From Pseudomonadota bacterium (GTDB taxonomy: Bacteria; Pseudomonadota; Gammaproteobacteria; Burkholderiales; JABEVD01), in the NCBI GenBank assembly GCA_021802545.1, contig JAJZRS010000013.1:1-64000 (forward strand): 64,000 bases of DNA. The letters run 5' to 3'. Every line of letters starts with the position of its first letter. The first letter of the stretch is position 1. The notes under the pieces were generated by a model. That model ran no database searches. It saw only the letters and a list, made by a program, of their open reading frames with translations, and was not told where the DNA came from. The translations under genes were made by a program, and so were the position numbers. Shown piece by piece: positions 1 through 64,000 of this stretch.

Positions 1-231
1 GTCTATGTCGGATCCCTAAGGATCCTCAGACGCCAAGCGCCCACACCTATCGACTGTATATTTTTAAAGAGCAGTTCCGCTGTCACACTTCCGTCATGCA
101 AATCAGCAGAGAAGCGGAATCTTACAGCTTTTCGAGGACTCTTGCAAGCCCCCGTTTCCCGATTCAGGTTCCGCGCAATCGAGGAAAGGGCCGAATTCTA
201 TATGCTTAATTCGGGCGTGGCAAGCTTTATT

Positions 232-456
232 TCAGGAGAGCAGATTCCTGTGCCTGGCGAGTGCTTGCGCGACGATGGGCTTGAGCTCGTCCGCCCCGTG
301 CTCGTCGACATGAGCGAGCAGGGCGGACCTCATCCTGGGCTCCCAGAATTTCTTCAGATGCATGGCGACGTCCAGTACCGATTCCTCCTGCTCGGGCATG
401 CCCTCGAAGAAGGAGCCTATCCTGTTCGCCATCCTGACCAGGTTCTCAATGTCCAT
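232..456 (-). CDS. fdsD: NAD-dependent formate dehydrogenase delta subunit
   Basis: Small ORF (MDIENLVRMANRIGSFF...MHLKKFWEPRMR) typical of FdsD, at the end of the fds operon and overlapping the fdhD end. Confidence 0.9.
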   Translation of the reverse strand: MDIENLVRMANRIGSFFEGMPEQEESVLDVAMHLKKFWEPRMRSALLAHVDEHGADELKPIVAQALARHRNLLS

Positions 457-1252
457 GCTGATCCAGCCTGTGGGGGTTCGAATAGACGGTATGCCCGCTG
501 CGTCTGGCGAAGCCGATGAGGGTCATGCCGGTGCCTTCGGCGAGATCCCTGGCGAGATTGGTCGGGGCGGAGACTGCTGCGAGGAATTCTATGCCGACGG
601 TGGCCGCCTTCTGGACCATCTCGTAGCTTGCGCGGCTCGTGACGAGCAGCGCGCCTTGCGAGAAATCCGTTTTGCAGGCTGACAGCGCGCCGATCAGCTT
701 GTCGAGCGCGTTGTGCCTGCCGACATCCTCCTTCACGCAGAGCACTTCCCCGTCCCTCGACACCCAGGCAGCGGCATGGGTCGCCCCCGTCATCAATTGC
801 AGAAGCTGGTGCCTGGGCATGGCTTCGAGCGCATGATGGAGCGCTTTTGAACCCATCCTGAAATTGTCGGACACGGGATCCGGGCGCCTGATCGCGGCAT
901 CAAGCGTCTCGACCCCGCAAAGGCCGCACCCCGTCCTGCCCGTCATGTTCCTCGAGGAAAAGACGTAGGAGGAAAACGCATCCTCGTCTATCTCCATCAT
1001 GATCCTGATCCCTTCCCGCGCCTCGATGATCTCGATGGCTTTCAATTGGGAAGCATCCTTCAATATCCCCTCTGTCAGGCTGAATCCCAGGGCGAAATGT
1101 TCCAGGTCGGCAGGGGTGGCGAGCATCACTGCGTGCGATGCGCCGTTGTATTCGAGCGCAACCGGCACCTCCTCTGCGATGTCGTCCTCGACGGGCTCGA
1201 CGTATTCTCCCCGCCAGCGCTCGACTGGACGATGGGCTGATACCGGCTTCAT
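446..1252 (-). CDS. fdhD: Formate dehydrogenase accessory sulfurtransferase FdhD
   Basis: FdhD-like sequence with RTGCGLCG motif and AAWVSRDGEVLCVKEDVGRHNALDKLIG; 4-nt overlap with the fdsA stop. Confidence 0.95.
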   Translation of the reverse strand: MKPVSAHRPVERWRGEYVEPVEDDIAEEVPVALEYNGASHAVMLATPADLEHFALGFSLTEGILKDASQLKAIEIIEAREGIRIMMEIDEDAFSSYVFSSRNMTGRTGCGLCGVETLDAAIRRPDPVSDNFRMGSKALHHALEAMPRHQLLQLMTGATHAAAWVSRDGEVLCVKEDVGRHNALDKLIGALSACKTDFSQGALLVTSRASYEMVQKAATVGIEFLAAVSAPTNLARDLAEGTGMTLIGFARRSGHTVYSNPHRLDQHGH

Positions 1253-4089
1253 GCCAGCGACTCCTTTGTGATGGCGAACGCTTCCTGCTCATGTGAAAAG
1301 CGCTTGTGCTTCTTCTGCCATTCGGAAGGACCGTGGGTCTTCTTCACCTCGACCGCGGTCACCTTGTACTCGGGGCAGTTCGTCGCCCAGTCCGAATTCT
1401 CCGTCGTGACGACGTTCACCCCCGAATCCGGGAAATGGAACGTCGTGTAGACGACGCCCGGCTGCATCCTTTCGGTCACCTTCGCGCGCAATGAAGTCTC
1501 ACCCGCCCGGGAAGAGACCAGCGCCCAGTCCCCGTCGACAATCCCCCGATCTTCCGCGTCCACGGGATGGATCTCGAGCAGGTCCTCCTGATGCCACGCG
1601 ACGTTCTCGGTCCTTCTCGTCTGGGCGCCGACGTTGTACTGGGAAAGTATCCTTCCTGTCGTGAGGATCAGCGGATAGCGCCTCGTCACCTTCTCTTCTG
1701 TCGGAACGTAGCGGGTGATGATGAACCTGCCTCGCCCTCTCACGAATTCGCCCACGTGCATGACTGGCGTCCCCATAGGCGCATGGTCGTTGCACGGCCA
1801 CTGGATGCTGCCCAGCCTCTCCAGCTTCTCGTAGCTCACGCCGCTGAAGGTGGGCGTGAGGGATGCGATCTCGTCCATGATCTCTGAGGGATGACCGTAG
1901 TTCATTGGATAGCCCAGGGCGTTGGAGAGGGCCATGGTGGCTTCCCAATCTTCCAATCCGGCTTTCGCCGGCATCACCTTCCTCACCCTCGATATCCTTC
2001 TTTCCGCATTGGTGAACGTGCCGTTCTTCTCCAGGAAGGACGAGCCGGGAAGGAAGACATGGGCGTATTTGGCCGTCTCGTTCAGGAAGATGTCCTGGAC
2101 GACGATGCATTCCATCTTCGACAAGGCCGCCGAGACATGCTTCACGTTGGGATCCGACTGGGCGATGTCCTCCCCCTGGCAATAGAGCCCCATGAAGCTG
2201 CCGTCGAGCGCGGCATCGAACATGTTGGGTATCCTGAGCCCGGGCTCGTTCTGCAAGGAAACGCCCCATTCTTTTTCGAAAAGATGCCGCACGCTATCGT
2301 CCGAGACATGCCTGTATCCCGGGAATTCGTGGGGGAAAGAGCCCATGTCGCAGGAGCCCTGGACGTTGTTCTGGCCGCGCAGGGGATTCACCCCCACCCC
2401 TTCCCGGCCTATGTTGCCCGTGGCCATGGCGAGATTCGCGATCGCCATCACCATGGTCGATCCCTGCTCGTGCTCTGTCACGCCGAGCCCGTAATAGATC
2501 GCGGCATTCCCCCCTTTAGCGTAGAGCCTCGCGGCGCGTCTCACTTCCATAGCGGGCACGCCTGTCGCCTTCTCCATCTCTTCCGGGGAATTCTCCGGAT
2601 TCGAGACGAATTGCCTCCATTCATCGAATGCCTTCTTCTCGCACCGCGCGGCGACGAACGCTTCGTCGAACAGGTTTTCGACAACGATCACGTGGGCGAG
2701 GGAATTGGCGAGTGCCACGTTCGTTCCGGGCCTGAGCTTCAGATGGTGGACGGCCTCGACATGGGGGGACTTCACGAGATCGATCGTCCTGGGGTCGGCC
2801 ACGATGAGCTTCGCCCCCGCGCGCAATCTCTTCTTCATGAGGGACGCGAATACGGGATGACCGTCCGTCGGATTGGCGCCGATCACCATGATGACGTCGG
2901 ATTTGAGCACAGAATCGAAGGTTTGGGTCCCTGCGGATTCGCCCAGGGTCTGCTTGAGCCCGTATCCTGTCGGGGAATGGCAGACGCGCGCGCAGGTATC
3001 GACATTGTTGTTGCCGAATGCCGCTCTCACCATCTTCTGGACGAGATAGGTTTCCTCGTTCGTGCAGCGCGATGAAGTGATCCCGCCTATCGAATTCTTT
3101 CCATACTTTTGTTGTATCCGCCTGAATTCGGATGCGGCATGATTGATCGCCGTCTCCCATGAAACTTCGACCCACGGATCGGTATTCTTCTTCCTGATCA
3201 TGGGACTGAGCATCCTGTCCTTGTGGGTTGCGTATCCCCAGGCGAATCTCCCCTTGACGCAGGAATGGCCGTGGTTCGCGAGGCCTTCCTTGTGCGGGAC
3301 CATGCGCACCAGCTCGCTTCCCTTCATCTCGGCGCGGAACGAGCAGCCCACCCCGCAATAGGCGCAGGTGGTCACGACGGCATGCTCCGGCTGCCCCATT
3401 CCGATCACGGATTTTTCTGAAAGGGTTGCCGTCGGGCAGGCCTCTACGCAGGCGCCGCAGGAGACGCATTCGGAATCCATGAAGCTCTGGTCTTCTCCCG
3501 GGCTGACCCTGGAATCGAATCCCCTTTTCGAGATCGTGAGGGCGAAAGTGCCCTGGACTTCCTCGCATGCCCTCACGCACCGGTTGCAGACGATGCATTT
3601 CGAAGGATCGTAGGAAAAATAGGGATTCGATTCGTCCTTCTCATCCCCCAGATGGTTCGCCCCTTCGTAGCCGTAGCGCACTTCCCTCAATCCCACCTGG
3701 CCCGCCATGTCCTGCAGCTCGCAGTCGCCGTTCGCTGAACAGGTGAGGCAGTCGAGCGGATGGTCTGAGATGTAGAGCTCCATGACCCCTCGCCTGATTC
3801 TGGCGAGATTGTCCGACTGGGTCTTCACCTTCATCCCTTCCTCAGCAGGGGTGGTGCATGAAGCGGGATAGCCGCGCCTACCTTCAACTTCGACGAGGCA
3901 GAGCCTGCACGAGCCGAAAGACTCCAGGCTTTCTGTCGCGCAGAGCTTGGGTATCCCCGTCCCGGCGAGGCCTGCTGCGCGCATGATCGAAGTGCCTTCG
4001 GGTACGGTGATCCTGTTCCCGTCTATCTCGAGGGTGACGGACCGGTCCGAAATTTTCGCGGGGGTGCCGAAATCTGTATCGCGTATCAT
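1249..4089 (-). CDS. fdsA: NAD-dependent formate dehydrogenase alpha subunit (molybdopterin, Fe-S)
   Basis: 2Fe-2S/4Fe-4S N-terminal motifs, CAYCGVGC, ARVCHSPTGYGL active-site Cys. ORF is open to 4287 but the ATG at 4089 (MIRDTDFG) overlaps the fdsB stop and is the likely start. Confidence 0.95.
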   Translation of the reverse strand: MIRDTDFGTPAKISDRSVTLEIDGNRITVPEGTSIMRAAGLAGTGIPKLCATESLESFGSCRLCLVEVEGRRGYPASCTTPAEEGMKVKTQSDNLARIRRGVMELYISDHPLDCLTCSANGDCELQDMAGQVGLREVRYGYEGANHLGDEKDESNPYFSYDPSKCIVCNRCVRACEEVQGTFALTISKRGFDSRVSPGEDQSFMDSECVSCGACVEACPTATLSEKSVIGMGQPEHAVVTTCAYCGVGCSFRAEMKGSELVRMVPHKEGLANHGHSCVKGRFAWGYATHKDRMLSPMIRKKNTDPWVEVSWETAINHAASEFRRIQQKYGKNSIGGITSSRCTNEETYLVQKMVRAAFGNNNVDTCARVCHSPTGYGLKQTLGESAGTQTFDSVLKSDVIMVIGANPTDGHPVFASLMKKRLRAGAKLIVADPRTIDLVKSPHVEAVHHLKLRPGTNVALANSLAHVIVVENLFDEAFVAARCEKKAFDEWRQFVSNPENSPEEMEKATGVPAMEVRRAARLYAKGGNAAIYYGLGVTEHEQGSTMVMAIANLAMATGNIGREGVGVNPLRGQNNVQGSCDMGSFPHEFPGYRHVSDDSVRHLFEKEWGVSLQNEPGLRIPNMFDAALDGSFMGLYCQGEDIAQSDPNVKHVSAALSKMECIVVQDIFLNETAKYAHVFLPGSSFLEKNGTFTNAERRISRVRKVMPAKAGLEDWEATMALSNALGYPMNYGHPSEIMDEIASLTPTFSGVSYEKLERLGSIQWPCNDHAPMGTPVMHVGEFVRGRGRFIITRYVPTEEKVTRRYPLILTTGRILSQYNVGAQTRRTENVAWHQEDLLEIHPVDAEDRGIVDGDWALVSSRAGETSLRAKVTERMQPGVVYTTFHFPDSGVNVVTTENSDWATNCPEYKVTAVEVKKTHGPSEWQKKHKRFSHEQEAFAITKESLA

Positions 4090-5570
4090 ACGAAATCCTC
4101 CGGAAAATGGTCGAGCGCCGAGAGGACGGGATAAGGCGTCATTCCCCCCATCGCGCATAGCGAGCCGCTCAGCATGGTCTCGCACAGATCCCTGAGCAGG
4201 CCCTCCATTTTTTCCCCTTGTTTCATCCTGTCGATGACTTCCATTCCCCTTGTCGATCCTATCCTGCAGGGGGTGCATTTTCCGCATGACTCGATTGCGC
4301 AGAATTCCATCGCGTATCTCGCCTGCTTCATCATGTCAGCCGTGTCGTCGAAGACGACGATGCCGCCGTGCCCCAACGTTCCGCCTATCTTCACGAAGGC
4401 TTCGTAGTCCAAGGGGGTGTCGAAAAGGGAAGGCGGAATGTAGGCCCCCAGCGGGCCGCCCACCTGCGCCGCCTTCACCGGGCGGTTGGATGCGGTCCCG
4501 CCCCCGTATTCAAAGATCAGCTCGTTCAAGGTGATTCCAAATGCCTTCTCGATCAGCCCGCCTCTCTTGATGTTGCCCGCGAGCTGGATGGGAAGCGTCC
4601 CCCTGGACCTTCCCATGCCGTAATCCTTGTAGGCCTGCGCCCCATTCGAAAGGATGAAAGGGACGGAAGAAAAGGAGATCACGTTGTTGATCGCAGTGGG
4701 CATGCCGAAGAGGCCCGAAATCGCAGGCAACGGGGGTTTCGCCCGGACGATGCCGCGTTTGCCCTCGATCGATTCGAGCATCGCCGTCTCCTCCCCGCAC
4801 ACGTAGGACCCTGCCGCGCGCCTGGCTTCGAGATGGAAAGGCTTCCCCGAGTCCAGCACGGATTTTCCGAGATAGCCGCTCTTATCCAGGATGCCTATGG
4901 CTTTAACTAGCGTCGAATACGCATGGGGATATTCCGACCTCACGTAGATGTAGCCATTTGATGCGCCGACCGCAAGCGCTGCGATGGTCATCCCCTCGAT
5001 CAGCATGAAGGGATCCCCTTCCATCACCATCCTGTCGGAATAGGTGCCCGAATCCCCTTCGTCCGCATTGCAGACGACGTATTTTCTTTCGGAAACCGCA
5101 TCCTTCACCGTCTTCCACTTGATGCCGGTCGGAAAGGCAGCCCCTCCTCTTCCCCTCAGGCCGGACTCTAGAACCTCTTGAACGATCTCCTGCCCGCTCA
5201 TTTTCAGGGCCTTGTCCAGCCCCGAGAATCCGCCGTGACTGACATAGTCTTCCAGCGACAAGGGATCGGTGATTCCGATCCTGGAAAAGGTCAGCCTTTC
5301 CTGGTTCTTCAGATAACGGATCTCTTCCGTCCTGCCCAGATACAAAGGGTGGGCCGACTTCAGTTCCAGTATGGATTCGACGTCTTTTTCCGAGACAGGG
5401 CCGAATGCGATCCTGCCTTCATCCGTTTCGATCTCGAGCAGCGGCTCGAGCCAGTAGAGGCCGCGCGAGCCGTTCCTGACAGGATCGATCCCGCGCTCCG
5501 ACACGGCTCTGGCGACTTTCTCGGCACCAAGGGCGAGGGAGCCCGAATCTCCGGGCACGAAGACCTTCAT
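4086..5570 (-). CDS. fdsB: NAD-dependent formate dehydrogenase beta subunit (NuoF-like, FMN/NAD/Fe-S)
   Basis: RGRGGAAFPTGIKW, CNADEGDSGTYSDR and CGKCTPCRIGS motifs; start at 5570 (MKVFVPGD) chosen over the longer ORF. Confidence 0.95.
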   Translation of the reverse strand: MKVFVPGDSGSLALGAEKVARAVSERGIDPVRNGSRGLYWLEPLLEIETDEGRIAFGPVSEKDVESILELKSAHPLYLGRTEEIRYLKNQERLTFSRIGITDPLSLEDYVSHGGFSGLDKALKMSGQEIVQEVLESGLRGRGGAAFPTGIKWKTVKDAVSERKYVVCNADEGDSGTYSDRMVMEGDPFMLIEGMTIAALAVGASNGYIYVRSEYPHAYSTLVKAIGILDKSGYLGKSVLDSGKPFHLEARRAAGSYVCGEETAMLESIEGKRGIVRAKPPLPAISGLFGMPTAINNVISFSSVPFILSNGAQAYKDYGMGRSRGTLPIQLAGNIKRGGLIEKAFGITLNELIFEYGGGTASNRPVKAAQVGGPLGAYIPPSLFDTPLDYEAFVKIGGTLGHGGIVVFDDTADMMKQARYAMEFCAIESCGKCTPCRIGSTRGMEVIDRMKQGEKMEGLLRDLCETMLSGSLCAMGGMTPYPVLSALDHFPEDFV

Positions 5571-6022
5571 TTTCCCTCCTCGAGAAGACTGTCCAGCTTT
5601 TCCGAATCCATCCTCGCATGCACTTCCCCGTCCAGCATGATTGCAGGGGAAGAAGCGCAAAGGCCGAGACAATAGACAGGCTCCAGGGAAAACGATCCGT
5701 CCCCGGAAATCCCGTGGAAGTCGCATCCCAGTGCATTTTTGGCATGCTCGGCAAGCGCATCGCCCCCCACCGCCTGGCAGGATTCAGCCCTGCATATGTG
5801 CAGCATATGCAATGCCGGAGGATCCTGCCTGAAATGATGGTAATAGGTGAGCACGCCGTGCACTTCGGCCCTGGATACGTTGAGCCCTTTCGCGACAATC
5901 GGGACCGCTTCTTTTGGTACGTATCCGAGCCTGTCCTGGATCGCATGCAGGATGGGCAGCATCGCCCCGGGGAGGGACCGCATCTCCTCGACGATCATTG
6001 TCACCGTTTCCTCATGCGTCAT
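5567..6022 (-). CDS. fdsG: NAD-dependent formate dehydrogenase gamma subunit (NuoE-like)
   Basis: LGYVPKEAVPIVAKGLNVSRAEVHGVLTYYHHFR and CRAESCQAVGG; first structural gene of the fds cluster. Confidence 0.93.
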   Translation of the reverse strand: MTHEETVTMIVEEMRSLPGAMLPILHAIQDRLGYVPKEAVPIVAKGLNVSRAEVHGVLTYYHHFRQDPPALHMLHICRAESCQAVGGDALAEHAKNALGCDFHGISGDGSFSLEPVYCLGLCASSPAIMLDGEVHARMDSEKLDSLLEEGK

Positions 6023-6030
6023 GTCGCCTC

Positions 6031-7662
6031 CTATCTGAACAGCACGGAAGCCTTGATCAGGGTCTGAGAGACGCCCCAGATGAAGGGAATCCCCACGGCC
6101 AGCCAGGCCAGAATCACCGGGAGCGTGATGTCCTTGGCCTGCACGGCAGCGATGACATGGTCTTCTGCTGCCACATCATGTGAGACCTTTCTTTCGGCTT
6201 CCAGTTCCTCGTCCGTCATGTGGTGATGGGTCTCCACTGGCCTGATCAGCGCATTGGAAACCAGGCCGAGCAGGAGCAGCCCGACGAGAATGTACATGGT
6301 GATGTCGTAGGCGTCCGCCCTCTGGACGCCGTGGCTGAGCTGGAATTCGCGCACGTAGTTGATGAGCACGGGCCCTGCTATGCCTGCAGTCGACCAGGCC
6401 GTCAGGAGCCTGCCGTGGATCGCGCCCACCATCTGCGTGCCGAACATGTCCGCGAGATAGGCGGGCACTGTCGAGAATCCCCCGCCGTACATGGTCAGGA
6501 TCACGCAGAAGGCCAGCACGAACAGCGCGACGCTTCCCGTATGCCCGAGGGAGGGCGCGGACGCGTAAAGGACCATGCCGAGGATGAAGAAGGTGAAATA
6601 GGTGTTCTTCCTCCCGATCCAGTCGGAAATCGATGCCCAGAAGAACCTGCCCAGGCTGTTGAAGAGGCTCAAGAGTCCCGCGAATCCGGCCGCGACCGCT
6701 GCGATCTGGACCTTCTGGTCAGGCGTCAAATCGTTGAATGAGACCTGCAGCCCGACCAGCTTGCCGCCGAAAACTTCCTGGAGCATGGGGGAAGCCATCG
6801 AAAGCACGCCTATGCCTGCAGTCACGTTGAGGCAAAGGACCGCCCAGATGAGCCAGAACTGCCTGGTTTTCCATGCCTTGTCGAGATGAACGTGCTTGTG
6901 GGTCACCATCGCCTTGGAGGCTTCGGGAGAAGGGGGATTCCAGCCTTCGGGCTTCCACCCGTTCGGCGGGATCCTGTAGCCGATCGCGCCCATCATCATG
7001 GCGAAGAAATAGATGCAGCCCATGACCATCAGGGTCTGCGCAACCCCGACGGAAGTCGCGCTCGAGAAATGCTTCATGAGCATCACGGCGAGCGGAGCGC
7101 CGATCGAAGCGCCCCCGCCGTAGCCCATGATCGCCATGCCTGTCGCCATCCCGCGCCTGTCGGGGAACCACTTGATCAGGGTCGAGACGGGAGAGATGTA
7201 GCCTAGCCCCTGGCCGACCCCGCCGATGACGCCGCATCCCAGCCAGATGAGCCAGAGCTGGTGCATCATTGCGCCGATGCCGCCGAGAAACATCCCGCCT
7301 CCCCAGCACGCCGCCGCGATCGCGCCGGCCTTCCTGGGGCCGGCATGCTCGAGCCATCCGCCCCAAAGCGCTGCGGAAATGCCGAGAACGGCGATGAATA
7401 TCTCGAACGTGACGCTGAGCGCGCTCACCTTCCAGTCGCAGGAAGTGGTGAACATCGCCTGGAAAATGCCCGAGTCGGGCGTGCACGCGATCGAATGGGT
7501 GATGCCGAGCGACTTGGACAATGGAAGCCAGAAAACCGAAAAGCCGTAGGCCATGCCGATGCACAGATGGATCGCGAGCGCGGCGGGCGGGACGAGCCAT
7601 CTGTTGAATCCCGGTCCGGCTACGATTCTCTCCTTGGAAAAGAATGATGCTCCTGCTGTCAT
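6031..7662 (-). CDS. OFA-family MFS transporter (oxalate/formate antiporter-like)
   Basis: Multi-TM MFS with GMAYGFSVFWLPLSKSLG and PDRRGMATGMAIMGYGGGASIGAPLA; strong SD (AAAGGAGG) upstream; directly upstream of fdsG. Confidence 0.88.
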   Translation of the reverse strand: MTAGASFFSKERIVAGPGFNRWLVPPAALAIHLCIGMAYGFSVFWLPLSKSLGITHSIACTPDSGIFQAMFTTSCDWKVSALSVTFEIFIAVLGISAALWGGWLEHAGPRKAGAIAAACWGGGMFLGGIGAMMHQLWLIWLGCGVIGGVGQGLGYISPVSTLIKWFPDRRGMATGMAIMGYGGGASIGAPLAVMLMKHFSSATSVGVAQTLMVMGCIYFFAMMMGAIGYRIPPNGWKPEGWNPPSPEASKAMVTHKHVHLDKAWKTRQFWLIWAVLCLNVTAGIGVLSMASPMLQEVFGGKLVGLQVSFNDLTPDQKVQIAAVAAGFAGLLSLFNSLGRFFWASISDWIGRKNTYFTFFILGMVLYASAPSLGHTGSVALFVLAFCVILTMYGGGFSTVPAYLADMFGTQMVGAIHGRLLTAWSTAGIAGPVLINYVREFQLSHGVQRADAYDITMYILVGLLLLGLVSNALIRPVETHHHMTDEELEAERKVSHDVAAEDHVIAAVQAKDITLPVILAWLAVGIPFIWGVSQTLIKASVLFR

Positions 7663-7785
7663 GCTGACCCTCCTTTTATTAGGATGAAATACGCAAATGA
7701 TTATTTTTTCGAAGATGGTAAACCACTTTCAGGCGATAAAAAATATGATTTGCCAAGCCTCTTGTATATGAAATAAGATGCATAT

Positions 7786-8856
7786 ATGAGGCTCGCTCTC
7801 CAACCCAACTGGTCGGTCCTTAAGTCTTCAGGCGAAACCTATTCGCTCGCCCGCCTGTTCTCCCTGCTGGTTTGCCTGGACAAGCACGGCAACCTCAAGT
7901 CTGCGAGCGAATCCTGCAACATTTCCTATCGCTGCGCATGGGACGTCGTGCGCGACGCAGAAACCATTTTCGGAACGCCCATCGTCGAAATGAAGCGCGG
8001 CAAGGGAACGGTCCTCACCCCTTTCGGGAAGAAGCTGCTCTGGGGAGAGAAGAAGGTCATTGCGCGCCTCGGCCCGCTGCTCGAAAGCATGGCCTCCGAA
8101 CTCGAAGCCGAGCTGGAGAGCGTGAGGTCGCTCTCCGACCCCGTACTGCACATGCATGCGAGCCACGGATTCGCCGTGGCGACCCTGTACAACCATCTGA
8201 AGGCAATCGATTTTCCCATCGAGCTCGATTACCGGGGTAGCGTCGAATCGGTGCGCGCGCTCAAGATGGGCGATTGCGACATCGCAGGATTCCATGTGCC
8301 TATGGGAATCCTCGAGAAGCGCGTTTTCAGGCAATTTTCAGGCCTGCTCGATTCGAACACCCATTGCCTCATCAACCTCGCGAGGCGGCGCCTCGGCCTC
8401 ATCGTGCCGAAGGGCAATCCGCTCGGCTTCTGGTCGATCAGGGACATCGGCCGCGAGGGAATCCAGTTCGTGAACAGGCAGGCGGGGTCGGGCACCCGAG
8501 TGATCATCGAGCTGATGCTGGACGCCGAAGGGATCGATACTTCGGTGATCAGGGGATACGACAGGCTCGAATTCACCCATGCGGCAATCGCGGCGTATGT
8601 GGCGAGCGGGAAGGCCGACGTCGGCGTCGGCGTGGAGCCGGCCGCGCGCCAGTTCGGGCTGGATTTCATCCCGCTTCTCACCGAAAGATACTTCATGGCC
8701 TGCAGCAGGGAAAGCCTGGGTGCGCCCAAGGTCGAGAAGATCCTCGCCCTGCTGCGCGATTCGAAATTCAAGTCGGAGGTGAACCAGCTTCCCGGCTACG
8801 AGGCGCTCGATTCAGGGGAAGTGCTGTCCATCGAGGAAGCCTTTCCTGCTTCCTAA
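7786..8856 (+). CDS. Transcriptional regulator: ModE/LysR-type HTH plus periplasmic molybdate-binding-like (PBP) domain
   Basis: N-terminal SASESCNISYRCAWDVVRDAETIFGTPIVEM winged-HTH pattern; C-terminal PBP-like FVNRQAGSGTRVIIELML...GKADVGVGVEPAARQFGLDFIPL; divergent from the fds operon. Confidence 0.8.
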   Translation: MRLALQPNWSVLKSSGETYSLARLFSLLVCLDKHGNLKSASESCNISYRCAWDVVRDAETIFGTPIVEMKRGKGTVLTPFGKKLLWGEKKVIARLGPLLESMASELEAELESVRSLSDPVLHMHASHGFAVATLYNHLKAIDFPIELDYRGSVESVRALKMGDCDIAGFHVPMGILEKRVFRQFSGLLDSNTHCLINLARRRLGLIVPKGNPLGFWSIRDIGREGIQFVNRQAGSGTRVIIELMLDAEGIDTSVIRGYDRLEFTHAAIAAYVASGKADVGVGVEPAARQFGLDFIPLLTERYFMACSRESLGAPKVEKILALLRDSKFKSEVNQLPGYEALDSGEVLSIEEAFPAS

Positions 8857-9626
8857 CCGTAGTCGACGATGAGCGGCGCATGGTCGGAGAACCGGGTTTC
8901 CTTGTAGACCGAGGCGGATTTCGCACGTGAAGCCATGGATTCCGTTGCAATCTGGTAATCGATGCGCCAGCCCACGTTCTTCTCCCAGGCCGCCCCCCGG
9001 TTGCTCCACCAGGTATAGGCTTCCCCTGTCGCCTCGGGATGGAGGCGACGATACACGTCGACCCAGCCCACTTCGTCGAAGACATGGCTCATCCAGGCGC
9101 GCTCCTCCGGAAGGAAGCCCGAGTTCTTCTGGTTCGATTTCCAGTTCTTGAGGTCGATTTCCTTGTGCGCGATGTTCCAGTCGCCGCAAAGGACGATGTC
9201 CCGCCCGCAGTCCTTGAGCGCTCTCAGATGGGGGAGGAACTTGTCCAGGAAATAATATTTCACGGCCTGGCGCTCGTCCGAGCTCGATCCGGAAGGAAGA
9301 TAGAGCGAAATCACTGAAAGATTGCCGAAATCGGCCTGAAGATAGCGCCCTTCCGCATCGATTTCGGCAATGCCCAGCCCTTCGACGATATTGTCGGGTT
9401 TTTTTCTCGAATAGATGCCCACCCCGGAATAGCCCTTCTTCTCGGCGTAATGGAAACAGCCTGAAAATCCTTCTGGATTTCTCATCTCGTCCGTCATGTC
9501 GGCATCCTGGGCCTTGAGCTCCTGGAGGCAGACGATATCGGCATGCTGTTCGCTCAGCCATCCGAAAAAGCCTTTCCTTTGCGCAGACCGGATTCCGTTG
9601 AGGTTTAAGGTGATTATGCGTAACAT
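8853..9626 (-). CDS. xth: Exodeoxyribonuclease III
   Basis: LRIITLNLNGIRSAQRKGF, CLQELKAQ, CGDWNIAHKEIDLKN, RIDYQI. Confidence 0.95.
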   Translation of the reverse strand: MLRIITLNLNGIRSAQRKGFFGWLSEQHADIVCLQELKAQDADMTDEMRNPEGFSGCFHYAEKKGYSGVGIYSRKKPDNIVEGLGIAEIDAEGRYLQADFGNLSVISLYLPSGSSSDERQAVKYYFLDKFLPHLRALKDCGRDIVLCGDWNIAHKEIDLKNWKSNQKNSGFLPEERAWMSHVFDEVGWVDVYRRLHPEATGEAYTWWSNRGAAWEKNVGWRIDYQIATESMASRAKSASVYKETRFSDHAPLIVDYG

Positions 9627-9655
9627 AGTGTTTCCATAAAGTTCCGGATTTAGAA

Positions 9656-10303
9656 ATGCAAGAATTCAGCAGGGAATTCATCGAATTCGCGCTCGAGAAG
9701 GACGTGCTCCGCTTCGGGGAATTCAAAACCAAGGCGGGCAGGCTTTCCCCTTATTTCTTCAATGCGGGGCTCTTCAACGACGGCGAATCGCTCGGTAAGC
9801 TCGGGCAATTCTACGCCAAAGCGATCCTCTCCTCAAAAATCGGCTTCGACATGCTGTTCGGCCCGGCCTACAAGGGCATTCCGCTCGCCGCGTCAAGCGC
9901 CATGGCGCTCGCGTCCATGGGATCCAACCGTCCCTTCTGCTTCAACAGGAAGGAAGCCAAGGATCACGGGGAAGGCGGAACGACCGTGGGCGCGCCGCTT
10001 TCCGGCCGCGTATTGATCATCGACGACGTGATTTCGGCCGGAACTTCCGTGAGGGAATCTGTCGAAATCATTAAAAGCGCTGGCGCAACGCCCTGCGGCG
10101 TGGCCATCGCGCTCGACAGGATGGAACGGGGCAAGACGGAAAAATCGGCCGTCGAGGAGGTCGAATCCGCACACGGCATTCCCGTCGTGGCCATCGCGAA
10201 TCTGGACGACCTGCTCGCCTTCCTCGAAACCAGGGAAGGCATGTCGGAAAACCTGGCGCAGGTCAGGCAATATAGGAACCAATACGGAGTGAGCCATGCT
10301 TGA
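9656..10303 (+). CDS. pyrE: Orotate phosphoribosyltransferase
   Basis: [54 protein letters not shown] motif. Confidence 0.96.
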
Positions 10304-10907
10304 TAAAAAAGTCGCCTGCATCGCACTCATCTGCCTGTTCGCATCGACCCCTTCGCTTTCCAAATCGATCAAATGCGTCGACAGCAAGGGCGTCACCCAT
10401 TACGGCGACACCATACCGCCCGAATGCGCGAACAGGTCCGTGACCGAGCTGGACGACAACGGCCTGCCCATGAAGGAGAATCCGGCGAGCATGACGCCCG
10501 ACGAGCGCAGGGCGATGGAGGTCGAAGTGCAGAAAGCGGCGGGCGAAGCGCAGAAGGCGCGCGACCAGAAGCGCCGCGACAGCGCCCTGCTCAGCAGCTA
10601 TGCGAGCGAAGCCGAAATCGACCAGGCGAAGGAGCGGAACGTGAAGCAGCTGTCAGCGGCTTTGGAGAGCGCAGAAGCCAAGCTCAAGATCGCCAAGGCG
10701 AGGCTGGAGCAGTACAACGCGCAGGCCGGCAGCAACCAGCCTGTTCCCGCAGATCTCGCTCAGAACATTGCAGCGACGAAGAAGGAGGTCAGCGACCTCG
10801 AAGTCGAGCGCGCGCAGAAGAAGCAGGATCTGGAAGACATGAAGGCGAAATTCGATGCCGACAAGAAACGCTACCAGGAACTCACCCAGAAGCAGCCTGC
10901 TCAGTAG
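10296..10907 (+). CDS. DUF4124-type periplasmic protein with coiled-coil tail
   Basis: Signal peptide, then [21 protein letters not shown] (DUF4124-like); K/E/A-rich coiled coil. Confidence 0.7.
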
Positions 10908-11166
10908 GCTCCTGCTGCCGCTTGTTCTCGTCCTTGCCGCCTGCTCTTCCGACAACGGCAACAGGGAGGAGCTGCACAAGGCGGTCGCCTACCTGGAAAG
11001 CAGCCCCACCGCCTCCAGCACGGACGCCATGACCTTCGGAGACCCGGGCTACTGGCACACCGAATGCAAGCGCAACTCCGCGCTGTGGAAAGCTGCTGTG
11101 GACGCATGCAACGGACCGGCCCGCCATCCCCCGGTCTGCGAACTCATCAGGAACGGCTGCCCCTGA
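10855..11166 (+). CDS. Small Cys-rich lipoprotein (possibly EexN-like)
   Basis: Lipobox-like LVLAACSS followed by a short Cys-rich domain (WHTECKRN...DACNG...PVCELIRNGCP); start uncertain because it overlaps the upstream gene by 53 nt. Confidence 0.5.
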   Translation: MPTRNATRNSPRSSLLSRLLLPLVLVLAACSSDNGNREELHKAVAYLESSPTASSTDAMTFGDPGYWHTECKRNSALWKAAVDACNGPARHPPVCELIRNGCP

Positions 11167-12241
11167 TTCTCCTCGCCTGCCCTGAAAAAGGCGTTCCCCT
11201 GAGCACGGCGATCTGCTCGAGAACGGGCCTGAATGCGGGTTCGAGCTTGTCCCTGAGCAATGTGCCGCTCGCCGTCGTCCTGGCAAGAAGCGGATGGAGT
11301 ACCCGGCTCCCAAGGGACGCGAGGAAAGCCATCGCATAGCATTCCTCGGGAAATGCCTTTCCTTCAGAAAATTCTTTCGCCTGCGCCTCGGCTTCTTCGA
11401 TGGATTCGCAAGGCTTCAATCCGACCGGCGAAAAATAGCCGGATATCGCATCGAGCAGGGCGCGCGAAACGTCCCTGTCTGCAGGCAGTTTGAGCGCATC
11501 TTCAGCCTTCCTTAGGAAGGTCTGCCCGGGGCCGGAGAAGGCGCGCAGCAGCTGGTCGCGGAAAGGCTCGCCGCAGCTCAGGTCTTCCAGGCCGGGTCTC
11601 GGCGGATCCTGCTCGGGAAGATCGTCGGGCAGAATCTCGAGAAAGCCGACATAGCAGGCCGCATCGCGCCTGCCCATCTTCCATAGCCTTTTTTTCGACT
11701 CCAGATCGGCGAGATCCGATCTCAGGATCAATCTCACCGTGTCCAGGAACACCCTCGATTCCGTTTCGAAAGGCAGGAATTCGATCAGGAAATCGACCAG
11801 CACCTTGCCCATCTTCCCTTCGACGACGCTTTTTCTTTCCAGCATCCTTCTCGCATTCTGGGAATCCGGCATGATCCACCACACCCGCCTCGCCAGCTCG
11901 TCCGTGAGGCCGGGCGAGCAGGCGACCGAGATGACGGCCTCGGGCTCGCCGAAAAGAAGCAGCTTGTCGAGCCCCTCGTTCCTCGCCTGGCCCATCCTCG
12001 TCCAGCGGCGCAGATGGACCGGATAGCCGCCCGGAGAGCCGGTCGCAAGGCCGGCGAGAAGCTCCTTCACCTGGCGCAGGTACTGCTCGGGCCGACCTGA
12101 AGGATGGAGGCTGATCTCCGCCTCCCCCTTGTCAGAGAGGGCGTGCACGACCATTTTCGATTCGTCGATGCGTATCGCCAGGACTTCCCCGGCCATCAAC
12201 ACATTGATTCTCAGCGCGTCTTCGGGTGCAATTTCGCTCAT
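11147..12241 (-). CDS. DsrS-like protein (sulfur-oxidation-associated family of unknown function)
   Basis: RIDESKMVVHALSDKGEAEISLHP...GSPGGYPVHLRRWTRMGQ...PGLTDELARRVWWIMP resembles proteins annotated DsrS, recalled and not searched; last gene of the moxR-VWA operon. Confidence 0.55.
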   Translation of the reverse strand: MSEIAPEDALRINVLMAGEVLAIRIDESKMVVHALSDKGEAEISLHPSGRPEQYLRQVKELLAGLATGSPGGYPVHLRRWTRMGQARNEGLDKLLLFGEPEAVISVACSPGLTDELARRVWWIMPDSQNARRMLERKSVVEGKMGKVLVDFLIEFLPFETESRVFLDTVRLILRSDLADLESKKRLWKMGRRDAACYVGFLEILPDDLPEQDPPRPGLEDLSCGEPFRDQLLRAFSGPGQTFLRKAEDALKLPADRDVSRALLDAISGYFSPVGLKPCESIEEAEAQAKEFSEGKAFPEECYAMAFLASLGSRVLHPLLARTTASGTLLRDKLEPAFRPVLEQIAVLRGTPFSGQARRIRGSRS

Positions 12242-12242
12242 T

Positions 12243-13346
12243 TCAGTTCAGCTGGATGCGCTCCCCCCAGGGCACTTCCCCCTTGCCCTTGACCAGCCAG
12301 ATCACCGGGTAGCTCGGCTCGGATTCAGGGAATTCGCCGATTGCGTCGGTGAAATAGAGGAGCAGTCTCGGCTGGCTCCCCTCTGCCCATTCGAAGACAG
12401 GCCTGAAATCCGTCCCGCCTCCGCCTGCGAAGGATTCGGGAGGGGAAAACTCGTCCCAGGGCTCGAAATGCCAGGGACCCGAAAGGGCGGCATCGCAGGC
12501 GAGCAGATCGATGCTGGCCCTGATCTGCCCCTTGATGCCGTCTATCTCTGCGCAGAACGCCTTCATTTCCTCTTCGGAGATCGAGCCGCTCGTGTCGATG
12601 GCGACGATGAGATCGGCCTGCATGGATTTCAGGGAAGGGAAAATCACGCCCCCTTCCCGTCTGGATGGGCGAAAATAACTGTAATCGTCGCGCGCCAGCT
12701 GGGAAAGATGGCGTGCGAGCACCATTTTCCAGGGGAGGGTGGGCTGGAGCGTATCGCCCACCATGCGCGCGAGCGTCCCGTCCAGCTTCCCTGCCTGCTG
12801 GAGCGCCTGGGCAAGATGCTGGCGCCATGCCTCGGCAAGCTGCTCCAATTCTTCTCGCGCGGGCGGGCGCGGCCTGCCGCCTCCGCCCTGTTGACCTTCT
12901 CCTCCCCCGTCGTCGCCGTAGAGATGATCGTCCAGCGTCTCTTCCTCTGTTTCCTCCTCGATCATCGGATAGATCTCCTCGGCCGTCATCCCTTCGAAGA
13001 CGTCGATGAGCACGACCCCAGGAGGAATCTGCAGGCCTTCCCTGTATAGCACGGGATTGATTGCATGATCGCAGGCGATGTCCCAGCGCGACCTGACCCT
13101 GCTTCCGCGCCTCACGAAATGGTTGAGCGCGCAATGCAGCGCCTCGTGGGCCAGAACGAACTCTATTTGCGACAGGTTCAGCTTTTCGACGTATTCGGGA
13201 TTGTAGTAGAGGTGCTTCATGTCTGTCGCGGTCGTCCTGCACCAGTTTGCCGCAACGAAGGGAAGGTGGAGCGTGAGCGCGCCGAGAAAGGGCTTGTCTA
13301 GAATCAGCCTCACCCTTGCCGCAGCGAGCCGTTTTTCGGCTTCCAT
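12243..13346 (-). CDS. DUF2201-type protein: HExxH putative metallopeptidase fused to a VWA-like domain
   Basis: VLAHEALHCALNHFVRRG (HExxH) and IVAIDTSGSISEEEMKAFCAEIDGI (MIDAS-like DxSxS). Start ATG at 13346 overlaps the moxR stop; upstream extension of the ORF is out-of-frame moxR. Confidence 0.88.
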   Translation of the reverse strand: MEAEKRLAAARVRLILDKPFLGALTLHLPFVAANWCRTTATDMKHLYYNPEYVEKLNLSQIEFVLAHEALHCALNHFVRRGSRVRSRWDIACDHAINPVLYREGLQIPPGVVLIDVFEGMTAEEIYPMIEEETEEETLDDHLYGDDGGGEGQQGGGGRPRPPAREELEQLAEAWRQHLAQALQQAGKLDGTLARMVGDTLQPTLPWKMVLARHLSQLARDDYSYFRPSRREGGVIFPSLKSMQADLIVAIDTSGSISEEEMKAFCAEIDGIKGQIRASIDLLACDAALSGPWHFEPWDEFSPPESFAGGGGTDFRPVFEWAEGSQPRLLLYFTDAIGEFPESEPSYPVIWLVKGKGEVPWGERIQLN

Positions 13347-14374
13347 CAGCGCTGATAGAGCATCGTGTCGGCCACGGCATTCGCCCATTTGGAAAACTGG
13401 GGCACGGAAAAGAGGCGCTGCCCGACTGCCTTGTGGATGTCGAAGACCATCATGATCCCCATCTCCCTGAGCGGAAACTTGTCCGCATAGTCGAGCACGG
13501 CCCCGATCTTCTCCTGATTCCTGATCGCGCGCCCGACGAGGGAAGAGGCCACCGCATACTGGATGTCGATGTCTTCGGGCAAGGGCACTTCCTCGCCCGC
13601 CAGGATGGCTTCCAGGTCGGGCATGCGCTCGAGATTTCTGACGAACGCATGGAGCTCGAGCCCCGCGGATGCGCCGACGCAGGACTGCAGCGCGGGCAGG
13701 AGCAATTCGGGAAGATCCTCGAATTTCTTGAGCGCGCGGCTTGCGAATTCCCATGACCTCGGGCTCGGGAATGCGATCGGATGGCGGCTCGGATCGAAAT
13801 CGAAGAGCCGCTCTGGCTTGTACCTGAGAAAGCCGACCAGGCGCTCGTCGATGCCGTGCTCAAAGGCCCACACCACCCAGTCATCAAGGTTCGCCTCGAC
13901 TTCGAAATGGGAAAAGCGGTTGGCCAGAGGAGAAGGCATGGCGTAAGTGACCCCCCTGTCCCCCTGCCTGTTTCCTGCAGCGAATATCGCCCAGCCCGAG
14001 GGCACGAAGTAGTCGCCGAGCCGCCTGTCGAGTATCAGCTGGTAGGCCGCAGCCGATACGCTCGGCGGGCTGGAGGTAATTTCGTCGAGGAACAGGATGC
14101 CGTATTTGCCGTGCCTGTCCTCGTCGGGAAGAAGGGAGGGAGCCGCCCATTCCACCCTGTTCTCGACCCTGAAGGGAATGCCGCGCAGGTCGGAAGGCTC
14201 CATCTGGGAAAGACGGACGTCGATCACGGGAACAGCATGCCTTTCGGCAATCTGCGAGACGATCTGCGATTTCCCGACGCCGGGAGGCCCCCAAAGCATC
14301 ACGGGGGTATGGTGCCCTTCACGGGCGCTCAGAAATTCGCGATCGAGTATGGTCGAAAGCTGTGCCGGGCGCAT
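13346..14374 (-). CDS. MoxR-family AAA+ ATPase
   Basis: Walker A WGPPGVGKSQIV, Walker B GILFLDEITSSPPSV. Confidence 0.92.
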   Translation of the reverse strand: MRPAQLSTILDREFLSAREGHHTPVMLWGPPGVGKSQIVSQIAERHAVPVIDVRLSQMEPSDLRGIPFRVENRVEWAAPSLLPDEDRHGKYGILFLDEITSSPPSVSAAAYQLILDRRLGDYFVPSGWAIFAAGNRQGDRGVTYAMPSPLANRFSHFEVEANLDDWVVWAFEHGIDERLVGFLRYKPERLFDFDPSRHPIAFPSPRSWEFASRALKKFEDLPELLLPALQSCVGASAGLELHAFVRNLERMPDLEAILAGEEVPLPEDIDIQYAVASSLVGRAIRNQEKIGAVLDYADKFPLREMGIMMVFDIHKAVGQRLFSVPQFSKWANAVADTMLYQR

Positions 14375-14437
14375 CGAACCCTGCCAAGAAAATCAGAATA
14401 TGCTGATTATATCCGGGTAATCGATGCGACACCAGAC

Positions 14438-15868
14438 TCAGGCGGACAGCTTCTTCTTCAGGATTTCGGAGAGCTGCGCGGGATTGGCCTGCCCCTTCGT
14501 CGCCTTCATCGCCTGGCCGACGAAAAAGGCAAAGAGCTTGTCCCGTCCGGCCCTGTAATCGGCGACCTGGGAAGGATTGTTCGCGATGATCTCGTCGACT
14601 ATTTTCTCGAGCGCGCCCGAATCCGAAATCTGCTTCAGCCCCTTCGCTTCGATGATGGAATCCGCTTCTCCTTCGCCTTTCCACATCGCCTCGAACACTT
14701 CCTTCGCAATCTTGCCCGAAATCGTCCCGTCCTGGATCCTGTTCAGGAGCCCGGCGAGACTCCGGCTGGAAATCGGGCATTGCCCGATTTCCAGCGCTTC
14801 CTTGTTGAGCCAGCCGTTGATCTCCCCCATCACCCAGTTCGCGCAAAGCTTGGGATCGAGACCTGCTTTTGCGACATCCTCGAAATAGGCGGCGAGCTCC
14901 TTGGATGAAGTCAGCACGCCGGCATCGTATTGGGAAAGGCCGAAATCGGATACGTAGCGGCTGCGCTTCGCGGCAGGCAGCTCGGGCAGGCTCCCTCTCA
15001 CCTTTTCTATCCATTCCTGGGCGATTTCCAACGGAAGCAGATCGGGATCGGGGAAATAGCGGTAATCGTGCGCCTCCTCCTTCGAGCGCATCGAGCGCGT
15101 CTCGTCCTTCACGGAGTCGTAGAGCCTCGTCTCCTGGTGGATGACACCGCCCGATTCGATGATGTCGATCTGGCGCGAAACCTCGTACTCGATCGCCCGC
15201 TCGAGGAAGCGGAAGGAATTGAGGTTCTTGATCTCGCAGCGCGTGCCGTATTTTTCGGATCCCATCGGCCTCACCGAGACGTTGGCGTCGCAGCGGAAAG
15301 AGCCTTCCTGCATGTTGCCGTCGCAGATGTCGAGGTAGCGGACGAGCGAATGCAGCTCCTTGGCATAGGCGACCGCTTCCTTCGAACTCCTCATGTCGGG
15401 TTCGGACACGATCTCGAGGAGCGGCGTGCCTGCGCGGTTGAGGTCGATGCCGGTCATGCCGTGGAAATCCTCGTGCAGCGATTTTCCTGCATCCTCTTCG
15501 AGATGCGCGCGCGTCAGCTTGACCGTCTTCTCGGCTCCGTCGACGAGGATGGCAATCTCCCCGCCGAGCACCACGGGCAGGTCGAACTGGCTGATCTGGT
15601 AGCCCTTGGGAAGATCAGGATAGAAATAGTTTTTCCTGGAAAAGACCGAGCGGTGCCTGACCTCGGCCCCCACTGCAAGCCCGAACCTGATGGCGCGCTC
15701 GACAGCCCCGCGGTTCAATACCGGAAGCACGCCGGGAAGGGCGATGTCGACCGCGCAGGCCTGCGCGTTCGGGGCGGCGCCGAAGGCGGTGGACGCGCCG
15801 GAGAATATTTTCGATTCGGTCGAAAGCTGCGCATGCACTTCCAGCCCGATGACCACTTCCCATTGCAT
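14438..15868 (-). CDS. gatB: Asp-tRNA(Asn)/Glu-tRNA(Gln) amidotransferase subunit B
   Basis: [40 protein letters not shown]. Confidence 0.98.
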
Positions 15869-15880
15869 GTCTTTTCCTCG

Positions 15881-17332
15881 TCAAATTGCAGGCATCTTCA
15901 AATGCCAGTCTGTAAGCTTCTGGTACTGGTGGGCGACATTCAGCATCTTCGCCTCCGAAAAATAATTCCCGACGATCTGCAGGCCCACCGGACGCCCGTT
16001 CTTGCCGAACCCGGCTGGAATCGACATGCCGGGAAGCCCTGCGAGGTTGACCGCGATGGTGTAGATGTCGGAAAGATACATCTGGACTGGATCGTCGCCC
16101 TTCTCGCCGAGATTGAATGCCGTGGACGGGGAAGTCGGCCCCATGATGACGTCGCATTGCTTGAAGGCTTCAGAGAAATCCTTTGCAATCAGGCGGCGCA
16201 GCTTCTGCGCCTGCATGTAGTAGGCGTCGTAATAGCCGTGGGAGAGCACGTAGGTGCCCACCATGATGCGGCGCTTCACCTCGGCCCCGAAGCCCTCGGA
16301 CCTGCTCTTCTCGTACATCTCGGTGAGGTCCTTGTAATCCTTCGCCCGGTAGCCGTACCTGACGCCGTCGTATCTCGAAAGGTTGCTGGAAGCCTCCGCC
16401 GGCGCGAGCACGTAATAGACGGGGATCGAAAGCTTGGTGTTGGGCAGGGAGACATCGACGATTGTCGCCCCCATCTTTTCGTATTCCGAAATCGCCGCCC
16501 TGACCGCCTCTTCGACGTCAGCGCTCAAGCCTTCCGCGAAATATTCCCTGGGGAGCCCTATCCTGAGGCCGTCGAGCGGTTTGTCCAGATCCCTCGAATA
16601 GTCTTCGACAGGCCGGTCAAGGCTGGTCGAATCGCGACTGTCGAATCCCGTCATGAGGCCCAGCATCAGGGCGAGATCCTCCGCGGATTTCGCCATCGGT
16701 CCGCCCTGGTCGAGGCTGGAAGCGAAGGCGATCATGCCATAGCGCGAGACGAGGCCATAGGTCGGCTTGATGCCCGAAATGCCGCAAAGCGCTGCAGGCT
16801 GCCTGATCGATCCGCCCGTGTCGGTGCCGGTTGCAACCGGCGCCATTCTGGCTGCGACCGCAGCCGCCGATCCGCCCGAGCTTCCGCCCGGAACGGCCTG
16901 CCTGTCCCAGGGGTTTTTCACCGACCCGTAATGCGAAGTCTCGTTGGAAGAGCCCATGGCGAACTCGTCCATGTTGGTCTTGCCGATGTTCACCGCCCCG
17001 ACCGAATTGAAGCGCTCGATCACGTGCGCGTCATACGGGGAAACGAAATTGGAAAGCATCTTTGAGCCGCAGGTGGTGAGCCAGTCCTTCGCGCAGAAGA
17101 TGTCCTTCTGGGCGACTGGAATGCCCGTCAAGGGGTGCGCCCGGCCCGAGGCGATCATCGCGTCGGCGAGCTTCGCCTGCATCAGGCTCTTATCAATATC
17201 GACTGTGATGAATGCGTTGATCTCCGGATTCAGGGCATCTATCCTGCCCAGGAATTCGCGCGTCAATTCGACGCTGGATATTTTTCCGCCGGAGAGCATG
17301 GCGGAAAGGTCTTTCAAACTGGCATTGAACAT
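15881..17332 (-). CDS. gatA: Asp-tRNA(Asn)/Glu-tRNA(Gln) amidotransferase subunit A
   Basis: Amidase signature [37 protein letters not shown]. Confidence 0.98.
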
Positions 17333-17341
17333 GGCGGAAAC

Positions 17342-17629
17342 TTATTCGATGACTTTGGGTACGAGGTAAAGCCCGGCCTCGACCTGGGGCGCCCCCTTCT
17401 GGAATGCTTCGTGTTGGTCCTGCTCCGTGACTTCGTCGTTCCTGAGCCTCAGGAAAATTTCCTGGGCATGCGACATGGGCTCTATGCCCGTCGTATCCAC
17501 AGCCTGCATCTCTTCGATCAGGCCGAAAATGCCGGACAACTGGTTCAGAACCGCCTCGGCTTCAGCATCGCTCACGGCTATCCTGGCGAGACTGGCAACT
17601 CGCTTCACGTCGCTCAGGGAAATGGACAT
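17342..17629 (-). CDS. gatC: Asp-tRNA(Asn)/Glu-tRNA(Gln) amidotransferase subunit C
   Basis: [51 protein letters not shown]. Confidence 0.97.
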
Positions 17630-17707
17630 TAACGCACCTTAGTTTCTTTAACAAAATCGGTTTTATAGGGTATCATAAAACCTTTATTCCATGCACCTTC
17701 CACTTGA

Positions 17708-18765
<1,058 letters not shown>

Positions 18766-18766
<1 letters not shown>

Positions 18767-19653
18767 TGGAACATGAATTATTCAGCCGCGGACCCAGCCC
18801 TGCGGTCCGGCTGACTTTTTTCTGTCTGCTGTCCCTGCTGCTGCTCGTCAGCGACGCGCACTACAACTATCTCAAGACCCTGAGGGCGGGAATCGCGACC
18901 GCGATCTATCCGCTGCAGCGGGCCGCCATGATTCCCGGTGAGGTCGCCGGCGCGATAGGCCGGTACACCCGGACCCAGGATGAGCTCGTCCTGGAAAATG
19001 CCGCGCTGAAAAGCAGGACCCTCCAGGACAGCGAGAAGCTGCTTCGCTACCAGGCGCTGCAGCAGGAAAACATCCATCTGAGGCAGCTCTTCGACGCCAA
19101 ATCTCGCGTCAGTCCGCCTTCGGTCATGGCCGAAATCCTGTATGACGAACGGGATCCCTTTTCACGCAAGGTCGTCGTCGACAAGGGCACGCAGGCGCAC
19201 ATCGCGGCCGGCAGCGCCGTGATCGACAACCAGGGCGTGATCGGCCAGGTCCTTCAGGTCTACCCCCTCTTCAGCGAGGTATCCCTGATCACGGACAAGG
19301 ACCACCCCACGCCCGTCGAAATCCTGAGGAACGGCCTTCGCGCCATCGTTTTCGGGTTCGGATCGAGCAATCTCCTCGATCTCAGATACATGTCGCAGAA
19401 CACGGACATCAAGGTCGGCGACATGCTCGTCACTTCCGGAATAGACGGCACCTTTCCGGCAGGATTGCCCGTCGCCACGGTGCTCAGCGTCGACAAGAAC
19501 CCCGTCTATGCCTTTTCCCGAATCATCTGCAAGCCCATTGCCGGCGTGAACCGGTACCGCCAGGTGCTCATCCTGGCGTCCACGTCCCCTCCCCCGCCCC
19601 CTCTGCCGGACAAGCCGGAGGAGAAACAGGCGCCGAAAGGCAATAGGAAATAA
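18766..19653 (+). CDS. mreC: Rod shape-determining protein MreC
   Basis: N-terminal TM, coiled coil, VSLITDKDHPTPVEILRNGLRAIVFG; position after mreB. Confidence 0.96.
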
Positions 19654-20168
19654 TGGAAATCGGACCGAAACAGGAGATCCTGCTGCCGGTGAAGCCGCGC
19701 TTCATCGCCTTTTCCCTGCTTTCCGGCTTCCTGCTCAACCTGCTCCCCATGGGCGGCCTGCTGGACGCGCTGCGTCCGGATTTCACGGCCATGATCCTGC
19801 TCTACTGGTGCATCCACCAGCCGCTGAGGATCGGCATCGGGGCCGCATGGCTTTTCGGCATCCTGATGGATGTCGCGGATGGCGCGCTTTTCGGAGAGCA
19901 TGCGCTTGCCTATTCGCTGATGGCGTTCATCGCGCTCGCCCTGCGCCGCAGAATGAGCATGCTGCAGATCGGCCATCAGTTCACGCACGTCACCCTGATT
20001 CTGCTGGTCATGCAGGCAGTCGTCGTGCTGACCGGGCTCGTTGCCAAGAACATCTTCGTGGGCTGGACCTATTTTCTCGGCAGCGTCACCGCCGGGCTCT
20101 TGTGGCCGCTCCTCTCCTACCTGCTCAAGCTGCCGCAAAGACCCAAGCCTGATCCGGATCGCATATGA
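19653..20168 (+). CDS. mreD: Rod shape-determining protein MreD
   Basis: Hydrophobic 171-aa protein between mreC and mrdA; FTAMILLYWCIHQPLRIGIGAAWLFGILMDVADG. Confidence 0.94.
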   Translation: MEIGPKQEILLPVKPRFIAFSLLSGFLLNLLPMGGLLDALRPDFTAMILLYWCIHQPLRIGIGAAWLFGILMDVADGALFGEHALAYSLMAFIALALRRRMSMLQIGHQFTHVTLILLVMQAVVVLTGLVAKNIFVGWTYFLGSVTAGLLWPLLSYLLKLPQRPKPDPDRI

Positions 20169-22063
20169 AGCACAAGGTCGAGATCAGGGATCACCAGCGG
20201 GAAATGCACACTTACCGCCTGAGGCTCGGCATCTCCGCCGTCTTCGTCCTCTTTTTCTTCGTCCTGCTCGCCTCGCGCTTCATCTATCTCCAGGTCATCC
20301 AGCACGAGCACTTCAAGACCCTTGCGGAAAACAACCGCATCTCGATCGTGCCGATCGCGCCCAACAGGGGGCTCATACTCGACCGCAACGGGATCGTGCT
20401 CGCGCGGAACTATTCGGCCTATACGCTCGAAATCACGCCGAGCAAGGTCAAGAATCTCAACAAGACCATAGACGAGCTGTCCAGATATGTCGAAATCACG
20501 CAAAGCGACAGGAAGCGCTTCAAGCGTCAGCTTGAAGACAGCCACAGCTTCGAAAGCCTGCCGATACGCACCCGGCTGAAGGACGACGAGGCTGCGCGTT
20601 TCGCGGTCAACAGTTTCCGATTTCCCGGCGTCGAAATCCACGCGAGGCTGTTCAGGCAATACCCGGACGGCGAAATGACTTCCCCCTTCCTCGGCTATAT
20701 CGGCAGGATCAACGACAACGACCTCGACAAGATAGACGACGCAGGGGATTCGGCCAACTACAAGGGAACCGACTACATCGGCAAGATGGGGATCGAGCAG
20801 AGCTTCGAGACGAAGCTGCACGGCGTCACGGGTTTCGATCAGGTCGAGGTCGATTCGAGCGGACGCGAGGTGAGGACATTGAGCAGGACCCCGCCCATAT
20901 CCGGAGACTCCCTCACGCTGACCATAGACAGCAAGCTCCAGGAAATTGCCGAGAAAGCCTTCGGCGACTATCGCGGCGCGCTGGTCGCGATCGATCCCGG
21001 CAGCGGCGAAATCCTCGCCTTCGTCAGCAAGCCCGGATTCGACCCCAATCTTTTCGTCGAAGGAATCGACAGCCAGAGCTGGGCTGCGCTCAACAATTCT
21101 CCGGACAAGCCCCTCATCAACCGGGCCCTGCGCGGGGAATATCCTCCCGGATCGACCTTCAAGCCTTTCATGGCCCTGGCCGGCCTCCATTTCGGCGTGC
21201 GCTCGGCTCAAGACGCCATCCACGATCCCGGCTTTTTCGAACTTCCCGGAAAATCCCATCATTACAGGGACTGGAAAGCAGGGGGGCACGGGGTCGTCGA
21301 TCTGCACAAGTCCATTGTCGTCTCCTGCGATACCTACTATTACGGGCTAGCAAACCTGCTCGGCATCGACAGGATTCACGAATTCATCAGCAATTTCGGC
21401 TTCGGCAAGAAGACGGGCATCGATATCGCTGGGGAACTTTCTGGCGTGCTTCCCTCCCCGTCATGGAAAATGAAGCGCTACAAACAGCGATGGTATGCGG
21501 GGGACACCATTCCGGTCGGAATCGGCCAGGGATACGATCTCGCCACCCCGCTGCAGCTCGCCTTCGCCACCTCGATTCTCGCCAGCAACGGAACCGCCTA
21601 CCGCCCCCATCTCGTCAAATCCATCCGGGACAGCAAAACGGGCAAGATCGAAACGCCCCGCTCCGAACTGCTCTACAAGCTCGATATCGACCCGAAATAC
21701 CTGAGCGACGTGAGAAGCGCGATGGCGGACGTCACGAAACCGGGCGGAACGGCTCCCAGGGTAGGCGCGGGCGCGCCTTACGATATCGCCGCGAAAACCG
21801 GGACGGCGCAGGTCATCGGCATCAAGCAGGGTGAAAAGTACGTGGCGAGCAACATCCAGGAACGCTACCGCGACCATGCGCTCTTCATCGCCTATGCCCC
21901 GGCCGACAATCCCAGGATCGCCCTTGCCGTCCTGGTCGAAAACGGCGGGCACGGCGGCTCGACGGCGGGCCCCATCGCCCGCCAGGTTCTCGACTATTAT
22001 CTGCTTGGGAAAATGCCCCAGGAAAAGATCAAGGAGGAGAAAATCGATGCACCCGCTGATTAG
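20165..22063 (+). CDS. mrdA: Penicillin-binding protein 2
   Basis: EYPPGSTFKPFMAL (SxxK) and AAKTGTAQV (KTG box); between mreD and rodA. Confidence 0.97.
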   Translation: MKHKVEIRDHQREMHTYRLRLGISAVFVLFFFVLLASRFIYLQVIQHEHFKTLAENNRISIVPIAPNRGLILDRNGIVLARNYSAYTLEITPSKVKNLNKTIDELSRYVEITQSDRKRFKRQLEDSHSFESLPIRTRLKDDEAARFAVNSFRFPGVEIHARLFRQYPDGEMTSPFLGYIGRINDNDLDKIDDAGDSANYKGTDYIGKMGIEQSFETKLHGVTGFDQVEVDSSGREVRTLSRTPPISGDSLTLTIDSKLQEIAEKAFGDYRGALVAIDPGSGEILAFVSKPGFDPNLFVEGIDSQSWAALNNSPDKPLINRALRGEYPPGSTFKPFMALAGLHFGVRSAQDAIHDPGFFELPGKSHHYRDWKAGGHGVVDLHKSIVVSCDTYYYGLANLLGIDRIHEFISNFGFGKKTGIDIAGELSGVLPSPSWKMKRYKQRWYAGDTIPVGIGQGYDLATPLQLAFATSILASNGTAYRPHLVKSIRDSKTGKIETPRSELLYKLDIDPKYLSDVRSAMADVTKPGGTAPRVGAGAPYDIAAKTGTAQVIGIKQGEKYVASNIQERYRDHALFIAYAPADNPRIALAVLVENGGHGGSTAGPIARQVLDYYLLGKMPQEKIKEEKIDAPAD

Positions 22064-23150
22064 GCGCATTCATCGCGCGTTATCCAACCATGTCGACAGC
22101 TTTCTTCTCGTCTGCACCATGATTCTGATTTCGATGGGGCTGGCCGTGCTCTTCAGCGCATCAGACCAGAGCCTGCCCAAGCTCAGCAGCCAGGTCGTCA
22201 ACATCACCGTGGCCTTCGCCATCATGTGGGCAATCGCCAATGTCCCGCCGCACCAGCTGATGCGCTTCGCCCTGCCGCTGTACGTCGCAGGCCTCGTTCT
22301 GCTCGTCGGCGTTGCGCTGTTCGGCGAAATCAGCAACGGCGCAAGGCGCTGGCTCAACCTCGGCATTGCGCGCATCCAGCCCTCAGAACTGATGAAAATA
22401 GCCGTCCCGATGATGCTCGCATGGTATTTCGACAGGCACGAGTCCGCGCTCACGTTCAGAAACTACGTGATCGGCGCAGCAATTCTCATTTTCCCTGTGC
22501 TCCTGATCGCAAGGCAGCCCGATCTCGGGACGGCCATTTTGATCGCGTCCAGCGGCTTTTTCGTGCTCTTCTACGCCGGGCTTTCCTGGAAAATCATGGC
22601 CGGGCTGTTCGTCTCCGGCCTCGCCAGCCTTCCCGTCCTCTGGTCCATCCTGCACGACTACCAGAAAAAGCGCCTGCTCACCTTGCTCGACCCAGCAAAG
22701 GATCCGCTCGGGGCGGGCTATCACACGATACAGTCGATGATCGCGGTCGGCTCGGGAGGGATCGTCGGGAAAGGCTGGCTGCACGGCACCCAGGCCCACC
22801 TCGATTTCCTGCCCGAGCACACGACGGACTTCATATTCGCCGTCTTTTCCGAGGAATTCGGGCTGATCGGCAATCTTTTCCTGCTCTTCATGTATGTGCT
22901 CGTCATCGCAAGAGGACTGTCCATCGCATCGAACGCCCCGACGCTTTTTTCGCGGCTCATGGCCGGATCCATCACCATGACTTTCTTCACCTACTGCTTC
23001 GTCAACATGGGCATGGTGAGCGGCATCCTGCCCGTGGTCGGCGTGCCGTTGCCGCTCATCAGCTACGGGGGCACTTCGATGGTGACCATGCTGCTGGGAT
23101 TCGGTATATTAATGAGCATCCACACCCACAAGAAGCTGGTGAAGACATGA
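22047..23150 (+). CDS. rodA: Rod shape-determining protein RodA (SEDS glycosyltransferase)
   Basis: SEDS signature GILPVVGVPLPLISYGGTSMVTMLLGFGILMSI; start ATG at 22047 chosen within the longer ORF 21831..23150. Confidence 0.96.
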   Translation: MHPLIRRIHRALSNHVDSFLLVCTMILISMGLAVLFSASDQSLPKLSSQVVNITVAFAIMWAIANVPPHQLMRFALPLYVAGLVLLVGVALFGEISNGARRWLNLGIARIQPSELMKIAVPMMLAWYFDRHESALTFRNYVIGAAILIFPVLLIARQPDLGTAILIASSGFFVLFYAGLSWKIMAGLFVSGLASLPVLWSILHDYQKKRLLTLLDPAKDPLGAGYHTIQSMIAVGSGGIVGKGWLHGTQAHLDFLPEHTTDFIFAVFSEEFGLIGNLFLLFMYVLVIARGLSIASNAPTLFSRLMAGSITMTFFTYCFVNMGMVSGILPVVGVPLPLISYGGTSMVTMLLGFGILMSIHTHKKLVKT

Positions 23151-24013
23151 GGCCCATCCTTTTTCTTTGCATTGCAGCGGCGCTTCTGGCCGGCTGCGCC
23201 GGAGAGCCTGTTCAGGCCCCGATATCAAAAGCGCCTGCCGAACAACATCCGCACCATTATGCGAGGGGGGGCGGCTACTATCTCGACGACGGCCCGGGGG
23301 ACAATCCTCCCGCCGATCTCGACTCGATTCCGGACGCAATCCCCAGAATGGAGAAGCTGATCGCTGCCTGCAACAAGCCCTACACCACGATGGGAAAAAC
23401 CTACTATCCCGAGACGAGCCTCGAGCCTTATCGGGAAACGGGCGTCGCATCCTGGTACGGCAGGCGCTACAACGGACACAAAACCTCGTCGGGGGAAAAT
23501 TACGACATGTACGCCATGACGGCCGCCCACCCGACGCTTGCCATACCGAGCTATGCACGGGTCACCAACCTGGAAAACGGCAGATCGGTCATCGTCAGGA
23601 TCAACGACAGGGGACCTTTCCGGTCTGACAGGCTGATCGATCTTTCCTACACGGCGGCCTACAAGCTCGGCCTCGTACGGGGAGGAAGCGGAAGGGTTGA
23701 AGTGGACAGCATCATTCCCGGGGAAACCGAATATGCCGCATCGGCGAGCTACGAATCCGCAAGCCCCCAGGAAGCGCCTTCCCGCAACGAAGGGCTTTAT
23801 CTGCAGCTAGGCGCCTTCTCGGAAAAGAGCAATGCCCAGCATTTCGTCGACCAGCATCGGGGCGAGCTTGCCGACTATTCGCCCGAGATCGTGAATTCGA
23901 ACGGGATATACAAGGTTCATGTCGGCCCCTATCCGAGCAGGATCGAGGCAGAAAGCGCCGCCGGAAAAATCGCCCGGCTCCTGGACATCACTCCGGTCGT
24001 CACCCGCCAGTAG
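23147..24013 (+). CDS. rlpA: Septal ring lytic transglycosylase RlpA (lipoprotein, SPOR domain)
   Basis: Lipobox LLAGCAG, GVASWYGRRYNGHKTSSGENYDMYAMTAAHPTLAIPSYARVTNLENGRSVIVRINDRGPF, C-terminal SPOR; ATGA overlap with the rodA stop. Confidence 0.94.
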   Translation: MRPILFLCIAAALLAGCAGEPVQAPISKAPAEQHPHHYARGGGYYLDDGPGDNPPADLDSIPDAIPRMEKLIAACNKPYTTMGKTYYPETSLEPYRETGVASWYGRRYNGHKTSSGENYDMYAMTAAHPTLAIPSYARVTNLENGRSVIVRINDRGPFRSDRLIDLSYTAAYKLGLVRGGSGRVEVDSIIPGETEYAASASYESASPQEAPSRNEGLYLQLGAFSEKSNAQHFVDQHRGELADYSPEIVNSNGIYKVHVGPYPSRIEAESAAGKIARLLDITPVVTRQ

Positions 24014-25421
24014 GGCTCCAGCCGCCGCCAAGCGCGCGGATGAGCCCTACGCTCGCCTGCAGCCTTCTCTTCCTGAGGTTCAATTCGTCGAGCTGTGCCT
24101 GCTGCGCAGCAGTCTGGGCGACGGTCACTTCCAGGTAGCTCACCGCCCCTTCCCGATAGCGGTTCATCGCAAGATCGAGCGCGTGCTTCGTGTCGGCAAC
24201 GGCGGCCTTCAGGGAAATCGATTCCCTGGCGAGATCGTTGAGCAGGGCTAGATTGTCTTCGGCTTCCTGAAAGGCCTTCAGCACGGTGGCCCGATATTTC
24301 GCTCCCTCCTCATCGAAAACCGCTTGCGCTTCCCTGACCCTGGCTTCTCGCCTCCCCGCATCGAAGATTGTCAATAAAGCCGATGGTCCGACAGACCATA
24401 TCAGGTTGGGATAGGTGAGCAGCGCAGGCTGGTACATGCCTTCGTAGCCCCCCGAAGCAAAAAGATTTATCGTTGGAAAAAATGCGGCCTTCGCCATGCC
24501 TATCCTCGCGTTGGCAGCGAACAGCCTTCTTTCGGCAGCTGCGATGTCCGGCCTTCTCTGCAGAAGCGTCGCTGGCACGCCTACCGGAACGGCGGGCAAT
24601 TGAAGATCGATGAGCGCAGGCTTGAGCTTGAAGGATGAAGCCGGAACGCCGACCAGGGTCGCGATGGCATGCTCATAGAGGGCACGTTCCGCAGCCGTGT
24701 CGGCCAACCTCGCCTGTGCGGAATCGAGCTGAGCCTTGGCGCGGGAGACGTCGAGGGCCGAGTCGATTCCCCCTTCGAACCGGTTGCGGGTCATCGTCAG
24801 CGCCTTCGAATAGGCAGCAACTTCTCCCGAAAGCAGATTCGTCTGTGCATCGAGGGTACGCAGGGCAAGGTAGTTGTCAGCGAGCTCTGCCCTCAGGCTC
24901 AGCCTCACCGACTCGAGGTCTGCAGCCGCAGCCTGGGCCCCTGCCTCACCTGCGGCAGCGAGGTTGCGAACCCTTCCCCACAGGTCCACTTCGTAATCGG
25001 CCATCAGGCCGACTGCATTGTCGCCATAGACAATCGGCCCCCTGCTCGTCGGGCTTCTTGTCGCCCTGTACACGGATTGCTTGTTCCGGGTGACATGGGC
25101 GCCTGCATTGACTGTTGGATAAAGGTAGGAATTCGCCTCTGATGCATAAGCCATCGCTTCGTCGAAATGCGCGACCGCCACAGCAAGATCGGCATTGGCA
25201 ACCGAAAGCTGGTCCATCAGCTTGTCCAGGGTGAGATCATGATAGATCTTCCACCATTTTCCCCTCGGCAGCCTATCCGAAGGCTTCGCTTCCTTCCAGA
25301 TGCCGGCAGCCTCCTTGTAGGCCTTGGGCACGGGAATATCCGGTTTCTTGTAGGTCGGCGCGAGCGAACAGCCGGCAATCGCAGCTGAAATCAACACAAT
25401 AACTAGGCGCGCTGAAATCAT
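24000..25421 (-). CDS. RND efflux outer-membrane factor (NodT/OprM family lipoprotein)
   Basis: Lipobox AAIAGCSLAPTYKKPDIPVP, VPVGVPATLLQRRPDIAAAERRL. Confidence 0.93.
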   Translation of the reverse strand: MISARLVIVLISAAIAGCSLAPTYKKPDIPVPKAYKEAAGIWKEAKPSDRLPRGKWWKIYHDLTLDKLMDQLSVANADLAVAVAHFDEAMAYASEANSYLYPTVNAGAHVTRNKQSVYRATRSPTSRGPIVYGDNAVGLMADYEVDLWGRVRNLAAAGEAGAQAAAADLESVRLSLRAELADNYLALRTLDAQTNLLSGEVAAYSKALTMTRNRFEGGIDSALDVSRAKAQLDSAQARLADTAAERALYEHAIATLVGVPASSFKLKPALIDLQLPAVPVGVPATLLQRRPDIAAAERRLFAANARIGMAKAAFFPTINLFASGGYEGMYQPALLTYPNLIWSVGPSALLTIFDAGRREARVREAQAVFDEEGAKYRATVLKAFQEAEDNLALLNDLARESISLKAAVADTKHALDLAMNRYREGAVSYLEVTVAQTAAQQAQLDELNLRKRRLQASVGLIRALGGGWSPTGG

Positions 25422-26587
25422 TATTTCACCTTTTGCCCAGTCTGCTTGATCCTGACCAAGTCACCCTGCAATATTGAATCGGAAGGACTGTCAATGACCC
25501 GATCCGTATTGCTCAAACCTGCGATCACTTCCTCCACTCTTCCCAAGTCCCTGCTTATCTTGATGCTCTTCAGCACCACATGGTTGTCGGGCCCCACGGT
25601 AGCGACTTGCAGCCCCTCCTTGCGGAACAGCAAAGTACTCGCTGGTATCCTGTACACGTCACTCTTCGAAGGCAGCAAGAAATGGACTTCGGCATAGGTG
25701 CCTGGAAGAATATTGCCATCCTCGTTGTCCATTTGCAATTCGACAGTCAATGTTCTCGTTTTGACGTTGAGTCCATTGGAAGTGCTGACCAAGGTTGCCT
25801 GAAATGGCGTCGTCGGATGTTCCGGAAAATAGAGTTCGACTTTTGCTCCTACGCTGATCTGGGTCGAGTAATTCTGAGGCACATCCACATAGATCCGAAG
25901 CTTGTGGATGTCCGCGACCTGGAAAAGCGGCTTTCCGCTGTTGCTACCGAGATTGATCAACTGACCTATATCGGTATTGCGCTCAGTCACCACCCCGTCG
26001 AAAGGAGCAGTCACGCGGTTAAAAGACTGCTGGGCAAGAAGGCTTTGCAGGTTGGCCTGCGCAGCCTTCAAGATGTCCTGTTTGGATTTTGCATCGGCAA
26101 CCTTCTCGTCAGTCGCCTGGCGGGAAACAGAATCGGATGCAAGAAGATTCTGCCAGCGCTGCGCGGTGATTTTCGCAATTTCCAGGTTGGCTTCGGCGGT
26201 TGAAAGATTGGCTCTGGCACGCATGATTTGTTCATCGAGCTCAGGCGTATCGATCAATCCAAGAACCTGCCCTTTTTTGACTTTGGCGCCAATATCTGTA
26301 TACCAGATTTTCAAATATCCATTCACACGCGCATAGATCGGCGCAGTGTAGTCGGCCATCACATTTCCGGGCAGAATCAGCGTTTCCTCGCTCGGCCCAT
26401 ATTTCGGCGTGACCACGCTAACCGTCTGGATGTTTTCCTGAACCACTTCCTTGCGCAGATCCTTCTCATGATGAAGTCTGCTGATGATGCCGATCACCGC
26501 CATCGTGATCGCGGCCAATGCAAAAACGATTCCTGCTCGGCGAAGCGCCTTGGTAGGAACGTGATGTGGTGGAATTTCATTGGACAT
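25421..26587 (-). CDS. RND efflux periplasmic adaptor (HlyD/MFP family)
   Basis: GYLKIWYTDIGAKVKKGQVLGLIDTPELDEQI, PFDGVVTERNTDIGQLI. Confidence 0.93.
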   Translation of the reverse strand: MSNEIPPHHVPTKALRRAGIVFALAAITMAVIGIISRLHHEKDLRKEVVQENIQTVSVVTPKYGPSEETLILPGNVMADYTAPIYARVNGYLKIWYTDIGAKVKKGQVLGLIDTPELDEQIMRARANLSTAEANLEIAKITAQRWQNLLASDSVSRQATDEKVADAKSKQDILKAAQANLQSLLAQQSFNRVTAPFDGVVTERNTDIGQLINLGSNSGKPLFQVADIHKLRIYVDVPQNYSTQISVGAKVELYFPEHPTTPFQATLVSTSNGLNVKTRTLTVELQMDNEDGNILPGTYAEVHFLLPSKSDVYRIPASTLLFRKEGLQVATVGPDNHVVLKSIKISRDLGRVEEVIAGLSNTDRVIDSPSDSILQGDLVRIKQTGQKVK

Positions 26588-26602
26588 TGTCTGTCTCCGG
26601 AT

Positions 26603-29600
26603 TCATTGGTTGGATTCTTCAATTTCTTTCTGCCCGGAATGCACCAGGCTGAATATGACTGGCACGAAAAACAGGGTTGCCGTAGTGGCGAACATCAGCC
26701 CGCCGATCACCGCGCGGCCCAGCGGAGCGTTCTGCTCTCCGCCTTCCCCGAGGCCAAGGGCCATCGGCGCCATGCCGATGATCATGGCGAGCGCGGTCAT
26801 CAGCACCGGCCGGAAGCGGATATAGCCTGCCTCGAGCGCTGCAGTGATGCCGCTGTCTCCCTGGTCGAGCCGCTCCCGTGCAAAGCTCACCACCAAAATG
26901 CTGTTCGCCGTCGCAACCCCCATGCACATGATCGCGCCGATCAGCGCAGGCACCGAAAGGGTCGTGTTCGTGGCGAAAAGCATCCATACGATCCCCGCCA
27001 ATGCCGCGGGCAGGGCCGTGATGATGACGAACGGATCAAGCCAGGACTGGAAATTCACCACGATCAGGAGATAGATCAAAACGATGGCTCCGAGCAGCCC
27101 GAAAAACAAGCCGCTATATGCGTTGTTCATGGCCTTGATCTGCCCGCGCATCACGACAGTCGACCCCTTGGGCACGTCCTTCGCCGTCTCCTTCATCGCC
27201 CTGTCGATGTCCTTCGCCACATCCCCAAGATCCCGCCCCTGCGTCGAACCGAAGATGTCAATCGTCGGCTGAACGTCATAATGCGATACCACCCCTTCCC
27301 CCTGGCTCCGCGTGATATTCGCAAAAGCACCCAGAATCTGCGGCTTAGCCCCAGAGCTCGACGTCATCATGATGTTCTGCAAATCGTTCAGGGTATCCAT
27401 CCGGTACTGCGGTGTCTGAACCACCAAAGGATACGAAACATGGTTCCTCGGATTCACCCAGAAGTTTGGCGCTGTCTGCAAACTGCCGGAAAGCGACACC
27501 AGCAGGTTGGTCGCAATGTCGTGCTGGCTGAAGCCGAGTTCCTGCGCGCGCGTCCTGTCCACGTCCACATGGAATTCAGGCTGATCGAACGCCTGCTGAA
27601 CACGCAAGTCCATCAGCCCGGGTATCTGCTTAATCCGGCTCATCAGTTTCACTGCATACGCCTGGTCCGCCTTGCGATTGAATCCGATCACCTGTACGTC
27701 GATCGGCGCAGGCAACCCGAAATTCAGGATCTGGCTCACGATGTCCGCAGGCAAAAAGGCGAAGGTGACGCCGGGGAAATCCGCCCTCAGCTTCACTCGC
27801 AGCGATTTCACGTACTCGGCGGTCGGCCTGTGCCCCTCGTTCAGCGATATCAGAATGTCCGCATCCCCCGGACCAATCGGCGAGGAATTGCTGTAGGTCA
27901 GATTCACGCCGCTCACCGGCAGGCCGATGTTGTCCACGATATTCTTCACCTCGACAGGCGGGATCATGCCCCTGATGTCCCGTTCGATCAAATCGCAAAG
28001 CCGCGCCGTCTCCTCGAGCCTTGTGCCGGTCTGCGCCCTGATATGGAGCTTGATCTGCCCCGCGTCCACAGCAGGGAAGAAATTTTCCCCGAGCCAGGGA
28101 ACGAGCGCGAAGGAAAGCAGCACGAATCCAAGGAAGCCCAGGATGAATGTCCGCCTGTAGGAAAGCGCCATCAGCAGAAGATTGCGGTACTTCTCTCGAA
28201 CTATGGTAAAGCGCTTCTCGAAGCCGCGCTGGAACCTGACCAGGGGATTCCTGGAAACGGGCTCATGCCCTTCTTCGTGCATCACATGCATCTTAAGAAG
28301 GTATTTCGCCAGGGTCGGCACCAGCGTACGGGAAAGAATAAAGGAAGCGATCATCGAGAAAATCACCGCTTCTGCGAGCGGAACGAACAGGTACTTCGAT
28401 ACCCCGGTCAGGAAAAACATCGGAATGAACACGATGCAGATCGAAAGCAGCGACACGAATGCAGGCACGACGATCTGGCTCGCTCCGTCAAGGATCGCAG
28501 CCTCCACATGCTTGCCGTGCTCGAGGTGCCAGTTGATGCTTTCGATCGTCACCGTCGCCTCGTCGACCAGTATCCCCACCGCAAGCGCAAGGCCGCCGAG
28601 CGTCATGATGTTGATCGTCTGGCCGGCCACCGAAAGCGCAATGATGGAAGCCATAATGGAAAGCGGAATCGAAATGGTGACGATGATGGTCGAACGCCAG
28701 CTTCCCAGGAAGAGCATGATCATCAGTGAAGTGAGTGCGGCTGCGATCACCCCTTCGCGGATCACCCCGGCCACCGCAGACTTGACGAACAGCGACTGGT
28801 CGCCAACCAGCTTCACAATCAGCCCCGGCGGTGCACTTGCCTCGATCTTGGGCAGCAGCCGCTTGACATGCTCGATGATGTCCAGCGTCGAGGCCGCGCC
28901 GTTCTTCTGCACCGTCGTCAGCACCGAATGCCGTCCGTTGACCCGAACCATGTTCTGCTGCGGGGAGAAGCCGTCGCGCACATGCGCCACGTCCCTGACG
29001 TAGATGGTGGCGCCGTTCACCGTCTTGACAGGCAAATTATTGAGGTCGTCCAGAATCTTCGGGCTTGCATTGAGCAGAACGTTTTCTTCGAATTTGCTGA
29101 CCTTCTCGGTTCCCGCGGGGAGAATCAGGCTCTGCTTCGCGATCGCATAGGTCACGTCGTCGGGGGAAAGCCCTTTGGAGCGCAAGGCCTGCATGTCGAG
29201 ATCGACCTGGATCTGCCTGTTCTTCCCGCCATAGGGGGACGGCACAGCAGCACCCTCCACTTCGGCAAGCTGCGGACGGATGAAGTTGTTCGAAATGTCG
29301 AAAAGCTGGTTGTCCAGCAGCGTCTTGCTCGATAGCGCGAGCTGCAGAACGGGGACGGAAGAAGCGTTGTAGCTCAGGATCAATGGCGGCGTGATCCCAG
29401 GGGGAAGGCGCTTCAGCACGGTCTGCGACAAGGCGGTCACCTGGCTCACCGCAGCGTTGATGTTCACGTTCGGCTGAAAGAAAATCTTGACGATGCCCAC
29501 CCCCGCCAAAGACTGCGATTCGATATGTTCGATATCGTTCACGGACGAGGTCAGCTGGCGCTCGTAGAAGGTGACGATCCGGTTCGACATGTCCGCAGGC

Positions 29601-29767
29601 GGCATCCCGTTGTATGTCCATACCGCAGCAACCACAGGCACCTTGATGTCCGGGAAGATATCGGTGCGCATGTTCACATAGACCAGCGGCCCGAGAATCA
29701 GAATCAGCAGGGCGAGAACAATAAACGTATACGGTCGGCTCAGGGCGATCCGGACGATCCACAGCAT
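26603..29767 (-). CDS. RND efflux pump, inner-membrane permease (tandem copy 1)
   Basis: AcrB/MdtB-like, 1054 aa; RPYTFIVLALLILILGPLVYVNMRTDIFPDI, GLALAVGILVDEATVTIE. Confidence 0.95.
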   Translation of the reverse strand: MLWIVRIALSRPYTFIVLALLILILGPLVYVNMRTDIFPDIKVPVVAAVWTYNGMPPADMSNRIVTFYERQLTSSVNDIEHIESQSLAGVGIVKIFFQPNVNINAAVSQVTALSQTVLKRLPPGITPPLILSYNASSVPVLQLALSSKTLLDNQLFDISNNFIRPQLAEVEGAAVPSPYGGKNRQIQVDLDMQALRSKGLSPDDVTYAIAKQSLILPAGTEKVSKFEENVLLNASPKILDDLNNLPVKTVNGATIYVRDVAHVRDGFSPQQNMVRVNGRHSVLTTVQKNGAASTLDIIEHVKRLLPKIEASAPPGLIVKLVGDQSLFVKSAVAGVIREGVIAAALTSLMIMLFLGSWRSTIIVTISIPLSIMASIIALSVAGQTINIMTLGGLALAVGILVDEATVTIESINWHLEHGKHVEAAILDGASQIVVPAFVSLLSICIVFIPMFFLTGVSKYLFVPLAEAVIFSMIASFILSRTLVPTLAKYLLKMHVMHEEGHEPVSRNPLVRFQRGFEKRFTIVREKYRNLLLMALSYRRTFILGFLGFVLLSFALVPWLGENFFPAVDAGQIKLHIRAQTGTRLEETARLCDLIERDIRGMIPPVEVKNIVDNIGLPVSGVNLTYSNSSPIGPGDADILISLNEGHRPTAEYVKSLRVKLRADFPGVTFAFLPADIVSQILNFGLPAPIDVQVIGFNRKADQAYAVKLMSRIKQIPGLMDLRVQQAFDQPEFHVDVDRTRAQELGFSQHDIATNLLVSLSGSLQTAPNFWVNPRNHVSYPLVVQTPQYRMDTLNDLQNIMMTSSSGAKPQILGAFANITRSQGEGVVSHYDVQPTIDIFGSTQGRDLGDVAKDIDRAMKETAKDVPKGSTVVMRGQIKAMNNAYSGLFFGLLGAIVLIYLLIVVNFQSWLDPFVIITALPAALAGIVWMLFATNTTLSVPALIGAIMCMGVATANSILVVSFARERLDQGDSGITAALEAGYIRFRPVLMTALAMIIGMAPMALGLGEGGEQNAPLGRAVIGGLMFATTATLFFVPVIFSLVHSGQKEIEESNQ
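26870..29544. repeat. Direct tandem repeat unit A (RND copy 1), apparently identical to 30091..32765
   Basis: Offset 3221 bp; first mismatches by eye at 26869/30090 and 29545/32766; identical sense and antisense translations between them. Confidence 0.9.
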
Positions 29768-29805
29768 GCGGTGACCTCACATTCGTTTAGGCAAACTGGT
29801 GGACA

Positions 29806-32800
29806 TTATACCGACTCCGGCCGCAACATATTAGAATATGATTGTTTTTCAGATTTCGAATGCACCAGGCTGAAAACAGTTGGCACGAAAAACAGGGTTG
29901 CCGTAGTGGCGAACATCAGTCCGCCGATCACCGCGCGGCCCAGCGGAGCGTTCTGCTCTCCGCCATCACCTAGGCCGAGCGCCATGGGGATCATGCCGAT
30001 GATCATGGCGAGCGCGGTCATCAAAACAGGGCGGAATCGCACGAAACCCGCTTCGATGGCAGCAGTGATGCCGCTGTCTCCCTGGTCGAACCGCTCCCGT
30101 GCAAAGCTCACCACCAAAATGCTGTTCGCCGTCGCAACCCCCATGCACATGATCGCGCCGATCAGCGCAGGCACCGAAAGGGTCGTGTTCGTGGCGAAAA
30201 GCATCCATACGATCCCCGCCAATGCCGCGGGCAGGGCCGTGATGATGACGAACGGATCAAGCCAGGACTGGAAATTCACCACGATCAGGAGATAGATCAA
30301 AACGATGGCTCCGAGCAGCCCGAAAAACAAGCCGCTATATGCGTTGTTCATGGCCTTGATCTGCCCGCGCATCACGACAGTCGACCCCTTGGGCACGTCC
30401 TTCGCCGTCTCCTTCATCGCCCTGTCGATGTCCTTCGCCACATCCCCAAGATCCCGCCCCTGCGTCGAACCGAAGATGTCAATCGTCGGCTGAACGTCAT
30501 AATGCGATACCACCCCTTCCCCCTGGCTCCGCGTGATATTCGCAAAAGCACCCAGAATCTGCGGCTTAGCCCCAGAGCTCGACGTCATCATGATGTTCTG
30601 CAAATCGTTCAGGGTATCCATCCGGTACTGCGGTGTCTGAACCACCAAAGGATACGAAACATGGTTCCTCGGATTCACCCAGAAGTTTGGCGCTGTCTGC
30701 AAACTGCCGGAAAGCGACACCAGCAGGTTGGTCGCAATGTCGTGCTGGCTGAAGCCGAGTTCCTGCGCGCGCGTCCTGTCCACGTCCACATGGAATTCAG
30801 GCTGATCGAACGCCTGCTGAACACGCAAGTCCATCAGCCCGGGTATCTGCTTAATCCGGCTCATCAGTTTCACTGCATACGCCTGGTCCGCCTTGCGATT
30901 GAATCCGATCACCTGTACGTCGATCGGCGCAGGCAACCCGAAATTCAGGATCTGGCTCACGATGTCCGCAGGCAAAAAGGCGAAGGTGACGCCGGGGAAA
31001 TCCGCCCTCAGCTTCACTCGCAGCGATTTCACGTACTCGGCGGTCGGCCTGTGCCCCTCGTTCAGCGATATCAGAATGTCCGCATCCCCCGGACCAATCG
31101 GCGAGGAATTGCTGTAGGTCAGATTCACGCCGCTCACCGGCAGGCCGATGTTGTCCACGATATTCTTCACCTCGACAGGCGGGATCATGCCCCTGATGTC
31201 CCGTTCGATCAAATCGCAAAGCCGCGCCGTCTCCTCGAGCCTTGTGCCGGTCTGCGCCCTGATATGGAGCTTGATCTGCCCCGCGTCCACAGCAGGGAAG
31301 AAATTTTCCCCGAGCCAGGGAACGAGCGCGAAGGAAAGCAGCACGAATCCAAGGAAGCCCAGGATGAATGTCCGCCTGTAGGAAAGCGCCATCAGCAGAA
31401 GATTGCGGTACTTCTCTCGAACTATGGTAAAGCGCTTCTCGAAGCCGCGCTGGAACCTGACCAGGGGATTCCTGGAAACGGGCTCATGCCCTTCTTCGTG
31501 CATCACATGCATCTTAAGAAGGTATTTCGCCAGGGTCGGCACCAGCGTACGGGAAAGAATAAAGGAAGCGATCATCGAGAAAATCACCGCTTCTGCGAGC
31601 GGAACGAACAGGTACTTCGATACCCCGGTCAGGAAAAACATCGGAATGAACACGATGCAGATCGAAAGCAGCGACACGAATGCAGGCACGACGATCTGGC
31701 TCGCTCCGTCAAGGATCGCAGCCTCCACATGCTTGCCGTGCTCGAGGTGCCAGTTGATGCTTTCGATCGTCACCGTCGCCTCGTCGACCAGTATCCCCAC
31801 CGCAAGCGCAAGGCCGCCGAGCGTCATGATGTTGATCGTCTGGCCGGCCACCGAAAGCGCAATGATGGAAGCCATAATGGAAAGCGGAATCGAAATGGTG
31901 ACGATGATGGTCGAACGCCAGCTTCCCAGGAAGAGCATGATCATCAGTGAAGTGAGTGCGGCTGCGATCACCCCTTCGCGGATCACCCCGGCCACCGCAG
32001 ACTTGACGAACAGCGACTGGTCGCCAACCAGCTTCACAATCAGCCCCGGCGGTGCACTTGCCTCGATCTTGGGCAGCAGCCGCTTGACATGCTCGATGAT
32101 GTCCAGCGTCGAGGCCGCGCCGTTCTTCTGCACCGTCGTCAGCACCGAATGCCGTCCGTTGACCCGAACCATGTTCTGCTGCGGGGAGAAGCCGTCGCGC
32201 ACATGCGCCACGTCCCTGACGTAGATGGTGGCGCCGTTCACCGTCTTGACAGGCAAATTATTGAGGTCGTCCAGAATCTTCGGGCTTGCATTGAGCAGAA
32301 CGTTTTCTTCGAATTTGCTGACCTTCTCGGTTCCCGCGGGGAGAATCAGGCTCTGCTTCGCGATCGCATAGGTCACGTCGTCGGGGGAAAGCCCTTTGGA
32401 GCGCAAGGCCTGCATGTCGAGATCGACCTGGATCTGCCTGTTCTTCCCGCCATAGGGGGACGGCACAGCAGCACCCTCCACTTCGGCAAGCTGCGGACGG
32501 ATGAAGTTGTTCGAAATGTCGAAAAGCTGGTTGTCCAGCAGCGTCTTGCTCGATAGCGCGAGCTGCAGAACGGGGACGGAAGAAGCGTTGTAGCTCAGGA
32601 TCAATGGCGGCGTGATCCCAGGGGGAAGGCGCTTCAGCACGGTCTGCGACAAGGCGGTCACCTGGCTCACCGCAGCGTTGATGTTCACGTTCGGCTGAAA
32701 GAAAATCTTGACGATGCCCACCCCCGCCAAAGACTGCGATTCGATATGTTCGATATCGTTCACGGTTGAAGTCAGCTGGCGCTCGTAGAAGGTGACGATC

Positions 32801-32988
32801 CGGTTCGACATGTCCGCAGGCGGCATCCCGTTGTATGTCCATACCGCAGCAACCACAGGCACATTGATGTCCGGGAAGATATCGGTGCGCATGTTCACAT
32901 AGACCAGCGGCCCCAGAAGCAATATCAGCAGGGCGAGAACAATAAACGTATACGGTCGGCTCAATGCGACCCGAACAATCCAAATCAT
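29806..32988 (-). CDS. RND efflux pump, inner-membrane permease (tandem copy 2)
   Basis: 1060 aa, near-identical to copy 1 except in about 75 N-terminal and about 100 C-terminal residues. Confidence 0.95.
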   Translation of the reverse strand: MIWIVRVALSRPYTFIVLALLILLLGPLVYVNMRTDIFPDINVPVVAAVWTYNGMPPADMSNRIVTFYERQLTSTVNDIEHIESQSLAGVGIVKIFFQPNVNINAAVSQVTALSQTVLKRLPPGITPPLILSYNASSVPVLQLALSSKTLLDNQLFDISNNFIRPQLAEVEGAAVPSPYGGKNRQIQVDLDMQALRSKGLSPDDVTYAIAKQSLILPAGTEKVSKFEENVLLNASPKILDDLNNLPVKTVNGATIYVRDVAHVRDGFSPQQNMVRVNGRHSVLTTVQKNGAASTLDIIEHVKRLLPKIEASAPPGLIVKLVGDQSLFVKSAVAGVIREGVIAAALTSLMIMLFLGSWRSTIIVTISIPLSIMASIIALSVAGQTINIMTLGGLALAVGILVDEATVTIESINWHLEHGKHVEAAILDGASQIVVPAFVSLLSICIVFIPMFFLTGVSKYLFVPLAEAVIFSMIASFILSRTLVPTLAKYLLKMHVMHEEGHEPVSRNPLVRFQRGFEKRFTIVREKYRNLLLMALSYRRTFILGFLGFVLLSFALVPWLGENFFPAVDAGQIKLHIRAQTGTRLEETARLCDLIERDIRGMIPPVEVKNIVDNIGLPVSGVNLTYSNSSPIGPGDADILISLNEGHRPTAEYVKSLRVKLRADFPGVTFAFLPADIVSQILNFGLPAPIDVQVIGFNRKADQAYAVKLMSRIKQIPGLMDLRVQQAFDQPEFHVDVDRTRAQELGFSQHDIATNLLVSLSGSLQTAPNFWVNPRNHVSYPLVVQTPQYRMDTLNDLQNIMMTSSSGAKPQILGAFANITRSQGEGVVSHYDVQPTIDIFGSTQGRDLGDVAKDIDRAMKETAKDVPKGSTVVMRGQIKAMNNAYSGLFFGLLGAIVLIYLLIVVNFQSWLDPFVIITALPAALAGIVWMLFATNTTLSVPALIGAIMCMGVATANSILVVSFARERFDQGDSGITAAIEAGFVRFRPVLMTALAMIIGMIPMALGLGDGGEQNAPLGRAVIGGLMFATTATLFFVPTVFSLVHSKSEKQSYSNMLRPESV
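30091..32765. repeat. Direct tandem repeat unit B (RND copy 2)
   Basis: See unit A; same offset of 3221 bp throughout. Confidence 0.9.
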
Positions 32989-33111
32989 GTTTTATGCAGC
33001 CAGGAAAATTCTGAGTGGGTTCGTCAGCCGAAGATTGGATCAGACTTTTGAAGCCAGCGAAATCATATCCGATAACGGACTGAATGCAGCTGAAGTGAAA
33101 ATAATTTAATG

Positions 33112-34473
33112 TTACTCGACGAACCTATGAAGACTGAGGGGCCGGCATAAAATGGTTGCGCGCGTACCTGAATCGACCTCCCCGAACTCGAACTCGAAGT
33201 CGTGCAATCCGACGATGGCCGTGACAATGGAAAGCCCGAGACCGGAGCCAGGCGCATTCCTGCCGTTCTCTCCCCGATAGAAACGATTGAGCACGGCGGC
33301 CCGCTCGTTCGCCTTGATGCCCGGCCCCGTGTCGACAATGTCTATTCTCGCCCCGCCCGATTCCCTTGATAATTTCGCAGTGACTTTTCCGCCAGGTGGA
33401 GTGAACTTGATCGCATTGTCGAGCAGATTGGCGATTGCCTCGAAAAGCAGTTCCCCATCGCCCTGTACGGCATCGACCTCTTCCTTTTCAAGAACGAGGT
33501 CGATCGACTTGTCTTCGGCAAGAGGCTCGAGAAAAACGACCGCCTGCTCCATGATGTCCGGCAGCTCCACCATTTGGAATCCGGCCCGCCTCTGCTTGTT
33601 CTCGATCTCTGAAATGCGCAACAGGGCGCGAAAGCGCTGAAGCAGTGCATCCATTTCGGAAATCACCTGCTCGAGCACGGGAACCTGCCCTTGTTGCTGC
33701 GCCCTATAAATCAATGCCCTGAGTCGCGTCAATGGCGTACGCAGGTCGTGCGCGATGCTGTCGCACACGCTCTTCACTTCTGACATCAGCCTTTCGATCT
33801 CGTCAAGCGTCTTGTTCACGATGGCGGTCAGCATGTCGAGCTCGTCGCGCTTTCTTGAAATCGGCAATCTTTGCTTGATGTCGCCGCGCATGATCAGCTC
33901 GCAGACGCGCTGGATTTCATCGATGCGCGAAAGGGGCCTGAAGCTCGATGCGAACCCAAAGATCAGCCCGAGGGCGACCGTCAATGTCCCGCCCCAGAAG
34001 AATGCGCCCTTCATGATTTCCCTGAACTCGACAAGCTGCTGGGCGTCATGCCCAAGCAAAAGCCAGTTGCCCGAATTCAGCCTGATGACCCTTGCCCGAA
34101 CGACGCTGGAAGGAAAGGGAGGCGTCTTCCGAGGCATGATGATCTCGTGTATGTTGCCGTCCCTGGGCAAGTTCTCCGGAATTTCATGGATGTTGCCCGC
34201 GACCAGCGCATTCCCTGCAAAAAGCCCGTAAAGATAGATGTGCCGCTTGTCCCGCTCGATGCTTTCCGTGATCTTGCGGGGCAGTCTGTCGGGCGCCGCC
34301 TGGGAGAAATCCTTCTCTTCTAGATTCAGGATCTGATCGACGCGGCGGGTCATTTCCCTTGCCGTCTTCCAGTACACGAAACCCAGCAGCATGACCACGC
34401 AAAGCGTGAAAAAAATACTGTAGACCAGGGTCAGCCTGAACGTGGTCGTTCTGGAGAGCTTAGCGATGTTCAC
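33112..34473 (-). CDS. Sensor histidine kinase (HAMP/HisKA/HATPase)
   Basis: DSIAHDLRTPLTRLRALI H-box, NLLDNAIKFTPPGGKV, GSGLGLSIVTAIV. A GTG start at 34473 is likely, near the preceding regulator stop; ORF open to 34530. Confidence 0.92.
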   Translation of the reverse strand: MNIAKLSRTTTFRLTLVYSIFFTLCVVMLLGFVYWKTAREMTRRVDQILNLEEKDFSQAAPDRLPRKITESIERDKRHIYLYGLFAGNALVAGNIHEIPENLPRDGNIHEIIMPRKTPPFPSSVVRARVIRLNSGNWLLLGHDAQQLVEFREIMKGAFFWGGTLTVALGLIFGFASSFRPLSRIDEIQRVCELIMRGDIKQRLPISRKRDELDMLTAIVNKTLDEIERLMSEVKSVCDSIAHDLRTPLTRLRALIYRAQQQGQVPVLEQVISEMDALLQRFRALLRISEIENKQRRAGFQMVELPDIMEQAVVFLEPLAEDKSIDLVLEKEEVDAVQGDGELLFEAIANLLDNAIKFTPPGGKVTAKLSRESGGARIDIVDTGPGIKANERAAVLNRFYRGENGRNAPGSGLGLSIVTAIVGLHDFEFEFGEVDSGTRATILCRPLSLHRFVE

Positions 34474-35140
34474 CGAGGATGTATCCGGTACCGCGCACGG
34501 TGTGAATGAGGGGAGGAAGGCCTGGCGCATCCACCTTGCGGCGCAGGCGCCCGATATGCACGTCGATGATGTTTGTGCCCGGGTCGAAGTGGTAGCCCCA
34601 TACCGACTCGAACAGCATGGTGCGCGTGAGTATCTGTTCGGAATTTCGCATCATGTATTCGAGCAGGCGGAATTCCATGGGAAGAAGATCCAGCCTGATC
34701 TTGCGTCGCGTGACCGTCCTTGAGACAAGATCGAGCTCGAGATCCTGCACGCGCAGCACGGTTTGCGGCGCCTGCCTGTCCTTTCTTCTCAGGAGGACCT
34801 CGACCCTGGCCGCCATCTCGTCGGACGCGAATGGCTTGACCAGGTAATCGTCTCCGCCCGCACGCAACCCGTGCACCCTGTCGTCCACATCGCTGAGGGC
34901 GCTGATCATCAGCACGGGCGTGTCGATGTTGTCACGCCGCATGGCGGTCACGATGGCCAGGCCGTCCATGCCCGGAAGCATCCTGTCGAGCGTGATGAGG
35001 TCGAAATTGCCGGACAATGCGCGCACCAACCCTGTCATGCCGTTGTCGACCCATTCCACGTCGAAACCGTGCCCGCCCAGCTCGGCGATGATCTCGCGGG
35101 CAGTCGTTTCATCGTCCTCTATTGTCAGAATTTTCGCCAT
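34460..35140 (-). CDS. OmpR-family response regulator
   Basis: ILTIEDDETTAREI, LITLDRMLPGMDGLAIV, C-terminal wHTH TRTMLFESVWGYHFDPGTNIIDVHIGRLRRKVD. Confidence 0.95.
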   Translation of the reverse strand: MAKILTIEDDETTAREIIAELGGHGFDVEWVDNGMTGLVRALSGNFDLITLDRMLPGMDGLAIVTAMRRDNIDTPVLMISALSDVDDRVHGLRAGGDDYLVKPFASDEMAARVEVLLRRKDRQAPQTVLRVQDLELDLVSRTVTRRKIRLDLLPMEFRLLEYMMRNSEQILTRTMLFESVWGYHFDPGTNIIDVHIGRLRRKVDAPGLPPLIHTVRGTGYILGEHR

Positions 35141-35166
35141 GATCGATCCTGTGACAGCGCAGGAGG

Positions 35167-35198
35167 AAAAAAAATCCCCGCTCTAGCGGGGATTTTTT
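35167..35198 (-). terminator. Rho-independent terminator downstream of the porin-like gene
   Basis: AAAAAAAATCCCCGCTCTAGCGGGGATTTTTT: GC-rich stem with A/T tracts on both sides. Confidence 0.92.
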
Positions 35199-35212
35199 CA
35201 GAGCGGCTTTGG

Positions 35213-35959
35213 CTAGAAGCTATGCTTGACGCCCAGCCCGAATGCGCCCGTCCCCGCGCCCAGCCCGTAAGGATTGGTTGCGAGATTGTAGACATTATTC
35301 GTCTTGGTATAAAGGGCGTAGATTTCCGTCCTGTCGGAAAGCGCCTGCCCGTAACCCAGGGACAACTGGCTCGCCATGCCTGCAGCGCCGCCGTCCGCCC
35401 TGGAGAAGGCAAGCCGGACATGGCCCTTCGCACCGACATCCTGAGCCAGGGACAGATACCAGTCGTTCATCGTCATGCTGCCCGAGGCCGGCACGCGGAT
35501 GGAATCGAGTCCCGAAAAATTGTAGCGAAACTGTCCGAGCCCCAGGCCGAAATGCGTCCCTGTGGCAAATCCGTATGAAACGCCCGCACGGTTGACCGAC
35601 CTGGCCGGACCGTAAGCGGCCGTCCTCCAGTCCGTTTCGTTCGAAACGAAGGCGCTGGCCTGGCCGAAATCGTAGTCCAGCGACATCGAAAGCTTGTTCG
35701 CATCGCCCTCGAATCCCGAAGCCAGCGCATCGCTGTTCGTGATATAGGCGATGGTCGCACGCAGGCTGCCGAACTTCGGCGTCCAGTATTGCAGAACCTT
35801 GTCCCGGATGTCAGCAAGGGGATTCTCTTCGCCCTTCAGCCCGAAGTAGGCTTCATGCGGAACCTTGGCATGCGCTCCGGCATCTATTCTCACCTCGTCG
35901 GCAAGCGCAGCTCCAGGCGCCAGAAGCGCCACAGCAATGATTGTTCTTTTCATGTCCAT
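35213..35959 (-). CDS. Short Gram-negative porin-like outer-membrane protein
   Basis: Signal peptide; AYFGLKGEEN, YDFGQASAFVSNETDW, GVSYGFATGTHFGLGLGQFRYN and terminal GLGVKHSF (C-terminal Phe) resemble betaproteobacterial trimeric porins. Confidence 0.75.
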   Translation of the reverse strand: MDMKRTIIAVALLAPGAALADEVRIDAGAHAKVPHEAYFGLKGEENPLADIRDKVLQYWTPKFGSLRATIAYITNSDALASGFEGDANKLSMSLDYDFGQASAFVSNETDWRTAAYGPARSVNRAGVSYGFATGTHFGLGLGQFRYNFSGLDSIRVPASGSMTMNDWYLSLAQDVGAKGHVRLAFSRADGGAAGMASQLSLGYGQALSDRTEIYALYTKTNNVYNLATNPYGLGAGTGAFGLGVKHSF

Positions 35960-35973
35960 CTTGACCTCGCGCT

Positions 35974-35990
35974 GCCCGCATCATGCGGGC
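35974..35990. promoter_or_regulatory. 17-bp near-perfect palindrome in the probable 5' leader of the porin-like gene
   Basis: GCCCGCAT-C-ATGCGGGC, 15 nt upstream of the ATG and adjacent to the SD-like GAGG. Confidence 0.55.
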
Positions 35991-36073
35991 CACAGGGTGA
36001 CCACACCCCTAGTATAGGTCAATGATGCAGCAAGTCCCGCCGCATGGCAAACAGGGAAAGACAAACTGTCTCC

Positions 36074-36832
36074 TTATTGCAACATCCTGTACTGCTTGAC
36101 GATATGCTGCTGCCGCCTGCTGATGGGAAGCTTTTCCGGCCAATCGTCCAGGACGACCTTCCATCCCCCATCTTCCGAATTATCCTTTTCGAAGCCCAGA
36201 ATGCGCTTTTTCGCAACCAGGGTATTGCGGTGGATCCTGACGAAATCTTCCCTGAACTCCTCTTCCAGGCTGGTCAGCGACTCCTCCAGAAGGAAGGTCC
36301 TTTCCTTCGTGACGAGCGCGACATATTTGAGCTCGGCCTTCATGTAGATGACGTCGGATACGGCAACGAGATGGATTTTCCCCCTTTCCGGGATGGAAAG
36401 ATGCGTCCTCGGCGCATCGGACAGCGCCTTCAGCATGTCGAGCGGCACGGGTCGCATGGTCCCCGCGCGGGACAGGGCGGAAAAAAGGCGGCCCAGCCTG
36501 ATCGGCTTCAGCAGATAATCGACCGCATGCACTTCGAATGCCTTCAGGGCATGGTCGCTGTATGCAGTGGTGAAAATCACCGCAGGCGGATTGGGCAGCC
36601 GGGTGAGGTGCTGGGCAAGCTCGATCCCGTCCATTTCCGGCATCCTGATGTCGAGCAGGATGACGTCGACCTCGGTCGTTTCGATGATGCGCAGCGCTTC
36701 CAAGCCGCTTCCCGCCTCCCCCACGACCTCCAGGGGAAGCTTGGCGCTGCAGTCGGCCAGCAGATCCCTGATCCGTTGTCTCGCCGGCATCTCGTCGTCA
36801 ACGATCAGCACTCTCAAGGTATCGTCAAGCAC
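36074..36832 (-). CDS. LytTR-family response regulator (AlgR-like)
   Basis: RVLIVDDEMPARQRIRDLL, VILLDIRMPEMDGIELAQHL, LytTR C-terminus RIHRNTLVAKKRILGFEK...LPISRRQQHIVKQY. Confidence 0.93.
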   Translation of the reverse strand: MLDDTLRVLIVDDEMPARQRIRDLLADCSAKLPLEVVGEAGSGLEALRIIETTEVDVILLDIRMPEMDGIELAQHLTRLPNPPAVIFTTAYSDHALKAFEVHAVDYLLKPIRLGRLFSALSRAGTMRPVPLDMLKALSDAPRTHLSIPERGKIHLVAVSDVIYMKAELKYVALVTKERTFLLEESLTSLEEEFREDFVRIHRNTLVAKKRILGFEKDNSEDGGWKVVLDDWPEKLPISRRQQHIVKQYRMLQ

Positions 36833-37838
36833 GATGATCCGCCTCCTGGATATAGGGCATGGTGATGTGGACCTGGAACAGGTTTCCTATCTGTTCCGCC
36901 TTCAGGCTCGCCGCGGCGTCGAAATGCAGGCTGAGCCGCTCCCTGATGTTCTCCAGCGCCATCTTGTTGCCGTGACGATGGCTCGCCGCATCACGGGAAT
37001 AAGGGTTGCGCAGCACGGCATGGATGTCGTTGCGCCTGCGGTAGACATGGATGCGGATGACGCCCTTTGACGCGGAAGGCTCGATGCCGTGATAGACCGC
37101 ATTCTCGATCAAAGGCTGCAGCACGAGCGGCGGAACCATGGCGTCCCTGGGCATCTTGGCGATATGCCAGTCGACCTGGAGCCGCTCTCCCAGCCTGAGT
37201 TTTTCAAGATCAAGGTATTCGCGGCAAAGCTCGATTTCCTTCTCCAGCGTCGTCAGTTTCCGGTTGTCGGCCATCAGCACCCTGAACATGTCGGCGAGGT
37301 CTTCCAGCGCAACTTCGGCTCTTGCCGGGTCAGACCGGATCAGGGAAAGCACGGCATTGATGCTGTTGAAGAGGAAATGCGGCCGGATTCTCGCCTGCAG
37401 CGCCTGCAGCCTCGCCTCGGCGAGCGCGGGAGAAAGCGCGCGGCTTCTCAGGTTGAAATACCAGAGCAGGAAGGAAACTGTCAGCAGGCTGAAAAACCAG
37501 CTGCGCACCAGGCTTCCATAGGACAGGAATGCGCCCAGCCAGTGGAGCGCAAAGCCGAGCACCATTTCCAGGGCGAAAATCAGGGCTGCAGCCGTGAAAT
37601 AGGGGAATCCGTGCAGCCAGTCGTCAAGCAGCGCCAAAAGCAGCATGCTTGCCAGAAGAAGCGGCTGGCTTTGCGTGGAAATGTCCATCCATTCCAGCAT
37701 CATACCGGACCACGAGCTTGATTTCATGATGGCCGCCAGAAAGCAGAGCAGGTTGACGATGACGAGCGTACGCAGCATGACCCCGGCATTGCGGAAATTC
37801 GGCAGCGTCGGGTTTTGCTTTATACTATTAGGATTCAT
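36825..37838 (-). CDS. LytS/AlgZ-family sensor histidine kinase
   Basis: [32 protein letters not shown] (His_kinase), [19 protein letters not shown]. Confidence 0.93.
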
Positions 37839-37867
37839 CTACTTATTCTGAACAAGGCGCGAACAGT

Positions 37868-39268
37868 ATGCAAGACCTCGAAAAAGAAGGATCGCAACCC
37901 AAAACATGGTCTGGCAGGTTCTCCGAGCCGGTCGCGGAAATGGTCCAGAAATTCACTGCATCGATTTCCTTCGACAAGCGGCTCGCCGAATTCGACATCC
38001 AGGGCTCGCTCGCGCATGCAAGCATGCTCCATTCGGTAGGGCTGTTGAGCCGAGCCGATCTGGATTCGATCGAGACAGGCATGCAGTCCATACTCGCCGA
38101 GATCAGGGAGGGACGGTTCGAATGGTCGATCGAGCTGGAGGACGTCCATCTCAACATCGAGAAGCGCCTGACCGCGCTCGTCGGGGACGCGGGCAAGCGT
38201 CTGCACACGGCAAGATCCAGGAACGATCAGGTCGCAACCGACATCCGCCTCTTCATGCGCGAGGCAATCGACGGCATCGTCGAATCGATCAAAGCGTTGC
38301 AGCATGCCCTGCTCGACCTTGCAGAGCAGCACGCCGACACCGTGATGCCCGGATTCACCCATCTTCAGGTCGCCCAGCCCGTCAGTTTCGGTCACCACCT
38401 GATGGCTTATTTCGAAATGCTCGACCGGGACAGGGAGCGCATGCAGGATGCAAGGCGCAGGCTCAACAGGCTCCCCCTGGGTTCCGCCGCCCTGGCAGGG
38501 AGCAGCTATCCCATCGACAGGGCAAAAGTCGCCCGCATGCTCGGATTCGAAGGCGTATGCGAAAACTCCCTGGATGCCGTCTCCGACAGGGATTTCGCGA
38601 TCGAATTCTGCGCATCGAGCTCGATACTCATGACCCATCTTTCGAGATTCTCCGAAGAGCTGATCCTCTGGATGAACCCGGGATTCGGCTTCATCGACCT
38701 CGCCGACCGCTTCTGCACGGGCTCTTCCATCATGCCCCAGAAAAAGAATCCCGACGTGCCCGAACTCGTCAGGGGAAAAACGGGAAGGGTCAATGGGCAC
38801 CTCGTCTCCCTGCTCACCCTGATGAAATCCCAGCCGCTCGCCTACAACAAGGACAACCAGGAAGACAAGGAGCCGCTTTTCGATGCCGTCGACACCGTCT
38901 CGACGAGCCTCAGGATCTTCGCCGAAATGGTCCCGGGCATCAAGGTCAACCGTGACGCAATGCGGCTTGCCGCAAGCCGCGGTTTCGCGACGGCAACCGA
39001 TCTCGCGGACTATCTCGTCAAGAAGGGACTGCCCTTCAGGGATGCGCACGAAGCCGTGGCTAAAGCCGTGCGCCATTGCGAGATGAAGGGCTGCGATCTG
39101 TCCGATCTGCCGCTCAATGAGCTGAAATCGCTTTGCCCGCTCGTCGAGCAGGACGTCTATGAAGTCCTCACCCTGGAAGGCTCGCTGAAAAGCCGCGACC
39201 ACATCGGCGGCACGGCGCCCCATCAGGTGAGGGGCGCGATAACCAGGGCTCGATCCCGCCTTGCCTGA
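37868..39268 (+). CDS. argH: Argininosuccinate lyase
   Basis: [60 protein letters not shown]. Confidence 0.98.
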
Positions 39269-40118
39269 GCTCTGGGAGCACATCGCATCCCGCATTTCGG
39301 AGGCGACCGGAAGAACGTTTCGCCTCGAGCAGAAAAGCGCCGTGGGCGGCGGCTGCATCTCCGAGGCATGGCTTCTGGAAGGCAGTTCAGGGCGCTATTT
39401 CGCCAAGACCGGAAGGCATTCCTTCGAGCCCGAGGCGTCCGGATTGGATGCGATCGGACGCGCATTGAAAACGCCTGCAGTGATCTGCCTGGGATCGTTC
39501 AACGGAATCGACTGGCTCGTTCTTGAATACATAGACATGAAGCGCGGCCCCGCCCGCTTCGACCTGCTCGGCGAACAGCTCGCCGCAATGCACACTGCTT
39601 CCGCCAAGGAATTCGGCTGGAATCAGGACAACCTCATCGGCTCGACGCCCCAGATCAATTCGCCCTCATCCGACTGGGTCGAGTTCTGGAGAACCAGAAG
39701 GCTGGGCTTCCAGTTCGATCTGGCGAGGAAAAAAGGGCATGCCTTCGGGCGCGCGGAAAGGCTGCTGGAGCATCTGGATGCCTTCTTTCCGGATGACGGG
39801 CCGGCCCCTTCCTTGCTTCACGGCGACCTGTGGCGGGGAAATGCGGGATTCGATCCATCTGGCCGCCCCGTCCTGTTCGACCCTGCCGTCTATTGCGGCG
39901 ACAGGGAAGCGGATATCGCCATGACCGAACTCTTCGGGGGATTCCCGCAAGCCTTCTACGCTGCCTACAACAATGTACTGCCGCTGGATCCCGGATACGG
40001 GACGAGAAAGAAGCTCTACAACCTCTACCACATCCTGAACCACTTCAACCTTTTCGGCGGAAGCTATCTTGCTCAGGCCGAATCCATGATCAGCGACCTG
40101 CTCTCGGAAGTTTGCTGA
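39261..40118 (+). CDS. Fructosamine kinase family protein
   Basis: [67 protein letters not shown]. Confidence 0.93.
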
Positions 40119-40119
40119 A

Positions 40120-40425
40120 TTACTTCAGCATTTCCTGCAGCTCGCCCGACTGGAAAAGCTCGATCATGATGTCGGAGCCGCCGACGAATTCGCCGTCGAT
40201 GTAAAGCTGGGGAATGGTGGGCCAGTTCGCGTATTCCTTGATGCCCTGGCGGATTTCCGGGTCGGCGAGCACGTCGACGCTGAAGAAATCCTGGACGCCG
40301 CAGCGTTTCAGAATGTTCACCGCATTGGCGGAAAAACCGCACTGAGGAAACTGGGGCGTGCCCTTCATGTAAAGCACGACGTGATTGGCCTTCACCTGTT
40401 CCTTGATTGTGTCTTGTATGTCCAT
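40120..40425 (-). CDS. grxD: Monothiol glutaredoxin (Grx4 family)
   Basis: HVVLYMKGTPQFPQCGFSANAVNIL (CGFS), WPTIPQLYIDGEFVGGSDI. Confidence 0.97.
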   Translation of the reverse strand: MDIQDTIKEQVKANHVVLYMKGTPQFPQCGFSANAVNILKRCGVQDFFSVDVLADPEIRQGIKEYANWPTIPQLYIDGEFVGGSDIMIELFQSGELQEMLK

Positions 40426-40476
40426 GTTAGCTCCGTCAAATCCGACAAAAATAGTGCGGTAAAGTGTACCCCCCGT

Positions 40477-41310
40477 TCATGCCGAGGTCAATCGCCCGCC
40501 GCTGACCCGGTCGTTCCCTGAAAGGTCCCGCCACGTCGCAACTTCGTAAAATTTTTTGGAGAGCAGTTTTCTGCATTTTCCCCCCTGGTCGTAACCATGT
40601 TCGAAGAGCAGCCATCCCCCCGCCTTGAGATGCGAAGGCGCGTCCTGGACGATGCGCCTGATGGCGTCTAGCCCATCCCTTCCGCTCGTCAGCGCGAGCG
40701 AAGGCTCGAATTGCAGATCTTTCAAATGTTCGTCTCCTTCGGCGATGTAGGGCGGATTCGAGACGATGAGATCGTATTTTTCATCTGGAAGCGCTTCGAA
40801 CCAGTCGCTTTCGACATAGTCGATGTTGGGAAGGTCACGGCCGTTTTCCTTCGCGATTTCCAGGGCTGCAGGGGACTTGTCGATTGCGCAAATGGCAGCG
40901 CTTTTCCTCAGTCTCGCGATCGAAACAGCGATGGCGCCGCTTCCCGTTCCAAGATCGAGCACTTTTCCGTCCTCGGGCATGCATTCGAGCGCTAGATCCA
41001 CGAGAAGCTCTGTCTCGGGCCTCGGAATCAGCACGTCCCGCGTCACCCTGAATTTGGCGCCGTAGAATTCCCGGAAACCGGCAATGTAGGCGACAGGCTC
41101 CCCTTTCAGCCTTCTTTCGACCATCTTCTCGAATTCATGAAGATTGGGGGCTTCCAGCTCATCCTGCGCATGAACGATGAGCCAGACGCGGTCGACATCG
41201 AGGGCCGCGCAAAGGAGCGCCCTCGCCTCGATCGCAGCCTCGATCGCATCGAGCCCGACAGAGGCGCCTATCCTTTCGGATGCCCGCCTCAAGACAAGGG
41301 AAACGGTCAA
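40477..41310 (-). CDS. prmC: Release factor glutamine methyltransferase
   Basis: [44 protein letters not shown]. Confidence 0.97.
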
Positions 41311-42398
41311 CCCAGCTTCACCTCTTCAGACATCGCAGCCAGCATGTCGGCCTGATGCTGCGCCATCAGCGCGCCTGTCAGTTCGAACAGATCGCCGTCC
41401 ATGATCTCTTCGATCTTGTAGAGGGTCAGGTTGATCCTGTGGTCGGTGACGCGCCCCTGCGGGAAATTGTAGGTTCTGATGCGCTCGGAGCGGTCTCCGC
41501 TTCCGACCAGCGATTTTCTTTCCGCAGCCTGCTGCGATTGCTGCGCCGTGATCTGCCTGTCCTTGATCCTTGCCGCAAGCACGGACATCGCCTGCGCCTT
41601 GTTCTTGTGCTGCGACCTGTCGTCCTGGCATTCCACGACGATTCCCGTGGGCAGGTGCGTGATCCTGACTGCGGAATCGGTCTTGTTGATGTGCTGGCCG
41701 CCAGCGCCGCTCGCCCTGAAGGTATCTATCCTGAGCTCTGCCGGATTCAGCACGACCTCGTCGACCGCGTCGGCCTCCGGCAGGATCGCCACCGTGCAGG
41801 CAGAGGTATGGATCCTGCCCTGGGTTTCCGTGGCAGGTACGCGCTGCACGCGGTGCGCGCCCGATTCGAACTTGAGCCTGGAATAGGCGCCATGGCCGAT
41901 GATCTTGGCGATGATCTCCTTGTAGCCGCCGATTTCGCTGTTGCTCTGGGAAATGATTTCCACATTCCAGCGGTTCCGCTCGGCGAATCGGCTGTACATC
42001 CTGAACAAGTCGCCGGCGAAGAGCGCGGATTCGTCGCCGCCCGTTCCCGCCCTGATTTCCAGGAAAATGTTGCGCTCGTCGTTGGGATCCTTGGGAAGCA
42101 GCAGCTTCTGGAGCTCCATATCGATCTTCGCCAACCTTTCGCGTCCGTCGCGCAGTTCAGCTTCGCCGAATTCCCTCATGGCGGGGTCCGACGTCATTTC
42201 CTGGGCAGTCCTGATGTCTCCCTCGCACTCCTCGTATTCGCCGTAAAGCGCGACGACCGGCGCGATTTCGGCATGCTCCCTGGAAAGCTTCCTGTAGTTC
42301 TCCATGTTGCTCGTGGCCGATTCGCTGGAAAGCAGGCGGTCGAGCTCGACAAGTCGCTCGCGCAGGCGCGCGAGCTTGGCTGCGATGGCCTTGTTCAT
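41307..42398 (-). CDS. prfA: Peptide chain release factor 1
   Basis: [47 protein letters not shown] (GGQ). Confidence 0.98.
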
Positions 42399-43648
42399 TC
42401 CGAGGGGGGAAGGTGATACAGCCGGTTGACGAGGTCGACGAGGTCGTCCCGTTCATCGGCATTGGCATGGTTCAGCGCATGGCTCGGCACGTGGAGGAAC
42501 TTGTTGGTGAGGCCCACGCTGAGCGATTCGAGAACCTGCTGGGGATCGACGCCCTTGGCCAGGAGCCGCATGGCGCGCTCGAGTTCGTGCCTGCGGTGGC
42601 GCTCCCCGTGGTCGCGCAGCGCCCGGATCGTCGGAACGATTTCCCTGGACTCGAGCCAGTGCATGAAATGGGTGACATTGGAATCGATGATCACTTCGGC
42701 CTGGGCGACCGCGCTTTGCCTGGAATTGAGCCCTTCCCTGACCAGGCCGGCCAGATCGTCGACGGTGTAGAGGAAAACGTCGTCGAGCTCGCCGACTTCG
42801 GGCTCGATGTCTCGGGGAACGGCCAAGTCGACCATGAAGATCGGCCTGTGCTTTCTCGCCTTGATCGCGCGTTCGACCATGCCCTTGCCGAGGATGGGAA
42901 GCTGGCTCGCAGTGGAGGTGACGATGATGTCGTTCTCTGCCAGATGGTCGGGCAGTTCGTTCAGGGTGATGCCTGTTCCGTTGAACCGGGCGGCCAGTTG
43001 CTTGGCGCGCTCGAGCGTCCTGTTCGCCACGGTGATCTTTTTCGGATTATGCGCGGAAAAATGCATCGCATTGAGCTCGATCATCTCGCCTGCGCCGATG
43101 AAGAGCACGTTCTGGTCCGAAATCGAGGGGAAGATGCGCTCGGCGAGCCGCACTGCCGCCGCAGCCATCGAAACCGAGCTCGATCCGATCGAAGTCTGGC
43201 TCCTGACTTCCTTGGCGACGGAAAACGTCCGCTGGAAGAGCTTGTGGAGCAAAAAGCCCAATGTGCCCGCCTGCTCGGCGGAATTGACGGCCTGCTTGAA
43301 CTGGCCCAGGATCTGCGGCTCCCCGATGACCATCGAATCGAGCCCGCTCGCCACCCTGAAGGCATGCTTGACCGCTTCCCCTCTCGGGAAACTATAGACA
43401 TACGGGGCGATGTACTGGGTTTTCAGGTGATGGTAATCGGCAAGCCAGTCGATCGCCGGAGCGGGATCGGGCGCATTGCAGTAGATTTCGGTCCTGTTGC
43501 AGGTCGAAATGATCGCCGCTTCCTTGACCCGGCTGCTTCCAACGAGATCGCGCAGGGCATCCCCCATGATTTCGGGCTGGAATGCGACCTTTTCCCGCAC
43601 GTCGACGGGCGCTGTCTGGTGGTTGATGCCGAAAGCGTGTAACTGCAT
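42395..43648 (-). CDS. hemA: Glutamyl-tRNA reductase
   Basis: [40 protein letters not shown]. Confidence 0.98.
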
Positions 43649-43703
43649 GTTAGGTGCGTCTGATCAAACCCGAGCCAAAACGCTCATTGTAACATGGGAA
43701 ATA

Positions 43704-44555
43704 TCAAGAACATGCGATATTCTGCTGCACTTTTCCCGGCGCATCAAGAATCGAGGCATATTCAGCAAAACTTTTGATATCCAGCTTCCCTTTTAAGTTC
43801 AAAAAAGCCCTGTTCAGCGCCGCTTTCCTCTCGAACATTTTTTTCAACGAACCGACCTTCGAAGGGCAGAATCCGAAATCGGAATGCTCGAGCCTCTTCA
43901 ATATCGCCGAATAGGCTTCATCCGCGTGCAGGCAGCTTTCCTCGGAACAAGAAACCGAACCGCTCCTGACCCTGTAATCCATCATCGGCTCGTTCAGGAC
44001 GGGAACATGGGAAATTTGAGAAATCGCCCTGAGATTGAACAAGACGTCTTCAGCGAACGGGATATCCTCGTCCCATTCGCCGACCAGGGATCTTCTGCAC
44101 AGCGGAAAGACCGGGTGGTTCAGATCCAGCGCATCCTCGAAATCGAGTCTTTTCCTTTTGAGGTCGAAAAGGAGGGCGATCTGGCGCCCTTTTTCGTAAT
44201 CGAGGATGCGCATGTTGTCGAGCGCCATGCCGTCCTTCATGGCCAGCGGAACGAGACGCGCGAGCCGCTCGGGATGGAAAAGGTCGTCTGCATCCAGGTG
44301 GGCGACGAGCTCCCCTCTTGCGTGGAAAAGGCCTGAATTTCTCGCGGCCGCAGGGCCTGAAGCGGGGCGCGGGCTTCTGAAAAACCTGATCCTTTCGTCC
44401 GTCGGCAGAAGATGCCTGTAGTCTTCCCAATCGTCGCTCACGACGATCAGCTCCCAATCCAGGTAGGTCTGCCCGACCAGGCTCGCCGCGGCTTCATGCA
44501 GATGGCTCTGCGCGTCGTATGCAGGCATGATGACGCTGACGAGCGGGCGAGCCAT
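43704..44555 (-). CDS. Family 2 glycosyltransferase
   Basis: PLVSVIMPAYDAQSHLHEAAASLVGQTYLDWELIVVSDD, LVAHLDADDLFHPERL. Confidence 0.9.
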   Translation of the reverse strand: MARPLVSVIMPAYDAQSHLHEAAASLVGQTYLDWELIVVSDDWEDYRHLLPTDERIRFFRSPRPASGPAAARNSGLFHARGELVAHLDADDLFHPERLARLVPLAMKDGMALDNMRILDYEKGRQIALLFDLKRKRLDFEDALDLNHPVFPLCRRSLVGEWDEDIPFAEDVLFNLRAISQISHVPVLNEPMMDYRVRSGSVSCSEESCLHADEAYSAILKRLEHSDFGFCPSKVGSLKKMFERKAALNRAFLNLKGKLDIKSFAEYASILDAPGKVQQNIACS

Positions 44556-44558
44556 GGA

Positions 44559-44963
44559 TCAGCCCAGCGCTTCCCTGAGCCTGGACTCGAGAATCTGGCG
44601 CCATCCGGGCGCCTGTGGGACGGATTCGGGTCTCAATGCATGCCCCCATATCGGGTTGGGGAAATGCCTGTCGCCCGTGAATCTGGGAATGACATGCCAG
44701 TGCAGATGGGGAATGACGTTGCCCAGGCTGGCCAGATTGACCTTGTCCGGGGCGAGCACGTCTCTCACCGCTTCCTCGACGAAAAAAACCACCTTCATCA
44801 GGGCCATGCGCTCATCCATCGGAAGATCGGTCATCTCGGCGACATGCCGGTTGAGTATCACCCTGCAAAAGCCGGGGTAGTCCCCGTCCTCGACAAGGAC
44901 CACCCGGCACAATCCGTTCTGCCAGACGAGGTCTCCCCCCGTCTTTTCGCAAAGCTCGCACAT
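44559..44963 (-). CDS. HIT family protein
   Basis: FCRVILNRHVAEMTDLP, GNVIPHLHWHVIPRFTGD (HxHxH variant). Confidence 0.92.
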   Translation of the reverse strand: MCELCEKTGGDLVWQNGLCRVVLVEDGDYPGFCRVILNRHVAEMTDLPMDERMALMKVVFFVEEAVRDVLAPDKVNLASLGNVIPHLHWHVIPRFTGDRHFPNPIWGHALRPESVPQAPGWRQILESRLREALG

Positions 44964-47900
44964 CAGAGCAGGACCCGCTCGATGCCACCCTTATTGGCTT
45001 TTTCCACGTAATCCGCCATCCAGTTCTCCCCGAGGAGGTGACGCGCCATTTCGACGACGATGTAATCCGCCGTGATCCCAACGTCCTCATTATAGCGGGA
45101 AAGACCCTGCAGGCAAGACGGACAGGAAGTCAGCACCTTGACGGGTTCGCTGGATCCCGCAACCTGTTTCGCGATCTCTTCCTGCTTTCTGAATCTCACC
45201 TGGGTCGAAATGTCGGGTCTCGTGACCGCAAGCGTACCCGCCTCTCCGCAGCAGCGTTCGCTCAAGGAGACGGATTTTCCGACGAGTTCGCTCGCGACAC
45301 GCAGGGGCTCGTAGGTCTTCATGGGCGCATGGCATGGATCGTGGTAGAGATAGCGCACCCCTTCGACGCCTTCCAGCTTCACTCCCTTCTCGAGCAGATA
45401 TTCGTGGATGTCGAGCAACCTGCATTCAGGAAAAATCTTTCCGAACTCGTATTTCTGGAGCTGATCCATGCAGGTTCCGCAGGACACGATGACGGTCTTG
45501 ATGTCGAGATAATTCAGCGTGTTGGCGACGCGATGAAAGAGCACGCGGTTCTTCGTGATGATCTCCTGGCCGACCTCTCCTTCGCCTGCCGAAGTCTGGG
45601 GATAGCCGCAGCAAAGATAGCCCGGGGGAAGCACGGTCTGGGCGCCGATCTCGAAAAGCATCGCCTGGGTGGCCAGCCCCACCTGGCTGAAGAGCCGCTC
45701 CGAACCGCAGCCCGGGAAATAGAATACCGTATCCGAATCCTCGTTCACCTTGGCCGCATTGCGGATCACCGGGACGATCTTGTCGTCCTCGATGTCGAGC
45801 AGCGCGCGGGAAGTCTTCTTCGGCAGCTTGCCGGGCATCGGCTTGTTGAGGAAATGGATCACCTGGGCCTGTATCGGCGGGCGCCCGACGGTTGCGGGAG
45901 GATGCAGCGCCTGTTTCTGGATCAACCCCATTCTTTTGGCGATGCCGTGCCCCAGGCGCTGCAGCCTGTATCCCCAATCGACCATGAGCTTGCGCGTCAT
46001 GGCTATCGTCTCCGGATCGGTCGCAGTGAGGAAGAACATGGCGGCCTGGGTGCCCGGGCTCGTTTTCTTCTTGCCCATTCTCCTCAGGAAATTGCGCATC
46101 ATGATCGAAACGTCGCCGAAATCGATCTTGACCGGGCAGGGATTCGCGCACTTGTGGCAGACGGTGCAATGGTCGGCCACGTCGCAGAATTCGTCGAAAT
46201 GCCTGAACGACACCCCGCGCCGGGTCTGCTCCTCGTACAGGAAGGCCTCGACCAGAAGGCTCGTTCCCAGTATCTTGTTCCTCGGGCTGTAGAGCAGATT
46301 GGCGCGCGGCACATGCGTGTTGCAGACCGGCTTGCATTTGCCGCAGCGCAGGCAGTCCTTGATCGAATCCGATATCTTCCCGATCTCGCTCTGCTCGAGA
46401 ATCAGGCTCTCCAGTTCGAGCAGGTTGAAGCTCGGCGTATAGGCGTTTCCAAGGTCCGAACCTGCGATCAGCTTTCCCTTGTTGAAGCGCCCATGCGGGT
46501 CGACCTTGGCCTTGTATGCGGAAAAAGGCTCGAGCTCTCCTGGCTCGAGAAACTCGATTTTCGTGATGCCGATGCCGTGTTCGCCTGAAATCACCCCGTC
46601 AAGCTGCTTGGCGAGCGCCATGATCCTGGCCACCGCCTCGTTCGCTTCCTGCAGCATGGCATAGTCGTCCGAATTGACAGGTATGTTGGTGTGCACATTG
46701 CCGTCGCCCGCATGCATGTGCAGCGCGACGAAAACGCGCGACTTCAGTATCCTGGCATGGACCGCATCGCATTCCTCGAGTATCTTCTGGTAGACCCTGC
46801 CCGAAAAGATCTGGTGCAGCCTCGCGCGGACTTCGCTTTTCCAGGAAACCCTGACCTGGTGCGACTGGACGGCCCTGAAAGTGGCTTCGACCGAAAGGCC
46901 TTCAAGCAGCGCAGCCCAGCGTATCCTCGTATCGATGATGAGCGCCTTGGCCTGCTCCACCTTGTCTCCGAGAAGCTCCCCTGCGTCGATTTTCTCTTCG
47001 TCCAGCACAAGCGCGAATTTCTCTTCGAAGCGCTCTGCAAGGGCATCCAGCAGGCCGAGCTTGTTCTTGATCGAAAGCTCGATATTGATCCGTTCGATGC
47101 CGTCTGAATATTCGCCCAGCCTGCCCAAGGGGATCACCACGTCCTCGTTGATCTTGAAGGCATTGGTGTGCTTGGCGATCGCAGCCGTGCGCGCCCGGTC
47201 GAGCCAGAATTTCTTTCTCGCTTCAGCCGTCACGGCGATCGCGCCTTCCCCGCCCCTGGCGTTGGCCAGCTTCACCACGTATGATGCGGCGATTGAAACG
47301 GCTTCTTCTTCCTCCCCCACGATGTCCGCGATCAGCACCATCTTGGGCAGGATAGATCTGGATTTGGTCGAATAGCCCACTGCCTTCAGATAGCGCGCAT
47401 CCAGATGCTCGAGGCCTGCAAGGGTCGCCTTTTCATTGGCATCGAGATAATCCTTGATCTCGACGATGGCGGGCACCGCCTCCCTGATTTCGGAAAAGAA
47501 TTCGAGACAAACCGTCCTCGTGCAGCTGGGCAGCTTGTGCAGGATGAATCGGGCTGAGGTGATGATGCCGTCGCACCCTTCCTTCTGTATGCCGGGAAGG
47601 CCAGAAAGGAACTTGTCCGTGACGTCCTTTCCGAGCCCTTCCTTCCTGAATTTCCTGCCTTCGATCTCGAGGATTTCAGGCTCCTTGAGCAGCGTCTTGC
47701 CGTCCCGTGCATAGCGGCTGACCCTGAACCGGGCCATTGCAATGTCGTGGATCTTGCCCAGGTTGTGGTCGAGCCGTTCGATCTCCATCCAGTTCGCATC
47801 CGGGTCGACCATCTTCCATGAAGCGAGATTGTCGAGCGCCGTTCCCCAGAGCACCGCCTTTTTCCCGCCCGCATTCATGGCGACATTGCCCCCGATGCAT

Positions 47901-48709
47901 GAAGCATCGGCGGACGTGGGATCGACCGCGAAGACGTATCCTGAATCTTCGGCCCTGTCCATCACGCGCCGCGTCACCACCCCTGCGCCGCAGGAAATGG
48001 TCGGCACTTCCGCCTCCAGCCCCGGAAGCTTCAGCATTTCCACGCTGCCCAGGCTTTCGAGTTTTTCCGTGTTGATCACGGCAGAGCGCCGGGTCAATGG
48101 AACGGCGCCGCCCGTATAGCCCGTCCCGCCGCCCCGCGGAATGATGGTGAGCTCGAGCTCGATGCATGCGGAGACCAGATTCGCCACTTCCGCCTCGACA
48201 TCCGGGCTGATCACGACGAAGGGGTATTCGACGCGCCAGTCCGTCGCATCGGTGACATGGGATACCCTCGCCAGGCCGTCGAAGGCGATGTTGTCGCGCC
48301 GGGTATATTTCGAAAGCAGCTTCAGCGCACGGCGCCTCAGCTTCAATGTTTCCTCGAATTCCGCCTCGAATGCGTTCACGGCCAGATGCGCCTTCTCGAG
48401 CAGGAACCTGACCTTCTCGTTTTCCTGGCGCCGCTCTTCGATCGCGGAAAGCCTGTGCCTCAGCGCGTGCACGAGCGCAGCCCTTCTTTCGTTGTTCGAA
48501 AGAAGATCGTCCTGCAGATAGGGATTCCTCGACACCACCCAAATGTCGCCCATCACCTCGTAGAGCATGCGCGCCGAGCGTCCGGTCACGCGTTCAATCC
48601 TGAGTTCGTTCAGCGTTTCCCAGGCGTCAACCCCGAGCAGCCTGATGACGATTTCGCGGTCAGAAAAGGAGGTGTAATTGTAGGGAATTTCCCTCAGTCT
48701 TGCGCTCAT
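44963..48709 (-). CDS. Giant FAD-linked oxidase / Fe-S oxidoreductase (DUF3683-type fusion)
   Basis: 1248 aa: N-terminal DUF3683-like region, FAD-binding [43 protein letters not shown], ferredoxin [11 protein letters not shown]...[12 protein letters not shown], two CCG-type motifs. Confidence 0.9.
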
Positions 48710-48715
48710 GGCGAC

Positions 48716-50419
48716 TCATTGCTTGCGCGGCATGTAGAGATCGGTAATGCTGCCGAGATGGATTTCCGATGCGAACATCGGCGTCTCGGAAAGCGTCGGA
48801 TGGGGATGGATCGTGAGCGCGATGTCTTCCGCGTCAGCGCCCATTTCGAGAGCGAGCACCATCTCTGCGATGAGCTCCCCTGCATTGGTGCCGACCATTC
48901 CCGCCCCGAGCAGCCTCCCGGTATCCTTTGCGAAAAGCAGCTTGGTCATGCCCTCGTCTCGTCCAGTCGAGAGCGAGCGCCCGCTGGCAGCCCAGGGAAA
49001 GGCGGCTTTCTCGTATTCGATTCCCTTTTCCTTCGCTTCCCTTTCGGTCAGCCCCATCCAGGCGACTTCCGGATCGGTGTAGGCGACGGAAGGAATGGTG
49101 AGCGCATCGAAATAGGCCTTGTGTCCCGCGATGGTCTCAGCTGCGATCTTGGCTTCATAGGTCGCCTTGTGGGCGAGCATGGGTTCCCCGACGATGTCGC
49201 CGATGGCGAAAATGTTGGGCACGTTCGTCCTGCCCTGCTTGTCGACGGGGATGTAGCCGCGCTCGTCGACATGGATCCCTGCATTCTCCGCGCCGATCAG
49301 CTTTCCGTTGGGGCGGCGCCCCACCGCCATCAGGATCCTGTCGAATACCTGGGGCTCCATCGGTTTTTCGCCCTCGAAATGGACCTTGATGCCATCTGCA
49401 AGAGCCTCCATCTTCGACACCTTCGTCTTCAGGAGGATGGCTTCGTAGCGCTTCTCGATGTGCTTGTGAAGCGGCTTGACGATGTCCGCATCCGCCCCGG
49501 GAATCAATGAATCCATCAATTCTACGACAGTGATCTTCGAGCCCAGCGCGCTGTAGACGGCAGCCATCTCGAGCCCGATGATGCCGCCTCCCACGACGAG
49601 CATTCTTTCGGGCACCGACTCCAGGGCAAGCGCGCCGGTCGAATCGATGATCCTGGGGTCCTCGTAGGGAAAGCCGGGGATTTTGGCGACGCTGGATCCA
49701 GCAGCGATGATCGCGTTGTCGAAGGAAATCGTCTTCGGCCCCTCATCGGTTGCGACTTCGATCGAATGGCTGGTGAGGAATTTCCCCTCTCCTCTCACCA
49801 CTTTCACCTTCCTCTGCTTGGCCAGCCCCGAAAGCCCGCGGGTCAGTTTTCCGACCACGCTGCTCTTCCACTGTCTGACCGCATCGATGTCGATCTTCGG
49901 CTTGCCGAAAGAGATGCCGTGCGCGCTCACTTCCTCGGCCTCGGTGATGACCTTGGCCACATGGAGCAGCGCCTTGGAAGGGATGCAGCCCACGTTCAGG
50001 CAGACGCCGCCCAGGGTCGCATGACGCTCGATGAGGATCACGCTCTTTCCGAGGTCGGCCGCCCTGAAGGCCGCCGTGTAGCCGCCGGGGCCAGATCCCA
50101 GGACAAGCACTTCGACATGAAGCTCGGCTCGCTCGGTTTGCGCAGTAGGCGCTTCAGCGGGCGCGGCCGCTTCCTGCGATGATTCGGTTTCCATGAACAG
50201 GAGGAGCGAACCCTCGGAGACGAGGTCCCCCACCTTGACCAGCACTTCCTTGACGATGCCAGCGTAGGGGGAGGGCACGTCGATCGTCGCCTTGTCCGAT
50301 TCGAGCGTGACGAGGCATGCGTCCTTTTCTATTCTTTCGCCGGCTTTCACCGCCACTTCGATGATGGCGACATCCTTGAAATTGCCGATCCCCGGCACCT
50401 TGACTTCCATTTTTCCCAT
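48716..50419 (-). CDS. lpdA: Dihydrolipoyl dehydrogenase with N-terminal lipoyl domain
   Basis: Lipoyl motif LVTLESDKATIDVPSPYAGIVKEV; FAD/NAD motifs LGSGPGGYTAAFRAADLG, GGVCLNVGCIPSKALLH. Confidence 0.95.
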   Translation of the reverse strand: MGKMEVKVPGIGNFKDVAIIEVAVKAGERIEKDACLVTLESDKATIDVPSPYAGIVKEVLVKVGDLVSEGSLLLFMETESSQEAAAPAEAPTAQTERAELHVEVLVLGSGPGGYTAAFRAADLGKSVILIERHATLGGVCLNVGCIPSKALLHVAKVITEAEEVSAHGISFGKPKIDIDAVRQWKSSVVGKLTRGLSGLAKQRKVKVVRGEGKFLTSHSIEVATDEGPKTISFDNAIIAAGSSVAKIPGFPYEDPRIIDSTGALALESVPERMLVVGGGIIGLEMAAVYSALGSKITVVELMDSLIPGADADIVKPLHKHIEKRYEAILLKTKVSKMEALADGIKVHFEGEKPMEPQVFDRILMAVGRRPNGKLIGAENAGIHVDERGYIPVDKQGRTNVPNIFAIGDIVGEPMLAHKATYEAKIAAETIAGHKAYFDALTIPSVAYTDPEVAWMGLTEREAKEKGIEYEKAAFPWAASGRSLSTGRDEGMTKLLFAKDTGRLLGAGMVGTNAGELIAEMVLALEMGADAEDIALTIHPHPTLSETPMFASEIHLGSITDLYMPRKQ

Positions 50420-50432
50420 CCTGTTCTCCTTG

Positions 50433-51689
50433 TCAGGTCCTGACCTGCCCGTCGCCCAGGACTATGAATTTCTGGCTGGTCAGCCCTTCCAGACCGACCG
50501 GCCCTCTCGCATGAAGCTTGTCGGTCGAAATGCCGATCTCCGCCCCCAGCCCGTATTCGAACCCGTCCGCAAAGCGGGTCGATGCGTTCACCATGACCGA
50601 ACTCGAATCGACTTCCCTGAGGAAGCGCCGGGCTTTCGAATAGTCCTCAGTGACGATGGCATCGGTATGCTGGGAACCGTAAAGTGCGATATGGTCCATC
50701 GCCTCGTCGAGGTCCTTCACGACGCGCACGCTCAGTATCGGGGCGAGATATTCGGTTCCCCAGTCTTCCTCGGTCGCCGCCTTCATCTCGCGAATGATGC
50801 TCCTCGCAGCCTCGTCCCCACGCAGCTCGACCCCTTTTTTCAGGTAGATCTCGCAAAGCGGAGGCAGGATTTTCCCGGCCACGGATGATGCCACGAGCAA
50901 GGTTTCCATCGTGTTGCAGGTGCCGTAGCGCTGGGTCTTGGCATTGTCCGCTATCCTCAAGGCCTTGTCGAAATCGGCATCGTCGTCGATGTAGACATGG
51001 CAGACGCCGTCGAGATGCTTGATCACGGGAATCGTGGCCTCGTTGGAAATGCGTTCTATCAGCCCTTTGCCGCCCCTCGGGACGATGACGTCGACATGGC
51101 TCTTCATCGTGATCAGCTCGCCGACAGCCGCCCTGTCCGACGTCTCGATCACCTGGACAGCCGATTCCGGAAGGCCAGCAGTCCTCAATCCCTCGTGAAC
51201 CAGTGACGCAATCGCCTGGTTGCAATGCAATGCCTCGGAGCCGCCGCGCAAAATGGCTGCATTGCCTGACTTGAGGCAGAGCCCTGCAGCGTCAGCCGTC
51301 ACGTTGGGCCTCGCCTCATAGATGATGCCGATCACGCCCAGGGGAACGCGCATTTTTCCCACCTGGATGCCCGAAGGGCGGAATTTGAGGTCGCTGATCT
51401 CGCCGACCGGATCGGGTAGGGATGCGATCTGCAGAAGTCCTTCGCTCATCGCAGCGACGCCTTTGGCGGACAGGGTCAGGCGGTCGATGAAAGCGGGCTC
51501 GAGCCCTTTTCTTTTCGCTTCCTCCAGGTCCATGGCATTCGCCGCCAAAAGGCGGCCCGTCTCGCGTGAAATGGCCTGGGCGATGGCTTCCAGCGCCCTG
51601 TTCTTGGCCGCAGTATCCGCCCTCGCCATCAGCCTGGAGGCGGCCCTCGCCCCCCTGCCGACGCCATCCATGTAGCGCTTGATGTCCAT
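50433..51689 (-). CDS. proA: Gamma-glutamyl phosphate reductase
   Basis: [50 protein letters not shown]. Confidence 0.97.
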
Positions 51690-51717
51690 ATGAGGAACCC
51701 CGGTAAAATGGGGTATT

Positions 51718-52734
51718 TTATCCGTTTTTGGGCTGCGCTGCGAAATTCACCCCGAGCTGGAGCAGTTCGTCCCAGACATTGCCCTTCCGCAAGCCCTTGA
51801 TCATCTGGTCGATCTGCGCCGCGCGCAAGAGCATTTCCTCTAGGAGACGGACTCCCGCCTGCCTGCAAGCCCGGAGGACGAGCGCCTGCCTCGTTCCCCA
51901 AAGACGCGCTTCCCGCAATACCTGGGCCTGCGGCCTGCCGGCCTTCATTCCCGCCTTGACCCTGATCATCGCCCTGATTTCGTCGGTCAGCTGCCAGAGC
52001 ACGAGGGTTTCCGCCACCCCTTCCCCCTTGAGCCCTTCGAGGATTTTCGCAAAACGCACCGAATCGAAACCCAGCATGGCTTCCCCGAGCTGAAAGATGT
52101 CGTAGCGCGCGACATCCAGCACTGCGTTTTTCGCGTCACCGAAGGAAATCTTCCCTTCGGGATAGAGCAGACCGATCTTCTGGATTTCCTGGTGCGCGGC
52201 GAGCAGATTGCCTTCCACGCTGTCGGCGATGAATTGCAGCGTTTCCCTGTCCGCCTGCTGATTTTGCCTGGCGAGCCTGCCTGAAATCCATTCGGGCAGC
52301 GCAGCTCTTTCCACCGTATTGGCCGAAACGGATACGCCAGCCTTTTCAAGCGCCTCGAACCATTTCGAGGAAAGCGTCTGCCTGTCGAGCTTGGGCAGGG
52401 TGATCAGGGTCAGGACGTCAGGTTGAAGCGATTCGCAATAGGACTGCAGCGCCTGCCCGCCTTCGACCCCGACCTTGCCCGACGGGATTCTGAGATCGAC
52501 GAGCTTTTGCGCGCAGAAAAGGGAAAGGCTGCGCGATGCATCCAGAAGCGACCCCCAGTCGAATCCCTGCTCGACGGTCAATATCTCCCTTTCGAGAAAG
52601 CCTCCCTTCCTGGCGGCGACACGGATCGCATCGGCCGACTCGACCAGGATCAGCGGCGCATCGCCATGCAGCACGTAAAGGGGCTTGAGCCCGGCCTTGA
52701 GATGCTCGGAGAGCCTCCCGCTATCGATTCTCAT
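51718..52734 (-). CDS. holA: DNA polymerase III delta subunit
   Basis: [31 protein letters not shown]; between lptE and proA. Start could be 52752; 52734 (MRIDSGRL) preferred. Confidence 0.93.
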
Positions 52735-53209
52735 CGAGCCTGACTGCGGCAAGGCGTCTGACGATCTGATCTGCCGCGTCCTGACGCATGTTCCTGTAGA
52801 GCAGGCTGGCTTCGCTCTCTTTCGCCAGGATCTCGGAAATGTCGTAGCTCATGAGCCGGGTGAGGAAAAGCTCGCTCCTGGGGATCACCACCTCGCCTTT
52901 CGGATCGAGCAGCCTGAACGCCACCTTGTAGCGCAGCTGATATTCCCTCACCTGCCCCGTTGCATCCAGGGAAAGGATGATCCTGTCGTTCACTTCGCTC
53001 AGTATCTGCAGCCTGTATGAAACCTTGTCGGGCGCGCCTGCCACCCTGGCTTCGCTCCCTTCCCTGATCAAGCGCGTCAAGGCAAGCGCGAGCTGCGACT
53101 CTTCAGGCGATATCGCTATGCTCTCGAAGGGAAGCTTCTGCTCGCCGCGCAGATGGAATCCGCATGAGGCGAGCGTCAGCAGCAGAAAAATGGCCAGGAG
53201 TCTGCGCAT
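52721..53209 (-). CDS. lptE: LPS-assembly lipoprotein LptE
   Basis: Lipobox LLTLASCGFHLRGEQKLPF; between leuS and holA. Confidence 0.92.
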   Translation of the reverse strand: MRRLLAIFLLLTLASCGFHLRGEQKLPFESIAISPEESQLALALTRLIREGSEARVAGAPDKVSYRLQILSEVNDRIILSLDATGQVREYQLRYKVAFRLLDPKGEVVIPRSELFLTRLMSYDISEILAKESEASLLYRNMRQDAADQIVRRLAAVRLDENR

Positions 53210-53210
53210 G

Positions 53211-55676
<2,466 letters not shown>

Positions 55677-55801
55677 TTATATGTCGAACTCGGGATTATA
55701 ACTCGCGGCAACGGCTTTTAGGTGGGACGGCCTGTCTTAAATCGGCGCATTCTGTTAAAGTACGCGATTGTTAAAGATTTCAACAGTTCAGGAGGAATAA
55801 C

Positions 55802-56686
55802 ATGTCGAAAAGACATCCCGTCATCGCCGTAACCGGCTCTTCGGGTGCGGGCACCACCACCGTCAAGCGCGCCTTCGAAAACATCTTCCGCCGCGAACAC
55901 ATCAACGCTGCGGTCATCGAAGGTGACAGCCTGCACAGCATGGACCGCAAGGCATTCCGCGCAGCGGTGGCCGAGGCCGAAAAGAAGGGCACCCAGGCGC
56001 CCAGCCATTTCGGTCCGGAAGCCAACCATTTCGACAAGATTGAAGAAACCTTCAAGACCTACGGCGACACGGGCATCTGCAAGCGCCGCTACTACATCCA
56101 CAGCGACGAAGAGGCCAGGGAGCACAATGCGCGCCTCGGCACCAGCCTGAACCCCGGCGAATTCACCCCCTGGGAAGACATTCCAGCAGGCTCGGACATC
56201 CTGTTCTACGAAGGGCTGCACGGCCTCGTGAAGACCGATGCCATGGACGCGGCTCGGCATGTCGACCTGGGCGTCGGCGTCGTGCCCATCGTCAACCTCG
56301 AATGGATCCAGAAAATCCACAGGGATGCGGCAGAGCGCGGCTATTCGGCCGAAGCCACGGTGGACACCATACTGCGCCGCATGCCGGACTACATCAACTA
56401 CGTCACGCCGCAGTTTTCCAGGACGCACATCAATTTCCAGCGCGTGCCGACGGTCGACACGTCCAACCCCTTCATCGCGCGCGACATCCCGACCCTGGAC
56501 GAAAGCTTCGTGGTGGTGCGTTTCCGCGACCCGCACGGCGTGGATTTCCCCTACTACCTCAGCATGATCCACGATTCGTTCATGTCCCGCTCCAACACCC
56601 TGGTGGTGCCGGGCGGAAAGATGAGCTTCGCCCTGGAAGTGATCCTTGCGCCGATCATGCACGACATGATCCACAACAAGGGCTGA
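55802..56686 (+). CDS. Phosphoribulokinase
   Basis: HPVIAVTGSSGAGTTTVKRAFENIFRREHINAAVIEGDSLHSMDR; class I bacterial PRK length and pattern. Confidence 0.95.
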   Translation: MSKRHPVIAVTGSSGAGTTTVKRAFENIFRREHINAAVIEGDSLHSMDRKAFRAAVAEAEKKGTQAPSHFGPEANHFDKIEETFKTYGDTGICKRRYYIHSDEEAREHNARLGTSLNPGEFTPWEDIPAGSDILFYEGLHGLVKTDAMDAARHVDLGVGVVPIVNLEWIQKIHRDAAERGYSAEATVDTILRRMPDYINYVTPQFSRTHINFQRVPTVDTSNPFIARDIPTLDESFVVVRFRDPHGVDFPYYLSMIHDSFMSRSNTLVVPGGKMSFALEVILAPIMHDMIHNKG

Positions 56687-56695
56687 TGATCGTCC

Positions 56696-56721
56696 CCGGG
56701 GAACGGCGTTCCCCGGTTTTT
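56696..56721 (+). terminator. Rho-independent terminator after phosphoribulokinase
   Basis: CCGGGGAAC-GGC-GTTCCCCGG-TTTTT. Confidence 0.88.
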
Positions 56722-56728
56722 CGAGCAC

Positions 56729-58783
56729 ATGGATATCCTTTCAGGACTGAACCCGGAGCAGACTGAAGCCGTCACCCTCCCCCACCGCTCGGCCCTGATT
56801 CTCGCGGGCGCGGGCAGCGGCAAGACCCGCGTCCTCACTTCGCGCATCGCCTATCTCATCCAGAAGCGCGGCGCTTCCCCGCATGAAATCCTCGCCGTTA
56901 CCTTCACCAACAAGGCGGCAAGGGAAATGATGGCGCGCATCTCGGCCATGCTGCCGATCAGCATCAGGGGAATGTGGATAGGGACCTTCCACGGCCTGTG
57001 CAACAGGATGCTGCGCGCCCATCACAAGGACGCAGGGCTTCCCGAGGCTTTCCAGATCCTGGACAGCTCCGACCAGCTCTCGATGATCAAGCGCGTCGTG
57101 AAAAGCCTCAATATAGACGACGAGAAGTATCCGCCCAAGGAGCTGCAGCACTTCATCAACGGCAACAAGGAAGAGGGCCTGAGGCCTCACGACCTCACTG
57201 CCTATGACACTTTTTCCCGCACGCGCCAGCAGATATTTGAAGCCTACGAAGCGCAATGCAACCGGGAAGGCGCAGTCGATTTCGCAGAACTCCTCCTGAG
57301 ATCCTACGAGCTTCTGAAGCGCAACGAGCTCATCCGCGAGCACTACAGGACCCGCTTCAGGCATATCCTGATCGACGAATTCCAGGACACGAACCGCCTC
57401 CAGTACCAGTGGATCAAGCTGCTCGCCGGAAAGGATACGGCCGTGTTCGCCGTCGGCGACGACGACCAGTCCATCTACGCCTTCAGGGGCGCGAACACGG
57501 GCAACATGCTCGAATTCGAGCGCGACTTCCAGATCGAGAACGTCATCAAGCTCGAGCAGAATTACCGCTCCCACGGCAACATCCTGGATGCGGCCAACGC
57601 CGTGATCCGCCACAACACCGCCAGAATGGGAAAGAATCTCTGGACGAGCGACGCGGGAGGGGAGAAGCTGCGCTTCTACCAGGCGCCCACGGACATGATG
57701 GAGGCCGAATACATCGTCGAGGAGATCGGATCGCTCGGCAGGGAAGGCGTCGCGTTGAGCGACATCGCGCTGCTCTACCGCTCGAACGCCCAGTCGCGCG
57801 TGCTCGAACATGCGCTCTTCAATGCCAATCTGCCCTACCGGGTCTACGGGGGGCTGCGCTTCTTCGAACGCCAGGAGATCAAGCATGCGCTCGCCTATCT
57901 GAGGCTCGTCCACAGCATGGACGACGACGGCGCATTCCTGAGAATCGTCAATTTCCCCGCAAGAGGCATCGGGGCAAAGACTATCGAGTCGCTCCAGGCG
58001 GATGCCGGAAGCGCGAGTCTCTGGACGAAAGCGCGCGGAAAGAACAAGAAGCTCGACGAATTCGTGAACCTCGTCGAATCGATGAAGAGGGAAGTTTCCG
58101 GCGCGTCATTGCCGGAAGCTGTCGAGACCGTGATCGAGATGAGCGGCCTCAAGTCGCATTACCTCAACGACAAGGACGGCGAAGACAGGCTGGAGAACCT
58201 GGACGAACTCGTCAATGCGGCCGCTGTATTCGAGTCCGAAGGCGACCCGCTCGTCGAATTCCTGTCGCATGCAGCCTTGGAAGCGGGCGAGCGGCAGAGC
58301 GGCGAAGGAGAGGACGCTGTCCAGCTGATGACGGTGCATTCCGCCAAGGGGCTGGAATTCCATTCGGTGTTTTTGAGCGGGCTGGAAGAAGGGCTCTTCC
58401 CCCACAGCAACAGCAGGAACGATGCGGGCGGGCTGGAAGAGGAGCGGCGCCTCATGTACGTCGCCATGACCCGCGCAAGAAGAAGGCTTTACTTGAGCTG
58501 CGCGCAAAGCCGAATGCTGCACGGCCAGACGAATTACAACATCCCTTCCCGCTTCCTGAAGGAAATCCCCGAACAACTCGTCCAGCCGATCGGCTATGTC
58601 GAGGAGCGCGCCCCGGCATTCGAGAAGAAATCGCCTTACCGGATCGGCGCAAACGTCTTCCATCCCAAGTTCGGCGAAGGCGTGGTGCTCGCCTGCGAAG
58701 GGATGGATCAGGTTCAGGTCAATTTCAGGCGGGCGGGGGTGAAATGGCTCGCCCTCGAATACGCCAATCTCATCGCGATCTAG
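56729..58783 (+). CDS. UvrD/Rep-family ATP-dependent DNA helicase
   Basis: LNPEQTEAVTLPHRSALILAGAGSGKTRVLTSRIAYLI, DEFQDTNRLQYQWIKLL, VGDDDQSIYAFRGA. Confidence 0.95.
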   Translation: MDILSGLNPEQTEAVTLPHRSALILAGAGSGKTRVLTSRIAYLIQKRGASPHEILAVTFTNKAAREMMARISAMLPISIRGMWIGTFHGLCNRMLRAHHKDAGLPEAFQILDSSDQLSMIKRVVKSLNIDDEKYPPKELQHFINGNKEEGLRPHDLTAYDTFSRTRQQIFEAYEAQCNREGAVDFAELLLRSYELLKRNELIREHYRTRFRHILIDEFQDTNRLQYQWIKLLAGKDTAVFAVGDDDQSIYAFRGANTGNMLEFERDFQIENVIKLEQNYRSHGNILDAANAVIRHNTARMGKNLWTSDAGGEKLRFYQAPTDMMEAEYIVEEIGSLGREGVALSDIALLYRSNAQSRVLEHALFNANLPYRVYGGLRFFERQEIKHALAYLRLVHSMDDDGAFLRIVNFPARGIGAKTIESLQADAGSASLWTKARGKNKKLDEFVNLVESMKREVSGASLPEAVETVIEMSGLKSHYLNDKDGEDRLENLDELVNAAAVFESEGDPLVEFLSHAALEAGERQSGEGEDAVQLMTVHSAKGLEFHSVFLSGLEEGLFPHSNSRNDAGGLEEERRLMYVAMTRARRRLYLSCAQSRMLHGQTNYNIPSRFLKEIPEQLVQPIGYVEERAPAFEKKSPYRIGANVFHPKFGEGVVLACEGMDQVQVNFRRAGVKWLALEYANLIAI

Positions 58784-58789
58784 ATTGCC

Positions 58790-59131
58790 ATGAATGACTC
58801 CTCACCCTTCGCCTCAACCCCAGCCCCCCCATATTACGCAGTGATCTTTTCGTCTCGGCGAACGGAGCCTGATGACGGTTATGGGAAAATGGCTGCAAGA
58901 ATGGTGGAACTCGCCAGCCAGCAACCGGGGTTTCTTGGGGCGGAAAGCACCCGCGGCGTCGACGGCTTCGGCATCACGGTTTCATACTGGTCTTCCATGG
59001 AAGCCGTTTCCGCCTGGAAAGCCCATGTCGAACACCTGGCTGCGCAAGATGCGGGCAGACGCAAATGGTACGAACACTATGAAGTCAGAATCGCCAAGGT
59101 TGAACAGGCCTATGGCAAGCCTGCGACCTAG
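58790..59131 (+). CDS. Antibiotic biosynthesis monooxygenase (ABM)-like protein
   Basis: YYAVIFSSRRTEPDDGYGKMAARMVELASQQPGFLGAES...ISYWSSMEAVSAWKAHVEH-type ABM pattern. Confidence 0.85.
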   Translation: MNDSSPFASTPAPPYYAVIFSSRRTEPDDGYGKMAARMVELASQQPGFLGAESTRGVDGFGITVSYWSSMEAVSAWKAHVEHLAAQDAGRRKWYEHYEVRIAKVEQAYGKPAT

Positions 59132-59524
<393 letters not shown>

Positions 59525-59614
59525 CGGACGATCAAGCTCAGGATTCGCCATCACCGGCGGGCGCAAGCTGAAGCTCGATCTGTGATATTGGTCAGGCTTT
59601 CGATGGACTGCTGA

Positions 59615-60490
59615 TCATTTCTTCTTGGAGCGCGGGTGAGCCGCGTCGTATATTTTCGCCAGATGCTGGAAATCGAGGTGGGTGTAGACCTGGGTGGTCG
59701 AAATGCTGGCGTGCCCGAGCATTTCCTGGACAGCCCTGAGATCCCCGCTCGATTGAAGCACGTGGGAAGCGAAGGAATGCCTCAGCATGTGGGGATGGAC
59801 ATGCTGGGGCATGCCCTGCTTCACGCCCCATTCGCTGATCCTGTACTGGATCGCGCGCTGGCCGATCGGGCGTCCGCCCCTGCCCAGGAAAAGCGCGCCC
59901 TCCCCATCCTTCGCGAACTTTTCCCGCTCCTTCATCCAGTGATCGATCGCATCGATCGCCATTTTCCCGACAGGCACCACCCTGGTCTTGTTTCCTTTTC
60001 CCGTCACCCGCACCGTGCCATCCTTGAGATCGATGTCGCCAAGACGGAGCTGCTTCAGCTCCGAAAGCCTGAGCCCGGAAGAATAGAAAAGCTCGAACAT
60101 GGCCTTGTCGCGCAGGGCCAGAACGTCATCCGAATCGATGGAAAGGAAACGGTTCGCCTCGTCCGGTGACAAGGCTTCGGGCAGGTTCTTCGGGGATTTC
60201 GGCGGGCGGAGGCTGGCCGCCGGATTCTGCTCATGGCCGTGATCGCGAACCAGATAGGAGAAGAAGCTTCGCCATGCCGAGAGCATCCTGGCCAGGCTTC
60301 TCCCGCCCAAGCCCCGCGCATGGAGCTTCGCCACGAAATGCCTCAGATGCTGGGTCTTGAGTTCGGATAAGGGGACTTCCCCGGCAAGCTCGATGAGCGT
60401 ATTCACGTCCCTGAGATAGTTCTCGCATGTGAGGCGGCTTAGCCGCTTCTCGTTCAGGAGATGGGAACGGTAGCCCTCGAGCGGGGACAT
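59615..60490 (-). CDS. xerC: Tyrosine recombinase XerC
   Basis: FYSSGLRLSELKQLRLGDID, HMLRHSFASHVLQSSGDLRAVQEMLGHASISTTQVYTH; next to DUF484 and dapF. Confidence 0.95.
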   Translation of the reverse strand: MSPLEGYRSHLLNEKRLSRLTCENYLRDVNTLIELAGEVPLSELKTQHLRHFVAKLHARGLGGRSLARMLSAWRSFFSYLVRDHGHEQNPAASLRPPKSPKNLPEALSPDEANRFLSIDSDDVLALRDKAMFELFYSSGLRLSELKQLRLGDIDLKDGTVRVTGKGNKTRVVPVGKMAIDAIDHWMKEREKFAKDGEGALFLGRGGRPIGQRAIQYRISEWGVKQGMPQHVHPHMLRHSFASHVLQSSGDLRAVQEMLGHASISTTQVYTHLDFQHLAKIYDAAHPRSKKK

Positions 60491-60491
60491 C

Positions 60492-61136
60492 TCAGAAGCG
60501 CGACAGGGCGGCCGCCACCCACTCTCCCAGCCGCTTGAGATGCAGGGTGCCGATATCCGGCGAGAAGCGCTGCGAATCTTCGGACGCCAGGACCAGCAGT
60601 CCCTTGGCCCGCTCGCCTGCTATCGGCACCATGGCAAAGGAGCGCAGATGCTCCCACTCGCCGAACCAGGCGAGCAGCTCAGGGGCGATGTGATGCCCGC
60701 AATGCGGCTGGATCAGGCTGTCGGCGATCTCCATCTCGCTCTCGCTCACGGAAACAAGCTCGGGAAGATCCGCGCCGCCTCCATCCACCCCCCATACCCT
60801 CAGGGCGACATGGGGCACGTCGAAATCCTCCCTCAGGCTGTTTTCCACCACGTAGAAGAGCGCCTCCAGAGACCTCGCCTTCAGGAGCGCAATTGACAGC
60901 CTGTGCATCTTCTCGCCGATTTCGTCGTTCTCCTCGCCGAACTTGATCAGCTCGCGCAATTTGTCCTCGAGCAGCCTGTTTTTCTCGCGCAGAGAAATCA
61001 GCTGCCGCTCTCCGATCGGAATCGCCCGCCCGCCGTGCGGATGGGGAACGTATATGCTTGAAAGGAGATCCACATACTCTTCTGCGAACCCCGGATTTTC
61101 CTGCAGGTATTGCGCGACTTCTTCAGCTGTAACCAT
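60492..61136 (-). CDS. DUF484 family protein
   Basis: VAQYLQENPGFAEEYVDLLSSIYVPHPHGGRAIPIGERQL; between dapF and xerC. Confidence 0.93.
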   Translation of the reverse strand: MVTAEEVAQYLQENPGFAEEYVDLLSSIYVPHPHGGRAIPIGERQLISLREKNRLLEDKLRELIKFGEENDEIGEKMHRLSIALLKARSLEALFYVVENSLREDFDVPHVALRVWGVDGGGADLPELVSVSESEMEIADSLIQPHCGHHIAPELLAWFGEWEHLRSFAMVPIAGERAKGLLVLASEDSQRFSPDIGTLHLKRLGEWVAAALSRF

Positions 61137-61978
61137 TAATCGTTTCCTCGAATTTCGATTTCGCCCTCAAAAACGCCGACTGCGGGCCCCGTCATCCACA
61201 CGGGATGCCCCTCGCCTTCCCAGCGCACGACGAGATCTCCGCCGCGCGTATGCACCCTGACCTCTCCGTCCAGCAGGCCGCGGGCAATCCCTGCAACCAC
61301 CGCAGCGCAGGCGCCCGTGCCGCAGGCGAGCGTCTCGCCTGCTCCGCGCTCGTAAACCCTGAGCTTGATGGCGCGTCTGTCCAGTATCTGCATGAATCCC
61401 GCATTCACCCTTTTCGGAAACTTCGGGTGGAATTCGATCGCAGCGCCAAGGCTTCCTACAGGCGCCGAATCGACATTCGACACGATCAGGACGGCATGCG
61501 GGTTGCCCATCGACAGGGCGCTGATCTCGATTTTCTCTCCATCCGCTTCCAGCGCGTAGGTCGGGCTGCGATGATCCTCAAGGAAAGGGATGTCCTCGGG
61601 TTCGAACCTGGGAGTCCCCATGTTCACGGTCACCTGGCCGTCTTCTTCGAGCCTGGGGGAAATCAGCCCGCCGAGCGTCTCGACTTTGATCTCGCGCTTT
61701 TGCGTCAGCCCCTTGTCCCGCACGAAGCGAACGAAGCACCTCGCTCCGTTCCCGCACTGCTCGACCTCTCCGCCGTCCGCATTGAAAATCCGGTATCTGA
61801 AATCCGCATCCTGCGATTGGGGCTGCTCGACGACGAGAATCTGGTCGCAGCCTATGCCGAAATGACGATCGGCGATGAACCTCAATTGTTCGGCATCGAG
61901 ACTGACCTTCTCCGAATAGGCATCGATCACCACGAAATCGTTGCCGAGCCCCTGCATCTTCGTGAAATTGATCTTCAT
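61136..61978 (-). CDS. dapF: Diaminopimelate epimerase
   Basis: [53 protein letters not shown]. Confidence 0.98.
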
Positions 61979-63195
61979 CAGGCGATGGTCACCCTGGCAT
62001 ACTTGCGCTTGCCGATCTGCAACACGACCTGCTCGCCCTTCTTCAGCCTGAGCCCCTTGTCCTCGATTTTTTCCCCGTCCATCTTCACGCCGCCCTGTGC
62101 GATCATTCTGAGCGCTTCGGACGTGCTCGAGGTGAGGCCGGCCTGCTTCAGGACCTGGATCAGCTGAGCCTCGCCATCGCTCGACTCGATCGTATATTCG
62201 GGAATGTCTTCAGGGATCGCCCCGCCCCTGAATCTCGCTTCGAAATCCGCGAGCGCGGCCTCGGCAGACTTTTTGTCGTGGAATCGCGTGATGATTTCCT
62301 GGGCGAGCAGCACCTTGATGTCTCTGGGGTTCCTGCCACCCACGACCTCCCTTTTCCATGCGGAAATCGTCTCGACGGATTCGAAGGAAAGCAGCTCCAG
62401 ATAACGCCACATCAGCTCGTCGGAGACCGACATCAGCTTGCCGAAAATCTGTTCAGGAGATTCGCTGATGCCGACATAATTGCCGAGCGATTTGGACATC
62501 TTGTTCACGCCGTCGAGGCCTTCGAGCAGGGGCATGGTGAGGATGCACTGGGGCGGCTGCCCGTAATGCTTCTGCAGTTCCCTTCCCATCAGCAGATTGA
62601 ATTTCTGGTCGGTGCCGCCGATCTCAAGGTCGGCGCGCAAAGCGACGGAATCGTAACCCTGGACGAGCGGATAGAGGAATTCGTGGATGGCGATCGGCTG
62701 GTTGCTCCTGTAGCGCTTCCCGAAATCGTCGCGCTCGAGCATTCTCGCCACCGTGGAATTGGAAGCCAGCCGGATCATGTCGGCGGACCCGAGTTCGTCC
62801 ATCCAGCTCGAATTGAACACCACTTCCGTGCATTCAGGCCGCAATACCTTGAACACCTGGTCGGCATAGGATTTGGCATTTTCCTTGATCTGCTCGCGGG
62901 AAAGCGGAGGCCTGGTCGCGTTCTTTCCGGTGGGGTCGCCGATCATGCCCGTGAAGTCTCCGATCAGGAACAGGGCCTTGTGCCCCAGATCCTGAAGCTG
63001 CCTCAGCTTGTTGAGCAATACCGTATGCCCGAGATGCAGGTCGGGCGCGGTGGGGTCAAATCCGGCCTTGATGCGCAGAGGCGTCCCTTTCGAGAGCTTT
63101 TGCACGAACTCCTCTTCGACCAGCAGTTCGTCGCAGCCCCTCTTGATGATTGCCATGGCTTCCGCCGGCGTTGCTTGCTTCGTTCGATCCAACAT
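61978..63195 (-). CDS. tyrS: Tyrosyl-tRNA synthetase (TyrZ-like)
   Basis: [23 protein letters not shown] (HIGH-like), [13 protein letters not shown]-terminal S4 domain. Confidence 0.97.
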
Positions 63196-63268
63196 TCAAT
63201 TCGCCAAAAAGTAATATTTACGTTATTTTTCTGTTATCATGCGCTGAGACAGGAGAAACGGAACCGTC

Positions 63269-64000
63269 ATGCAGCGCCTTAAAGACTTAATTCTAACGCA
63301 AAAACCGCTGGCCCTAGAACGAAAAATCAAACTTCGCTGGCTTGTGGGCGCTTCCACCATACCCTTGTTCGGCATCGTTGCCGCATTCGGCATCGCCCCA
63401 GGCACCAAAGTCGAGCCCGTTCAGCTTCAGACCGTGATCGAGAGCGTCAAGCTTCCTGATCTTTCCGGACAGGAACAAAACATGGTTTTCTGGCGCGAGG
63501 ACAAGATCCAGCGCGGCGATACCGTCGGCACCCTGCTTTCCAGGCTGAAAGTGGTGGACCCTGAAGCCGTCAATTTCCTGCGCAACCCGAACAATGCGCA
63601 TTCGCTCTACCAGCTCACGCCGGGAAGGGAAGTCCAGGCGAAAACAGATCAGGATGGACAGCTGCTCTACCTGCATTATCTGAACGGAAAAGGCGACGAA
63701 CTCGTGGTCGAGCGTACCGCCGACGGGCTGCAATCCCGTGAGCAGTCGGCCTATCTGGAAACGCGCATCCAGATGAAATCGGCCTCGATCGACAGCTCGC
63801 TGTTCGCGGCGACGGACGGCGTGGGCCTGCCGGACTCCGTCGCAACCCAGATCGCAGACATGTTTTCCTCCGACATCGATTTCCACAAGGATCTGCGCAG
63901 GGGAGACCATTTCACCGTCATTTACGAGATGCTCTACAGCAACGGCGAGCCGGTCAAGATCGGACGCATCCTGGCTGCCGAATTCGTCAACCAGGGCAAG
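63269..64000 (+). CDS. M23-family peptidoglycan endopeptidase, N-terminal part (truncated by window end)
   Basis: N-terminal TM, LysM-like/opacity-like VFWREDKIQRGDTVGTLLSRLKV; ...FHKDLRRGDHFTVIYEMLYSNGEPVKIGRILAAEFVNQGK; open to the window end. Confidence 0.88.
   Translation, partial: MQRLKDLILTQKPLALERKIKLRWLVGASTIPLFGIVAAFGIAPGTKVEPVQLQTVIESVKLPDLSGQEQNMVFWREDKIQRGDTVGTLLSRLKVVDPEAVNFLRNPNNAHSLYQLTPGREVQAKTDQDGQLLYLHYLNGKGDELVVERTADGLQSREQSAYLETRIQMKSASIDSSLFAATDGVGLPDSVATQIADMFSSDIDFHKDLRRGDHFTVIYEMLYSNGEPVKIGRILAAEFVNQGK

Follow-up and report, generated by a model that had tools for sequence, protein, structure and literature searches.

Adjacent RND permease genes with an identical core and divergent ends: probable repeated conversion of an older tandem duplication in a tripartite efflux operon

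How can two adjacent genes be identical over most of their length, silent sites included, and yet differ at both ends? The question is raised by two efflux permease genes in the window, a 64-kb stretch of DNA from the genome referred to here as G000. The first-pass annotation had described them as tandem RND pump genes, and two complete permease ORFs indeed lie side by side on the minus strand: RND_B (29806..32988, 1060 aa) upstream and RND_A (26603..29767, 1054 aa) downstream, hereafter B and A, with a 38-base spacer from the B stop to the A start (29768..29805). Both are full-length matches to Pfam ACR_tran, PF00873 (E=9e-198 for A and 6e-198 for B; 660 bits vs a gathering cutoff of 28). None of the NCBIfam permease models reached its cutoff for either protein, and assignment to the CusA/CzcA heavy-metal RND group was rejected, TIGR00914 scoring about 425-427 bits vs a cutoff of 701. 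The operon, all on the minus strand, begins with an OmpR-type response regulator (34460..35140; Pfam Response_reg and Trans_reg_C) and a sensor histidine kinase (33112..34530; Pfam HATPase_c and HAMP), a neighbour that is kept in relatives. It continues through B and A to a periplasmic adaptor (MFP; 25421..26587; TIGR01730 RND_mfp above cutoff), 15 bases past A, and an outer-membrane channel subunit of the NodT/OEP family (24000..25421; TIGR01845 above cutoff).

Self-comparison of the window confirmed a shared block of about 2.67 kb, as had been claimed: 26870..29544 in A and 30091..32765 in B, i.e. positions 224-2898 of each gene (numbered from 1), show 0/2675 mismatches at an offset of 3221 bases. 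Only two full copies of the block, these two, occur in the 2.77 Mb assembly. The abrupt divergence reported at its ends is also real, with the C- and N-terminal differences present as quoted. The nearest mismatches outside the block are at 26869 and 29545; from there, identity drops to 84-91% in 100-base steps at the low-coordinate end and 97% at the high-coordinate end, after which homology stops. The matching antisense ORFs that had been pointed out are present too, but they are a trivial outcome, since the DNA of both blocks is identical. Each flank carries its own residues. The N-terminal flanks (29545..29767 in A, 32766..32988 in B; 93.7% identity) have L2, K42 and S75 in A and I2, N42 and T75 in B, and the C-terminal flanks (26603..26869 and 29806..30090, respectively) have Y982, I983, A1000 and E1008 in A and F982, V983, I1000 and D1008 in B, each followed by its own tail.

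The contrast between core and flanks is extreme. A and B differ at 46/456 flank positions and at 0/2673 core positions (Fisher 4e-40), and all 46 discordant sites fall in the flanks even though the core contains 953 of the 1118 positions that vary within the genus (log10 P = -40.8). At the 657 synonymous sites of the core, dS is 0 (upper bound about 0.005), as opposed to 0.19 (0.185) for the N flank and 0.44 for the C flank. Between G000 and another genome of the genus, G008, the core diverges by about 19%, on par with the flanks, with a core dS of 0.89-0.96. Since the core is thus as variable as the flanks between genomes and its identity within G000 extends to silent sites, purifying selection cannot explain it. 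Identity that takes in silent sites and stops at sharp edges inside both permease genes is what concerted evolution would produce.

To place the pair in its genus, eight other genomes were compared, all confirmed as members. Four of the eight (G001, G003, G005 and G006) have a single permease between the histidine kinase and the adaptor, a G002 contig is likewise of the single-copy type, with one permease between the kinase and the adaptor start, and in G007 the efflux system is absent. The tandem pair recurs in G008, an independent assembly. There, contig C2 spans the kinase, the whole of B, a different spacer of 95 bases and A up to base 1416, while contig C46 begins at position 2788 of A and runs on into the adaptor and channel. 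Over the first 1289 bases, A and B of G008 differ at 112 (about 8%). Both contig ends share exactly 127 bases with B, and the next base already differs. The 1.37 kb middle of copy A is not in the assembly, and its equality with B is deduced: because exact 127-base overlaps are the mark of a k=127 graph breaking at an identical repeat, we infer that the two G008 copies cannot be told apart at gene positions 1290-2914, about 1625 bases. At the 3' side the blocks of the two genomes end only 16 bases apart (2914 in G008 vs 2898 in the window). Since their 5' edges differ (1290 vs 224), they look like separate events.

Just before the G008 block, copy A is unusual. The stretch at about positions 1076-1289 (L035:14318-14531) is about 18% different from copy B, and it encodes D403/N410 where B and the window's genes have E403/S410, near the conserved intramembrane acidic pair. 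It is possibly a segment of ancient A that escaped conversion; the sites count 22 vs 10 in favour of such an A-type island (p 0.05) for a stretch picked post hoc, with a tree that gives no resolution. A dispersed third RND paralogue as donor of this stretch (about 1075-1290) was rejected, because its identity to G008 copy A there is no higher than to B.

Two further groups of observations concern the same gene in other bins. Contigs of two near-identical genomes break within it (C36/C138 in G004, C92/C128 in G002), the G002 break lying at position 2798, about 127 bases before the point where A and B diverge. The position of the G002 break hints at another concealed, converted tandem, though no second permease copy was found in the G004 and G002b bins. 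In a different genome, BP4.bin40, the kinase and adaptor enclose a tandem pair of its own (L042:4001-10947). Each member is 77-80% identical to the RND_A protein, the pair is about 72-79% alike in DNA, and it has no homogenised block.

How, then, are the four genes of G000 and G008 related? The first-pass annotation had proposed that, under conversion, the core should unite the copies of each genome and the flanks the orthologues. The first part of this expectation is strongly borne out. In the core tree (positions 223-1416), the two G000 genes pair with each other, as do the two G008 genes (100/100 each), and a tree constrained to unite the A genes scores 269 log units lower (p-AU about 1e-27), which rejects the orthologue tree. 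In the core, paralogues are therefore closer within a genome than orthologues between genomes, the pattern of concerted evolution. No donor is indicated, as the G000 core shares 36 sites with G008 A only and 34 with G008 B only.

The second part holds at the level of residues and site patterns and fails as a nucleotide tree. The A residues L2, K42, S75, Y982, I983, A1000 and E1008 are found in both A genes, and their B counterparts in both B genes. Among the terminal diagnostic nucleotide sites, 13 follow A=A/B=B vs 1 with a cross pattern (binomial p 0.002), the 13 representing about 10 independent codons as several share a codon. The genes start with ATGCTGTGGATCGTC in A and ATGATTTGGATTGTT in B, each identical between G000 and G008 over the first 15 bases, and the two starts differ from each other at two silent sites. 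The C-terminal types extend further: the A type is common to A of G008 and mostly also to G004 and G002b, and the B type is common to B of G008 and the single-copy species. In a tree built from four neighbour genes, G000 falls with G008 and G004/G002b, away from the single-copy species with the B type. In the flank nucleotide tree, the C flank included, A and B clades were not recovered from these short, partly homogenised flanks. Given the 13:1 site patterns and the A-type C termini of G004/G002b, the duplication is likely older than the split of G000 and G008; this age is not certain, since flank silent sites are closer within genomes (dS 0.19-0.44) than between them (0.72-0.97) and the flank tree lacks the A and B clades.

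Taken together, repeated gene conversion, or an equivalent cycle of expansion and contraction, acting on an older tandem duplication in the efflux operon is very probably the history of this locus. The original suggestion of conversion homogenising an older duplication gains its support from the clustering of the core by genome and from the terminal residues that the A genes, and likewise the B genes, have in common across genomes. The sequence of events was probably as follows. An RND permease gene would have been duplicated in tandem within the two-component-regulated tripartite operon. Homologous recombination, presumably of the RecA type, between direct repeats 3.2 kb apart would then have copied sequence repeatedly. 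It may have done so through non-reciprocal gene conversion, or an unequal crossover may have produced three copies of which one was then lost. Either route would leave a homogenised core with the outer and inner ends kept, so that the two would look alike in sequence. The latest event in G000 would have spanned about 2.67 kb, nearly all of the homologous stretch, ending about 225-270 bases from the gene ends; that in G008 would have been separate, about 1.6 kb long, with a 3' end at almost the same position. The gene ends would thereby have retained their A- and B-specific residues.

Converted tracts stop close to where homology itself runs out, and the paralogue-specific residues sit in these same parts of the genes. 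The tract ends may thus be mechanical, or they may reflect selection against conversion at those positions. Both genomes hold the same residue at these codons amid mostly homogenised surroundings, and the candidate subunit-specific positions would perhaps be N-terminal codons 2, 42 and 75 together with 982-983, 1000 and 1008 near the last transmembrane helices. A rather doubtful extension of these sequence patterns is that A and B have become different subunits, which may assemble into a mixed trimer, with selection acting against conversion at these few residues while recombination homogenises everything else. If it were true, the locus would be a natural experiment mapping subunit-specific residues in an RND pump; in either case, the persistently paralogue-specific residues are testable candidates for subunit-specific function.

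How literally should the perfect identity be taken? In the G000 assembly many pairs of contigs share terminal overlaps of exactly 127 bases, and no 16S gene was found. Both features are typical of short-read metagenome assembly and mark G000 as a k=127 short-read assembly. An exact repeat of 2.7 kb should be passable in such a graph, as the path from left flank through core, middle and core to right flank is unique, and both printed cores could come from one graph edge; this account of the assembler is drawn from its output. Since printing from one edge is possible, the perfect identity may rest on one measurement instead of two, and the number of exactly two copies is an apparent one. Further tandem repeats of the permease unit would stay invisible at k=127, and isolated differences in the core could have been collapsed. 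It is accordingly possible, though not the reading we would choose, that the exactness is an assembly effect, near-identical cores having been collapsed into one edge and printed twice. The overlaps and the missing 16S gene are in keeping with this, as is a repeat longer than usual inserts, across which the contig was probably joined via loop topology. Such an effect would be compatible with conversion, and it has a limit: divergence like that of the flanks leaves few common 127-mers and would not collapse, just as the G008 copies, about 8% apart, were kept separate at k=127. Even if collapsed, the two cores must therefore resemble each other much more closely than the flanks do.

An unlikely alternative to a single older duplication is that tandem duplication took place separately in the lineages of G000 and G008, each followed by conversion of the core, with the A and B termini arising twice or by selection. 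The lower dS within than between genomes, even in the flanks, would fit this history, as would a flank tree without A/B resolution and the BP4.bin40 pair, by which this gene has been tandemly duplicated more than once. It must, however, accommodate the 13 vs 1 common site patterns, which include two silent sites within the 15 bases at the gene start, and an A-type C terminus in G004/G002b as well, and it still requires conversion in G000 for the contrast between core and flanks.

The first-pass annotation had named an assembly artefact as the main alternative. For the exactness of the identity this concern remains, as set out above. For the duplication itself, i.e. a single real gene from which a short-read assembly invented a tandem, it is highly improbable, because the independent G008 assembly shows this gene order too, with a spacer unlike that of the window; moreover, A and B diverge from each other at the 5' and the 3' end alike, and a unique junction (3' end of B, 38-base spacer, 5' end of A) links two different gene ends. 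Finally, a plain recent tandem duplication with its core held identical by purifying selection, suggested by the adjacent direct repeats, is barely credible and is contradicted by 0 synonymous changes in 657 core sites vs 16-34% of synonymous sites differing in the flanks, and by a core that varies as much as the flanks between genomes.

Conversion of duplicated bacterial genes has familiar precedents. In enterobacteria, tufA and tufB are kept alike by homologous recombination. The same process keeps rRNA operon copies alike in enterobacteria, as described in a study on their gene conversion (PMC8022953). The tuf and rRNA copies are scattered over the genome and equivalent in function, whereas A and B are 38 bases apart with distinct termini. 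More broadly, recurrent concerted evolution has been reported for 26 genes of bacteria and archaea, ammonia-oxidation genes among them, in which within-genome paralogues are more alike than orthologues, and was ascribed to gene conversion (PMC6053082); the main text of that report makes no mention of RND, efflux or transporter genes. Unlike those cases, A and B are adjacent in one operon and their unconverted ends are visible. A literature search on gene conversion in RND pump genes gave no relevant report. Concerted evolution of prokaryotic paralogues being already established, the pair is a clear-cut if unexceptional instance of it, and we judge its most unusual aspect to be the few paralogue-specific residues surviving in both genomes.

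Within the RND family, the closest likeness is to MdtBC/MuxBC, which likewise pair two adjoining homologous permease genes with a single adaptor in the same operon; by sequence, MdtB is the nearest solved structure to A and B. The MdtBC/MuxBC permeases go back to an ancient duplication, and each groups with its orthologues (PMC7015380), the reverse of the grouping by genome seen in the A/B core, and the adaptor follows the permeases here, unlike in MdtBC/MuxBC. Membership in MdtBC was rejected on equivalog scores of about 342 vs 1584 and 343-348 vs 1774 bits and on the clustering of the core by genome. The locus thus offers a clear case of within-operon gene conversion in a transporter family whose best-studied tandem pair, MdtBC, stayed divergent. 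It also illustrates how recently converted tandems behave in short-read metagenomes, either fragmenting with exact k-base overlaps or being printed as perfect twins, so that neither the number of copies nor their exact identity should be read literally from such assemblies.

Two minor observations were made in the window. The MreB protein (17720-18766) is 99.4-100% identical to that of three species of the same genus, as against only 73-89% identity for their efflux genes. In addition, an RlpA-like ORF on the plus strand, ending at 24013, overlaps the end of the minus-strand channel gene, which extends from 24000, by 14 bases (24000-24013).
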